Origin: Brachypterus glaber | Lineage: Eukaryota > Arthropoda > Insecta > Coleoptera > Kateretidae | Reading direction: 5' to 3' | DNA length: 64,000 bases | Assembly: GCA_958510825.1 (NCBI GenBank) | Contig: OY294045.1 | Coordinates: 12,451,916-12,515,915, forward strand | Part shown: positions 1 through 64,000 of the stretch, piece by piece | Position numbering within the stretch: position 1 is the stretch's first letter | Layout: each line of letters opens with the position of its first letter | Notes under the pieces: model-generated | The model's input: only the letters and a program-made list of their open reading frames with translations | Database searches by the model: none | Told to the model about the DNA's origin: nothing | Position numbers and translations under genes: made by a program

Positions 1-238
1 ATTTAAAAATGTTTGTTTAAATAGAGAATTTTATAAGCTTTATAATGATGTATCACACGACCCCCCTTTCCATTTAAAAAAATGTCCCCCCATGCCACCC
101 TGCCCACATTTTAAGAGCTGAAAATATCAAATATATGCTAAAAGATAGTTTAAGTTGTCTTATTTAAGAGTTCTAAATTTGAAGTCGATATCTTAACTCG
201 TTCAAAAGTTAAAAGGGGGGTGGTGACTTTTGGACCGC
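1..238. mobile_element. Family D MITE, right terminal repeat (cut by window edge)
   Basis: This stretch matches the right-hand long terminal repeat of the complete family D element at 33136-33851, including the C-run in the first 100 bases and the ending that reads TTTTGGACCGC. The final CTCTGTA seen in other copies is replaced here, so the terminus is degraded. The left part lies outside the window. No coding capacity. Confidence 0.75.
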
Positions 239-1043
239 ACACAAGTATTTTTAATAGACGTCAGCATTTAAAAAATCCTTATGTCCATCTGTGTGTAAAG
301 TTTTTTTTGCGCATGATAACTTAGAACGGAATGTTTGATTAATTAATATTATTTTTTTTAGAAACAATCAAATTCTCTGTGTTTTTACAAAAAAAAATCA
401 TTTCAAAATTTAAAAAAAGTTATATATGCTATGAGAAAAAATTAGAAAACGTCACTTTGATTTTAGAAATATTCATATAAATTTTGAAAAAAATAAACTA
501 TAAACAAAAAAGTTACAAGAGGTGCCACTTTTTAATACAGTATAAAAAATAAGGAGCACGCTGAGGCTCAAAAAAAAAAACAAATTTGGGGAAGTATATG
601 GAGAGAAAACGCAATATACTATTCACTGTGAAAAGTATACAATAGAATGCGAAGCATTACATATCTTCACGACTTGTTATTTACTGCCCCTATCACTGTC
701 ACGATCCGTATGAGTACAACTTCCTACACAATATTAGTACTTAATCTTGGCGTAACCTCTTCAATATAAACTCCATTATCACTAGTAATATCCTAAGTGC
801 ATGTGGAATTATCGGTATTTTTTTATTTTCGTGTGACCCTATGAGAAACAAAGTTTTGAACTTATGTTTCCACGAGATTCCTCAATGGGATCTTTCTAGT
901 CCTCTAGTCCTCTAAATAAAGGTAGTTTACTGGTGAACATTTTAAGATTTTCTTGTCGGTTAAGACGCCATTTATAACCACAATATTCTGTAATTCATTT
1001 GTCTGTTAATAATCGTTAGTAGAAGTAGACGAAGGGTTAGTAT
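239..1043. other. AT-rich spacer, nothing recognised
   Basis: Long A and T runs with short open frames only. I see no conserved motif, no repeat shared with the rest of the window and no RNA gene. Confidence 0.5.
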
Positions 1044-1159
1044 CGAAGAAGAAAAAAAAGAGAAACAAAGAAGAAGAAGAAGAAGAAGAAGAAGAAATAG
1101 ATAAAGAAAATGAAGAAGAAAAAGAAGAAGAAAAAGAAGGAGATAAAAAGGAAGAAAAA
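1044..1159. repeat. GAA/GAAA-rich microsatellite
   Basis: Purine-only tract dominated by GAA triplets, with an uninterrupted GAA run at about 1069-1096 followed by imperfect GAA/GAAA units. Ordinary microsatellite; one strand is almost pure purine. Confidence 0.9.
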
Positions 1160-1814
1160 CCTATCTACTAGTACGTCTTCCCATTCATAAAGTTATACGC
1201 CATGTTATAAGTAAGACTATTAATACTTTAGTTAAAACTGACCAATTTAATTTAATTATGGTAGATAATTATCAGGTTATTTCGCTTTAAACTTATTAAT
1301 AACATCCACAATAATTTATATGGAATATTTAGTTGTAGTTTAGTCGTAAAAACGCACATGTTATGCTATTTTAAGTGATCTTATTTCGTAAAATCTAATT
1401 GGGCAAAATGGTTTAAGTAGGAAGTTTGAAGACATGGTTTAGCTAATTATTTCCCTGCTGGGTTTGGTTAAAGTTGTTTCACATAAAATTATATATTCCT
1501 GATAAATGTATATTGATAAGGCATATTTTGTAAATCCTCTTCGGTTTAAGTTTATGTAGACATTATTTTTGTTTTCCAATAAAAGTAATTTTTTTTTTAT
1601 CCCGTTACTAAGATAGAAAAATAAAACAATTAAAATATACTACAGAAATGAGTAAGATTTTTCCATCTAGAACTTTTTAACTAAAAGAAATAGTATTTGG
1701 TTTATGAGAAATTTTAAGTGAACTGTCATAGGTTCCACGGATGATCTTTCAATCATGCTAAAGAAAGAAATATTAGTCCATTATTTTAGATTTTAAGCTT
1801 TCACGGCCATTAAG
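1160..1814. other. AT-rich spacer upstream of the Penelope-like element
   Basis: No open frame of note and no recognised repeat. The segment TATTAGTCCATTATTTTAGA at about 1771-1790 resembles the sequence just after the Penelope-like element (about 3200-3219, roughly 17 of 20 bases). It is a candidate degraded target duplication separated from the element by about 24 bases. Confidence 0.4.
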
Positions 1815-1900
1815 ATATAAAGAACTTTCACTTTCGGGTTTAGACCGTGTTAATGGATTTTCACTTTCCGACGTTTCGTCTCTTACTACTAGAGACATCT
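1815..1900 (-). repeat. Left 86-bp inverted repeat of the Penelope-like element
   Basis: Exact reverse complement of 3115-3200 over all 86 bases. It ends inside the equivalent of the hammerhead CTGAAGA core (between CTGA and AGA), so the left copy lacks a complete ribozyme. Confidence 0.93.
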
Positions 1901-3067
1901 TTTATTATACGAGACCTACTTACAACTGGAAATCTTGACCCAAAGTTATGTAAATTATTTGAAGCTTGTCTGACATCTACATATTTTCTGATACAGGGAG
2001 AGTTCTATGAACAAGTGTCAGGCGCCGCAATGGGATCCCCATTATCACCCCCTGCGGCCAATGCTTTCATGGAATACTTCGAGAAAAAAGCTATTGAGTC
2101 ATTTCCATTAAAACCTAAAATTTGGCGTAGATACGTAGACGATGTCTATGCTATTTGGCCCCATGGCATGGAAAGCCTTCAAGGTTTTCTAAATCACCTC
2201 AATTCCCAACATAAATCTATACGGTTTACGATGGAAATTGAGAACAACGGATCACTTCCCTTTTTGGACGTTTTGGTTTACAAAACGGAAAATGGCTCAA
2301 TAGGACACTCGGTATACAGGAAGAAAACCCACACTGACAGATACCTAAACGCATTTTCACATCACCATCCCTCTCAAAAACGCTCGGTAGTTAATTCACT
2401 TGTTTATAGGGCTTTCATGATTTCAGACAAGAATTCCCTAGACACAGAACTCCTTAAACTAACCAAAGCCTTGACCATGAACGGTTATACCAAAAAAGAC
2501 ATTAATAAGACCATATACAAATACAGAAATCCCAGACCCAAACAACAGGACAATAGTGACAATGACAGACAGACACAAGTTATACTTCCCTATGTAAGCG
2601 GTATCACGGATAAAATAGGTAAACTTTTGAAAAAGTCAAATATTAAGCCTATATTTCGGTCCAACCAAAAATTAGGTCAATGTTTGACTTCAACAAAAGA
2701 CAAAATACCCCTGAGTTCAGAAGGCGTATATAAAATACCCTGCTCCTGTGGTACGGTTTACATAGGTGAAACTAAGAGAAAAATTTCTACAAGACTTCAA
2801 GAGCATGAGCGCAATATAAGAAAGAAACAAATTTCCTTATCGGCAGTAGCCGAACATGTGCATGAAACAGGTCATAAAATCAATTTGTCTGAAACAAAAC
2901 AAATATTAACAGAAAACAGAAAAATGCCAAGGAAGATACGGGAATCGATAGAAATCATCAAGCATCCTAAGAATATCAATCGGGACACTGGTTACCACTT
3001 ACCTGCAATATGGAAGTCTTTGATAGGAAAAACCTCGTCACGGGTGAATAACCACAACTCGTCATAA
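1847..3067 (+). CDS. Penelope-like reverse transcriptase (C-terminal part) with GIY-YIG endonuclease
   Basis: A 406-residue open frame, intact but N-terminally truncated. Residues 1-18 are read from the left inverted repeat and are not genuine protein; homology starts near residue 19. The motif-B-like segment AMGSPLSP is at 61-68, the catalytic YVDD box at 96-99 and LPFLDVLV at 137-144. A GIY-YIG-type region follows: GVY at 293-295, VYIG at 304-307, the conserved basic residues R311 and R316, and a helix ending EHER near 319. In this family the reverse transcriptase copies the element RNA at a nick made by the GIY-YIG domain. Motifs upstream of AMGSPLSP are absent, so this copy cannot be active alone. 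The C-terminal 390-406 tail is unremarkable. The stop precedes the ribozyme-like terminus by about 30 bases. Confidence 0.88.
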   Translation: MLMDFHFPTFRLLLLETSFIIRDLLTTGNLDPKLCKLFEACLTSTYFLIQGEFYEQVSGAAMGSPLSPPAANAFMEYFEKKAIESFPLKPKIWRRYVDDVYAIWPHGMESLQGFLNHLNSQHKSIRFTMEIENNGSLPFLDVLVYKTENGSIGHSVYRKKTHTDRYLNAFSHHHPSQKRSVVNSLVYRAFMISDKNSLDTELLKLTKALTMNGYTKKDINKTIYKYRNPRPKQQDNSDNDRQTQVILPYVSGITDKIGKLLKKSNIKPIFRSNQKLGQCLTSTKDKIPLSSEGVYKIPCSCGTVYIGETKRKISTRLQEHERNIRKKQISLSAVAEHVHETGHKINLSETKQILTENRKMPRKIRESIEIIKHPKNINRDTGYHLPAIWKSLIGKTSSRVNNHNSS

Positions 3068-3096
3068 ATAGTGACACAAGTTGATTAGAAACTTAG

Positions 3097-3156
3097 TTTC
3101 AGATTAATCCCTGAAGATGTCTCTAGTAGTAAGAGACGAAACGTCGGAAAGTGAAA
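3097..3156 (+). ncRNA. Candidate hammerhead ribozyme, Penelope-type
   Basis: The core CTGAAGA (3111-3117) fits CUGANGA. Stem II is GTCTCT/AGAGAC around a short loop. GAAA is at 3138-3141, and a palindromic ACGT (3141-3144) would form stem III, followed by C at 3145 as the cleavage-site nucleotide. Stem I pairs TCC (3108-3110) with GGA (3146-3148), then after an internal loop ACTTT read outward (3101-3097) pairs with TGAAA (3152-3156). A U at the base of stem II (3118) is unpaired, a deviation from the canonical core. Hammerheads in Penelope-like termini are established; whether this one cleaves is inference. Confidence 0.6.
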
Positions 3157-3200
3157 ATCCATTAACACGGTCTAAACCCGAAAGTGAAAGTTCTTTATAT
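3115..3200 (+). repeat. Right 86-bp inverted repeat of the Penelope-like element
   Basis: Perfect inverted partner of 1815-1900. It contains most of the hammerhead-like fold and the 3' end of the element. The identity of the two arms suggests a recent origin or gene conversion. Confidence 0.93.
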
Positions 3201-4504
3201 ACTAGTCCATTATATTAAAAATGTTAACAGCGCGCCGCGGCGCACTATGCCGCCCAAGCCCTGTTTTGGTGTCCAAATAGGAAAAACTAATTTCATAAAT
3301 AGAATATAAAATCCTCTACAATAACTGTACTATTCTGCGTTATAAAAATGAATTGGTTTCGTTTTTAGTTAGTTAGGGTCTGAACGACAGTTGATTTTCT
3401 ATACCGATGTAAAATTTTTATTTTAAAGCATATTCTGATGCGTGTATACCAAAATAGCATTTTTTCTTAACATACTTACGTTTTTTCAGTAAAATTTGGT
3501 TATATCATTGTATAAACATAGCTTTTTAATGAATAAACATAATATTTAAGGTAAAATTAATTTTTAAGCCTTTTTTATTAAAGCTTTGGGATATTTCTAA
3601 TTTCTATCTATTATATTAAAATGTTCTTACAGAAATAGTCTAAATAGTGTATCAATATTACTTAGCCAAAGTTAGCCAAAATGAAGTTATGAGCATTTTT
3701 GTAGAAAAAGATATAAATTTTTGATATATTATTTGATAAAATTTGAAAATAATTGCGCAAGCATTATCTATATTGGAAATGCTCCGAAATTTACAAATGA
3801 ACAAAAAATATTTAATTATTGAAATACCTCTGTGCGAAAACACAGTCCTTTGAAGAGGACACCCTATCATTTGATTTTTACTTAATATCTTAGAAACCGT
3901 CTAAGCTAATGATATGAATTTTTGCTCATAATATAATATATTGAATGGTTTTAATTAAATATTGGCCAAGAACAATACATTTTGACTCAAAAATAGTTAT
4001 TTATGTATAGTAAATGATTTAAGATTTAATTTGCCAAAAAAATATTTTTAAACACTTTTTTTCTATTTGGCCACATAGTGCGGCGTATCAAAATTTTTAT
4101 ATATTGAATTTAATGAAAGTTTTAGTGATACAATAATTTTTTAATTTTCATTCCTTATGAACCCATTTACTTAAATATAACAACAAATTCACAGGCTTCA
4201 AGTAAGGCTTGTTTTAGACAAAAAGCTTAATATTAGGTATTCAAAATTTCTGATAGGGGTAAATCCTTTTTTAAATGGAAAACAATTGTTTAGTTTAGTT
4301 TAGTTTATTTTTAGTCTTTCTCGGACCACCTAATAGGTGGTATTTTATACGATATTCGACTGACAATAAGCTATTGGACAAATTGAGCCTTGGAAATTTT
4401 CATGGTTTGGACTTTTTTATTAGTCCTCAAAATTTTAAATTTTTGCCTGGGTTAAAGCTTTTTTTTAGAGGTTGGTAAATCTAGGGCGAATGAGTTGCAA
4501 ATAA
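3201..4504. other. AT-rich spacer with a weak inverted pair
   Basis: No gene. The GC-rich patch at about 3230-3260 (CGCACTATG followed by a stretch ending GTCCAAATAGG) resembles, in inverted form, TCTATTTGGCCACATAGTGCGG at about 4060-4084. This hints at an old inverted-repeat element of roughly 860 bp, heavily decayed. Confidence 0.3.
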
Positions 4505-4731
4505 CTTGACATATTGAATGGGGAACAAATAAGAGCATCAATAAAATTTTAATGCTGCAGGGTGATTCTTCATTTAAAACTGAGCAAAAAAGTATGCTTC
4601 ACAAAAACACCTAAATTTAATATTAAAGAAGTAATAGCCTTTTAAAAAGTAACGTTTTTGGTGGCACAAAATGTTACTTCCTCTTAATTGCATTTTTTTT
4701 AAACGATTGCTCCTACAGTGTTACACTATAT
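4505..4731. mobile_element. Family A MITE fragment, part left of the LINE insertion
   Basis: Aligns with about 47850-48045 of the complete family A copy (47723-48404), including the shared AATTTAATATTAAAG and AAAAAGTAACGTTTTTGG segments. It stops at TATAT (4727-4731), where the LINE begins, and resumes at 7101. The outer left terminus of this copy is missing. Confidence 0.8.
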
Positions 4732-7100
4732 AATAATAATAATAATAATAATAAAGCATTTATTCCGGCATATAAGCCATATCACATAGGAATATTAGAA
4801 AAAAAAAATAAAAATAAAACATACACAAAAATATATACATAAAAAAAAGGTTGGGTTTACAGTCATTATAACAAAAAACAAAGACGTCACCAACTTCCAA
4901 AAATAGTAGAGGTCCAGAAAACATCTGATGACACTACAGCTCTTAACAGATTGTTCTGGGTGCAGGAAAGGCGCTCTACAAAGCTGGCAAGCTTTTTTCT
5001 CCGAAGAGCGTCCAAGGTGTTAATTCGGGCTGTAGCAAACATTTCAGAGGCACTATTATACCGCGGAAGTCTGTGAATAATGCGATAGGCATTATTATAG
5101 CAAACGCGTAACGTACGCCAAGAAGCCACAGTGTGGTTGCACCAGAGTTCTCCTGAGTACAGGTCGTAACAGAAAGTCTTGAACAAAAGGTTTTTAACTT
5201 CTACAGAACACTTGCTGAATTTTCTTGCGATCATATTAGCACGAACACACAAGTTTTTATAGTGACGTTGAATTTCAGAGTTATCACACAGTGTATTGTC
5301 TATTATATGACCGAGATATTTAAGTTTAGATACCTGCTCGATAGGGGTATTATTAAGGGAAATTGAGGGAACAATCAGATCCCTATACACTGGGGGTTTA
5401 AATACCATTAGTTTACTTTTGTCCGTGTTGTATTTAAGAAATGTTTTTAACGCGAATTCTTCACATCTACGAAGAAGTAACCGGAGGCCTTCTAAAGAAG
5501 GACATAGTAGCACCATGTCATCCGCATATGAAATACAGTTAACTTTGATACTACCACAGAAACAACCAGCGGCAACTGCCAACAGGATATAGTGAAGTTC
5601 GTCAATATACGCATTGAAAAAATCAGGAGCTAGAAGGCTTCCTTGGCGTACACCATTTCGCAGTAAAAAGCTAGAAGATTTGATAGAACCCCACAGGATG
5701 AAGGCAGTCGCATTGAAGTTCCAGTTCTGAATCAGTCGGCATATGTAGCAGGGTACTTTCCGTTTCAAGAGAGCTTTTATTAAGGTAGGGTGATGAACTC
5801 TGTCAAAAGCCTTACTCAAATCCAAGAATAAAGCATACACTGGAGTGTTTTTCCTTATATTGTGGCTGACAGTTTCTTTCAGAAGGTAGATAGCTTCAGC
5901 AGTCCCCACATTGCTTTTAAACCCGAACTGGTTATCAGAGGTTTTTAGGCAATTCTTACATCTGCTAAGAATAACAAGTTCAAGGACTTTAGAAAGAGAT
6001 GTTGATATGGCGATAGGGCGATAGTTAGAAGAGTCAGATATGTCGCCGCTTTTGTTTTTGACAATCGGTATGATAATGCTCTTCGTTAGTGACGGGGGAG
6101 TTATGCCATGTGATCACATGCCCGAAAAACACATGGATAGAATAGGATATAAAGCTTCATGCGCATATATAATATATTCCGGAGAAAGGCCATCCCAACC
6201 AGCAGCCTTTCCACGCTTAAGCTGAGATATGGCAAGTTTAACATCGTTTGAGGGGACCATACAGGCTTCAAAGTTCTCAGCTTCAAAAGCTTCAGAAGTC
6301 TCGTCATCAAACAGATTACTAAGCTTTTCGAATTTCTTTGCCCAAAGTTCTGCAATGTCAGATTCACCAGAGGCCTGATCGACTGAGTTCGACAGCGAAA
6401 TTGAAGTCTTGCTTATTCTGCCGCAGGCTTTCCAGAATTTCACAAAGTTTTTGTCCAGGTGATGAGTAGCCAAGGCATCTGCACGGATTTGTTCTTCGCG
6501 GCTGCGTACAGATTTTAACTTGTGCTGAAACAGTTTTCGTAAACGACGCCTTCTGTCATTAAGGGGTTCCTCAGGAGGGCGACCAGCTTCCACCCAAAGT
6601 AAAAAGGCTTCATGTGCTTTTCTGTAGGCCTCAGCTACCTCTGCTGACCATCCAGGAATAGGTTTGGCTCTAGGCCTATTGTGGCGAAAGGATTCTGATA
6701 CAGAACGACGGAGAGCACTTACAATATCAGTATAAAATCTATCAATGTCTCTGCTATGATCAAGTCGGCTGCACATAGAGTTACGACAGTGGACGGCATC
6801 AGGTAGATTTACACATTTTAGGTTTAAGTAAGAGCGATGCTTGTAGGAATTTATAGACAAATTACATTTATCAGACCATTTGGGAATATCTGGTGAGTAA
6901 GGCGTAGATCTTGTTATAGCCGGTAGAATGGACGTTTTGAGACTGAGCGAAAGAGGAAAGTGGTCTGAAGAGGTAGTCGTTAAATCAACCATTACTGAAT
7001 CCACAGAGTTAGAGGCAGCATGAGACACTAAGCTGTGATCAAGCCAGGAAGTGGTAGAATGTACATCACTCACGAAGGTAAAAGTGTCAGCAGGCAGAGA
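4732..7100 (-). mobile_element. 5'-truncated non-LTR retrotransposon (LINE), Jockey/CR1-like
   Basis: Read on the reverse strand it carries the end of an apurinic-type endonuclease and a complete reverse transcriptase, and finishes in an (ATT)n tail (plus-strand AAT repeats at 4732-4757). TATAT flanks both ends (4727-4731 and 7101-7105) and occurs once in the uninterrupted family A copy near 48045, so it is the target-site duplication. The 5' truncation falls within the endonuclease domain. Clade assignment is tentative: the tail type and C-terminal region fit CR1/Jockey-like groups. Confidence 0.88.
4887..7100 (-). pseudogene. LINE ORF2 remnant: endonuclease end plus reverse transcriptase
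   Basis: One continuous reading frame broken by a single TGA at 6114-6116; frames 7073-6117 and 6113-4887 are in phase. The upstream part ends an endonuclease domain (STTSWLDH, then SDHFPL). The middle has a connector, and after the stop the frame reads SHGITPPSLTKSIIIPIVKN, the expected start of reverse-transcriptase domain 1. SNYRPIAIS, NQFGFKSN, FLDLSKAFDRVHH, NGVRQGSLLAPDF and the catalytic SYADD follow in order. A cysteine/tryptophan-containing C-terminal segment (KTFCYDLYSGELW, then NNAYRIIHRLPR) completes it. The enzyme would prime reverse transcription at a chromosomal nick. The 5' end is lost at 7100 and the stop is fixed, so it is dead, though otherwise remarkably open for about 730 codons. 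Confidence 0.88.
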
Positions 7101-7395
7101 TATATGACATTTTTTATGTATTTTTACTCAAGTAATCTATATTTTTTACAAAAATTTCAAAAAAACTACACATAAAAAAGTTTGGGGCAAACATGTGATA
7201 AGCCTCACATATTAAGTCCGTCTAGGCACGCCTCTGGATAAACTACAAAATAAATTAACAAAAACTTATTGCCCTTATTAATACTAGTATACATGCAAAA
7301 GCTCGTCACTCTAGCTTAAAGGGTACCAGAGTTATTAATTAAAAACCTTATTTTTATTACAATTTTAAAGGGCCTACCCTTAGGGCTGTAATAGC
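7101..7395. mobile_element. Family A MITE fragment, part right of the LINE insertion
   Basis: Continues family A from TATATGACATTTTTTATG, matching 48045-48310 including AAGTTTGGGGCAAA and AAGCCTCACATATT. Similarity fades near 7380-7395, before the terminal repeat. Confidence 0.8.
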
Positions 7396-8466
7396 GCGTT
7401 GGTCCCAATTAAAGCCAAAAATATTAATTATCTAAGACATTAATTTAGAACCACACACTATTATTTGGAGGCGTATCAAATACAAATATCTGTATATGCT
7501 ATTTGGGTAGCGTGCCACCAGTAATAATACTACATAATATCATATATCATATTATTACAAATGTTAATATAGGAATCTAATTGCTACTTAATACTTATCT
7601 GACTTTCTTAGATGTTTCTTCGATGACTCCATATATCACTAACTTTATATAAAAATGTGAAAGGTAAAAAACTTCAAATATATTTTAAATTAATTAAAAT
7701 ATATCTTACCAATAAAACAAAAGAATTAAACAACAATTAAAAGAATTTAATGAAAGAAAATTGAAAAGTTAAAAACAAATAAAAAACAACAAAATATTTT
7801 AATTTGAAAGTTAAGTTAAGCTTAAAATAGTATCTTTACCCTTCAGATATTTCTATACTCGCGACTTTAAATTTTACTTATTACGTTAATTCTAAAATTT
7901 CCTTAAGACCCAACTTAACTAGACGACTACATATTTCCGAATCCCCATTTTTGACCATCACTCAAAACAGGCAAAATTATCCCTTCCCAGAGATGCCGAT
8001 ATACCAGTCATAAAACTATTAACGAAAAATATCTGAAGAGTTTTCTGCCAAAAAGTTATATTATTATAAAAATAATATTAATTGAAAAATTACTTTAAAT
8101 CACTGAAAATGAATTTAAATTTAATTAAGAGAAATGATTAAAAAAACTACTTCTACATATTGATTGATATTGATTTTCATGACATTGCTTCGAAGTAGAA
8201 AAAACCATTTTTACAAACAATCCCTAACTATTGCCAGTATCTAAAGATATTCCCATATTTATTAATTAAGAAAACCGGATTAACCAATTATTTAATCTAA
8301 TAAAAATGTACACCCTTTTTATATAAACGCCTCAATTACACAAAATGCAAGCTTCCCAAATACTAATATTAGCATCTGGAAAAACAAACAACAAACCGCC
8401 CGTTAAGAACAATACTTTGTCATGTTCAATAACCATAAAAATAAAAATATAAATACTCAATATATA
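7396..8466. other. AT-rich spacer, nothing recognised
   Basis: No open frame, tandem repeat or family match that I can support. Confidence 0.45.
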
Positions 8467-8586
8467 CAGGGTGACCACTCTGTTACAGGGCTCATTTCCG
8501 GACCAACCTTTATAGGAACTTTTTTTGATATTTTTGGATGTAGAATCACCTCTTAAATTTTGGCATGCCAGTTATTGATCACCCTG
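8467..8586. mobile_element. Family A MITE, internally deleted copy
   Basis: Starts with CAGGGTGACCA after TATA and ends TGATCACCCTG, the two termini of family A. The middle is collapsed, leaving the right terminal repeat (about 8487-8586) that matches 48318-48404, with GGGCTCATTTCCGGACC near 8488. Confidence 0.7.
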
Positions 8587-10169
8587 TTTATTATTGAAAG
8601 TGTTTCAATAAAAAACGTTGGAGTAGAAAAAATAATACTGGAATTTTGATTTATAAAAAGTACAAAATGAGAATGGATCTCAATCGCAGTTATTATGTTA
8701 AACTTTTCCAAATTAAAGTGGCATTTAAAATTTAAAATAGGTAGAAGAGTGCGCTCATAAAGTAAGTTTTGCCTTAATGAGTATACGCACGAAATGCAAA
8801 ATACACAGGATGTGTGCATAGGCTACCGTGAATAATTAATTCAAATATTTATTAAGCTGGTCCTTATTAAATATTTTTTCGTAGGACCTAGTGTACATGA
8901 AATAAAGAAAAATGCATGTCCACTATATATCCTAGTTAGCATATCGTCCACTAAAGGCTCTAGTTGTCTAACTCCAAATTTTTCAAAAATGAGATTTTTA
9001 TCAAATTTGCTTCATTATCTGATTACCAACATACTTCAAAAAAAAAAAAAGTTTCATTAAACCAATATCAGCCTCAAAAAATGCAAAAATGTAAATATTT
9101 TAAGTCGCTAAGTGTCTAACTCCATCATATGATTTTGAGAAAACAATTAAATGAGAACTGTCACTAATGTCAAACTATTTCTCGACAACAGGGGATCCCG
9201 TTTCAAATATTTGTTATTTACTGTTTGATGATAATTATAATTATTGCCATTAATAATGTATATATATTATGCCTACCTAGTAGTGATATTATATATTAAA
9301 TATAAAAATATAAATTTTTTGTAATAATATTACGCGATATAATACGATAGGTATCCTCTTTTATCTTCCCTTGGAGTTAGACCATTAGTGAATTTAGATT
9401 CTGTGGTTAAAATTTAATTTTCAAATAATTTATATAAAATAGATAACAATGAAAAGTTTTAAATACATTAACACATTTCAAACATTTTTACCTGTTAGCT
9501 AGTTTTAAAGTTCTAAATTGCTATAATTAAGTTTTAAATCGTTTTTTACGTCTCCTGAAAAATATGACGTTTTGGAGTTAGACCGTTAGAGCCTTTAGAT
9601 GACGATATATTTCTATCGCACGAGTACATAGTGCATATTTGAATGAAATACATAGTGCATATTTGAATGAAATGACAACTATTCACACTTATTTATCCAA
9701 ACGAGTACACATAGCTTTCATTTTGACAAAAGTCGTTTGACGTTTATAAAAATTTTAAATGTCAAAAGTAAACACAGGTAATTCTTTAAAATATACATTT
9801 TTAAAGAGTCTAGACTGTAGATCGAACGAAAAATGTTGTTCCCAACTCGTTTGCGGCAAGTCTGTAGTGCACTTGAATTGAATTTTACGTTTTCATAAAC
9901 CTAACTAAATTCTTTCTGCTTTCTAGTTTAATTTTTTCACGAAAATTTTGTAATACAAAACTGTACTAAGGGTATACCTATATTATGTAATTTGAAATAA
10001 TTAAGGTGATTAATGTCGCATTACTAAAGAAGTTTTTTTGGGAGTTGAGTTGGAAAAATCCTGTTCAGTTAGTAAAATGAGTGGCGGATTTTGGAAATTG
10101 AGTGGTAGATTTGGGAAATTGATAGAAAGTTGGGAAAATTGAGGGATACAGTTGGTAAATTCCGCCAGT
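8587..10169. other. AT-rich spacer with one short tandem repeat
   Basis: No gene. A 24-bp unit (containing TACATAGTGCATATTTGAATGAAA) is directly duplicated at about 9626-9673. The rest is low-complexity AT sequence. Confidence 0.5.
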
Positions 10170-10350
10170 GGTAAAACGGGGGGTAGTTTTCGTGAAAATT
10201 GATATATAGGGGTTTTTGAGGTAGCTAAAAGTGAATCTGATAATAAAAACATTCTAACTCTACCTCCTGAAAGGTGGGGTATAGTTTTAGTGAAAGTTTG
10301 TATATTGGGGTTTTTGAGGTTGCTTAAAGTGAATCTGATAATAACAAAAT
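10170..10350. repeat. Two-unit minisatellite related to 44577-45230
   Basis: Two ~100-bp units share GGGGTTTTTGAGGT followed by a segment ending AAAGTGAATCTGATAA, with a G-rich linker (GGTGGGGTA or GGGGGGTAG) and TTTTCGTGAAAATTG. The same unit forms a seven-copy array at 44577-45230. Confidence 0.75.
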
Positions 10351-10440
10351 TGGGACGAACATCATCATCATCAGTAGTTTGTTTGGATCTTTAGGAGACA
10401 GGCTCAGTGCCTATAGCTCATTTGTCTAAAATAGAATTAG

Positions 10441-10505
10441 AAGGGGGGATCGGGACGAGAAGGGATGGAATAGGGAGGGGAGGGAGGTATGGGGGGAGTG
10501 AGGCT
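10441..10505 (+). other. G-run cluster, G-quadruplex potential
   Basis: At least eight runs of three or more G within 65 bases (for example at 10443-10448, 10452-10454, 10462-10464, 10473-10475, 10477-10480, 10482-10484 and 10491-10496), strongly asymmetric between strands in an otherwise AT-rich window. It satisfies the usual G3+N1-7 quadruplex pattern in its second half. Confidence 0.6.
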
Positions 10506-11038
10506 AGCTTCCTGATGCTGGGAATTCATCTGTCCTGAATTGGTGGGTACCATTACTGACAGAAAATCGAGCAATCCTATACGGTTCCATTTTTCATTTT
10601 TGAGGTTCGTAGCCCTGAAAATATAAAAAATAAGGGCCAGTCTAATCCATTCATCTAATAAAATAATGTTCAGTTGGTGGGTGTAGATGTAATATTTCTA
10701 TTTGCATTACAATTGGCGCGGATGATACGCTTAGTTTAGAGGCCATTATTGCAAATATAATGTTGTATCCCTACTATTTTTATTGTGTATAGTACCTATA
10801 CTATAGGTACTACTATAATTTTAATTATTAACAATACAAGGTGCCCAGCAGTAACACAGCTCAGTCGTTTTTTGGCTTTATTATTTTACAGTAAGGCAAA
10901 CTTCTTTCTAAAAAAATGGGTAACCGTTTTTTTTTTAATTATCAGGTGCACCATTTTGTCAAAGGCTCAAAATTTGGTATTTGTCTCTACAAAACTATCG
11001 TCCGCATGTAATTAATTAATTAATATTCATTTATCCCA

Positions 11039-11254
11039 TAAATCCCGAGCTGCGTAGCAGCGAGGGATTTAAGAGTGCGAGGCTATAATAGTCTTCTCTA
11101 CCGTAGTTTATATATTAGTTTTTTCACTACTAGCACTTTTTAAAAATAATAAAAAAGTGCTAGTAGTGAAAAAACTAATATATAAACTACGGTAGAGAAG
11201 ACTATTATAGCCTCGCACTCTTAAATCCCTCGCTGCTACGCAGCTCGGGATTTA
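11039..11254. repeat. Perfect hairpin, two 103-bp arms
   Basis: 11039-11141 is the exact reverse complement of 11152-11254 with a 10-bp AT spacer. Each arm end carries a nested mini-palindrome (AAATCCC ... GGGATTT around GCTGCGTAGCAGC). Immediately downstream (about 11245-11310) a degenerate further copy of part of the arm occurs in direct orientation to the left arm (TCGGCTATAAAAAATGTCTTCTC). It looks like a foldback element end. No TSD or coding region identified. Confidence 0.9.
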
Positions 11255-11572
11255 ATACTCTCGGCTATAAAAAATGTCTTCTCTACCTTGGTATATAATT
11301 ACTATTATTTCCTGAGACCGCAGTATACGATAGTTAGGAATTCCTGGAAAGAAATAGCTTCGTGGTGTAGAGTAAGGACATATATGCTTATCAAGATCTT
11401 TAACAAACTGTTAAAATCTACACGTCTGTTTATGGACGTCGGCTCCTTTGATCTATACGCCGACACCGTTTAAATACTCTACATTAGGGTGGCCAAAAAT
11501 TTACTTAATTATTTACTGCAGGCTTTAAAATGCAATGAGAGAATATAATGTGAACATAAATAGTTATACCAT

Positions 11573-12546
11573 ACTATAGTATTTCCAAAAAAGGTATATA
11601 TTTTTTAAACCTTTCCGCTTGTAAACAATATTTAAATTACCATAGCAACGCAAGATGCGCACGCGTCGTAAACAGTTGTCAAGGTCCACAACCGTTAAAA
11701 CGTTGACATGTGCCATTAACGAGAACAAAACAATGATTCCTTCAAATAATTGGAATAAAAGCGATTTTATGAGCAAATTTTGTTTTTATAGAAATCATTA
11801 CATGTTTTTAGTGAAAGCTTTGACAATTCTTCTTTATTTTACAACAAAACATGGGAAGATAAGGCAAGTAAACACACCAAATTATAAATGTGAAATATAA
11901 CATTAATTTTATAAAATAATTATGTCAAAATACACAATTATGCTTAAAATCGTCACATTTTTACTAGTTTTTCATCAAACTTTGCCCTTAAACAAATTGA
12001 GGAGGCAGCTTTCTTAGGCCTGCCCTCCATACCCTTTTTTTTAAACTACACTAATAACGAAGATATTTTTAAAATTGAATTTAAGCATCCAAAATAAGGA
12101 TTATCAAGTCTATTAGGCTAAATGAATGATTTTCTAATCAAATATTTTCATGCTTTTTATTAAGAAAACCTACCTGCTTTTTATTCTCATGAAAAATTGT
12201 AAAAATTATGTAAAATGAGAAGTATTTGTTGGTTTAGTTTATACAAAATCATTGATATAAGGTAAAAAATATTCAAGTTTTACTTGTAACAGAAATTTTT
12301 AACTTTAAACAAAATTATAAAAATATTATTTAAATATTCCATCAATCTATTTTCTAATCTACTTTCTAATTAATATGTAATATTTTAACTCTGTACGATG
12401 ATTAGAAAATAGACTGATGGAATATTTAAAAGTTTAACTTGGTTATGTTGACATTCAAAACAAGTCAAATGATTCATTGTAAATCGGACTTTGTAAAGTA
12501 TTTAGCGCCAAATTAAAAAAAATAACATATTTGGAAATACTATAGT
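11573..12546. mobile_element. Old, long family B element
   Basis: Ends are inverted: ACTATAGTATTTCC at 11573-11586 and GGAAATACTATAGT at 12533-12546. The left ~230 bp match, in reverse, the right half of the family B copies at 24642 and 51652 (GCCATTAACGAGAACAAAACAATG). The right ~120 bp match their left half (GTTATGTTGACATTCAAAACAAG). The middle (about 11900-12420) is not found in the short copies and includes an internal inverted pair around TCAATCTATTTTCTAAT. No transposase is visible, so it is a longer non-autonomous or decayed form. Confidence 0.65.
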
Positions 12547-13406
12547 CATTGCAACAAGGCGATCTATCTTCACACACATATAAATAATTACTAAAAACAA
12601 GTACATAATATTCAGATCAAGTAAAAATTTATTCATCCGCAAGTATGCTAAGTATGTTAATTATGTAATTTATGTTAAGTATATTTAATTCAAATATTGT
12701 GCTTGATATGAGTTATTTAATTTATTTACACCAAGTTTAAATCAAGTAAAAGTGCCTCATTGTCTGGGTTTGTAGATTTTCTTTAGTTTTGACAAAAAAA
12801 ATATACTTTTTATTCTAGCCTACTCCAAGCACTGTTAAGTCAATAAGCTAAGGCGGCCGCTTTTCTTGTGCTATATTGTCGTTTACAACTGCTATGTATA
12901 TCCTGAGTTTTACTTGATGTGCGCTGGCGCCATTTAAAGAAATGATATATTTCTCAAATATTCATAAATTTTAAGTATTTCCCAAACATTCAGTATCTCT
13001 TATTTTTTAAATTAAAAGTTTTTATTTAGCTTTTTAGGTTAAGAAAATATACCTCTTTAATCTTTAATCTGAAGAATTTTTATTTTATGATTATTTTTGC
13101 AAGGTTGTTTCTACTTCTAAGTAATAATTCTTTAATTAATGAGGAAGGTGGTTTATTTGTGGACCATCAATCATAATTAAAATAGATTTTTAATTTGTCA
13201 TTAATAAAAAATTAATTAATACCTTTCCATTGATTTCAGGATCCCGATCCAGAAAACTGAATTATTGAAACCGCCTTTCTGAAGATGATCATGGGCTCGT
13301 CCACAAGGCAATTCAACACCATTATTGGGCATCTTGATATGAAAATAAGCATCAATCAACAACATTGCCTAATTGTATAAATGTTGGTTCTATTTTTGAA
13401 GCATAA
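12547..13406. other. AT-rich spacer before the LINE fragment
   Basis: No gene or repeat recognised. The segment near 13240-13340 is less AT-rich and may be decayed upstream LINE sequence, but no frame is open through it. Confidence 0.35.
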
Positions 13407-14689
13407 TTAAGAAGATTCTTTAAACTAATAGAATATAAAGCAAATTGTAAGTTTTTTGGTGTTTGTTCGGATGAACTGGATATTGAGATAGGAGTACCTC
13501 AAGGGAGTGTTCTAGGACCTCTTTTATTTTTATTATATTGCGACGATATAGAATTTTTTATAAATATTTTTTGGTGTGCTTTTGCTGATGACTTTTCACT
13601 TTTGTCTTACAATCCTTCAATGAACGCACTAAGAATCAAACTCCAAGAAAACTTGCAATCTGTCTTCGAATATTTTGCTAGAAATGGTTTAGTACTAAAT
13701 CAGGACAAGACAGTTTTTATGCAATTCTATCCATACGGCGCCTACTATAAGGAGAGTCCCTTAATAAAACTGAATAACAAAACTATTCAACAAGTTACTT
13801 CTACAAAACTATTGGGGGTTTTTGTTGACTTTTCTTTAAACTTTAAAGATCATGTGGATGACGTATGCAGTAAGTGCTGTAGGAACTGTTTTGCCCTGAA
13901 AAGACTACACCAAATATGTAGTGAAGATGTTGTTCGTACATTCTATATGTCTAATTTCTTATCTGTAGTAAGATATACAATTATTTTATGGGGTAATGCA
14001 TCTACATCTGATAGAGTTTTTGTTATTCAAAAAAGGGCCATTAGAAATATGTTTGGATTAAAATTTAGGGAATCATGCAAAAATACATTTATAAACAAAC
14101 GCTTATTAACTTTCCCAAGTCTCTATATTTTGGAAATGTTAAAATTTGTTAAATTAAATATAAATAAATTCAAATTATTAAATAATTCTCATGGTTATGA
14201 AACACGTCATGGTACTAATATTGAATATCCCATTTATGGGAGGCATAGCGTAGTGGCTAGCGCGTATGTATAGCAAGTCTACTATCGTAAGTTCGATTCT
14301 CACTGGCGCCGATTTGCCTTTTTCAGTTAATTAATAATTGAAATTTGGCGAAGGCGCTAAGTGAAACGGACATTCCCTAGAAACTGGTTCGAAAGTCAGT
14401 ATAAGCCGGTGGTTCCCTCTACTACTAGCCCACACAAGTCCTGGACTTAGGGGATGCTTGATTAAGTAGAATAGTACGAGGTTAATACAAACAAACAAAC
14501 AAACAAACAAACATTCATAGACTGGAATTACAAAAAAATAATCCCTACTATTTTGGCGCGGTTTTATACAATAAACTGCCTAGGCAGATAAGAGATTTGA
14601 GATATAATTTGTATATGAAAACTATTAAAAATATTTTGATTTTAAATGCATTTTACTCGGTTGAGGAGTTTTTGTCATACAATTTCTAA
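13407..14689 (+). pseudogene. LINE reverse transcriptase C-terminal part, split by SINE
   Basis: The frame is open from 13407 (TAA just upstream at 13404) to 14237 and continues in phase from 14513 after removing the SINE. Motifs in order: IGVPQGSVLGPLLFLLY at about 13488-13538, the catalytic CAFADDFSLLS near 13575-13607, GLVLNQDKT, then TKLLGVFVDFSLNFKDHV and the C-terminal region IILWGNASTSDRVFVIQKRAIR. After the SINE it resumes as HRLELQKNNPYYFGAVLYNKLP and ends SVEEFLSYNF. This is the thumb and C-terminal region of a Jockey/CR1-type LINE reverse transcriptase. Domains 1-3 are absent. Apart from the SINE no stop or frameshift is visible, suggesting moderate age. Confidence 0.88.
14238..14511 (+). 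mobile_element. tRNA-derived SINE with (CAAA)n tail
   Basis: The head carries RNA polymerase III promoter boxes: a perfect A-box TAGCGTAGTGG at 14246-14256 and a B-box AGTTCGATTCT at 14290-14300 (9 of 11 consensus). A ~190-bp unique body with a second GGTTCGAAAGTC-like stretch near 14387 follows, and the element closes with a (CAAA)n tail at about 14488-14511. It is flanked by a 7-bp target duplication, CATTTAT (14231-14237) and CATTCAT (14512-14518), one mismatch. It is non-coding and depends on a LINE for movement. No second copy is present in the window. Confidence 0.85.
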
Positions 14690-14808
14690 TTTGTTAATTT
14701 TTTTTTCTTCTAATTTGTTATTTTTTTTTCTTTTGTTTTTGACTTGTCCTATATCAATGTAAATTGATCGATTGGAACAAATAAAGTTTATTATTATTAT
14801 TATTTTTT

Positions 14809-15051
14809 ATTAATTCGTACCTTGAATTTTAAAATCCTACTCTACTATAATCTTCGTTTGTTTTTCGAAAAAACAGATTCCTTTGGCCAAATGAATATCC
14901 TTTTGAATAAGAAATTTGGAGTAATATAACTAATTGTTATTAACCAATTTTCTGTAAAGGGCTTTTTTCTTTACAAAAATAATGATGTAACAGAATTTAT
15001 GCTGTGATCAAATACTTAATTTTTTTAAATCTCTTGCTCCTTGCCCAAAAA
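14809..15051. other. AT-rich spacer
   Basis: Nothing recognised between the LINE tail and the small inverted-repeat element at 15061. Confidence 0.4.
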
Positions 15052-15060
15052 ACTATAGTA

Positions 15061-15200
15061 GTATTAAAGGTGCAAGTCGCTTGCAAAACAACTTTAGAAA
15101 CCAGTAGTAGAAAAAAAATCCAAATTTCCAGTCTCTGTCAAAGCGTTTTTGAAATATCGTAGTGTAAAGTTGTTTTGCAAACGAATTGCACCTTTAATCG
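15061..15200. mobile_element. 140-bp MITE with 9-bp target duplication (Mutator-like)
   Basis: Terminal repeats of about 36 bp (15061-15096 and 15165-15200), four mismatches, share ATTAAAGGTGCAA and TTGCAAAACAACTTTA. The flanks carry a perfect 9-bp direct repeat ACTATAGTA (15052-15060 and 15201-15209). A 9-bp duplication is the hallmark of Mutator-like elements; the superfamily is inferred from that alone. No coding sequence. Confidence 0.8.
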
Positions 15201-15833
15201 ACTATAGTAATCAACTCATAGTAGGAATGTCATATTAAGTATTAATAGTTTCTTTGAGCAAAGGGCGAGGATTTTTACTAAAATAAATTTCATTCAAATA
15301 TGATAAAAAATCAGTACTCTTGCCTTAAAGATAAACTTTTTTCAGTGTATATCATACAAATGTATAAATTAAATGTAGCTTTATTTCACAAGCTTTTTTA
15401 TTCAGAATAATCTTACTTAGAGTGCCTTTATGTAACGTTTTCCGTCAAGCAAAAGAGAGTAGACATTAAAAAAATCTTGGGAAATGGCAATCGTTTTTTA
15501 GCTTTTTTATAAATTTGTCAAAATAAACTTTTAGGGTTATTTAATATGACATATTTTTAAAGTGCCATATAGACTTGTTTGTTATCGTATATTGGTGAAT
15601 CTTTTCTTATTCCCCAGTTGGGATTGGTCATATTTTGCCCCCATTCAGTTATTACCAAATAGAGTTTTAAATAAATAGAAACCATTTCCTTCCGACTTAA
15701 CCAAGTAACCACATTTAAAAACCTTTTTCTTTAAATATGTGCGCTCATGTAATTTGTGACATCTAATGTCAAAACATAGTTACCAACTAACAAATAACAA
15801 TTTTTACCAGATTTTGTGTCTCCACTCTCTTTC
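15201..15833. other. AT-rich spacer, possible decayed relative of the next repeat
   Basis: Scattered similarity to the 15834 duplication (TTACCAACTAACAAATAAC near 15780 recurs near 16503). No gene. Confidence 0.35.
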
Positions 15834-16262
15834 TTGACAGAAAATGTCACATTAAGACACTCTAGGCTTATGGTAACATTTAAAAACCATTTTTTATTCG
15901 CTTGTATTCCAAAGTGAATATTTTCGGTTAGAAATGTTAAGTTAAAAGTGACACTTTTGTTAAGAGTTTGTCTTTTTGTTTTATTTTGGCGGGCTGCAGC
16001 CTGCCAAAGTACTTTTTCGGTCTCTTATGAAAAATTGCATAGCTGATGTGTTCGCCTTTTTTTCTTGGTTTTTGACAGAAAATGTCACATTAAAACACTC
16101 TAGGCTTATGGTAACATTTAAAAAGTCCAAACCATTTTTCATTCGCTTGTATTCCAAAGTGACGTTTTTCTGTTAGAAATTTTAAGTTAAAAGTGACACT
16201 TTTGTGACAAACTGACAAACTACCGCCCGCCAAAGTACTTTTGCAGTCCCTTATGGAAAAAT
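15834..16262. repeat. Tandem duplication, ~238-bp period
   Basis: Unit one (about 15834-16071) and unit two (about 16072-16262) share TTGACAGAAAATGTCACATT, then CACTCTAGGCTTATGGTAAC, TTCGCTTGTATTCCAAAGTG and GCCAAAGTACTTTT. The second unit is shorter at its end. Open frames here are by-products of the repeat and are not conserved between units. Confidence 0.8.
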
Positions 16263-16547
16263 GTCGGATAACCGACATAACCAAATTAAAACTAATTTTA
16301 CTTATTATTTTTACCTGTTTTTATTAAAAATATGTTTACAAGAAAATAAAAAATAGCGTATGATACACGGACGAGAAATATATCTCGGTCTTAAGCGGTT
16401 GTCAATCTCGGCTCACGCCTGGCTTCACAATCTCCGCATGCGACAGAGAAACATTATTTCTCATTCTTGGATCATAAAATACTATTTTTTTGTCAAAACA
16501 TAGTTACCAACTATAGTTAGTACTAACAAATAAAATTTTTGGCAAAT

Positions 16548-17242
16548 TCTTTAACCAAATTTTATTATCGTAACTATAACATACTAGTATGAAGAATAGC
16601 ATACTACACACATTTTATTACTTAACTATAACAAACAATGACGTCACACTAACTATTCTTAGTAACCACGTACCCTAGGTGGTTTGCTCACATAGTAAGT
16701 TTTTCTATCCTTTTCTATTATATTTCTGTCCACTCCAAATCATATTTTTTCGAACAAGAAGAGGAATAAATTGGTTAGGTATTTTTTTTTTTTGGGTAAG
16801 CCAGACGTTAAAAATATTTGTAAGATTCACAGATCTCATATATATTTATGAAATCTGTGGTCAGATTGTTTTTCCAGGCACTTTTTTGTGCAAGAACCGA
16901 TTAAACTGAAATAATTTTAAATATCGTCACATATCATTCGTTGATAATGTAGGTACCTATAATAAATAATAAATGAGTTAAATAAAAGTAAGTAATTTAT
17001 AAGCTTTATGCAAAAATGTTCTTGCAAAGTTAGGAAAAGCCTAATTTTTTCCTTGTAGACCTCATTTTTGGTTCTCAATTTCAAATATTGCAAAATAAAC
17101 AACTAAATCAACATTTTAACCTCGAAAAAGATTTAGGTATAATAGTGTCCTACTTTACCAACTAACTATTACGTCATTTAAACAACACTCTTCAAGCCAT
17201 ACTAGTATCTTATAGTTCCTATAATAAAATTTGGTTTTTCTT
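16548..17242. mobile_element. Decayed inverted-repeat element
   Basis: AACCAAATTTTATTATCGTAAC-type sequence at about 16552-16597, containing CATACTAGTATG, is inverted at about 17193-17240. The two ~45-bp arms differ at several positions, and some similarity continues inward (ATGACGTCA/ATGACGTAA region). Content between is AT-rich without a gene. It abuts family C on the right. Confidence 0.5.
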
Positions 17243-17889
17243 CAAGCGTACTAAAATGTTCATATTTTATAACTGAACACACTAGTTACAAGTGATCTAT
17301 TTTTTTACAGTAAAAAAATGAGTTCATTGTTGTACGCCGTAAAAAAAAGTTAGTTATCACAACCATCACTGGAGGCAGCACTCTTTGACTTTGATGACAG
17401 CCATACTTTAAACTTGTTTATTATATAAACAGTTGGTTGACTCGAGATTCTGTGCAAATACCTTTAGTGAACTTGATTAAAAATGATTGAACAAGAATAT
17501 ATGGTTTATACACCCAAAAATCTTTCCGAAATTGCAAATGCTACATTAGACAAGTTACCATCGAAATCGCGAAAAGTGTCCGATTTAGCCTACGAAAAAA
17601 ATTTAAAATGAGCTAAGGAAGGTTTAAGTTTATTTCGAAAGGGTTTTATTGGCCTATTTTAATAAAAAAACAGACTTTATTACTGAATAAATTAAGTTCA
17701 AAAATTAATATTTAAAAAAAAATATATAGGATGCTTGAAGAAAAAATAGTATGTTTCACTCAGAGGAAAAGTGCTTTTTTTACTCGTCTGTAGTTTCCGG
17801 ACTCCGATTCGCGTCGTCCGTAAATTCTACAGACTAGTAAAAAAAGCTTTACTTTTCCTCTTAGTAAAACAATATACTATTTTGTCTTC
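17235..17889 (+). mobile_element. Family C element, uninterrupted copy
   Basis: Shares end-to-end similarity with the reverse-strand copy at 40482-43540, from TTTTTCTTCAAGCGTACTAA at the left to AATATACTATT at the right. It carries a small ORF at 17483-17611. The right ~145 bp (17745-17889) is itself an inverted repeat: TTTCACTCAGAGGAAAAGT faces ACTTTTCCTCTTAGTAAAAC. This copy keeps the short ATATATAGG site where the other copy holds a 2.4-kb insert, so it is the empty-site reference. Confidence 0.75.
17483..17611 (+). pseudogene. Small family C ORF, 42 residues, unknown
   Basis: Reads MIEQEYMVYTPKNLSEIANA and continues TLDKLPSKSRKVSDLAYEKN before TGA. The reverse-strand family C copy (43287-43141) encodes a near-identical first 32 residues, then diverges because this copy lacks 13 bp around codon 32. 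The LPSKSRK ... YEK pattern is reminiscent of N-terminal segments of tyrosine-recombinase (Crypton-like) proteins in insects. That is a weak resemblance from memory and could be chance. It could be a leftover exon captured by a non-autonomous element. Confidence 0.35.
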
Positions 17890-18180
17890 ATTTTTTTTCG
17901 TGATAGCTATCACTATAGACAGAATACGTCACATGAAGGCACTCTAATCTTAGTGTCGTGCAAATTTAGTTTTCGACTTTGTTTCATAAACAAAACCTGA
18001 TAATTGGTACAAATATTTATGTAAATTTTGTAAATTAAGCGTAGTCAATATATCGTGAGTCACGAGCAGTTAATTATCTATCAAGGGTTTCTAAACTGTT
18101 ATAATTCATCGGTATAAACAGTATCGTTATAATATGAAACCTATCAATCATTGCATTAAAACTGATATTACTACAGACGC

Positions 18181-19987
18181 TTTTATTATAGTACCGTTCT
18201 ATATTTTCGTGAAGTATTTATTAAACCTCGTGCACAGTTTTTCTTGTGTTGTTACAACACCGCGGTCTGGAAACGATTTTTAGCTTAACTTTCATACAAC
18301 CCAAGTTTTTTTTCATAATTTAATTATTTAGAGCTGGCATCTTTTTAAGCCCAAATTAAAAAAAAATCTATCGATGCGTTTAAAAAAAAAAAATGATATA
18401 TTTAAAAATTATTTTAGATATTCAGATTTTACGTATTTATTTATTTTATTTATTTATTTTTTTTATTTATTTATTTACCGTTCTTTATTTTCGTGAAGTA
18501 TTTATTAAACCTCGTGCACATTTTTTATTGTGTTGTTACAACACCGCGGTCTGGAAACGATTTTTAGCTCAACCCATACAACCCAAGTTTTTTTTTTCAT
18601 AATTTAATTATTTAGAGCTGGCATCTTTTTAAGCCCAAATTAAAAAAAAAATCTATCGATGCGTTTTTAAGAAAAACGATTTTCATTTGATTTAACAAAA
18701 AAAATATGATATATTTAAAAATTATTTTAGATATTCAGATTTTACGTATTTATTTATTTTATTTATTTATTTTTTTTATTTATTTATTTACCGTTCTTTA
18801 TTTTCGTGAAGTATTTATTAAACTTCGTGCACAGTTTTTCTTGTGTTGTTACAACACCGCGGTCTGGAAACGATTTTTAGCTTAACTTTCATACAACCCA
18901 AGTTTTTTTTCATAATTTAATTATTTAGAGCTGGCATCTTTTTAAGCCCAAATTAAAAAAAAAATCTATCGATGCGTTTTTAAGAAAAACGATTTTCATT
19001 TGATTTAACAAAAAAAATATGATATATTTAAAAAGTATTTTAGATATTCAGATTTTACGTATTTATTTATTTTTTTTATTTATTTATTTACCGTTCTTTA
19101 TTTTCGTGAAGTATTTATTAAACCTCGTGCACATTTTTTATTGTGTTGTTACAACACCGCGGTCTGGAAACGATTTTTAGCTCAACCCATACAACCCAAG
19201 TTTTTTTTTTCATAATTTAATTATTTAGAGCTGGCATCTTTTTAAGCCCAAATTAAAAAAAAAAATCTATCGATGCGTTTTTAAGAAAAACGATTTTCAT
19301 TTGATTTAACAAAAAAAAAATGATATATTTAAAAATTATTTTAGATATTCAGATTTTACGTATTAATTTATTTTATTTATTTTTTTTTTTATTTATTTAT
19401 TTACCGTTCTTTATTTTCGTGAAGTATTTATTAAACCTCGTGCACATTTTTTATTGTGTTGTTACAACACCGCGGTCTGGAAACGATTTTTAGCTCAACC
19501 CATACAACCCAAGTTTTTTTTTTCATAATTTAATTATTTAGAGCTGGCATCTTTTTAAGCCCAAATTAAAAAAAAAATCTATCGATGCGTTTTTAAGAAA
19601 AACGATTTTCATTTGATTTAACAAAAAAAATATGATATATTTAAAAATTATTTTAGATATTCAGATTTTACGTATTTATTTATTTTATTTATTTATTTTT
19701 TTTATTTATTTATTTACCGTTCTTTATTTTCGTGAAGTATTTATTAAACCTCGTGCACATTTTTTATTGTGTTGTTACAATACCGCGGTCTGGAAATGAT
19801 TTTTAGCTCAACTTTCATACAACCTAAGTTTTTTTTTTTCATACTTTAATTATTTAGAGCATTGGCATCTTTTTAAGACCAAATTTAAAAAATCTATCCA
19901 TGCGTTTTTAAGAAAAACGATTTTCATTTGATTTAATAAAAAAAAAGATATATTTAAAAATTATTTTAGATATTCAGATTTTACGTC
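18181..19987. repeat. Tandem array, about six units of ~300-313 bp
   Basis: Units begin at ACCGTTCT around 18193, 18477, 18790, 19090, 19403 and 19716 (spacings 284, 313, 300, 313, 313). Each contains TTCGTGAAGTATTTATTAAA, GTTGTTACAACACCGCGG, GAGCTGGCATCTTTTTAAG and AAAAACGATTTTCATTTG, ending in TTTA-rich low-complexity sequence. Units are nearly identical; the first is shortened and the last most diverged. Most of each unit equals the arm of the foldback element that follows. Confidence 0.9.
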
Positions 19988-20642
19988 AAAAAGCAAGAAA
20001 AAAGTTTTTTTACACGTTTGAGTTAAATTGCTTTTTAAGGGAGCTAGCGTACTTTTAAAAGGCATTTTTAGAATATTTATCACTCCATATCTCAGTAACG
20101 GTTTAACTTATTAACATGAAATTTTTCCTGAACTAGAGAACCAATAAATGTAAACAATTTACGTTTTATTAAAATTAAGTTTTTGACCAGGGGCGTAGAT
20201 AATGGGTGCCTTAAAATTAACTGTAATTCCACCCCTGGTTAAATATTTAATGTTTTTATGAGATAAAATGATAATGTTTATTAGTTGCATACTACAGTAA
20301 AAAATTTCAAGTCAATAAGTTAAACCGTTCCTGAGTTATGAAATGAATAATATTCTAAAAATGTCCCTTAAACGTCTTCTAGCTCCCCTAAGAAGCCAAA
20401 AGTCCAAACGTTCATAGAAACTTTTTGTCTCACTCTTTGACGTAAATCTGAATATCCAAAAAAAAATTAAATATGTCATATTTTTTTTATTAAAACAAAT
20501 GAAAATCGTTTTTCTCAAAAACGCATAGATAGATTTTTTAAATTTGGTCTTAAAAAGATGCCAAAGTTCTAAATATTTAAAATATGAAAAAAAACTTGGG
20601 TTATATGAAAGTTGAGCTAAAAATCGTTTTCAGACCGCGGTG
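19780..20642. mobile_element. Foldback element with ~400-bp inverted arms
   Basis: The left arm starts at ACCGCGGTCTGG and the right arm ends CAGACCGCGGTG at about 20641. The arms align for roughly 380-400 bp in inverted orientation (for example CGATTTTTAGCTCAACTTTC near 19797 against its complement near 20610). The centre (about 20170-20240) holds a stem-loop with CCAGGGGCG facing CCACCCCTGG. No coding capacity. Its left arm is the monomer amplified upstream. Confidence 0.75.
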
Positions 20643-21429
20643 ACAAGTGCATTAAAGATACAGAGTATCTCAATAGTCTTTCATCATGCAATTTTGAGAA
20701 TATGCAACTTTGTAAGAGCTGGTGACCATTTTTATTTCACTATTTTCTCCCAGCTGTATTTTATATATGTTTTAAAGTAGGGGGAAATACCCATGAAGGG
20801 GACATATTATTAAATGGGACAGTGCCTGTTTCTGAACTATGCTTCGTAATTTTTGGTTTTTGTTACCATGCTTAGGTGGTCCTATATGTGCAGTTAAAAA
20901 ACAATAAAAAATGGCAAAGTTTAGGTAGCTGGGTTTTTGACAAATTTAATAAATCAGTTCTACCAAGTCAAAAGTATTTTTTTTAAATAATTTTGAAAGA
21001 TATTTTATTGTCGAAAGGTAAAAGGAAATTGTTTAAATTTGGTTTATGTAATAGTCTAGAACAACACGAAACCTATGCCAAACAATCGAATATTCTAGAT
21101 AAATGTAAATATTTTTAGCCTATTTGATAAATTTCTTTTCCTTGAATGAGGCAACTATTTTACTGCATATTTCATTTCCATTTATCTCTAATTCTCTCTA
21201 AAAGGACAGAAAGTCTCTAGGATACTACCCATAAAACAATTTAAAACAGTTCCAACTCAAAATAAACTAATATGTGATATTGATTCAAGAAAACATGAAC
21301 CAAAGTTTGGTAAAATTATTGAAAGTAAATTCTATGCAAAAAAAAGAATGTAAGACTTTAACAGCTATTTTTTTTTTGTTATTAAATGACATTATAGGTC
21401 GTTGTTATTAGTAAGTGATAATAATACCC
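20643..21429. other. AT-rich spacer, nothing recognised
   Basis: No gene, repeat family or tandem structure that I can support. Confidence 0.4.
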
Positions 21430-22085
21430 TTTTAACTTTTGAACGAATTAAAATATCGACTTCAAATTTAGAACTCTTAAATAAGACAACTTAAACTATC
21501 TTTAAGCATATATTGGATATTTTCAGCTCCTAAAATGTGGGCAGGGGGGCATGGGGGACATTTTTTTAAATGGAAAGGGGGGTCGTGTGATACATCATTT
21601 TAAAGCTTATAATATTCTCCAACATTTTTAGGTTTTTTAAAAATGTTTTTTTAAGGTTTTGATTTTTCAATTTTTTGTGCTAAAACATTCGATTTTTTAA
21701 GTTTTTTTTATAAATTTTTATTTGTGTCAACTAAAATTAGTTTAAAAGTATAATTAACATTTTTTTATGATGAAATTAGGCATTTTTAAAAAATTATTTG
21801 TTTTTTTTTAGAGGAATTTTGACATTAATACCCATTTTAAACCCAAATATATTTTTTTTTAATTTAAAAATACGGAGTAAAATGGAGAATTTTATAAGCT
21901 TTAAAATGATGTATTACACGACCCCCCTTTCTATTCAAAAAATGTGCCCCCATGCCCCACTGCCCACATTTTAAGAGTTGAAAGTATTAAATATAAAAGA
22001 TAGTTTAAGTTGTCTTATTTAAAAGTTCCAAATTTGAAGTCGATATCTCAACTGTTTCAAAAGTTAAGACTTTTGGACCTCTCTG
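21430..22085. mobile_element. Family D MITE, left end missing
   Basis: Nearly collinear with 33150-33851: the C/G-run arms (GGGGGGCATGGGGGACATT near 21545), the AT-rich centre (TTATTTGTTTTTTTTAGAGG) and the right terminus ending GGACCTCTCTG before TA. The left terminal ~20 bp containing CAGTGCGGTCC are absent. Its right ~90 bp are included in the tandem duplication that follows. Confidence 0.8.
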
Positions 22086-23369
22086 TATTTCGATTAGTAT
22101 ATTTTCACAGTTTTAGACAATTATTCAGCAAGCCAAGTGGTAAAAAAAATACTTTAAAAAGTTCATTTGACATATGTCAATACTATAAAGTTGAAATAAT
22201 TTCCATTTAATCAAAATGTCATTTCATAAATTCTCATTTCTTTAAAAAATCGAGTATCGCATATGTCAAAGAAACTTTTTAAAGACTGTTCTTGGCCCTT
22301 GGCCTCAGAATTATTGTGTATAACTATGAAAATAGCTTAATCTGAATGTAATAAATCTAATGCAAGTTAGATTTCTTGGTATACTTTGACGCGCGGATCT
22401 GTGGCTACGGGAAATATGTTTGGAATGTGTGTGCAAGTGGGAGGCCCGTTGCAGGCACACACGCCTTATAACGCTCGTGACGGAAAGAAGAGAGCGCGAA
22501 TGATTCCTCCCCCTTTCTTCGGAGACTTTGTTTCATGCGGAGAACTATATCTCATTGTCACAGGTTTCGGAGCTTCTAGAACCCAAAGGAACCGGATTCG
22601 GAGCCTAGCAATTTCGGAATAGCTTTATTTGAATGTACTTTAAGACATGTATAAAATAAAGCAGAGAGAAAATGATGAAATAAAAATGGTAACCAGATTT
22701 CCGACTACAAAACGAATAACAACATGCGCTAAAAATAAAAGACATTCAATTAATTAATTTCAAAGCAATTAACCAAATTATTCCATCTTGCTGCAAACTC
22801 TAATATGGTTAAAATTTCCTAATGTTTGAAAGTTAACTTTTAAAACAATTGGCTATAAGAAAAATATGATGAAGATACTTTAAGGGTCCACGAACTTTCA
22901 TCAGATTTATTAAGGTTTTTTGTTTTAGTTGCCAACGTTTTAGTCATATGTTTGGTATTTAGGTACCGTTTAATTTTGGAATGCTGTGGTTACGTGCGGT
23001 TGAATCAATTGGTAGTAAAATCTGTTACCGTGCTTTGAGAGCGGTTACAGCGTTTTTCTTCTTGTTTTCTTTATAAGTTTGTAACAGATAACCTATAATT
23101 TGAACTTGTTTAATGTAGATAGGTATTTTTAATGGATCTATGCCCAGTAGAATTTTAAATAAACGGGTTAAAAGTGATATAAAGAAAAATTCTGTCAAAA
23201 CAAATAGGTTATGTTTACCTGTCAGTGTAACCAAGATATTCAAATGCAGTTTTTTTCCAAAAACAATTATTACAAAAATTAAAAAACAACAATGAAAGTT
23301 AAATTTGTCAATATCTCAAAACCATGTTTTTGGACTTAGTGCTCTTTACTTGTTAGCCGACGATATGCT
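21995..23369. repeat. Tandem duplication unit 1 (1375 bp)
   Basis: From AAAAGATAGTTTAAGTTG to the same motif at 23370. It contains the right end of family D, a comparatively GC-rich stretch (22390-22620), and an AT-rich remainder. Unit 2 is about 97 percent identical by eye. Because the junction lies in family D sequence, unequal exchange or slippage after D inserted is likely. Confidence 0.88.
22386..22622 (+). other. GC-rich core of the duplication; open frame judged non-coding
   Basis: The stretch holds a 78-codon frame (MTRGSVATGNMFGMCVQVGG ...), repeated in unit 2 at 23769-24005. The two copies differ at four codons (residues 3, 25, 33 and 42), and all four differences change the amino acid, which argues against selection on a protein. 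No family recognised. The higher GC content, the TATAA-like CCTTATAACG near 22465 and the following AATAAAG hint at an old promoter or terminal segment of some element, unproven. Confidence 0.4.
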
Positions 23370-24633
23370 AAAAGATAGTTTAAGTTGTCTTATTTAAAAG
23401 TTCCAAATTTGAAGTCGATATCTCAACTGTTTCAAAAGTTAAGACTTTTGGACCGCTCTGTATTTCGATTAGTATATTTTCACAGTTTTAGACAATTATT
23501 CAGCAGGCCAAGTGGTAAAAAAAAAACACTTTAAAAAGTTAATTTGACATATGTCAATACTATAAAGTGGAAATAATTTCCATTTAATCAAAATGTCATT
23601 TCATAAATTCTCATTTCTTTAAAAAATTGAGTATCGCATATGTCAAAGGAACTTTTTAAAGACTGTTCTTAGCCCTTGGCCTCAGAATTATTGTGTATAA
23701 CTATGAAAATAGCTTAATCTGAATGTAATAAATCTAATGCAAGTTAAAAATAGATTTCTTGGTATACTTTGACGCACGGATCTGTGGCTACGGGAAATAT
23801 GTTTGGAATGTGTGTGCAAGTGGGAGGCCCGTTGCAGGCACGCACGCCTTATAACGCTCGTGACGAAAAGAAGAGAGCGCGAATGATTCCTCTCCCTTTC
23901 TTCGGAGACTTTGTTTCATGCGGAGAACTATATCTCATTGTCACAGGTTTCGGAGCTTCTAGAACCCAAAGGAACCGGATTCGGAGCCTAGCAATTTCGG
24001 AATAGCTTTATTTGAATGTACTTTAAGACATGTATAAAATAAAGCAGAGAGAAAATGATGAAATAAAAATGGTAACCAGATTTCCGACTACAAAACGAAT
24101 AACAACATGCGCTAAAAATAAAAGAGATTCAATTAATTAATTTCAAAGCAATTAACCAAATTATTCCATCTTGCTGCAAACTCTAATATGGGTAAAATTT
24201 CCTAATGTTTGAAAGTTAAATTTTAAAACAATTGGCTATAAGAAAAATCTGATGAAGATACTTTAAGGGTCCACGAACTTTCATCAGATTTATTAAGGTT
24301 TTTTGTTTTAGTTGCCAACGTTTTGGTCATACGTTTGGTATTTAGGTACCGTTTAATTTGGGAATGCTGTGGTTACGTGCGGTTGAATCAATTGGTAGTA
24401 AAATCTGTTACCGTGCTTTGAGAGCGGTTACAGCGTTTTTCTTCTTGTTTTCTTTATAAGTTTGTAACAGATAACCAATTTGAACTTGTTTAATGTAGAT
24501 AGGTATTTTTAATGGATCTATGCCCAGTAGAATTTTAAATAAACGGGTTAAAAGTGATATAAAGAAAAATTCTGTCAAAACAAATAGGTTATGTTTACCT
24601 GTCAGTGTAACCAAGATATTCAAATGCAGTTTT
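23370..24633. repeat. Tandem duplication unit 2 (truncated, ~1264 bp)
   Basis: Repeats 21995-23255 with few substitutions and small indels, then stops after CAAATGCAGTTTT where family B begins. Unit 1 continues a further ~115 bp, so the 3' end of unit 2 was lost or replaced when family B arrived. Confidence 0.88.
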
Positions 24634-24641
24634 AACGAATC

Positions 24642-25093
24642 TAAAGTTTATTTTTTTAAGGTATAGTTATTTTAAATTTTCCGCTAAATACTCCACAAAG
24701 TCCGATTTACACTGAAGCATGTGGCTTGTTTTGAATGTCAACATAACCAAAATTCCAAAAAGTCCAAACCAAAATTTATAATTTTTGTTTACTTACTTTG
24801 TTTTTATGATGTTTTGATGTAAAAAAAGAGAATTGATAAAGCTGTTGCTAAAAACACTTTTGTATTCCTGTAGAAACAAAATTTGCTTATAAAATCGCTT
24901 TTATTCCAATAATTTAGAGGAATAAACCATTGTTTTGTTCTCGTTAATGGCACGTCAACGTTTTACGGTTGTGTGAACTAGGCCTAGTCATTTCGCTTAC
25001 GACGCATGCGTATCTTACGTTGCTATGGTAATTTCAAGATTGTTTACGAGCGGGAAGGTTTAAAATAACTATACCTTAAAAAAATAAACTTTA
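24642..25093. mobile_element. Family B MITE, short copy
   Basis: Inverted ends of about 43 bp: TAAAGTTTATTTTTTTAAGG at the left faces CCTTAAAAAAATAAACTTTA at the right. The interior matches 51652-52069 throughout, including CACAAAGTCCGATTTACACTG and AACGTTTTACGGTTGTG. No ORF. The target duplication is unclear. Confidence 0.85.
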
Positions 25094-25330
25094 ATAATGG
25101 CAACTACCAAACATAACCATAACTGCAACTCTGGTAATCAATTCAAAAGGACGTATTGTGGTTTAACTGAAAATGTAGAAGGACTGATGAAAACCATATA
25201 TTTTCTTAAAAATTACATTGTTTTTTTTTTAATTTGTTAATGGATTTTTTCTTATTATAATATGAAAATCGGATTTAGAGTATCAATAGATTATATTTTT
25301 GATTATCCTTGCTCATATTGGAGATAGTTT

Positions 25331-25704
25331 TAAATAAACTTAAGACGATATTATCTCTCCAAAAATGTTTTTATTATTATTATATAAATAATAGCGACAT
25401 GTTTCTGACCTTTTTAACTTAGGGCCATCTTCAGGCTAATAATTAAAATTAAAACAAACAACAACAGTTACATTACAAGTATACTGGTTTAATGTAATTG
25501 TTGTTTGTTTTTAATTTTAATTATTAGCCTGAAGATGGCCATTACATTACACGTATACTCGTTTAATGTAATTGTTTTTTGTTTTTAATTTTAATTATTA
25601 GCCTGAAGATGGCCCTGCGTTAAAAAGGGCAAAAACATGTCGCTATTATTTATGTAATAATAATAAAAACATTTTTGGAGAGATAGTATTGTCTTAAGTT
25701 TATT
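25331..25704. mobile_element. Inverted pair of Penelope-like termini
   Basis: Arms 25331-25460 and about 25575-25704 are inverted copies, roughly 92-95 percent identical. Each contains GCCTGAAGATGGCC, ACATGTCGCTATTATTTA and ACATTTTTGGAGAGATA. The centre has an extra direct copy of the inner part, ending again in GCCTGAAGATGGCC (about 25525-25537). No coding body remains. The CTGAAGATG ... ACATGTCG pattern parallels the end of the Penelope-like element at 3111-3146. Confidence 0.65.
25388..25445 (-). ncRNA. Candidate hammerhead ribozyme (left arm, reverse strand)
   Basis: Reverse strand: CTGAAGA at 25434-25428, stem II TGGCC/GGTCA, GAAA at 25405-25402, palindromic ACATGT as stem III, then C (25396) at the cleavage site. 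Stem I pairs TAGC with GCTA for 4 bp. All core positions are intact, with U-A instead of G-C at the base of stem II. The right-arm version (25603-25641) has A in place of the first G of GAAA and should be inactive. Confidence 0.5.
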
Positions 25705-26790
25705 TATGTATCAATAGATGTTTTGAAACAGGTTTTTGTCAGAATTTTTTTTGTAGAGTTACTTGGTTACTTTAATAACATCATTAAAAAAAATTCCAAT
25801 AAAAGATACTCATTCCCCACAGTTTAAACCTCTAGCACAGTGGGGCAGTATCCCACCTTTCTTAATAAGGATCGTATAGATTTTTATGGTGGCTGCCCCC
25901 TACTGTTCTAAGATCGTTTATAAGAATGAAAATGCAAACAAGGTCTATGTCATTATAATAATACTACAGCTTGTAAGCGCTAGAATAGTAATAAGTAATA
26001 TAAACGGTAGTTTAGAATTTTCTAAAATCACAAAAAAATGACCTACACAAAAAGCTCTTGGATACAAAATTTGTAAATTGTAATGTGTTTCATGAAAAAA
26101 TTAAAAACTTTCAATATGTACGTCCGATGTCACGTTTGTTGTTATGTAATACTATAACTCAAGAACAAATATTCTGATCGACTTGAAATTTTCAGGAAAA
26201 CTCAAGTTCTATCAGGGGAAGAACAAAAAGATATGGGGGGTTAAACTTTTTAAAAAGTTAAAAAAACTCTTTTACAATTTTTTTTTTATTATTTCGTTTA
26301 AGAAAAAAGAATTTTTTTTATATTTAAAAAAAAATTAGGAGATTTTCGTTTTTCGTTTTTCGATTTTTTTTTGTTTTTAAAAAAAAAAGTTAAAAAAAAA
26401 TATTTGTTTGAAAAATAATTTTTATAATCTTATCTTGTTTTGCAAAAAAGGATAAAAAAAATGCAAAATTAAGGCAATTTGAATGTCTTAGCTTATTTTT
26501 ATTCAATATTAATAACATTTAACGAATTTAGATCTTCTTTATTCCAAAAATTAGAAATGTCAAACATGAATTTATTGTGTCAAAATAAATGAACATCAAA
26601 TTAATTATTATTAATTATTTATTCAAATTACTTTTGAAGATTTAAATTGTTAAAAAGTTGTTTCAAAAAATAGTCCTGCAAATACACCTCCAGGTTCGGT
26701 ATGAGTATACATGCACTTTAATAAAATAGATTTACATTCTGAAAATAGCTTTAACTGTAAGAAAAATAAAAACTTTTCCCAAAAAAAAAT
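25705..26790. other. AT-rich spacer with long A and T runs
   Basis: No gene. 26270-26460 is dominated by A/T homopolymers. Nothing supportable otherwise. Confidence 0.45.
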
Positions 26791-26794
26791 GAAC

Positions 26795-27530
26795 TCTGTG
26801 TATCTAAAAACCGCACCGACTTAAGTATTTTTTATTTTTTACTTTTTAGAGATACTGAACTTGCATATTTGTGACGTCTCCAAGCTAAATTATAATTATC
26901 CTTCCATCTCGGAAGCTGCTGACGTCACAACGCACTAACAGTGCGTTGTGACGTCATTATCTTAAAGATAAATTTCTAAAACATAAAAGTAATATTTTTA
27001 TTTCAGCACCCAAGAGTCCAACCAACCTTATTTTAAACGAAATACTAAAGAAAATCTTGTCAAACTTTAAGCTTTAAGTAATAATCAAATAAAGCCTTAT
27101 GGTAAAATCACAAAATTTATCATTTTCTCTGGGTATTTTAATATTATAGGTCCAAAGAATCAAGTTTAGGGGCATTTAAGAGATTTTTAGTGTGCCGCAA
27201 TATTTGAGTGACCCCCTAATCAAGTTATCCGGCTTATCCGAGTTATCCGATATTTCTCTAAAAATTTGGTTGGTAGTAGAACCAAATTAAGCCGTTTTTA
27301 AGTGAAATTGTGTTAAAATTATTAGATTTATCTTAATTATCAGGCTTACCCGGCATTATCCGAGCGTAAAATTAAAACGGGACCACCTCATTAATGCCCT
27401 CTTTAAGTTGCAAGAAGGTTCATCAAATTCCGTTCATTTGTTTCAAAGTTATGCGGGAACAAACATAAAAAAACAAAGTCACACGTCGAATTGATAACCT
27501 CCTCCTTTTTGGAAGTCGGTTAAATAGCTG
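26795..27530. repeat. Family H repeat, reverse-oriented relative to 49375
   Basis: Reverse complement of 49375-50105 over about 730 bp at perhaps 85 percent identity. Shared landmarks are GACGTCACAACGCACTAACA near 26922, CCGGCTTATCCGAGTTATCC near 27228 and AACAAAGTCACACGTCGAA near 27472. The ends read CACCGACTTAAG and AAGTCGGTTAA, giving short inverted termini. Non-coding, superfamily unknown. Confidence 0.75.
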
Positions 27531-27866
27531 TAAGAAAAAAAACTGGGACACTTAGCACATTTTACTCGCTCCTGTAGAAAATAACTTAAAACAAATAATA
27601 AATAGAGGAAGCAAAAAGGAATTAATGATCTTCTTTGAACTCGTTTTACCTTCTTACAACAAAGAGACCGACAATGTTAGCCGTTCTTGGCTACCAAATA
27701 AGAACCAGGCTGGTTGAACCAGCTGTATACAGATAATGGTATTTACCACAATTGCTATAACTTAGAAAATTATTACAAAAATAACTTTATATTAGATGTT
27801 TTCCTTGCTGTGCAATGCACAATGCTTTTGATTCGGTATACTTTTTTTCTGAATCATTTTAATATA

Positions 27867-29151
27867 CAGGGTTATTTAGAAATAAGTTCGAGAGTTTTAA
27901 GGAATGATTCTACCTTCTAAGGGTACATCTAAAAAGTAGTTTTTATTTAATATCTCTGGAACTTTATAAACCACAGTAACGCGAGCGGAAAGTTTGTCAT
28001 ACGAGCCGGCAGGCGAGTATGACGGTCCCGCGAGCGCGGAATGACTATTCCATACGTGTTGTAGACTATACTTTTTCTTCGACTGCAAATATGAAACACT
28101 GTATGGCTTTAAACTGCAGACAAGGTTAAAAACCATGTTTTTTGTGACTCGACATTGTAAATGCAACAAAACACATATTTTTAAATAAAGCAATTAATGT
28201 TATTTAATAATTTTATCAAATCAGTACTTAAAAAGAATTTTTATTTAATTTTAGCAAATATTTAAAAATTTTAATGCAAAAATTGAAGGTTATGTCAGAT
28301 TATTGTGACAGATATCAGGTTTAAATATTTAACAATAGATGGAGCAGTTTGAATTTTTTGAACTAAATTGATAAAAAACTGGTCAAATATTAAGAAAAAC
28401 TAATAAACTTTATGTCATTTTAACGCAAAACTTTAAATTGCATTAAATTATTCAATATTTCATGGTAAAATATACATATTTTTGCTAATTTTGCTACAGT
28501 TTTCTTTACTTTTATAAACAAGAGATGGCACTACATGTGCTCATTCTAACACTTGATATGGAATATTCATACCGTATCTAGAGCTAGAAGGGATTCATTC
28601 TGTCTTTTAAAAGTGTGCGTATTTGCTTACATTCTAAAGCAGTCGTAGAAAAATAAGATTCTTCTGGCACTAAAATAATTCTGCTGTACTGTGTTTTACC
28701 GCAGTTTAGTAACACATTTGACTGGGCGATTAGTAAAATACAGAAAAATAAATTGGATTAATAAATAAATGATTGATCAGTAAATGAAATTTCCCATTTC
28801 ACATAATAAAACGATTTGAAATTGCATTTTATATTTCGTTACCTTTATGTTGTATCTGTATCCACTATATGGGATATATTCTGCATTATTATATTTTCTT
28901 TCCATCCATATATATTCTGCTATAATATTTGGTAATTTTAACCAGGGACGTGCAAAATAGAGGGGCGATTTCACTTTTTTGCCCCAAACTTTTTTATCTG
29001 TATGTTTTTTGACACCTTATCAATAAAATATGATTTTTTAATTGAAAATGCATAAAGAAAGGTACTTTTTTTGTAACAGCGTAGGACCAACCGTTCCCAA
29101 AAAAATTCTAATCACCCTTCAAGTTCTCGAACTTATTTTTGAATAACCCTG
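27867..29151. mobile_element. TA-flanked inverted-repeat element carrying a nested repeat
   Basis: Ends are CAGGGTTATTTAGAAATAAG on the left and its inverted partner ending AATAACCCTG on the right. The arms match for about 30 bp with three differences, and both are flanked by TA inside TATA. Tc1/mariner-type target choice is inferred. The interior holds a family F copy (27985-28650). No transposase frame. Confidence 0.7.
27985..28650. repeat. Family F repeat, copy 1
   Basis: Matches 35771-36400 and 61071-61375. It starts in a GC-rich hairpin (GTCATACGAGCC ... GAGTATGAC at about 27997-28023, then GGTCCCGCGAGCGCGG) and continues through CATGTTTTTTGTGACTCGAC to GAGATGGCACTACATGTGCT. No ORF. Confidence 0.8.
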
Positions 29152-30110
29152 TATAGGGGAAAGGGGAGCAGATTGAACCATGATACACTTTTAAACATTT
29201 CGATATTTATAATAGCAAAATCTTTGGAAGGTTTTTACATCCTTCTTCTTTTTTCTTTTCTTTATTTTTTGTGTTTCCTATAAGTCAAATTCTATTAAAT
29301 CATGTTACAAATCATGTAAAAAGCTATATATTTTGTTGGAATGTTAAAGAAGTAACACAAAAAATAATCTGACCTATACAAAATTTATTGTACTATTCTG
29401 CAAAAAGTCTTAGTAGTTATCTACGGTTACAACCAGTTCAAAAACTAGCCAGTCTAATAGAAAAGAACGTGTTAACTGCCACGAGACTTTTTATCAACCC
29501 CGTATTCAGTTTTGGATTGAACCTATTAAAGTCGGTATAAATATAAATGTACTACTACAGTTCTACCATAGGACACATAAATCAGCTCTGTCGGAAAAGA
29601 AAAAAGCACGTATATTCTGAAACTATAGTGACGCTGGACGTTTAATAGGACAACGCTGCTCAAAATAGTAAATGATTGCCTTATAAGCAAAGGTACCATG
29701 TTGACGGTATGGTTTGTAATGAGTATAAAAAACAGCAACTTACACAGACACTACACTCTGGGGAATGATTTGACCTAATTCATTCTTGGATAGTTTAAAT
29801 CTGTTTTAAATTAAACTTGTGTGCAATCAATAGAACTCTTGAAGGATATTTTTCTAGTTTTTACCGATACATAAGAAGCAGAAGTTGCGTTACTTATATC
29901 TTAAATTACTTGGTAATTATACTTTTTCAGTTTTGTAATGGATGATTGATGTAGTTATAGATTAACGTTTAACATGCTGTTTGTTTTATTGTAATTCGTA
30001 GGATAAGATAAATTAATTTAGGGAGTGGCTTTTCTTGTAATTTAATTCGAATTCAAGATACTGTATCTTATAGATATTGCCGGCTAGCCATTATAGTTTG
30101 TAAAAGGCAA
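29152..30110. other. Spacer, nothing recognised
   Basis: Unique AT-rich sequence by eye, somewhat less homopolymeric than its neighbours. Short open frames only; no motif. Confidence 0.4.
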
Positions 30111-30535
30111 AAAGTATATGTAATAGCATAGTATGCACCTATGCGAACTAAATCTTTAGTGTTCAAGACTGAAGTTTTCTTTCTGAGGTAGTTTGCATAC
30201 AGATTTTTTTCTACTACCTAAGACTCCAAATGCCAGACAAAAATATAATTTAAAAATTATTTTGACATAGCTACTAGTTTGAAAAATAAGTCAAAAAAAA
30301 GTTAGTAGTTGTTTTATTATTATTATTTTTTTTTTTTCGTTATTAACCGTCATCAATAAATAATGCTTAAAAATAGTATATTATGTACCTGGTATGCGAA
30401 CTAAATCTGATTTTTTTTTGCTGATACGGAGAGACAAAAAATCAGCAGAGAACACTTAAGACAGTTCGCATACCGTACACCAAATAACAGTTAAAAATAT
30501 AATTTAAAAATTATTTTGAAAGAGCTTTTTGTATT
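30111..30535. repeat. Two related units in direct orientation
   Basis: TATGCGAACTAAATCT occurs near 30141 and 30395, and each copy is followed about 100 bp later by AATATAATTTAAAAATTATTTTGA (near 30240 and 30497). In the second unit GGTATGCGAAC at about 30391 faces GTTCGCATACC at about 30463, making a stem of ~80 bp. Probably two copies of a small foldback element. Confidence 0.55.
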
Positions 30536-30724
30536 TATATTAACTTGGTAATTTCAGCTTCAGTTTTCGAATGCAGCTTAAATCCATGCATCAGGGACCG
30601 TCAATAAAATGAGATTACACTTCAAAAAGTTTATTGTCACTTTATTCAGGACCCTAACTTGGATGTATTAGCAACAATTGTCAAGATGTTGTTCGAAGAT
30701 GTGTAATTCGGAAATAGCTATTTT

Positions 30725-30832
30725 CCTAACAAGTGTGGAAAGAGGCTCTTTTTCACACTAGATTGCATTTAATGGCGCGTAGTGGAGTTCAAGCAATCGA
30801 GTGCGGAAAAGCCTCTTTACGCATGCGTTAGG
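30725..30832. mobile_element. ~108-bp foldback MITE
   Basis: CCTAACAAGTGTGGAAAGAGGC on the left faces GCCTCTTTACGCATGCGTTAGG on the right. The arms are about 42 bp with several differences, inner ends GATTGC/GCAATC. No clear target duplication. Confidence 0.55.
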
Positions 30833-31620
30833 AACAATATTTGTTCTACGAGCGAGTTAAAAATAAAATATGCTTTTATATATAAGTATACTTAATTTAA
30901 TAAATTTTATTTTCATATCCAGACAGAGAGAGGAACATGATTTTTAAAGTAGTTTTTTTTACGAAAAAGTCTACATTTAGGAAAAGTACTGTAAATATCT
31001 TAGCAAGCATTTTTAACAATATATCCAAGGACGTTATTTTAACCTTGACCAAAGCATTAAACCAGAAAATTTTGCAAATTAGTACCTCTAAAAGCTTATA
31101 TGATAATACAAATCTGATGGGATATAACTTATTACTTTTTAAACAGTCGATCAATTTAAAAATGGATTATAATAAAAAAAGAAATAAAAACCTGTTAGTG
31201 TTTGAATTTTTTTTTTCACTTAAATTTAAAATTTTACACAATAAAAATTTACATTTTATTTTATAGATGCCAGGTTGTTATTGTTTAAAACTATTATGTT
31301 TTTTATCTCATCGCAAATTTAAGGAAATGCAATTTGCATAGAAATAAAAAAAGAACAATGAATTCATCGTAAATGTGTTGCAAAATAGAAAAATTGGCGG
31401 CAGTTTAAAATATGCCGTTGCGTTATATAACCACATTTTATATGTATTGGGGTAAATTCCATTTATTATATTATTTATATAAAAAATTCATAAAAATACA
31501 GCGAAAAAATGCGGAAAAACTCATTTTTTGAATTTATAAGCCTCTAAAAAACAAACGAATATAGATATATTAAATCCGCTTTTTTAGCTTGGAGTCCTAT
31601 TAATTATGAGGTCTAATTAT
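30833..31620. other. AT-rich spacer
   Basis: A 109-codon frame (30937-31266) is present but is almost entirely K, N, I, F and L, as expected of random AT-rich sequence, and has no family signature. Nothing else seen. Confidence 0.45.
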
Positions 31621-31628
31621 TTTTTTTT

Positions 31629-31835
31629 TTTTGGCGGTGGATTGGTTTTCTATAATAGAGAACCAATAATAATAATTATTAATAATAATTATTATTATTG
31701 GTTTTCTATTCTGCCGTGCTAAGCTGAAAGGTCCTATCTGTGTATATTAAACATATGTAGATAGGATCTTTCAGCTTAGCATGGCAGTATTATAGAGATC
31801 CAATCAGCCGCCAAAAAAAAAATTAATAAAACCTT
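31629..31835. mobile_element. Foldback element with nested stem
   Basis: The outer arms pair TTTTTTGGCGG(T/C)GGATTGG with CCAATCAGCCGCCAAAAAAA. Inside, CTGCCGTGCTAAGCTGAAAGG faces its complement ending TTAGCATGGCAG, and the left side also holds an AATAATAATTATT palindrome. The structure spans about 207 bp. Confidence 0.75.
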
Positions 31836-32124
31836 AATTTTTTTACTACAACTATACTACCCTGCTAAGACAAGTTGTCCTATCTGCAAAGTAGATGTTT
31901 TGAGATATGATCAGGTGTTCTCTTCTTGACCATTCGCATGCGCAGTTGCTATGATACAACCAGTCACATATTAGCTTCCTTAGCAACAGCGTATGCGAAT
32001 TATTTTTGCGAATGGTAAAGAATAGAGCTGCAGTTCTATTGTTTTTGTTTGCACTTTTTGAAAACATGTTTAAATAAATATGGCGTTGGGTTCTGCTTTA
32101 TTTTAAATCAAAAATACGTAATAT

Positions 32125-32272
32125 GGGAACGTATTACTTAACGCAAATATGTATCATTTTGGACCCCCACCCCCTGTAACGCTATTTTCCTATACCATTA
32201 ACATGGGCGTAACACTCCAAAATGACCCCCACCCCCTAGGAGCGTTACGTACTTACTTACTTGAACGTTCCC
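32125..32272. mobile_element. Family K palindromic MITE with 3-bp target duplication
   Basis: Begins GGGAACGTATTACTTAACGC and ends GTTACGTACTTACTTACTTG then AACGTTCCC, matching 56646-56799 in inverted form with the same C-rich patches (CCCCCACCCCCT). It is flanked by TAT on both sides (32122-32124 and 32273-32275), a 3-bp duplication as in PIF/Harbinger or CACTA-type elements. Confidence 0.8.
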
Positions 32273-32275
32273 TAT

Positions 32276-33133
32276 CCTTTGAAAAATATATATATTTTTT
32301 ATCAGAAAAATAAGTTGTTATACTATATGCATTTGTTCTATCTGAAAAAGTAAGGATAAAAAAAGTCCAATCAAATTACTAAGATCTGTAAAGGTAGTTC
32401 TAGTCCTGACTTATTCGTCTAGAAAAACTAGTTAGGACAATTTTATTTAGAAAACATTGAAAATTTTCCACATAGAACAAATATCTTAGGCTTATTTTTA
32501 GGATTTGTATTTTAGATAGGACATTTCTTTTTAGTATGCAGATGGGGCTAGTTTAAAGCAATACAATGGTGTGCTTATCTCAAAAATTGAATTTTTAGAA
32601 CGACTAAAAAACGAGCTGATCGAGAAAAACGAAGCAAGGTTTTGAAAACAGCGCACCAAATAGATCATAGTCAACTAAAATGGTGTCGGCATATTTTTGA
32701 TCGTACAGCAGTGTTATTAATCTAAAAGTTAAATAGTAAATTATATTTTGTTTATTTCTGCAAATAAACTGTTTATATTGTTTAATTATATCACAATTAT
32801 TATTAAGATTACTCGGCTATCCAGAATTAACATAATCCACTTAAGTCTTATTTATTACCTCGATCGCGTAAATAAATTCACCAGGCGCCAATTTCCTAGT
32901 TTTCGTTTAATCCAACACATCCAAGGTAATTAATATTAAATATACAAGATATTCAAGATGTTTGTACTCATAACAAAATATATTCTTAATTCAAGTAAAT
33001 GTATTCACTTGACACAAGAATAAAACTATAGAGTAATATCGTATGTTACAAAATACAACAAAATAATAATATAATATTATATTATAGTATTTGCGCCAAT
33101 CACAAAACGTGTTTTATTATACTTTTTTAATTA
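32276..33133. other. AT-rich spacer
   Basis: No gene or repeat identified; short AT-biased frames only. Confidence 0.4.
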
Positions 33134-33135
33134 TA

Positions 33136-33851
33136 CAGTGCGGTCCAAAAGTCACCCCCCCCCTCTTAACTTTTGAACCAGTTGAGATATCCACTTCAAA
33201 TTTAGAACTTTTAAATAAGACAACTTACTATCTTTTAGCATATATTTGATATTTTCAGCTCTTAAAATGTGGGCAGGGGGGCATGGGGGGACATTTTTCT
33301 AAATAGAAAGGGGGGTCGTGTGATACATCATTTTAAAGCTTATAAAATTCTTTATTTAAAATAATATTTTTAAATTTTTTAAAAATGTTTTTTAAGGTTT
33401 TGATTTTTCAATTTTTTATGCTAAAACATTCGATTTTTTAAGTTTTTTTTTATAAATTTTTATTTATGTCAAATAAAATTAGTTTAAAAGTTTAATTAAC
33501 ATTTTTTTATGATGAAATTAGGCATTTTTAAAAAATTATTTGTTTTTTTAGAGGAATTTTGACATTAATACCCATTTTCAACCCCATTTTAAACCCATTT
33601 TTTTTTTTTTAATTTAAAAATATGGAGTTAAATGGAGAATTTTATAAGCTTTAAAATGATGTATTACACTACCCCCCTTTCCATTTAAAAAAATGTGCCC
33701 CCATGACCCCCTGCAACATTTTAAGAGCTCAGAGTATTAAATATATGCTAAACGATAGTTTAAGTTGTCTTATTTAAAAGTTCCAAATTTGAAGTCGATA
33801 TCTCAACTGGTTCAAAAGTTAAGAGGGGGGGGTGACTTTTGGACCGCTCTG
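33136..33851. mobile_element. Family D MITE, complete copy (716 bp)
   Basis: TA-flanked (33134-33135 and 33852-33853). The terminus CAGTGCGGTCCAAAAGTCA is inverted at the right end, reading ACTTTTGGACCGCTCTG. The arms extend about 230 bp each and include conspicuous C/G runs and GGGGGGTCGTGTGATACATC. The AT-rich centre is shared with 21430-22085. The CAGTG..GG.CCAAAAGT end and TA target resemble Tc1/mariner termini; no transposase is encoded. Confidence 0.85.
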
Positions 33852-33974
33852 TATTATAATTAATATAGGTGTTAATCAATATAGTAATAAATACGACATT
33901 ACTGTCAAAATTACCGTATATTTATAAAAAATTTGCTAAGAAAGTTTGAAGCGTGTATCTTAGTATGTGTAGTC

Positions 33975-34228
33975 CAACGAACTAATAACTCTTCTTTCTA
34001 GAATACGCATACCGTTAAAATAAAGTATCGCCAACATCTCGGTTTGTTTGTAAACAAATAGTAGGTATATTCAGGCCTGAACAATAACAGTTACCAGTAA
34101 CTGGTATTGTTGTATCTGTTAGAACAAAGATGTGCGAGTAAGACAGACGAATGTTTATGTTGCCGACGTTTTTGTCAGTTTTAACGAATGAAATGTCTAT
34201 TCTAGAGAGAAGAGTTATTAGATCGTTG
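33975..34228. mobile_element. Family J MITE, copy 1 (hAT-like)
   Basis: Inverted ends CAACGAACTAATAACTCTTC and its partner ending GATCGTTG. Flanks GTGTAGTC and CTTTAGTC agree at six of eight positions, consistent with a decayed 8-bp target duplication. The interior is shared with the copies at 45921 and 59576 (TCGCCAACATCTCGGTTTG, TATTCAGGCCTGAACAA). Confidence 0.85.
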
Positions 34229-34400
34229 CTTTAGTCCGACGCGCGCCCCATTCTTTCAATCTAGTTTATGTTTTAGGATAATAAAATGTAAAAGTTTTTG
34301 CATTAATTAATATAGAGTAAAATATAATTAAAAACATACCTTTCTGAAATATATTTTTAAAAATAATAATGATATTGTTAGATAAATAATAATAATAAAT

Positions 34401-34851
34401 AATGCGTGTTCTTATAGGCCTATAAAAGGTTAGTACTTTTTTTCTTTTGGGTTGGCAAGATAGGACAAAATAATATCGCTTGGCGTTTTCCGTGCAAATG
34501 TCAACACCGCTTTTAAGTTTAGGTTTCTACGAAATTGTGTTTTAAGTTAATTTTTACCGTGGTAAAATTGTAACTTGGTTACTTGAAGTGAAAGAGAAGA
34601 GCTGACTATAAAATAAAGTTTGTTCTAAGAATTTCAAACATTGCGAAAATTGTAATGCCAACCCAAAACAAGAATCGCCAAATCGGTCATCAATTTAAAT
34701 GTAAGTTTTTTTTTTAATTTTAGAGCAAAATAGAAAAAATAGTATAAAGCACTTAGTACTTTAGAAAACTCGCCGCAAGCGGCTCGTTTTCCAAACTTGT
34801 ACTCGTAAGCTAAAAACGGGTGTTATGAAACTAGTACTTTAATATACTATT
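34401..34851 (+). mobile_element. Family G repeat, copy 1
   Basis: Collinear with 61863-62340 and inverted relative to 52223-52745 and 63638-64000. It contains TCTTTTGGGTTGGCAA, CGTTTTCCGTGCAAATGTCAA, then a stem CTCGCCGCAAGCGGCTCG and the terminus TAGTACTTTAATATACTATT. The left ~20 bp are missing. Non-coding. Confidence 0.8.
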
Positions 34852-35344
34852 TTGTGCCTTTTCTTGTTTAAGTCAGGTCGACTTTTAGGCAAAATACCAT
34901 TATTTAACGCCGTTAAATTAACGGTATTAGAAAATAATTAGAACCCAGTTTTTTTGCAGATTTCTTATCCGTAAAATCACTAGTTAGCTAGTTATAACTA
35001 GTTAACTAGTTATAATTATATATTTCTGTACGTGTGGATTCCATTCACGTGAAAATTTAAACTTCTATAAAAAATAATTGTATCTCATCTTTATGCTGAT
35101 AGGTTTTCCTAATGTATCTTTAATGTTTCATATCCGTATCATTTTAATATGCCATTTAGTACAGGTTTCTCTACAGAGTACACTTTTAGAAATAAAAAAA
35201 AGCTATCAAAATTAATTCTGCAAAACTAATTTTGAATACTTAGTTCGAAAACAAATCACAGCTTAAAACACCAGACTATTTTTTTTTTTTACAATAATTA
35301 TTATTATAATTTGAAGGGTTTTTTATTGTGCGGTTTACTTTCCA
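34852..35344. other. AT-rich spacer
   Basis: Contains a local run of TAACTAGTTATAACTAG units near 34979-35012. No gene. Confidence 0.4.
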
Positions 35345-35665
35345 CGGTGAGTTTTAAACGATTTTTTTTTTTTGAAACAAGCCATTTCCAAATATTTCAT
35401 TTATAATGACCCATACTAAAAGCCTCAAAATAGAATCGTTTTAGAAATAATTGTTGTGTGTTTGGTAAAATTTTAAGAAATGTATTCCTTTTTTTTATAT
35501 TTACCTTCATGTGGTAACCAAGTGTCCATATTTTTCCGGATCAATATAAAATTAAGCTTTTCAAGTAGCTATTTTGGGGCTTTTAGTATGTGTAAATACA
35601 AAATGCAATATTTAGAAATGGCTTGTTTAAAAAAGAAAACAATAGTTTAAAACTCATCGTGTTTC
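35345..35665. mobile_element. Foldback element, ~90-bp arms
   Basis: ACGGTGAGTTTTAAACGATT ... ACAAGCCATTTCCAAATATT ... ACTAAAAGCCTCAAAATAG (35354-35432) faces CTATTTTGGGGCTTTTAGTA ... AATATTTAGAAATGGCTTGT ... TAAAACTCATCGTG (about 35570-35661). Arms are imperfect, with a ~135-bp centre. Confidence 0.65.
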
Positions 35666-35721
35666 GGAACTGAGTTTGCCAAATCATGGGTATTTTTTTA
35701 CTGTAGTAGGTCGATATTTTC

Positions 35722-35775
35722 AGGTAAGGGAACGTTCAAGTATTACGTAACGTAAATTTTGATCATTTTGGACGG
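35722..35775. mobile_element. Half of a family K MITE
   Basis: GGGAACGTTCAAGTATTACGT then AAATTTTGATCATTTTGGAC matches one arm of the 56646-56799 element. It is joined directly to family F at about 35771, a chimeric junction. Confidence 0.65.
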
Positions 35776-36400
35776 TCCCGCGAGCGCGGAATGATCATTC
35801 CATACGTGTTGTAGACTATACTTTTTCTTCGACTGCAAATATGAAACACTGTATGGCTTTAAACTGCGGACAAGGTTAAAAACAATGTTTTTTGTGACTC
35901 GACATTATAAATGCAACAAAATACATATTTTTAAATAAGGCAATTAATGTTATTTATTAATTTTATCAAATCCTTACTTAAAAATGATATTTATTTAATC
36001 TTGGCACATATTTACAAATTATAATACAAAAATTGAAGGTTATGTCAGATTGTTGTGACAGATATCACGTATAAATATTTAACAATAGATGGAGCAGTTT
36101 TAATTTTTTGAACTAAATTAATAAAAAACTGGTCAAATATTAAAAAAAAACTAAAAGTCCAAACTTTATGTAATTTTAACAAAACTTTAAATTGCATTAA
36201 ATTATTCAATGTTTCATGGTAATATATATATATTTTTGCTAATTTTGCTACAGTTTTCTTTACTTTTATAAGCAAGAGATGGCACTACATGTGCTCATTC
36301 TAACACTTGATACGGAATATTCATACCGTATCTAGAGCTAGAATGGATTCATTCTGTGTTTGACAAGTGTGTGTATTTGCTTACATTCTAATACAGTCCT
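35771..36400. repeat. Family F repeat, copy 2
   Basis: Matches 28010-28650 from GGTCCCGCGAGCGCGGAATGA onward, including TATGGCTTTAAACTGCGGAC and GATGGCACTACATGTGCTCA. The first hairpin arm is missing because of the family K junction. Confidence 0.8.
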
Positions 36401-36609
36401 AGAAAAAATAGTTTCGAATTTCCTAAAATCGCCAAAAAACGTGCTAGACAAAACATTCTTGGATACAAATGTGTTTCTTGGTAAAAATAAGAAAATTTGA
36501 AATTTCATTTTTTTTATTTTTCTTATTATCGTTTAAAAAAAATATTTTTTTTTTAAATAATTTTTTTTTTATTTTTTTTTATATTTGGGAAAATGAAATA
36601 TATAATTTA

Positions 36610-36730
36610 CTGTGAATAGCACATCTGGCTTCGGTGCTAGGGATCGTGTGTTTGAATCCCACTTAGGGCGTGGTTGTTGTGTGTTGTCTTTATCGAATAT
36701 TATTATGTATATTGAAAAATAAATAAACTT
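36610..36730 (+). repeat. SINE-like segment with weak Pol III boxes
   Basis: TGGCTTCGGTGC (36626-36637) resembles an A-box, and TGTTTGAATCC (36649-36659) is 9 of 11 to the B-box, but their spacing is short for a tRNA. The following GTTGTTGTGTGTTGTC and TATGTATATTGAAAA parallel the sequence after the head at 37912. Could be a decayed tRNA-derived SINE. Confidence 0.35.
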
Positions 36731-37029
36731 TATCTGGTTAAAAAGGAAATTTCCTAAAGACAAAAAAAAATTAAAAAAAAAAAACAAAAGTACATATCTT
36801 CAGGGCTTGTTTATAATTTTATATTATGCTGTTGTAACGCTTACTTTGATTATTCTTATTGCAAAAGTGAATTTAAAGGATTGTGCTGTAATAAAAGTCC
36901 ATTGTATGTTAATTTACCAACACCTATCTTTTTTAGAGTTCACACTTGTTGCTAAGAATAATTTGTTTTAAATGAATAAAAAATGACACAAAGGCTATAC
37001 GAGAATAAGATGTAAATAGAAATTTATAC

Positions 37030-37867
37030 CGGGTGTTTCAGGAAGGTGGTTAACCCCTCTTAACTTTTTTACTTTTTTAGTTTGGGTCTTGAAATTTGCA
37101 GAAGCTATATTTTGTATAATTTAAGATTTTTTGACAAATTTTGAAAAATTTTTGAAAAATTTTTGGCACTTCCGGTTTCTCCAAAAGTTGGTCGAACCTT
37201 TGATTTTTAAATAGAACACCCTGTATATTTTTACATATTTTAGTTCAAAAATAAATTCTGAGAAAAAGCACGTGTCACTTGTCAAATTTTGAGAGGTCAT
37301 GTAATTTTTTTGTTAAATCTTCATTTTAAATCTTTTGTGTTTTAATGCTAAGTTCTTCCAAATAAAGTATTCATGTGTGGTATCAAAATGTTCACAAAAA
37401 AATTCTCTTTTATTTTAACCTAATGAGACACCCTTTTTCCGTTTGAAAAAATGACTTATGGAACAAAGTATCATTTTCGAACTTTTAAAAGACCACCACG
37501 TTTAGAGTTTTGGGAAAAAATCAAAATAGTATTTTTCTGAAGATACCAGACCAACAATAAAGCGAAGAAGCGAAATTTAAAATACTCTAGATTTTAAATA
37601 AAATTTTAAATAAAAAATTACATGTCCTGTCAAAAATTGACAAGTGGCACATGCTTGTTTTCAGAATTGATTTTTAAATCGAAATATGTAAAAATACACA
37701 GAGTGTTCTATTTAAAAATCGAGAGTTCGCTTCATTTCCGATGAAACCGGAAGTGTCACAAAATGCCTAACCATGTCAAAAAATCCTAAATTATACATAC
37801 ATACATACATACTACATAAAAAAGTAAAAAAGTTAAGGCGGGTAAACCACCTTTCTGAAACACCCGG
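37030..37867. mobile_element. Family E MITE, complete copy (838 bp)
   Basis: TA-flanked (37028-37029 and 37868-37869) with termini CCGGGTGTTTCAGGAAGGTGG and the inverted CCACCTTTCTGAAACACCCGG. The inverted similarity continues inward for some 250-340 bp (TGTCACTTGTCAAATTTTGA against TCAAAAATTGACAAGTGGCA). Non-coding; short frames are incidental. Tc1/mariner-like target preference. Confidence 0.85.
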
Positions 37868-37894
37868 TATAATATACAAAAATAATATAAATAG

Positions 37895-38090
37895 AATTAA
37901 GCTGCACAAGATGGCTAAAGTTGCACAATATGTACAGATGCTGCCGGTCCTGGGTTCGAGTCCTACTCAGAGCATTGTTGTCTATTATAATAGTAGTGTA
38001 TGTATACTAAAAACAAGCCGTGAAGATATTATCTTCATATTATGTAATAAAAAAAATAATTAAAAAAAATATTTTTTAATTAAAAAAAAT
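37895..38090 (+). mobile_element. Candidate tRNA-derived SINE
   Basis: A-box-like TGGCTAAAGTTG at 37912-37923 and a perfect B-box GGTTCGAGTCC at 37953-37963, 41 bases apart start to start, as in tRNA heads. An AT-rich body and an A-rich tail follow near 38045-38070. No clear target duplication. It is not a functional tRNA: no closed acceptor stem is apparent. Confidence 0.5.
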
Positions 38091-38580
38091 CAATTTTGTT
38101 TTAAAAAAACTTTTTTGTAAAAATATTTTTTCTTTTATTTTTCTTTTTCAATAATTAAAAATTTTTATTATAGAAATATGGATAATTGACGAAGAAGATT
38201 TAATATTAAAAAAATGAATAAAAAAAAAAGAAAAATTGATGCTTTAATTGATTTTTAGCAAAAGTGAAAATTTCAATCATTCGGATCACAATGAAAAAAA
38301 AATCGCAGTTTGAATTTGAACTTTTGAGTTCCTTTGGGATACATTAAGGTTACAAAAAGTCCTAAAAACGCATTTTTTTACGTTTTTTAAATCAAGTTTC
38401 TCCCATAAAAAAAGATTGTTCGATAAACAATAAAAACATCTTATATAATAAACTTCGAAGTTTTCAGAACCATACTCAAATTTTCTGTAGAATCATTAGT
38501 TCCCGGGTAATTAATTATCAAGTTTAAAAATGTAATTTTTTGCTTTTAAAGCCGATAACTTAAGTTATATTATATATTTT
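38091..38580. other. AT-rich spacer
   Basis: Homopolymer-rich; no feature supported. Confidence 0.4.
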
Positions 38581-38648
38581 ATGTTATTTTAAAATGTACG
38601 CATTCCCACCCAGTAACTGGCTTAGGCTGTTGGGTGGTTGTAACCAAA

Positions 38649-38699
<51 letters not shown>

Positions 38700-38701
38700 A
38701 A
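38581..38701 (+). mobile_element. Possible LINE 3' end with (TAAA)n tail
   Basis: CACCCAGTAACTGGCTTAGG then TGTTGGGTGGTTGTAACC precedes a TAAA run of about 13 units (38648-38700). A short structured 3' region before a simple repeat tail is typical of a 5'-truncated retroposon. CCACCCAGTAAC and GTTGGGTGG form a small stem. No coding part. Confidence 0.4.
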
Positions 38702-39697
38702 TCATCGTACAGAGCTCCTTTAGCTCTCAAATTAAATAAGAAGAATCAAACTAAAAGAGCTTTTAGAAAAAATCACAACAAATTTATTGAAGACCGTGGA
38801 ACTCTTTTTATGATTACTCAAAAATAGCCAATGATAAAAATATTTTATGTCAAGATCTTAAAACTAAAGACTTAAAGCTTCAATTTGCCTGTCCTATCAT
38901 TGATCTACGACCATTTTTCGCGAAGTTACAGCCTTTTAAAAATCACCTAAAAATTGAGGATAATTTTTAATATCCTTTAATTTTTGCGTCTAGTGTACTT
39001 ATCAATATATTGGTAGATTTTGCTAATCGTTCTCTCAGTGTGTTATTACTTTTTGAACTGCATTAAAAAAGATGCCAAAAAGTGGCGCTGTCCCGTTTCA
39101 ACGTTCTCTGAACTACACATTATTTACTTGTTATCATATGTATTATCTTTTTTATTCCTTGTTAAAGTTTAATATGAATTTATGATTAATTTTAAATTAT
39201 TGAAAAATAAATAATTAACAATCAATAAAAAATAATCAACAAACATTAAATAACGATTTAGGTATTTTCATAAAAAAAAACGAATCTTTATACACTAGGT
39301 CTGTTGCCTGTATATCTCAGATAATCATGCAAACTCCCAGTGGGGACAATTAAAAGGAATTTATAAAAGCGAGAAGATTAAACCAGCCATGACTAAGGTA
39401 ACTACTTTCGTTTAAAGTATTGACAATGTGAAATGTAAAAAAAATAGCAAAAGCTTTTTCGTAACATTTTCATTTACATTGACCAATATATTTAAAATGG
39501 TTTACTGACAAGTCTTAACATCAAAGTTATGAAAAAATGAAAAGTGGCAATTAGTGTTGCTTTGAAAATAAATAATAAAAATATGTTTGCAAAAAAATAT
39601 ATACTGTTTCAAATATGATATTTGATATTTAAAATACCTTACATAAAAAAGGATATACAATAAAATATCCCGTCGAGGAAATATGTAAAAGCACATT
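38702..39697. other. AT-rich spacer
   Basis: No gene, tandem repeat or shared family seen. Confidence 0.4.
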
Positions 39698-40347
39698 TAC
39701 AATACGGGATTGTATTGTGGGGAGGGTCCAGTCATGCAGAAAGGTTGCTTATCATTTAGAAGAGGTCGGTAAGGTTGATATCGGGCGCAGAGTATAGAGA
39801 CCACTGTAAACCTTTATTTGTAAAGCACGAAATAATGACCGTAACATCCTTGTACCTTTTTAATTTAGCATTATATGCATTGAGTAATAAGGATCTTTTT
39901 ATATCAAACTCTGAAATCTCCGAGGGTCCTGTAACTAGACATGCAACTGATATCTCAATTCCTCAACATAGACTAGTTTTTTATGAAAAAGGACCGATCT
40001 TCATGGGGATAAAGCTTTTAAATAAATTACCTGTTTGTCTCAAGGAAGGAACTATGTCTCAATTAAAAAGTAAGCTAAAATCATTTTTTCTTAGTAATCC
40101 TTTTTATAACACTAACGAATTCTTTCAATTTAATTTTCAAAATTACCAGTGTTCATAATATCTTTTTTTTTTATTAAGTCTTATATGTATGTCACAGTAT
40201 GTCTCTTGTAACATATCAGGTAGTTACTTATGCATTTTATATTATATTTTATATATGTGTTTTTTTTAATATTAAATATTGAATTTTGACAATATCCGAT
40301 ACTTGTAAAAGTCTGTGGAAATAAATATATCTTATCTTATCTTATCC
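39698..40347 (+). mobile_element. 5'-truncated LINE, 3' end with (CTTAT)n tail
   Basis: Coding remnant 39703-40158, then an AT-rich 3' UTR, ending AAATAAATATATCTTATC with CTTAT repeats (40330-40347). The tail differs from the ATT tails of the other two LINEs, so it is a different family. Confidence 0.8.
39703..40158 (+). pseudogene. LINE reverse-transcriptase C-terminal region
   Basis: Starts YGIVLWGGSSHAERLLII, then TAG at 39757-39759 where related LINEs have CAG (Gln), then KRSVRLISGAEYRDHCKPLF. The open part from 39775 gives 127 residues, with HEIMTVTSLYLFNLALYAL and GIKLLNKLPVCLKEGTMSQL near the end. This block (LWG, QKRxxRxIxG, CxPLF, NKLP) is the conserved C-terminal region of Jockey/CR1-like LINE ORF2 proteins. 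The catalytic domain is missing. Confidence 0.82.
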
Positions 40348-40356
40348 AGCTTCAAA

Positions 40357-40440
40357 ATATCGTCATGTGAGGATTATAATGTTCTATATCCATAGCAAAT
40401 CCAATGGATATAGAACACTATAATCCTCACATGACGATAT
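40357..40440. repeat. Near-perfect hairpin, 37-bp arms
   Basis: 40357-40393 is inverted at 40404-40440 with a single mismatch and a 10-bp loop (AGCAAATCCA). It lies just after the LINE tail. No target duplication seen; the DNA would extrude as a cruciform. Confidence 0.85.
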
Positions 40441-40576
40441 GCTCTAAGAAAAATGAGCTATGAAAAATATTTTGGAGCTTTAATAGTATATTGTTTTACT
40501 AAGAGGAAAAGTGAAGCTGTTTTTTACTAGTATGTAGAATTTACGGAGTGAAACATACTATTTTTTCTTCAAGTAT

Positions 40577-40629
<53 letters not shown>

Positions 40630-41095
40630 TTATGGCGTACAAGGTGAGCTCCTCCCATGCTAAAGTTGCGGCTAAAGTGGGCTCCGCGGCAAGGTGAGCT
40701 CCGATACACGGAGCCCACTTTGCCAAACGCTAAAAATATCGCCAAACATCTTATTTTAAGGTGTAGATTCATTCTCTAAAGTTTCAGCTGGACTCCATTT
40801 TGGTCGCTATCATGAATATGTATACTTTTTTAGTTTGCGTGTATATTATTAGATGGCGGCAATTGTAAACCTTAATATACAGCTTTGGATACCTTCAGCG
40901 GTCAACCTGGAATCCACTACGCTTGGCAATGCAGCATATGTATATTTTATACACCTAGCGGTTATGGTAAACTCATATAAATAAAAGTGAATCTTTGACG
41001 GCTTATAATAATGCAACAAGAAAACAACACTCTATTTTATTTGCCTAAACTAGTAATATGAAAATACGGATCATTTATTTTACTATTTAGTGCAT

Positions 41096-41185
41096 CATTG
41101 TGTTCTCGGGTGGGATCATTGAGTTCTCGGATGGGATAATTGAGTTCTCGGATGGGATCATTGAGTTCTCGGCTCGGCTCGGAGG
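41096..41185. repeat. Short tandem repeat, ~21-bp unit
   Basis: About four units of ATTGAGTTCTCGGATGGGATC with small changes. Part of the 2.4-kb insert. Confidence 0.85.
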
Positions 41186-41604
41186 AAAAAAACTATTTTA
41201 TATAATAGGCTGACTGAAATTATTGTTTATTACTTGCAAAAAGTATTACATAAGCATGGAGAGCCCCAAATAAGCTTTTATAAACCAAGAATTGAGATCC
41301 CAGTAACTTTGAATACCTATAGCAAATAAGTTGGGCTCCTTAGTCACGTGGTTGATGTATATCTTTCGAAAATATATTGAATACCTATCTAAATACCTTT
41401 AGCAGATAAGTTGGGCTCCTTAGTCACGTGGTTAATGTATATCTTTGGAAAATCTATTGCTCTAGCGTTTAAGTTGAGCTCCATGGAGCTTGATCTAGCG
41501 ATGCATCGACATTCTCTTTTTAGTCACGTGACTATTGCAATGGTTCTCTGTTATTATTATTTTTTAAAAACCTTTCAAATAAATACAATAAACGCCATTG
41601 TTCG

Positions 41605-42590
41605 AATCAGCCAGAAATCACAAAAGTCGTCCGCCATTTTGACCAAAATTTTTTAATATATGGCACAGAAAACCCCCAGATACCGATTTTGGTTCGAATT
41701 GGCAATTAATGACACAAATCATCCGCCATGTTGATGCCGCCATTTTGATTTTTTTGTAATTATGACAAAAAATTCGTAATCTACTACCCCGAAAAACCCC
41801 TGATACCGATTTTGGTTCGAATCGGCCAGAAATCACAAAAGTCGTCCGCCATATTGGCGCCGCCATTTTGATTTTTTTAATCTTAACAAAAAATTGGTAA
41901 TCTATGACCCCGAAAACCCCCTGATACCGATTTTGATTCGAATCGGCCAGAAATTACAAAAGTCGTCCGCCATATTGGCGCCGCCATTTTGATTTTTTAT
42001 TTTGACCAAAAATTCGTAATCTACGACCCCAAAAACCCCCTGATACCGATTTTGGTTCGAATCGGCCAGAAATTACAAAAGTCGTCCACCATATTGGCGC
42101 CGCCATTTTGATTTTATTAATTTTAACAAAAAATTCGTAACCTACGACCCCGAAAACCCCCTGATACCGATTTTGGTTCAAATCGGCCAGAAATCACAAA
42201 AATCGTCCGCCATATTGGCGCCGCCATTTTGATTTTTTTTAATTTTGACAAAAAATTCGTAATCTACGACCCCGAAAACCCCCTGATACCGATTTTGGTT
42301 CAAATCGGCCAGAAATCACTAAAGTCGTCCGCCATATTGGCGCCGCCATTTTGATTTTTTTAATTTTAACAAAAAATTCGTAATTCACGACTTCGAAAAC
42401 CCCCTGATACCGATTTTGGTTAAAATCGGCCAGAAATCACAAAAGTCGTCCGCCATATTGGTGCCGCCATTTTGATTTTTTTTAATTTTAACAATAAATT
42501 CGTAATTCACGACCCCGAAAACCCCCTGATACCGATTTTGGTTCAAATCGGCCAGAAATCATAAAAGTCGTCCGCCATATTGGCTTAAAA
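41605..42590. repeat. Minisatellite, about eight ~121-bp units
   Basis: Each unit contains CGGCCAGAAATCACAAAAGT, CCGCCATATTGGCGCCGCC, ACAAAAAATTCGTAATCTA and ACCCCCTGATACCGATTTTG. Starts fall near 41607, 41697, 41822, 41943, 42062, 42183, 42306, 42427 and 42547. The first two units are more diverged. Open frames across it simply reflect the repeat. Confidence 0.9.
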
Positions 42591-42780
42591 ATGCCAAATA
42601 AAGGGCGATTTTGTGAGGCCATTCAGTGCAGGTGGGGCCACGTAACATCTATCGAATCCCCACAAAAAAAAATTTTTGGCGCCCCCGCCGTCGTCCCCAT
42701 ATCAAATAAACGTTATTAAAAATACCAAATAAAGGGCGACTTTGTGCGGCCATTCAGTGTAGGTGCGACCACGTATTTTA
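42590..42780. repeat. Direct repeat, ~60-bp units
   Basis: GCCAAATAAAGGGCGATTTTG ... GGCCATTCAGTGCAGG (about 42592-42650) recurs as ACCAAATAAAGGGCGACTTT ... GGCCATTCAGTGTAGG (about 42723-42777). Confidence 0.8.
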
Positions 42781-43140
42781 TTTAAAAAAACATGACAACA
42801 CCGCAAGGAGCCCAGGTTGCTTAAAATACCCAATACACGGAGCCTGCTTTGCCGATAGGTATGGTAATACACGTCAAAGGAGCTCAACCTAACCGCTACA
42901 TGTATGGGATCCCGTCTTGTACTTTATGTGTATAGTGGTATACACGAAATATACACAAGGACTCCACCTTTCACTCTATGTATAACGGAGCTCACCTTAA
43001 CCGCTATCTGAGTATATATATATATATATATATATATATTTTAAATATCAATTTTTGAATTTCATTTATTCAGTAATAAAGTATGTTTTTTTTATTAAAA
43101 TAGACCAATAAAACCCTTTCGAAATAAACTTAAACCTTCT

Positions 43141-43287
43141 TTAGCTCATTTTAAATTTTTTTCGTAGGCTAAATCGTGCCCTTTTCGTTTGGACTTTTCG
43201 GGATTTCGAAGATAACTTGTCTAATATAGTATTTGCAATTTCGGAGAGATTTGTAGGTGTATAAACCATATATTCTTCTTCAATCAT
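43141..43287 (-). pseudogene. Small family C ORF, second copy, 48 residues
   Basis: Reads MIEEEYMVYTPTNLSEIANT and continues ILDKLSSKSRKVQTKRARFS before the stop at 43141-43143. Agreement with 17483-17611 is high to residue 32; the 13-bp difference after it puts the copies in different frames. Function unknown. Confidence 0.35.
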
Positions 43288-43540
43288 TTTTAATCAATTT
43301 CACACAAGGTTTTTGCACAGAATCTCGAGTCAATCACCTGTTTACATAATAAACAAACAAGTTTGAAATATGGCTGTCATCAAAGTCAAAGAGTGCTGCC
43401 TCCAGTGGTGGTTTTGCTAACTATTTTTTTTTTTACGGCGTACAACAATGAACTCATTTTTTTACTGTAAAAAAATAGATCACTTCTAACTAGTGTGTTC
43501 AGTTATAAAATATAAACATTTTAGTACGCTTGAAGAAAAA

Positions 43541-44380
43541 ATATCTTTTTTTTTACAAATAATTACCACTAAATATCCAACAACAAAATATACCAATTTT
43601 TTTTGTATTCCAGCTTATAATTACAAAAATGTGGTTTGATTCATAAATCAATCTGACGTAACATAACAAAAAATATATAATCTTTAATAAAAAAGACCAA
43701 TTTTGTGATATTTTGTGGCTAGGATATTTTATGGAGAACTCGAATTCAAATTTTGCCAGATATTTTGACACTGGATATTTTATCAGAGACACCGGATACT
43801 TTATTTCCCAGATGTTTTGGTAAAAATTAAAGAATATTTTGGAAAAAATAAACAAGAATGTCGCTACTTTAGTGAATCAAGTTACTTTAAAAATGACTAT
43901 TGTAAGATGTTTTATCCACGTAAATATGTCAATTTAATGAAGCTTCACATCTTAATGATACCATCTAGCCCTAATTGAGAGCAATTAACAGCTAACGAAA
44001 TGACTAATGCTCATGCGCACATACTGCTTCCTACCTTTTGTCTGGATACATCTTTTATAGCTCTAAAGGCTATAGCCTTGAGTAGGATGAGTTTTCCATT
44101 TTTTATTTACTTGTATATCATATATCATTAACAGTTCCAAATACCTGGAAAATGCATCTTGGATTATGAAGTTAGAAACATAACTTAGTGTGATTTGGGA
44201 AGTTTTAGTGGAACTTGAAAATTTGATTTATTTGTTTCTATTTATTTTATTGCTTTCCCCTTTTGATAATTTTCAAAATTTCGGAAAGCCTTGTATTCGT
44301 GCAAAAATTTTCAATTTTTTGCTTATTTTTGCTTTTTAAGACGTGTCATGCCGATATAAATAAATTTCAAGCAAAAAATA
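43541..44380. other. AT-rich spacer
   Basis: A 100-codon frame on the reverse strand (43855-43553) reflects GATATTTTATCCGGTGTC-like internal repetition and is not convincing. No recognised element. Confidence 0.4.
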
Positions 44381-44416
44381 AATTGTCGGTCGGTCGGTCG
44401 GTCGATCGGTCTGTCC
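44381..44416. repeat. GGTC microsatellite
   Basis: Seven near-perfect (C)GGTC units. It lies ~190 bp before the minisatellite. Confidence 0.85.
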
Positions 44417-44576
44417 GGGAAATCTTATGGGCAAGATAAATTAAGAACGCTTTAAGATAGAGACTTGAAATTTGACATACGGGTATGTTATCAAAAGTTC
44501 TAGCTCGGGATTGTTTTTGGTGAACATTGGGGAGCACCAAGCGGGACAAATGAGGAAAAATACATTTTCTTTTTAA

Positions 44577-45230
44577 TTTGAAAATTGCTATATAGGGGTT
44601 TTTAAGGTTGCTGAAATTGAATCTGATAATAATTTTTTTCTAACTCTACCCTCGAGGGGGCGAGGGGGTAAATATTTTTAAATATTTTAAATATTTTCGT
44701 CAGAATTGGTATATAGGGGTTTTTGAGGTTAGCGAATATGAATCTGATATTATTTTTTTTAAATTTCACCCCCAGAGGGGTGAGGGGTAGTTCTCGTGAA
44801 AACTGGTATATTGGGGTTTTGGGGGCTGCTGAAAGTGAATTTGATAATAAAATAATAAAATTCTAACTCCACCCCCAAAGCGGTGGGGGTAGCTTTCTTG
44901 AAAATTGGTATATTGGGGTTTTTCACGTTGCTGAAATTGAATCCGACAATAAAAAAAGTCTTAATCCACCACCTGAGGGGCAGGGGGTAATTTTCTTGAA
45001 AACTTATATATTGGGCTTTTTGAGGTCGCTAAAACTGAATATTTTAGTAAATCTTTTTAATTTCACCCCCTGAGAGGTGGGGGTAGTTTTTGTGGAAATT
45101 GGTGTATTGGGGTTTTTAAGGTTGCTGAAAGAGAATCTGATAATAAAAAATTTCTAACTGCACCACCTAAGAGGCGATGGGTAGTTTTCGTGAAAATTGG
45201 TATATTTTTAAGATTGCTAAAAGTAAATCT
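44577..45230. repeat. Minisatellite, seven ~100-bp units
   Basis: Units start near 44577, 44702, 44796, 44899, 44995, 45095 and 45191. Each has GAAAATTGGTATATTGGGGTTTTT, then GGTTGCTGAAA, GAATCTGATAATAA, TTCTAACTC and CACCCCC or similar. Two further units lie at 10170-10350. Divergent units suggest an old array. Confidence 0.85.
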
Positions 45231-45920
45231 AATGATAAAAAATCCATTTTACGTGCGGAAGTGTAAAATAGGAAAGCTCTTTTACTGAGCAGTGTATTTT
45301 TTATTGTTTTTACTTTCTGGCTCCTGCAGGTATTTTTTATCCCGAAACATTTTAACTCTGTCCATTTATTGTAGTGTACTTTAAAAGCTTTCGGTAACAC
45401 TATTTAATTTAGGAAGGTAGGGTGCATTATTACTAAATTTCCATTTTATTTAGGATGATATAATTTAAGCAAAATTAATTGGTGCCCAAAAATCCGAGAA
45501 AGTTTCCCTTTTTCAATATTATACGAGACTTGGGACACACTATTGATAATTAAGGTTTAAATTTGCTCAAGTACAAGGCGAATTTATAAGGAATGCATAT
45601 TATGTATGACATGTTTACAGTATATGACAAATGACATTCGCATGCAGCCTGGCAGGATGTTAACCTTTTGTATTCAGATCGTTTTGTGTTTGTTTTAAAA
45701 GTGACAATGAAAATAATAAGACAGGCTTGACATTGTTTATATCAAAATTTATTGGCTTTCATCAGTACGTAGGATGAGGCGTAATAGTTTTATTTGTTTT
45801 TGTTATTCTTGAGGACGTTAACCCTCTTTTCTTACATATATTCTGTTTTATCGTGCACGGCAGGGCTAGAGCTAGAGAGCTATCATTTATTTCTAGATTC
45901 TATATCTTAATAGACCTAGT
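45231..45920. other. Spacer, nothing recognised
   Basis: Unique by eye; no gene or repeat. Confidence 0.4.
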
Positions 45921-46159
45921 AACGAACTAATAACTCTTCTTTCTAGAATTCGCATACTGTTAAAATAAAGTATCGCCAACATCTCGGTTTGTTTGTAAAC
46001 AAATAGTAGGTATATTCAGGCCTGAACAATAACAACTACCAGTAACTGGTATTGTTGTCTCTGTTAGAACAAAGATGTGCGAATGTTTATGTTGCCGACG
46101 TTTTTGTCAGTTTTTACGAATGAAATGCCTATTCTAGAGAGAAGAGTTATTAGTTCGTT
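45921..46159. mobile_element. Family J MITE, copy 2
   Basis: Ends AACGAACTAATAACTCTTC and GAAGAGTTATTAGTTCGTT are perfect inverted partners (about 28 bp). Internal sequence matches 33975-34228 apart from a ~10-bp deletion. The flanks are only partly similar (GACCTAGT and GGATTAGT). Confidence 0.85.
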
Positions 46160-46540
46160 GGATTAGTTACATCAAAACAAATAGCAGACAATCATTTCTT
46201 GTGGAAATTTCGAAATTGGATGTACAAAATATACAGATATATCTGTGACTAAAACTAAAAAAATTAAGATATTACTAATTGAATTACCAAAACAAATACT
46301 AACATTTTTGTTTGTTTCTTTTTTGCGAAGCTCAACTGACATAAAACTGATCGAAACAAGTTACGGATATTTTGGTTTCTCTGAAAAAAAATAATCGAAT
46401 AAACAAAAAATGGCCCGCCGCTGTCTCATTATGTTGTTTAACTGTATTAAACATATCTGGGACATGCTTAGTAGAGCATTAGTTGATCGTTAACCACATT
46501 TTCATGACGTAAGGAAACTAGCAAGTTCTTCAGGATTTAT

Positions 46541-46625
46541 GGGAAAATGTTACGCCGCGTTACATGGGGGGGGTGGGGGTCAAAAAAGGCCAAATTTTGC
46601 GTTACATAATACTTGAACGCTCCCC
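46541..46625. mobile_element. Shortened family K MITE
   Basis: GGGAAAATGTTACGCCGCGTTA at the left and TTACATAATACTTGAACGCTCCCC at the right, with GGGGGGGGTGGGGGTC between. One C-rich half of the element is deleted. Confidence 0.65.
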
Positions 46626-46830
46626 AACAGAAGTAGAATTACTCAGTATTAGTTAATTTTCAGTTTTTAAAAATAATTTCTCTTTTGTTACATTAAGTAA
46701 AACATATTGTTAAATCCCGAATATAAATATTTTTGAATTGATTAAATTTATTTGTTTTTTAGAAATGATTAGAGAATTTTCCCTAAACTGTTTTTTTTTT
46801 CCAGAGAAAGCACCATTCTTAACAATATCC

Positions 46831-46975
46831 TTAAGGGCATATCCACAGCCTCGCATAAGAACGTAATACATAACAATGCGATGCGGTGATTGGCTTGATG
46901 TGCCATGTGCAAGCCAATCACGGCACCTTATTCTTATGTTTTATGTTCTTATGCAAGCTTCTGGATAGGCCTTAA
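46831..46975. mobile_element. 145-bp foldback MITE
   Basis: Outer ends TTAAGGGCATATCC and GGATAGGCCTTAA. Inner arms GCATAAGAACGTAATACATAA and TTATGTTTTATGTTCTTATGC, and CGGTGATTGGCTTG facing CAAGCCAATCACGGC. Nearly the whole element is one hairpin. Confidence 0.8.
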
Positions 46976-47720
46976 CTTTTTTCGATTAGTTTATATCAGT
47001 TGATATATCAAGTACAATATTTAGAGCATTCCCTGTTCTCCTAGATATATCATAATAAACGTAATCTCAAAGTTTTTAATTGTTTTAAATGGTGGTTATC
47101 ATTTAGTGTACGTGAATCAATCATTTAATGCAGTAATGATAACTTTCAATTAAATAACTTCGGGCCGTGCTTTTCTTAACAGTGGATGCGGGTAATTACG
47201 TATTTATACATGTATATGCTTGCGTTGCAGTATACTATAAATTATGTCAACATATGACCAGTTTATGTATGTCATTATGTTGATTAACAATTAAGGAAGT
47301 TTATATTAGAGGCCCGTGATGAGCAGTACTCGGCGAATTTCCAGTACTCGCATAGGCGCCGCGCCGACTCTAGCGTTGACGCGAGATTTTAAATATTTAC
47401 ATTTTTATTTATTTTTATCTTGATTTTTTTTAATGATTCCATTTAAAAGAGTAAGGTGGGAAAAAAAAGTTATCGATAAATAATAATTAAAAACTTTCTT
47501 ATTCTTAAAAGATAAAAATCGTGTCATGTCTTTGAAAAACACCGATACATATACATATCTATAGTTAATATGTCAAATGTTTCGATTTAGTGACCCTTAT
47601 AAAAATTTCTCTCATAATTCTGCAAAATTATTCCGTAAGCCCATGTTTCTGTGTTTATTTTCAACGTTGATGGGTCATAACTGAGTTTACGCCGACTACT
47701 GATGATGATATATGATGATA
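46976..47720. other. Spacer with a small GC-rich patch
   Basis: Less AT-rich near 47315-47385 (AGTACTCGGCGAATTTCCAGTACTCG is a 9-bp direct repeat pair). No gene. Confidence 0.35.
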
Positions 47721-47722
47721 TA

Positions 47723-48404
47723 CAGGGTGATCAGTAATTGGCATGCCAAAATTTAGGCGGTGATTCTACATCCAAAAATATGGAAACAAGTTTTTATAAA
47801 GGTTGGTTCGAAAATGAACCCTAAGGGAGCTACGGCCCTTCGAAGAAGACATATTAAATGGGAACAAAAAAGCAACAATAAAATTTTAATGCTGGAAGGT
47901 GATTCTTCATTTAAAATTAAGCAAAAAGTATTTTTTTACTAAAACACCTAAATTTAATATTAAAGGAATAGCCTTTTAAAAAGTAACGTTTTTGGTGTCA
48001 CAAAATGTGACTTTTTTTAAACGGTTGCTCATACAGTGTTACACTATATGACATTTTTTATGTATTTTTACTCAAGGAATCTATATGTTTTACAAAAAAT
48101 CCAACAAAAAAAGTTTGGGGCAAAAATGTGTTAAGCCTCACATATTTTGTCGGTCTAGACACGCCTTTGGATAAATTTAAAAACATAAATTAACATACGC
48201 TTATTAATAATAGTATACATGCAAAAAGCTCGCCACTCTAGCTTAAAGAGTTCCAGAGTTATTATTTAAAAACCTTATTTTTATTACAATTTTAAAGGGC
48301 CGTAGCTACGCCTAGCAGGGCTCATTTCCGGACTAACCTTTATAAGAATTCTTTTTGATAGTTTTAAATTTTAAATTTTGGCATGCGAGTTATTGATTAC
48401 CCTG
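47723..48404. mobile_element. Family A MITE, complete copy (682 bp)
   Basis: TA-flanked on both sides. Termini CAGGGTGATCAGTAATTGGC and the inverted ATGCGAGTTATTGATTACCCTG. The outer ~90 bp are imperfect inverted repeats (GCATGCCAAAATTT, TTTATAAAGGTTGGT). It is the reference copy showing the site before the LINE insertion at 4732. Non-coding. Confidence 0.83.
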
Positions 48405-48406
48405 TA

Positions 48407-49095
48407 TAAAATTAATTATAATAATAATAATAAATTATTTTGTCCAAAAATCACATTATTATACGGTAGTTTCGCCTTTAGTTAATTAATAGTTAACTTT
48501 CTTAAATGATGGTGACAATGAAATTTATTTATATTTATATTTATTTTCAAATACGCAGATAGTTTATTTGAGAAATCTTAGTTTCTACATACATATACCT
48601 ATGGCATGTACTTGTAATATATGGCACTTTAATCAAAATATTTGTATTGGAAAGTGATCATTTTCATATTTTAAATGTTTCTCTTAAGCACAAACAATTA
48701 ACCTTATGACCGTTTAATTTTACACATCATTAAATACAATGTATTTCAATTATCCGTGAAAGATAAGCTTATATCTCTGCAATTCAATAAGAGATAATAT
48801 TACTCGTGGAGTCAAAGGGAGAAATAAGGATGATGCCTTGAGCAAAATACATATTATGATATTTTATCCAATACATACAGATAATAAGACAATTACCAGC
48901 TTTATTTTAAATAGATAAACTCAATAATAACCCCCGCGTGGCTTTTACTTTATTGAGTGGATAATTATTTATTTTACCCACTCAACTGTCACTTGCAAAT
49001 TATTTTCTTTTAAATGCCATTAAAATTTTTAATAAAAATATGAATTCCTAAGCTATTTATTGGATAAAACCTTGTATGGCACTCATGGGTAAACC
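48407..49095. other. AT-rich spacer
   Basis: Starts with a short AAT run (48420-48435). No gene. Confidence 0.4.
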
Positions 49096-49161
49096 GATAT
49101 TGCCCTCTCGAAAATTAACCTGCTTGACGCCTCGCAGGTTAATTTTCTCATGGGCAATATC
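49096..49161. repeat. Hairpin, 28-bp arms
   Basis: GATATTGCCC-TCTCG-AAAATTAACCTGC faces GCAGGTTAATTTT-CTCAT-GGGCAATATC, with the five-base middle unpaired. Resembles an end of a foldback element; no partner found. Confidence 0.75.
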
Positions 49162-49374
49162 TTACTTTACTCACTAGTACCATAAATAACTATTTCCACT
49201 ACTAGCTTTAGAATATACTATTATTTATCATGTTTTTAGACTGCGAAATCAGTTTTCTTTACCTATAGCACTAATAATTTTTTCTCTCCTAGTAGAAGTA
49301 AATTTTATAAACAATTGATATCTGCCACTTGATTTCTTTGAACTGCAAAGACATGTCATTGCTTATAATTTTTA

Positions 49375-50105
49375 ACCGACTTTTTCGACGTGTGACTTTG
49401 TTTTTTTTTTATGTTTGTTCCCGCATTACTTTGGAACGAATGAACGATTTTGATGAAACTTTTTGCAACTTAAAGGTGGTCCCGTTTTAAATTGACGCTC
49501 GGATAATGCCGGGTAAGCCGGATAATTAAGATAAATCTAATCATTTCAACGAAATTTCACTTAAAAATGACTTAATTTGGTTCAACTACCAACCAAATAT
49601 TTAGAGAAATATCGTATAACTCGGATAAGCCGGATAACTTGATCAAGGGGTCACTAAAATATTACGGCACACTGAAAATCTTTTAAATGCCGCTAAACCT
49701 GATTCTCTGGACCTGTAATATTAAAATACTAAGAGAAAATTATAAATTTTGTGATTTTACCATAAGGCGTTATTTGATTATTACTTAACGCTTAAAGTTT
49801 AACAAGATTTTCTTTAGTATTTCGTTTAAAATAAGGTTAGTTGGACTCTTTGGCGCTGAAATAAAAATATTACTTTTATTATTTAGAAATTTATCTTTAA
49901 TGACTTCAAAACGCACTAACAGTGAGTTATGACGTCAGCAGCTTGCCGAGATGGAAGGAAAATTATAATTTAGCTTAGATGACGTTACAAATCTACAAGT
50001 TCTGTGTCTCTAAAAAATAAAAAATAAAAACTTTTCGCAAAAAAAAAAATGAACCGGCATCTATGTCTCTAAAAAGTAAAAAATAAGAAATACTTAAGTC
50101 GGTGC
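49375..50105. repeat. Family H repeat, second copy
   Basis: Begins AACCGACTTTTTCGACGTG and ends ACTTAAGTCGGTGCC. Aligns inverted to 26795-27530. Just downstream (about 50185-50335) the TTTTAGAGACA ... CATCTCGGCAAGCTGCTGAC end recurs in opposite orientation, making a partial palindrome. Confidence 0.75.
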
Positions 50106-50454
50106 CAATTTCACAGCAAACAATAATAAAATAATAAAAAAATAATTGTTAGTAATTAATTTAGGAAATGGTGAAATTGGTTTTTTACTTTTTAGAGACA
50201 TAGAAGTCGGTTAATTTTTTTTGCGAAATGTTTTTATTTTTTACTTTTTAGAGACACACAACTTGTAGATTTGTAACGTCATCTAAGCTAAATTATAATT
50301 GTCCTTCCATCTCGGCAAGCTGCTGACATTTTTTTTTGAGAAAAGTTTTTATTAATGGACAAAATGCAACCGCTGCGCCTCGTTAAAAAACACCACTCTC
50401 GTGCACTAAAACTAGGTTCGCGTATTCGGTGCGTAATATACTATTATTGTTTTC

Positions 50455-51290
50455 CCTCATTCTTTAGCAGCAGTAATGGCGATTTCTCCCCTTAGATTAG
50501 ACAGGGACAAAAGTTCTACCCAAAAAGGATAGAAGACATACATACACTCTCACTTCCACCAAACCAAACAAATTCTGTATTTGTTCTTTGTTGAACAAAT
50601 ACAATATTTAATTGGCCGGGCGAAAAGTGTAAGAATTTAATTTTTATTAAAGAAATTACTGGCGCCATCTAAATTTTAGTAGAATTACCTTATTCTACAG
50701 ATTCACATTAGCTACACGGAAAGAAATTAGTGGGCTCTGCGCTATACATTATAAGATATTTGGTAACAGTGGAAAATTATAGTGATTTAAGCTATAGATT
50801 ATAAGGGACACAATAACTAATAATGTTAAAAATAAATTGGAAACGATTATATATATTACAGACACGATTATATTTATTACAGGCACTATTATAAATTTAC
50901 AGAAATTTTATTATATTATAAAAATTATTAGCACGGACAATAATTAAATCTATTTAAGCTATAAATGCCATACTATTTGTTATATTTTATTATTCACTAA
51001 ACAATTAAAGTATTTCATATAAATTTTTACACTGACTGCCATAATTGTAAGAGAAAGCCTTGTATTTATATAATAAGCGATTATAATTTGCTTGGTATGT
51101 GTGTTATAGCGCTCCTAGCTATAATTTTTTTTTCCGTGTATGTTCGTTCGTATCGCTCAGTGCTACACCTTCCGGCCAACCAAATAAATACTGTATTTGT
51201 TGTATGAAAAACAAATACAGTATTTATTTGGTTGACTGGAAAGTGTAGCACAAATGAGATAGAGATAGGGTAGACGTCTTTTGTTTCATA
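50455..51290. mobile_element. Family I repeat, copy interrupted by a MITE
   Basis: Matches 57175-57590: GATTTCTCCCCTTAGATTAG, CCCAAAAAGGATAGA, ATTACTGGCGCCATC, then, after the insert, TGTTCGTTCG and the stem AAATAAATACTGTATTTGTT/AACAAATACAGTATTTATTT. Also contains TTGTTCTTTGTTGAACAAATA. Non-coding and hairpin-rich. Confidence 0.8.
50715..51138. mobile_element. 424-bp TA-flanked MITE inside family I
   Basis: Termini CACGGAAAGAAATTA and AATTTTTTTTTTCCGTG (inverted), flanked by TA at 50713-50714 and 51139-51140. The family I copy at 57175 has a single TA here (TTAGCTATGTTCG near 57416), so the insertion is exact. Interior AT-rich, no ORF. Tc1/mariner-like. Confidence 0.88.
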
Positions 51291-51651
51291 ATTCTAGTTG
51301 TAAAGATCTCCATTAAGCTCATACAGAAAGAAATACTTAGCAACAAATTTTGTGAATTTGTAGGAATATATGCTAAACAACTCAGTACATAATTTTACTA
51401 TTATGTTCCTTTTTGCATTTAACTGATTTCTATTGCCTTTGTTCGAATTAAATTACTGCAAAGTGACTTTACTTCGAAAATGCATTATGCAAAATAGGTT
51501 TCTAAACGTAATTAGATACATATGATAAAGGAAACATTCATATGCTAAACATATTAATATAATGGTAGTTGTATAGTGGTACTATATTATAGTATACATT
51601 AAAAGTTTTTCTTGTAGCATCACACAAATTGCAAACCGCAGTGGACGGTTA

Positions 51652-52069
51652 TAAAGTTTATTTTTTTAAGGTATAGTTATTTTAAATTTGCCGCTAAATA
51701 CTCCACAAAGTCAGATTTACACTGAAGCATGTGACTTGCTTTGAATGTCAACATAACCAAAATTTATAATTTTTTTGTTTTTATAATGTTTTGATGTAAA
51801 AAAGGAGAATTGATAAAGCTGTTGCTAAAAACACTTTTGTATTCCTGTGGAAACAAAATTTGCTTATAAAATCGATTTTATTCCAATAATTTAGAGGAAT
51901 AAACCATTGTTTTGTTCTCGTTAATGGCACGTCAACGTGTTACGGTTGTTTAAATTGGGCCTAGTCATTTCGCTTACGACGTATGCGTATCTTACATTGC
52001 TATGGTAATTTCGAGATTGTTTACAAGCGGGAAGGTTTAAAATAACTATACCTTAAAAAAATAAACTTC
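51652..52069. mobile_element. Family B MITE, second short copy
   Basis: Same ends and interior as 24642-25093, with a ~30-bp deletion near 51775 and scattered substitutions. Confidence 0.85.
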
Positions 52070-52222
52070 TATTTGTAGTCAACTTAATTTGTGAACTACA
52101 AAAAAAAATACTATATATGCAGTTCCGTCAAAAAGTAAGGGAATTAAAAAAAAATTAAAGTAAAAAGAACTAAGACCATTTATATAATGTTTGTATTTTT
52201 TATGTTCCTCTAACACAAGTAT

Positions 52223-52745
52223 AATAGTATATTAAAGTACTAGTTTCATAACATACTTTCATAACATACTTTAGAAAACTCGCCGCAAGCGGGTCGTTTT
52301 CTAAACTTGTACTTGAGCGCTAAAAACGTGTTATGAAACGAGTGCTTTATACAATTTTTTCTATTTTGCTCTAAAATTTAAAAAAACTTACATTTAAATT
52401 GATGAGTGATTTAGGGGTTTTTTGTTTTGGATTGGCATTACAGTTTACACCATGTTTAAAATTCTAAGAACAAATGATATTTTGATATATTTTATAGTCA
52501 TCTCTTCTCTTTTTTACTGCAATTTACCAAGCCACAATTTTAACATGGTAAAAATAATCTAAACACAACATTTTGTAGAAAATTCAACTTTAAAGCGACA
52601 TTGACATTTGTACGGAAAAAGTCAAGCGATAAGCCAGGTCTGTTGCCAACCCAAAAGAACAAAAAGTACAGACCTCTTATGGGCCTATTAGAACACGCAA
52701 AATGCGTGTGATTATGAGCTTATAAGAGTCGCAAAATAGAAAAAC
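52223..52745 (-). mobile_element. Family G repeat, reverse copy
   Basis: Reverse complement of 61863-62340. Starts AATAGTATATTAAAGTAC and ends in AACACGCAAAATGCGTGTGA then GCTTATAAGAGTCGCAAAAT. CATAACATACTTT is locally duplicated near 52250. Confidence 0.8.
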
Positions 52746-54470
52746 TTATTAAGGGTCTCCAAACATAAGAAATAATAAATTAAATAAAAATAACTAATTT
52801 TGTATTTATTTTCTGTGAGATATAACAAAATATTAATATCTTTTGATATTAGACAAATAAATTACAATCAAATTTAGTATATTGAGATTAAGAATCTTTA
52901 AAATTTGTTATTGTTATAATCAAATATTTAGAAAACTTATAGAGAATTTCTAGAGCTACAAGTTTGATCATAACCACTTTTAACCTCTGATGAATAATTT
53001 GGCTGAAAATTAAAAAAAAAAAAATAATTCACCAACATGGTTATTTTTGAATTAAATTGATTATTATTAATATAAACCATAGAAAAAATGTTATCTCTCC
53101 AAAATGTAAATTTATTGTCTATTAAACAAACATTACAGCGATAAATATTTTTGTTTAATAACTTTTCCAAAATTTTGTTCTATTTTGGATTGTTTTTGAG
53201 TTTTGGATATGAATTTGCTGCCACCTCTCCAATTTTATTTCAATTACCAAGTTAAATATAAATTAATCTTTTTCCTTTTTTATGTTTAACTACTTTTTTG
53301 CAGTTTAAAGATAATTACTTTAGTCTGTTTGAAATATAGTTTGGATTATTTTATGATAGATGTCCCAGATTTTTATTCAATTTTAAATTTTAGATTTAAC
53401 TTATTGTAGTTTTCTTTTTGTTTAAATTTTTAAGATTTTATAAAAATAATATAGTTAAGGTCAGTATGACATTTCTAATAATGTGTACTCAAGTTAATTT
53501 GTTTATAAATTTAAAAAGTAAGTTTTTCTAAAAGGAATTGTACCATTTTTAACCTCATTTTTCATTATTTGTAGCTTGAAAATGACTTTATGTTAAAAAA
53601 GTCGAAACAATTGTCACTGTAATGTTTGTTTATTAGACAATAAATTTATATTTTGAAGAGATAAAAATTTTTCTATGGCTTATTTAAATCAACTCCAATG
53701 AGTAAGAATCAAGAATTTATTAATTTTATTATTAATATATTTAAAAAATAAACCAAACAAAATATTTTGGAAATTTCCTCCTCAACCAAATTGGTTATAT
53801 CCATTTTTATCATAAGTTGCATATTAAGTAACTCACCCCTAAAATTAAAGACAGCGGAGATCCCTTAGCAAATCACCCGGTGAAAAACTAACAGGAGTGT
53901 TCTGTTACCATCTACTACTACTCTTTAAAATATCATCCCATGTACATTTATTGCAATTTAAAATTATTATTTCACTGGACTATAGCAAAATGTTGACATA
54001 ATATTATTTATTTCTTCAATTAATATGGAATAAAATTTGATATCACATGAAGCCCGCTAATAGATTGATAATTTATTATTGCAAGCGATGCAATCTAAAG
54101 TTTCCTTTTAAGACAAAGGGCTCTATAAATAAATTCAAATAAGGATGTGGAAATTGTATATATTGTATAATATTGTATAAAATTACAATTTGCTAATCTA
54201 TACGTGTAAAAGCGAAGAAAGCTTATCGAAGCTTATATTGAGATTTCAGGAAAAAAGACTTCTATGGACTTGACTTTTTGCATATAAAATAGTAACTGGT
54301 AAAAGTCTAGAGGCCATACAGCTGACTTCGAAACCAAACATTAAGCTCAATATTTTTACGGAATATTTTATCAATAACTGAAATTTTAAAATGATACCTC
54401 ATTAAATGCTTAGATTTTGGCAACAATTCCACCTCACAGGGCTTCGTTCATAAAATACTATTACAACTTA
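52746..54470. other. AT-rich spacer, nothing recognised
   Basis: About 1.7 kb without a gene or recognisable repeat. Short frames are biased to AT-rich codons. Confidence 0.45.
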
Positions 54471-54593
54471 TACCGGGTGTCTCAATTTTATTCATCCAGC
54501 GATTTTCTCGTAAACTGTAAGAAATAATCAAGTTCTGAGAAAACCATTTTAAATAAAACAACTTAAACTATCTTTTAACATATATTTTATATC

Positions 54594-54788
54594 AAACATT
54601 TTACTATTCCTTAAAACGACTTTTGTTTGATTAACGCAGTCGTCCCTCCGAAGTGACTGATCGATTTCGTGCTTTTTAGCACTCTTCAGAGCCACATATC
54701 GGTAGTAGGGACAACTACGAAAATCAAATCCTTTCCATATATCTCTATATAGAGTTTAAAAATCGTTGTAAGGAAAAGCAAAAACAGC
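54594..54788 (-). repeat. Left arm of the perfect palindrome
   Basis: Exact reverse complement of 54880-55074 over 195 bp. TTTTATAT at 54585-54592 and 55072-55079 is a possible 8-bp target duplication. Carries the reverse-strand hammerhead (54702-54648). Confidence 0.93.
54648..54702 (-). ncRNA. Hammerhead ribozyme candidate, mirror copy
   Basis: Reverse-strand identical copy of 54966-55020 within the left arm. A transcript through the whole locus from either strand would carry one sense ribozyme and one antisense copy able to sequester it. Confidence 0.76.
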
Positions 54789-54879
54789 TAGCGATATCTA
54801 CTGCTATAAGCAGAGACTGGATAAACCTATCGATAGTCCAAAAAAGGAAGCAGTTATTGGTTTCAAGAACCTATTGCAC

Positions 54880-55074
54880 GCTGTTTTTGCTTTTCCTTAC
54901 AACGATTTTTAAACTCTATATAGAGATATATGGAAAGGATTTGATTTTCGTAGTTGTCCCTACTACCGATATGTGGCTCTGAAGAGTGCTAAAAAGCACG
55001 AAATCGATCAGTCACTTCGGAGGGACGACTGCGTTAATCAAACAAAAGTCGTTTTAAGGAATAGTAAAATGTTT
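54880..55074 (+). repeat. Right arm of the perfect palindrome
   Basis: Perfect inverted partner of 54594-54788, separated by a 91-bp centre (54789-54879) without coding content. Carries the plus-strand hammerhead (54966-55020). Confidence 0.93.
54966..55020 (+). ncRNA. Hammerhead ribozyme candidate, canonical core
   Basis: CTGAAGA (54979-54985), stem II GTGC/GCAC (54986-54989 with 54996-54999) closed by a TAAAAA loop, and GAAA (55000-55003). Stem III is the self-complementary ATCGAT (55003-55008), followed by C (55009) as the nucleotide before the cleavage site. Stem I pairs GTGGCT (54973-54978) with AGTCAC (55010-55015), including one G-U; after an ATAT/TT internal loop CCG (54966-54968) pairs with CGG (55018-55020). 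All invariant hammerhead nucleotides are present. A loopless stem III in cis is unfavourable, so a dimeric form is the likely active one. Activity is inferred, not shown. Confidence 0.78.
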
Positions 55075-55617
55075 TATATAGATTTTTTAAATTTGTAAAT
55101 ATCAAACAATTTAATTTAGTTTATATATTTTATACTTTCAGCTGTATGTATACACGGGAGCATAGAGGGACATTTTTTTATATAGAAAGGGGGGTCGTGT
55201 GATAAATCATTTTAAAGCTTATAAAATTCTCAATTTAACTATATTTTTTTTATTTTTTTAAAACATTTCTTTTTGGGTTTAAAATAAATAAAAATTTACA
55301 AAAAAAAACTTAAAAAATAGCATTTACTAGCATAAGAAATTAAAAAATCAGAACCTTAAAAAAATTGTTTAGAAATTTAAAAAATATACAGTCCAATAGA
55401 GAATTTTATTTGCTTTAAAATGATGTATCACACGACCTCCTTTTTATTTAAAAAAGTCCCCCCCCCGTGTCCCCCTACCCACATTTTAAGAGCTGAAAGT
55501 ATCAAATATATACTAAAAGATAGTTTAAGATTATCTCTTTTACTTTTCCAGAAAATCGCTGGGTGAATAGACCGGGACACCCGGTATACAGAGGGGGTTG
55601 ACTTTTGGACCACTCTG

Positions 55618-56645
55618 TAATATAATCTACATGTTAGACGGAAAAAAATCTATATTTAAGAATAATTATATACTTAAAATTTTACACTTGTTCTAAGTAT
55701 TCTTTCCATGAGTATAACAAATATTTGAAGCCAATGTACTCTTATACATAATTAAAGTCACTTTAAGTAATTTTTTATTTAAAAAAAGAATAATTTGCCT
55801 CATATTTAAGTTGAATATACACTCTTAAAAAGTGAATAAATTCTTTAGCGAAAAACAAGCTATTATTTATTCAAGTATAAATATTTTTATATTATTATAA
55901 GTTATCTTGTAAGTATACTATTCTCGGCTCGAGAATTACATCACATTTCTAAGAATTACTATTCTCAATGTTATATTATGTGACTTTTTATAGATGTTAT
56001 TTAGTACAGACTTGTGTATATTTTCAATTTCAGTGCACTTGACAGCGTTATGCTATAGGTGGCGCCATATGTTATTTCCTACCACTAACAAAACTTTTAA
56101 AATGAATGAAGTTGTTCTTGGAATACTGTCGTTATACCGAGATACTACTAGTAACTTACTAGTCAGCTAATTCGATACACATTATCTGACTGGTATAGAT
56201 CAAGATATATGGAGCCTTCAGCCTAGAGGAACTAGTTCCTCCAGTCATCTTGGAGAACATTTCTATTGGGAACATTCCCATTTCCGGTTTTCTCATTACC
56301 GGTTTCTTCACTTTCGGTGTCCTCAAGTTGTTGAAAATAGATTTATGTGGGGGTGCATGTCTAGGGGGATCGATTTTTTCATTATTTTTTTGGTGCACGT
56401 GAAGAATTTTTATACTTGATGCAATAATTTGCTAATCTACAAATAAGTGTAAGTAATACTAGGAACAAGATTGTATCTAGAATTGTTTTAAGTATATATT
56501 CTTGATTTCAATACTAGTTAAGTCTTGAACAAAATATAACTCTTTTCAGCGTACAAGAATGACATTTTCTTGAAAAGAACTAGAGTTGCGCAATGGGGAA
56601 ACTAGCTTAGCGTTTATTCAAGATTATCAATCTTCAATCCAGTTT
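55618..56645. other. AT-rich spacer
   Basis: A less AT-rich patch at 56200-56360 repeats CCGGTTT (TTTCCGGTTTTC, TACCGGTTTC). No convincing gene. Confidence 0.4.
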
Positions 56646-56799
56646 GGGAACGTTCAAGTATTACGTAACGCTCCTAGGGGGGGTGGGGGTAATTTTGGAG
56701 TATTACGCCCATGTTAATGGTATAGGAAAATAGCGTTACAGGGGGGGGTGGAGGTCTAAAATGATAAAAATTTGCGTTACGTAATACTTGAACGTTCCC
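56646..56799. mobile_element. Family K palindromic MITE (154 bp)
   Basis: GGGAACGTTCAAGTATTACG on the left faces CGTAATACTTGAACGTTCCC on the right, flanked by TTT on both sides (3-bp duplication). Interior G-rich runs GGGGGGGTGGGGGT and GGGGGGGGTGGAGG. Three other full or partial copies lie in the window. Confidence 0.85.
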
Positions 56800-57174
56800 T
56801 TTAGCTTTTTTCCATTTACATCTTATATTTATATAATTTATGTTATAATTATAAAATTTATTACACATAAAAAATGTTATATATTTCTACTTATTTAAGC
56901 CATTTATTTAATGGCTATAGTAATAGTTTACGATTCGATTTCTAAAATTGTCTATTTTCTCTTCTGGGATCTTTTTAAGTAAATTATTTTTTTCCGTCGG
57001 CAATTTTCTTAGAGGAAGTGGTATTAGTTTTTCATTGCGCATTCGGTGTAAATTTTAAATATTAGAATTTTTCCAATATTTCCGGTTTTAATGAAACCAT
57101 ATTTCAGCATTATCCTGTTTGACATAGGGATCGCATTATTTCTAATCCAATAACTATCTGCAAACCAAATGGCG
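56800..57174. other. AT-rich spacer
   Basis: Nothing recognised. Confidence 0.4.
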
Positions 57175-57592
57175 TTATTCTAATGGAGATTTCTCCCGTT
57201 AGATTAGACAGGGACAAAAGTTCTACCCAAAAAGGATAGAATACATACATACACTCCCACTTCCACCCAACCAAACAAATTCTGTATTTGTTCTTTGTTG
57301 AACAAATACAATATTTACTTGGCCGGGCGAAAAGTGTAACTATATTAAAGAAATTACTGGCGCCATCTAAATTTTAGTAGAATTATCTTATTCTACAGAT
57401 TCACATTAGCTATGTTCGTTCGTGCCGTTCACTGCTACACTTTCCGGCCAACCAAATAAATACTGTATTTGTTGTATGAAAACAAATACAGTATTTATTT
57501 GGTTGGCTGGAAAGTGTAGCACAAATGAGATAGAGATAGGGTAGACGTCTTTTGTTTCATAATTCTAGTTGTAGAGAGCTCCATTAAATCGC
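57175..57592. mobile_element. Family I repeat, uninterrupted copy
   Basis: Collinear with 50455-51290 minus the inserted MITE. It has a 30-bp-arm stem at about 57455-57515 (CCAACCAAATAAATACTGTA facing TACAGTATTTATTTGGTTGG), one mismatch. Serves as the empty-site control. Confidence 0.82.
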
Positions 57593-58820
57593 AATAATTA
57601 TGGTTTAATAAAGTTAATAATTACTAATATTCGTACCGATTAAGGATTATAGAATTACAGAATTAATTAGTATAATTATTTCTATTATTTATGACATTTA
57701 TATTATTTACAATTAAATCCTATAATTGCTTGATTATTTATTTAAGAAGCCTATAATTTGTAATCATAGTTAGTAAGTATACGAGGTAAACTGTAAATAT
57801 TAGTAACATTTTAGCTTTTATAAAAATTTTGTGCAGAATCGCACTATCTCAGCCATTTAGTGCATTCAATGGAAACAGACAAACTAAAGAACTTTTGCCT
57901 CAAGAATTAACATGATGAAATCTACCGTATGCTTTGTTTGAAGCGTCCAAACCAACTACGGTGAGGGGCTGGTGTGGAGTGACTATTGTTTACACTTAGT
58001 ACGCGTAAAGAGAGAGAAAGAATGTGTAAACTCACAGTCTAATGTCCTAAACTTTGTCAAGCAATACAGTGTTGCCGGTTGCAACACCTGCTTTAGATAT
58101 TTTATTGTAAATTTTAAGAAATATTAGTTTTATTTGAGTTTTATATGAACTAGTAGTTTAATTTTAATAAATTTAATTATATTACATTATCAAACATAAT
58201 TATAGTATCGGAGTATAGTAGTTTTTTTAAATTTTAATGTAGGTATAAAGATTTATCATAATGATAAAGTGAAAATTAAGCAACATAGCTCTGGTCACCA
58301 GAAGGTCAAAACTAGGGATACTTATGTTTACACCAGAAGCAGTATCGCGTACGTTTATGTAAACAAACAAACAAAAAGATGACACCTTCATAAACATTGG
58401 TAAAAGTTCTTTGATACAAACTCATGGAAAGCTGTCAAATCACTACTGAAAGCTGTGATCAGTTTCGATTGACAGATGTCCCTGCAATCATGGCTTATCA
58501 ACGTGTTGAGATGATTAGTTTCGATTGATTTTATAAAAGCGCGGAATTGTACTATTTCTGAGTATTTCTAACCTCAAATGGTGATTGTGAAAAGTGACAG
58601 ATATCAGCCATTTGCTAGCAAAATTATCATTTGATGACTTTTGATTAGTTTTGCTGTTTTCATTGAACGCAGTCATTGTTTAATTAAATTGAAACATCGT
58701 TTTTAGAGTCGGATATTACATGGCTCTTACGGAATTAGGGCTAAAATATAGAGTTAATTCTTAAAATCATTTCTGTTATTTATGGCATCCAAATTATTTA
58801 CAATTAAAGCCTATAACACG
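57593..58820. other. AT-rich spacer with faint local duplications
   Basis: AGCCTATAATTTGTAATCAT ... TAAGTATACGAGGTAAA near 57750-57790 resembles 59945-59990 (AGCCCATATTTTGCAGTCAT ... AAGTATATGGGGTAAA), and TTTATGRCAT...ACAATTAAA phrases recur near 57690 and 58780. Probably fragments of one decayed repeat. No gene. Confidence 0.4.
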
Positions 58821-59407
58821 ATTCGCCGTTATTAACTTTTAATTCGACTTTGGAAATTACTCAGTTTTCTTGTACAATTTGTTTACTTATAATGTAAATA
58901 TCAAATTTTAAATAAAAAAAAAAACAAATTATCTCTGGGAAGAAACATATTTATTCACAAAAAAGGGTCACGTGACCTCTTTAACTTGTTAATAAATACA
59001 TCAGTTTGAACAAACATTACATTTTTTTGTTCATTTATTAAAAATAAAAGACCGATTAATTTAAAAATACAAAAATGAAAAAAAATAAATATTTTTTTTT
59101 ATGAAAGGTATTTTAACTTTTTATTTTTTTAGAAATTATTCTTTTTTTAATTTTAATTTTTTTATAATTTTTCATTAAACTATCTTTTGGTTTTAATTAG
59201 TAAGTAAGAGAATGTAACTTTTGTTTAAATTGACTTATTCATTTAAAAGTTATGGAGGTCACGTGACCCTTTTAAATTAAAATATGTTCGCCCGATGGGT
59301 TATTTTACTTTTGGTTTTAAATTGATATACATTATAAGTAAAGGAATTATACAAGAAAACTAAGTGTTTTCCGAAGTCGGTCTAAAAATGAATAACGGTT
59401 ATTCAGG
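58821..59407. mobile_element. Foldback element, ~150-bp arms with CACGTG boxes
   Basis: CCGTTATTAACTTTTAATTCGACTT ... AGTTTTCTTGTACAATTTG ... GGGTCACGTGACCTC (58826-58980) faces GGAGGTCACGTGACCCTTTT ... TACAAGAAAACTAAGTG ... AATAACGGTTATTCAG (59255-59405). AT-rich centre, no ORF. Each arm contains the 10-bp palindrome GGTCACGTGACC. Confidence 0.7.
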
Positions 59408-59575
59408 ATGTTGGTCATCCACCAACCTAACTGTTTTTTTTTTCGAAAATATTTCCGCCATTTTACTGTCGTAATAATTCAGCGAATCGGAAACAGCAAG
59501 AAAAATTCTGTCGTGGACACTACGCCACACGCTGACACAAGCGCCTTTACCTCCCTACAATGCTGCTTTAAAACT

Positions 59576-59830
59576 CAACGAACTAACAACTCTTCTCTCT
59601 AGAATATGCATACCTTTAATATAAAGTATCGCCAACATCTCGGTTTGTTTGTAAACAAATAGTAGGTTTATTCAGGCCTGAACAACAACAATTACCACTA
59701 ACTGTTATTGTTGTCTCTGTTAGAACAAAGCTGTGCGAGTAAGACAGACAAATGTATATGTTGGCTACGTTTTTTTTCAGTTATTACAAATAAAATGCCT
59801 ATTCTAGAGGGAAGACTTATTAGTTCGTTG
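59576..59830. mobile_element. Family J MITE, copy 3 with intact 8-bp duplication
   Basis: Starts CAACGAACTAACAACTCTTC and ends AGACTTATTAGTTCGTTG. Perfect 8-bp duplication TTAAAACT at 59568-59575 and 59831-59838, the hAT hallmark. 255 bp, non-coding. Confidence 0.9.
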
Positions 59831-59838
59831 TTAAAACT

Positions 59839-60450
59839 GCATATAATTAATAAAGTCGACTGGCTCATATGAGAGTCGTGCACGCTGTGCCAATGACGAG
59901 GCCGACTCTCAAGAGAGTCATGCGCAGCGAAAGCGTTAAAGAAGCCCATATTTTGCAGTCATATGTAATTAGCAAGTATATGGGGTAAATTATAAATAAT
60001 AATAAAATTCAAGATTTTATATAAATTTATATTTACATGGTAAACAACAGTAGTATAACTTCTACAAGATAGACAATATGATTTCAATGTCTAAAAACAG
60101 GCACAAAATAACTGCATTCACGTACGGTAAGGTAATTTGAGGTAATAAACATGTATTACTACAATCACACGAATTAATAATAGGAAAAGCATCACTGATT
60201 GGTGGAAAAAATGTTTAAATTTATTGAGAAACCGTTCACCACACCTTACACGTTACAAGCTTACGAGGCATTCTTGGGTTTACTATATGCGGTATTTTAC
60301 AAATTACTTTACACTTCTTTGCACTAGAATCCAGACACTGCAGAAATTTTGAAGCAAGCAAGCCTAATATTACATAGTCCTTCGAGCCCTATATTAAATG
60401 AGCCATATTTTTTTGAGCCGGATATTAATTAGTTGTAGTTACAGCTATAT
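59839..60450. other. Spacer
   Basis: A short inverted pair GAGAGTCG ... CGACTCTC with neighbours lies at about 59871-59911. The rest is AT-rich without recognised features. Confidence 0.4.
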
Positions 60451-60641
60451 AATAGAGAATTTTATAAGCTTTAAATGATGTATTACACGACACCCCTTTC
60501 TATTTAAAAAACAATCCCCTCTTGCCCCCTAAGCATACCAAATATATACCAAAAAATTATTTGAAATAAGTTTTAAATTTCAAGTTGATATCTTAAGCCG
60601 TTCAAAAGTTAAAGGGGGAGGCCGACTTTTGACACGCTGCG
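60451..60641. mobile_element. Family D MITE, right end only
   Basis: GAGAATTTTATAAGCTTTAAATG, ACACCCCTTTCTATTTAAAA and the terminal GGCCGACTTTTGACACGCTGCG before TA match other family D right arms, with more divergence. Confidence 0.7.
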
Positions 60642-60643
60642 TA

Positions 60644-60830
60644 TAGTGTAACACTGTGGGAGCAATTAAAATTAGGTGTTTCGGTAAAAAATACTTGTTT
60701 GCTTAGTTGTAAATTAAAATTTGCCATACAGCATTAAAATTTTGTTGGTGCTTTTTTGTTTCCCATTCCCACATTCGAAGAGCTGTAGCTCCCTTAAAGA
60801 TTTTTTCCAAGCATATGTTCCTTTGTTGCT
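60644..60830. mobile_element. Family A MITE fragment, inverted
   Basis: Reverse complement of about 47830-48045: AGTGTAACACTGTGGGAGCAA, AGCATTAAAATTTTGTTG and CGAAGAGCTGTAGCTCCCTT. Abuts the family D fragment. Confidence 0.65.
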
Positions 60831-61070
60831 TTTTCATTTGTTGAAATGTAGAATCATCCCCTTTATTAAATGCCAAAAGACTGTAAATATCGTGTATAAC
60901 ATAATCTTTCGAGCAGGATACAGCATAGTTCTCGAGCTGGATATCACCTGTTTTTTTTTTAAGCCGGATATAGGTAAACTGATCTGTTTAGCTAATTTAA
61001 ATACCTATAGGTACTATAGCAGGGTATAATAGAATAGTATATTCTATAACTAGTATGGAATAGACAATAG

Positions 61071-61375
61071 TCCGCGCGAGCGGAAAGTTTGTCATACGAG
61101 CCGTCAGGCAAGTATGACGGTCCCGCGAGCGCGGAATGACGTGTTGTAGACTACACTTTTTCTTCGACTGTAAATATGAAACACTGTATGGCTTTAAACT
61201 GCGGATAAGGTTAAAAACAATGTTTTTTGTGACTCGACATTGTAAATGAAACAAAACACATATTTTTAAATAAAGCAGTTAATGTTATTTAATAATTTTA
61301 TCAAAGCAGTACTTAAAAAAGATTTTTAATTAATTTTATATTTACAAATTATAATGAAGGTTATGTGACAAATTG
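61071..61375. repeat. Family F repeat, copy 3 (partial)
   Basis: Carries the hairpin GTCATACGAGCCGTCAGGCAAG ... TATGACGGTCCC and the TATGGCTTTAAACTGCGGAT segment. Ends earlier than copies 1 and 2. Confidence 0.78.
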
Positions 61376-61862
61376 CTGTGCAATCAAATCGCTACAAAAA
61401 CAATTGAATCGTTTCTTTTGCTATCGGTTTCATTTTCAAATTAAAAAAGCTATAGCTTGGTGATTAATTTCTGTTAAAATGTGTCTGTTGTGAAAATAAT
61501 ACTTGTGAAACCGTTCTATGAATATTATAAATATTGAAAGTAATTTTACAATTGAAATTTTGTGTTTTTAATTTATTTTAGTGGGTAAATACAGATTAAT
61601 CAGTTGACATATAATTTGAGGTTATGTTATGGAATTTTTTTTATTTTGTATGAAATGATTATAATAACTGTATCTGGTCAAAAAGAACGGTTAGTTCAAG
61701 ACCAAAAGGTCATATTTCTTTATAAATATTACAGTAAAGGTAAAGGATCTTCTTTTAAAAAGTTTAAAAATAACAAGTTTTAGTTAGCGGGCGAAAAAAA
61801 CTTTTCGTCAGTAAAACATGAACAAAAAGAGTCGCTTTTAGAATCAATCGGATAAAAACAAA
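61376..61862. other. AT-rich spacer
   Basis: Nothing recognised. Confidence 0.4.
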
Positions 61863-62340
61863 TTTTTTCTATTTTGGAACTCTTATAAGCTCATAATCAC
61901 ACGCATTTTGCGTGTTCTTATAGGCCCATAAGAGGTCTGTACTTTTTGTTCTTTTGGGTTGGCAACAGACCTGGCCTATCGCTTGACGTTTTCCGTGCAA
62001 ATGTCAATGTCGCTTTAAAGTTGAATTTTCTACAAAATTTTGTGTTTATGTTATTTTTACCATGTTAAAATTGTGGCTTGGTTAATTACAGTAAAAAATA
62101 GAAGAGATGACTATAAAATATATCAAAATATCATTTGTTCTTAGAATTTTAAACATTGTGTAAACAAAAATCCCTAAATCAGTCATCAATTTAAATGTAG
62201 TTTTTTTTTTTAAATTTTAGAGCAAAATAGAAAAAATTGTATAAAGCATAGTACTTTAGAAAACTCGCCTCAAGCGGCTCGTTTTCTAAACTTGTACTCG
62301 TGCACTATAGGTTATGAAACTAGTACTTTAATATACTATT
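61863..62340 (+). mobile_element. Family G repeat, complete copy
   Basis: From TTTTCTATTTTGGAACTCTT, through a stem CACACGCATTTTGCGTGT, the GGGTTGGCAACAGACCTGG region and the CTCGCCTCAAGCGGCTCG stem, to TAATATACTATT. 478 bp, non-coding, in opposite orientation to the copy at 63638. Confidence 0.8.
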
Positions 62341-62587
62341 AGGCCTTGCAATGATGGTAATCGCTGCAGCGCCTGGGTTATAATTACACTGGACTTCTTT
62401 GCCTTAGACTCGGTCTACATGGTCCAGTGCGTGCAGCTTTATAGCTTAGCATATGTTTTTCAAATAGAATAACGCCACCTAGTCTATGAAAAATTACTGC
62501 AGTCACGAATACTATTAATTTATGCACCTTGTGCACACGCAGCAAAAAATACTGCTGCCAACAGAACAATAGTTTTCCCTATACCTA

Positions 62588-63070
62588 CACTCAGAAAAAT
62601 CTCATCTTGTAAAATGAATAAGAGATTATTTTAATATAAAAAAATTGCTTTTTAAAATATTAAAAGTAAAAACTTTACGTTTTAGTTATGAATAATATTA
62701 AATTAAAAAAATAATTTTTACACCAAAAAGTTTTTCACTTTAAATAAAAGTATTGTCCCTTACTTTCTTATTTTAATGTTTTCTTAATAAAATTATAATA
62801 TTTCCCTTTATATTGTTGAAAAATATCAATATATTAAAAGAACTATTTTTTAAATAACCAGTTTTTTTTATACAAATCATTTCTAGTTTACAAATGATTT
62901 AAATGGAAACATTTTTCAAATTACAATGAAAATTTTTATTTCTACAATGGCTCATAAAATTTAAAAATATCTTTTTGAATTAAGAAAAAACACAGTCGGG
63001 GCAAAAACATATTGGTTTTCTTCTAAAAAAATGACTTTTGTTTGATTATACAACGATTTTTCTCTGAGTG
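62588..63070. mobile_element. 483-bp TA-flanked MITE
   Basis: Termini CACTCAGAAAAATC and GATTTTTCTCTGAGTG, flanked by TA (62586-62587 and 63071-63072). AT-rich interior, no ORF. Its right TA is immediately followed by the TA of the family E copy. Confidence 0.82.
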
Positions 63071-63074
63071 TATA

Positions 63075-63637
63075 CCGGGTGTTTCAGGAAGGTGGTTCAC
63101 CCCCCTTAACTTTTTTACTTTTTTAGGTGGGATCTTGATATTTGCAGTAGCTATATTATGTAAAATTTGATTTTTTAACATAGTAAGAAGTTTTTTGGCA
63201 CTTCCGGTTTCGCCGGAAATAAATCGAACTTCCGATTTTTAAACGGAACACCCTGTATATTTTTACATACTTTGATTTTTTATTCCTTAGATTCCTTATT
63301 CTAAAAACAAGCATATGTCACTTGTCAAATTTTGACAGGTCATGTCGTTATTTAGTCAAAGCTTCATTTTAAATCTTTTGTGTTTTAATGCCAAGATCTT
63401 CCAAACAAACCATTTATGTGTGGTATCAAAATCTTCGCAAGAAGATTCTTTTTCATTTATGCCTAATGAGCCACCTCTTTCTATTTGAAAAAAATGACTA
63501 ATGGACCAAAGTATGATTTTCGAACCTTTAAGAGCCCACCAAATTTAGAGTTTTGGGAAAAAAATCAAAATAGTACTTTTCTGAAAATACTAGAGCAACA
63601 ATTAAGAGAATGAGCTTATTTAAGGCACTCTAGATTT
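63075..63637. mobile_element. Family E MITE, truncated by family G
   Basis: Matches 37030 onward (CCGGGTGTTTCAGGAAGGTGG, CACTTCCGGTTTC, TGTCACTTGTCAAATTTTGA). The right part is cut at 63637 where family G starts. Confidence 0.82.
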
Positions 63638-64000
63638 AATAGTATATTAAAGTACTAGTTTCATAACATACGTTTTTAGTGCACGAGTACAAGTTTAGAA
63701 AACGAGCCGCTTGCGGCGAGTTTTCCAAAGTACTAGTGCGCTAAAAACGTATTATGAAACGAGTGCTTTATACAATTTTTCTATTTTGCTCTAAAATTAA
63801 AAAAAATATAGATTTAAATTTATGACTGATTTAGGGATTTTTGTTTTGGATTGGCATTACAGTTTACACTATGTTTAAAATTCTAGGAACAATAGATATT
63901 TTAATATAATTTACAGTCATCTCTTCTTTTTTCACTGCAATTAACCAGTCCATAATTTTAACACGGTAAAAAATAACCCAAACACAAAATTTTGTAAAAA
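63638..64000 (-). mobile_element. Family G repeat, cut by window edge
   Basis: Reverse copy starting AATAGTATATTAAAGTACTAG and running off the window in the AACACAAAATTTTGTAAAA region. Nearly identical to 52223-52590 apart from the local duplication there. Confidence 0.8.

Follow-up and report, generated by a model that had tools for sequence, protein, structure and literature searches.

The 64-kb stretch of Brachypterus glaber DNA analysed here (the window) carries an inverted repeat without a single mismatch, in which two arms of 195 nt each (54594-54788 and 54880-55074) are separated by a gap of 91 nt. The first-pass annotation had described these perfect arms around a 91-nt centre, and the window sequence confirms them; if 98% identity is accepted, the arms widen to 209 nt (54588-54796 and 54872-55080). 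The insertion as a whole is larger than the palindrome first noted, since it measures 531 bp (54592-55122) and is bordered on each side by a 12-bp target duplication, ATATATTTTATA (54580-54591 and 55123-55134). In an alignment to a 436-nt unit that is repeated in the genome (unit positions are prefixed with q), the 91-nt centre belongs to the left arm, which is the longer of the two, and is a stretch (q97-192) without counterpart in the right arm; a further 42-nt tail lies outside the right arm. Judged from this alignment, the palindrome is a single insertion made of two unequal partial copies of the unit, placed head-to-head. A flip of the centre by recombination was considered and dropped, as the unit alignment shows that the arms are merely unequal. 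The features of the locus are as follows.

54592-55122, no strand assigned: entire retrozyme insertion with two head-to-head arms, 531 bp, with a 12-bp duplication at its borders; when joined, its flanks align with paralogues of the repeat around it.
54580-54591, no strand assigned: left copy of the target-site duplication, ATATATTTTATA, with AAC just before it (duplication comparison, empty-site paralogues).
55123-55134, no strand assigned: right copy of the target-site duplication, ATATATTTTATA (same evidence).
54588-54884, minus strand: B arm, antisense, from unit position q393 down to q97, its first 4 nt within the target duplication (98% in the alignment to the 436-nt unit).
54880-55122, plus strand: A arm, sense, unit position q193 to q435 (100% in the alignment to the 436-nt unit).
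54880-54884, no strand assigned: junction microhomology, five bases compatible with both arms (unit alignment).
54789-54879, minus strand: 91-nt centre, the part of the B arm without an A-arm partner (inverted repeat and unit alignment).
55081-55122, plus strand: 42-nt tail spanning site B to site A, in the A arm only (unit alignment, position by arithmetic from the unit).
54637-54707, minus strand: hammerhead motif of the left arm (Rfam RF02275, 28.4 bits, below gathering).
54961-55031, plus strand: hammerhead motif of the right arm (Rfam RF02275, 28.4 bits, below gathering), with a predicted cut at 55009/55010 taken from the layout.
54469-55588, no strand assigned: older inverted-repeat element hosting the retrozyme, with ends TATACCGGGTGTC and GACACCCGGTATA (inverted-repeat search, empty-site paralogues).

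Six of the 11 matches of the surrounding repeat within the window run across the joined flanks and represent the empty site, and the match at 33209-33860 has the target sequence once, in a slightly different form. Besides the copy around the insertion, for which the family comparison gives 54469-55595, members of this host family are found at 1-240, 21427-22152 and 33138-33907, and the presence of several copies in one window suggests a high copy number of the host element. Among the other features of the window are a second perfect palindrome (11039-11254, 103-nt arms, 10-nt spacer), in which the motif scan found no hammerhead, tandem arrays at 18379-19986 (period 313 bp) and 41668-42584 (periods 121 and 243 bp), and a tRNA-like Rfam match of 33 bits at 14239-14311 (plus strand) that ARAGORN, run with the bacterial code, did not report.

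Both arms match the Rfam model Hammerhead_HH9 (RF02275) as mirror images, with 28.4 bits and an E value of 1.2e-4 in a search of 1251 nt. The covariance-model match that was sought as a check on the ribozyme assignment is therefore present in both arms, only at a level under the gathering score of 52; at the Rfam gathering threshold the whole 64-kb window gave no hammerhead, and at E values up to 1 the same model also produces matches in four of 14 control genomes. The arms contain the full set of invariant core letters of a type I hammerhead, and the pattern CTGANGA - stem II - GAAA, with at most three mismatches, occurs twice in the 64 kb, a number reached in none of 100 shuffles. This upholds the earlier description of mirror-image hammerheads with a complete core. 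A looser motif scan of the window gave one extra match, at 25434 on the minus strand. Stem I, stem II and the outer helix that had been proposed all appear in the predicted fold of 66 nt (-20.2 kcal/mol, z -3.3, no equally stable structure in 200 shuffles), which also ties up three core bases and is not a pure catalytic fold.

The predicted cut at 55009/55010, between q322 and q323 of the unit, agrees with the hammerhead layout. Since helix III in this layout is a single A-U pair capped by the palindromic loop UCGA, the predicted self-cleavage is probably more efficient in a dimer; the gain in a two-molecule fold prediction is just 2.4 kcal/mol. A similarly weak helix III, in which a palindromic tetraloop caps a single pair, is described for axolotl retrozymes, of which the dimers cleave much better (PMC7229834, in the text available). 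In the predicted fold of the full-length insertion transcript the sense ribozyme is fully paired with the left arm, and the ribozyme of the window copy may therefore be masked. When covariation was inspected, 28 of 32 fetched copies could be parsed, with one two-sided paired change (L107) and several mispairs; no selection is claimed from the pairing, because the model itself picked the copies. Rfam microRNA matches over the hairpin, below gathering, were attributed to its shape. The ribozyme core had no occurrence in viral and none in prokaryote sequence collections. Two copies of another hammerhead-like motif, at L115 and L118, have no match to the retrozyme unit.

The abundance of the element became apparent outside the window. 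With the palindrome arm as query four places in the genome were found, one of which (L004) revealed the 436-nt direct repeat, and with this unit as query at least 124 matches were obtained (40 scored of 922 candidates), often in tandem and nearly all 96-100% identical, with one at 89%. The 33-nt ribozyme core occurs in exact form 1959 times (1010 + 949) in the 648-Mb genome, which comprises 842 contigs, as compared to 0 for the reversed control. A sister core with CUGAUGA has 21 occurrences, some of them within copies whose identity to the unit is 77-84%. Stop-free stretches of the repeated unit reach at most 41 codons in the sense and 84 codons in the antisense direction, so that the unit is non-coding. 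The supposition of a non-autonomous, hammerhead-bearing retroelement without a coding body is in agreement with a non-coding unit that is spread across the genome, and a single-copy arm, which would have spoken against it, was not what the searches returned: the arm was found at four places and the unit and core are high-copy. The idea of an inverted dimer of a 195-nt unit has to be abandoned, as the mobile unit is the 436-nt tandem repeat and the arm is merely part of it.

On sequence grounds, the window copy is a member of a young, high-copy, protein-less family, which qualifies as a retrozyme by the DNA-level features tested. Animal non-LTR retrozymes are described in the text of PMC7229834 as short, AT-rich, non-coding tandem elements with a type I hammerhead, no LTR and target duplications of more than 4 bp, and in all of this the present unit is alike. 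Its 436 nt, non-coding, arranged in arrays and present in many copies, come close to the maximum of the 150-450 bp reported for such units (PMC7229834); tandem units stand in place of LTRs and the duplications are of 10-13 bp; the hammerhead is an intact type I by its core letters, with an HH9 score of 28.4 bits against a gathering score of 52. A hammerhead in invertebrate tandem repeats is also described for pDo500 of cave crickets, termed satellite DNA in the part of PMC6155905 available, a likeness by description only.

The most striking regularity concerns the way in which the copies are arranged. Two samples of insertions were mapped: a first of 43 insertions (the 40 scored loci of the unit search, the window copy, L002 and L003) and a second, not picked by score, of 20 of the first 23 insertions along one contig (C1). 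Two-armed insertions make up 36 of the 43 in the first sample, every one of them head-to-head, with seven one-armed, and 16 of the 20 in the second, again without exception head-to-head, with four one-armed. The outer ends fall at two places, site A (q433-436) and site B (q389-407), with about 42 nt between them. In the first sample 34 of the 36 two-armed insertions combine an outer end at A with one at B, the exceptions being L064 (B/B) and L072 (A/truncated); in the second sample this holds for 14 of 16 (L129 judged by eye), with no A/A and no B/B, and with one end elsewhere in each of the exceptions L141 and L144. As L061 and L062 resemble one duplicated locus, dropping L062 leaves 35 two-armed insertions, 33 of them A/B. 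Among the first 100 ribozyme positions, which are a selected, young set because the exact core was required, 27 of 57 clusters have both strands, all in the order minus-then-plus; one of these 27 consists of two neighbouring insertions.

Outer ends are fixed and inner ends variable among the mapped insertions, and copying crosses the hammerhead cut site. Run-off at the ribozyme cut was rejected as the usual inner end: five of 77 inner ends lie within q318-328, as compared to 1.9 expected, a weak excess. Three of the first sample's seven one-armed insertions have their inner end at q318-328 and none of the second sample's four. In one-armed L048, L051 and L052 the inner end is at most 4 nt from the predicted ribozyme cut, as if by run-off from cut RNA. 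The overlap at the inner junction is 2 nt or more in 22 of 35 insertions, against a random exact-match figure of 18%, which is a somewhat different measure.

At the target, the duplication is 10-13 bp in 23 of 25 anchored sites; in all 43 insertions, an exact duplication of 11-15 bp is present in 31, with the other 12 shorter, mismatched or absent (absent in L048). When the 25 anchored sites are oriented with site A to the right, a motif appears around the duplication, AAAC before and GTTT after it. Column counts out of 25 are 20 for A at -3, 25 for a pyrimidine at -1, 14 for G at +1, and 18, 18 and 15 for T at +2, +3 and +4. With 70% A+T in the background, single T or A columns are weak; the informative columns are those of C/T and of G.

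An assembly artefact, or a fold-back DNA transposon or MITE that carries a ribozyme by chance, would be conceivable in that palindromes are error-prone in assembly and the repeat around the insertion has inverted ends of its own. Outer ends that are constant while the inner ends vary, tandem units of 436 nt, the duplicated target and the empty-site paralogues, together with 1959 exact ribozyme cores against none of the reversed pattern, make such an origin hardly credible.

Whether both arms derive from one RNA can be judged from their substitutions. In 35 two-armed insertions, eight substitutions are common to both arms of one insertion (spread over five insertions), and seven of these eight are absent from every other insertion of the 35; a shuffle test gave a mean of 0.45, with eight or more in none of 5000 shuffles. 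This suggests that the arms of an insertion are copies of one source that was copied twice, and ongoing conversion, which had been offered as an explanation for the arm identity, is not needed. By overall distance there is no extra closeness of paired arms (1.44% within and 1.38% between, 34 insertions); L054 alone contributes 40 of the 105 differences in that comparison, and most variants are confined to a single segment.

Identical arms in a head-to-head layout would equally be accounted for by self-priming, in which a single cDNA folds back and copies itself, as proposed for Penelope palindromes (PMC3846280, in the part available). The arm content is compatible with such snap-back copying where the B arm lies inside the A arm, which is the case in 22 of 33 and 2 of 14 A/B insertions in the first and second sample, respectively. 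In the other 11 of 33 and 12 of 14, including the window copy, both arms contain sequence that is absent from their partner, so that neither can have been copied from the other, which refutes snap-back for these insertions. Moreover, the arms begin at different sites and target duplications flank the inserts. As a general explanation we regard snap-back copying as very unlikely.

The two-primer insertion proposed below could use as template a monomer circular RNA that is copied round and round, according to the model in PMC7229834, and retrozyme circles are abundant in the animals of that study, as its text describes. The copying across the hammerhead cut site is also what a ligated circle would permit. 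Variants covered by at least two segments number 200 in 36 insertions, of which 189 occur in one segment, eight in some and only three in all. This pattern counts against a single circle, because one circle should place template variants in all units, although it could be obscured by exchange among units at a later time, by errors made during copying and by subsequent mutation. The eight variants in some segments are a hint in favour of a multimeric template, which later exchange could mimic. A circular template is a possibility that we take seriously, at well below even confidence.

Which machinery inserts these copies may be approached by comparison with Penelope-like elements, since PMC7229834, in the part available, names LINEs or Penelope-like elements as possible movers of retrozymes, with the latter as strong candidates. 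According to the available text of PMC11167929, the purified Penelope protein of a lizard cuts both strands, extends them and initiates at two adjacent internal sites, which accounts for the tail; hammerhead cleavage is unnecessary in vitro. Penelope inserts have pLTRs that are inverted head-to-head, with a 31-bp tail on one of them and duplications of 8-10 bp (PMC3846280, in the part available). The retrozyme insertions share the inverted head-to-head ends, the one-sided tail and the short duplications, as well as the AT-rich target and the hammerhead upstream of two end sites (PMC3846280; PMC11167929, both as far as available). They differ in the tail (30-40 bp in Penelope, about 42 nt here, which we counted as the same trait) and in the length of the duplications (8-10 bp as compared to about 12 bp). 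A further difference is that site A is paired with site B in the insertions studied here, whereas the choice of start site in vitro is without strand difference in the text of PMC11167929; a pairing of this sort is not mentioned in the available text of either Penelope paper. Penelope elements encode a reverse transcriptase and the unit codes for nothing, for which reason it is not a Penelope element itself. The assignment to a retrozyme kind with a Penelope-like insertion signature, raised with a "perhaps" at first, gains support from the DNA-level features and the two-armed ends.

Penelope-like elements that carry RT and GIY-YIG reside in this genome. GIY-YIG matches occur in at least 31 places (150 scored of 419 candidates), and a 3.0-kb tandem, L085, has a 716-aa frame with RVT_1 and GIY-YIG. 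In a first hammerhead scan of Penelope-like elements only L085 and L088 were positive; a looser scan gave candidate hammerhead-like motifs in L085 and seven of ten further 3' flanks (L086-L090, L092, L095), a poor motif in L093 and none in L091 and L094. Rfam at E values up to 5 gave no hammerhead in L085 or six Penelope flanks. The motifs of families L085/L088/L090, L087/L095 and L089/L092 have one extra base before stem II, and in the first of these the first core base C is replaced by T. In one Penelope family, with few copies, alignments between copies end past the predicted cut, by 51-60 nt in the terminal copy of L085 and in L088 and by 86-88 nt in L090, and in the retrozyme unit sites B and A lie about 71 and 113 nt past it. 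As far as these few sequences indicate, the two may have the same layout of end sites after the cut. No Penelope family with the A/B region of the unit was found in the 11 stretches examined, two of which gave short AT-rich matches; the Penelope-like families in the genome exceed those examined.

RVT_1 reverse-transcriptase fragments are present in the window itself (1847-3067, plus strand, below the curated cut-off; 4887-6110, minus; 13407-14270, plus), and LINE mobilisation by ordinary target priming, with frequent twin priming, could be proposed on that basis. Twin priming by L1 yields inverted 5' ends with microhomology at the junction, both strands being primed on one RNA, as we propose here. 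In L1 it is occasional and is not known to have a fixed second start, whereas in the retrozyme the two-armed form is usual, site B serves as a constant second start in combination with A, and the one-sided tail is like that of Penelope. We consider LINE mobilisation unlikely.

Taken from the sequence patterns, the probable explanation is a non-LTR retrozyme with a 436-nt type I hammerhead unit, inserted by Penelope-type two-primer copying. A Penelope-type endonuclease/reverse transcriptase would cut both target strands about 12 bp apart, at the symmetric AAAC...GTTT motif, after which both 3' ends would act as primers on one shared RNA, with synthesis beginning at site A from one of them and at site B from its counterpart; short homologies would then join the two cDNAs. 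The palindrome would have identical arms because one RNA is copied twice. Processing of the RNA would fall to the hammerhead, which probably works best in dimeric form and would have been uncut or re-ligated wherever copying crossed it. The mode of action that we infer by analogy is two-primer target-primed reverse transcription of the Penelope type. More tentatively, and with somewhat less than even confidence, we propose that Penelope machinery copies one multimeric, internally uncleaved RNA, starting at A on one strand and at B on the other, with palindromes as the normal product.

Compared to the retrozymes of PMC7229834, most insertions found here are two-armed and head-to-head with A/B ends, and the main text of that paper is without the word 'inverted'. 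No description of two-armed retrozyme insertions was found in the open-access papers searched; the kind of element, a retrozyme, is known, and the insertion rule seems new within the open-access literature covered. About two thousand young ribozyme copies form a natural record of the reaction, from its starts and their pairing to the target motif, the junctions and the sharing of a template. A single protein and a single RNA would suffice to test which enzyme and which template are used by animal retrozymes, and the unusual form of Penelope insertions gains a possible reason. If the two-primer multimeric mode is true, it would account for the inverted pLTRs and the tail on one side that have long been noted in Penelope, it would name the mover of animal retrozymes, and a multimeric template would supersede, for this host at least, the model in which a circular RNA is copied.
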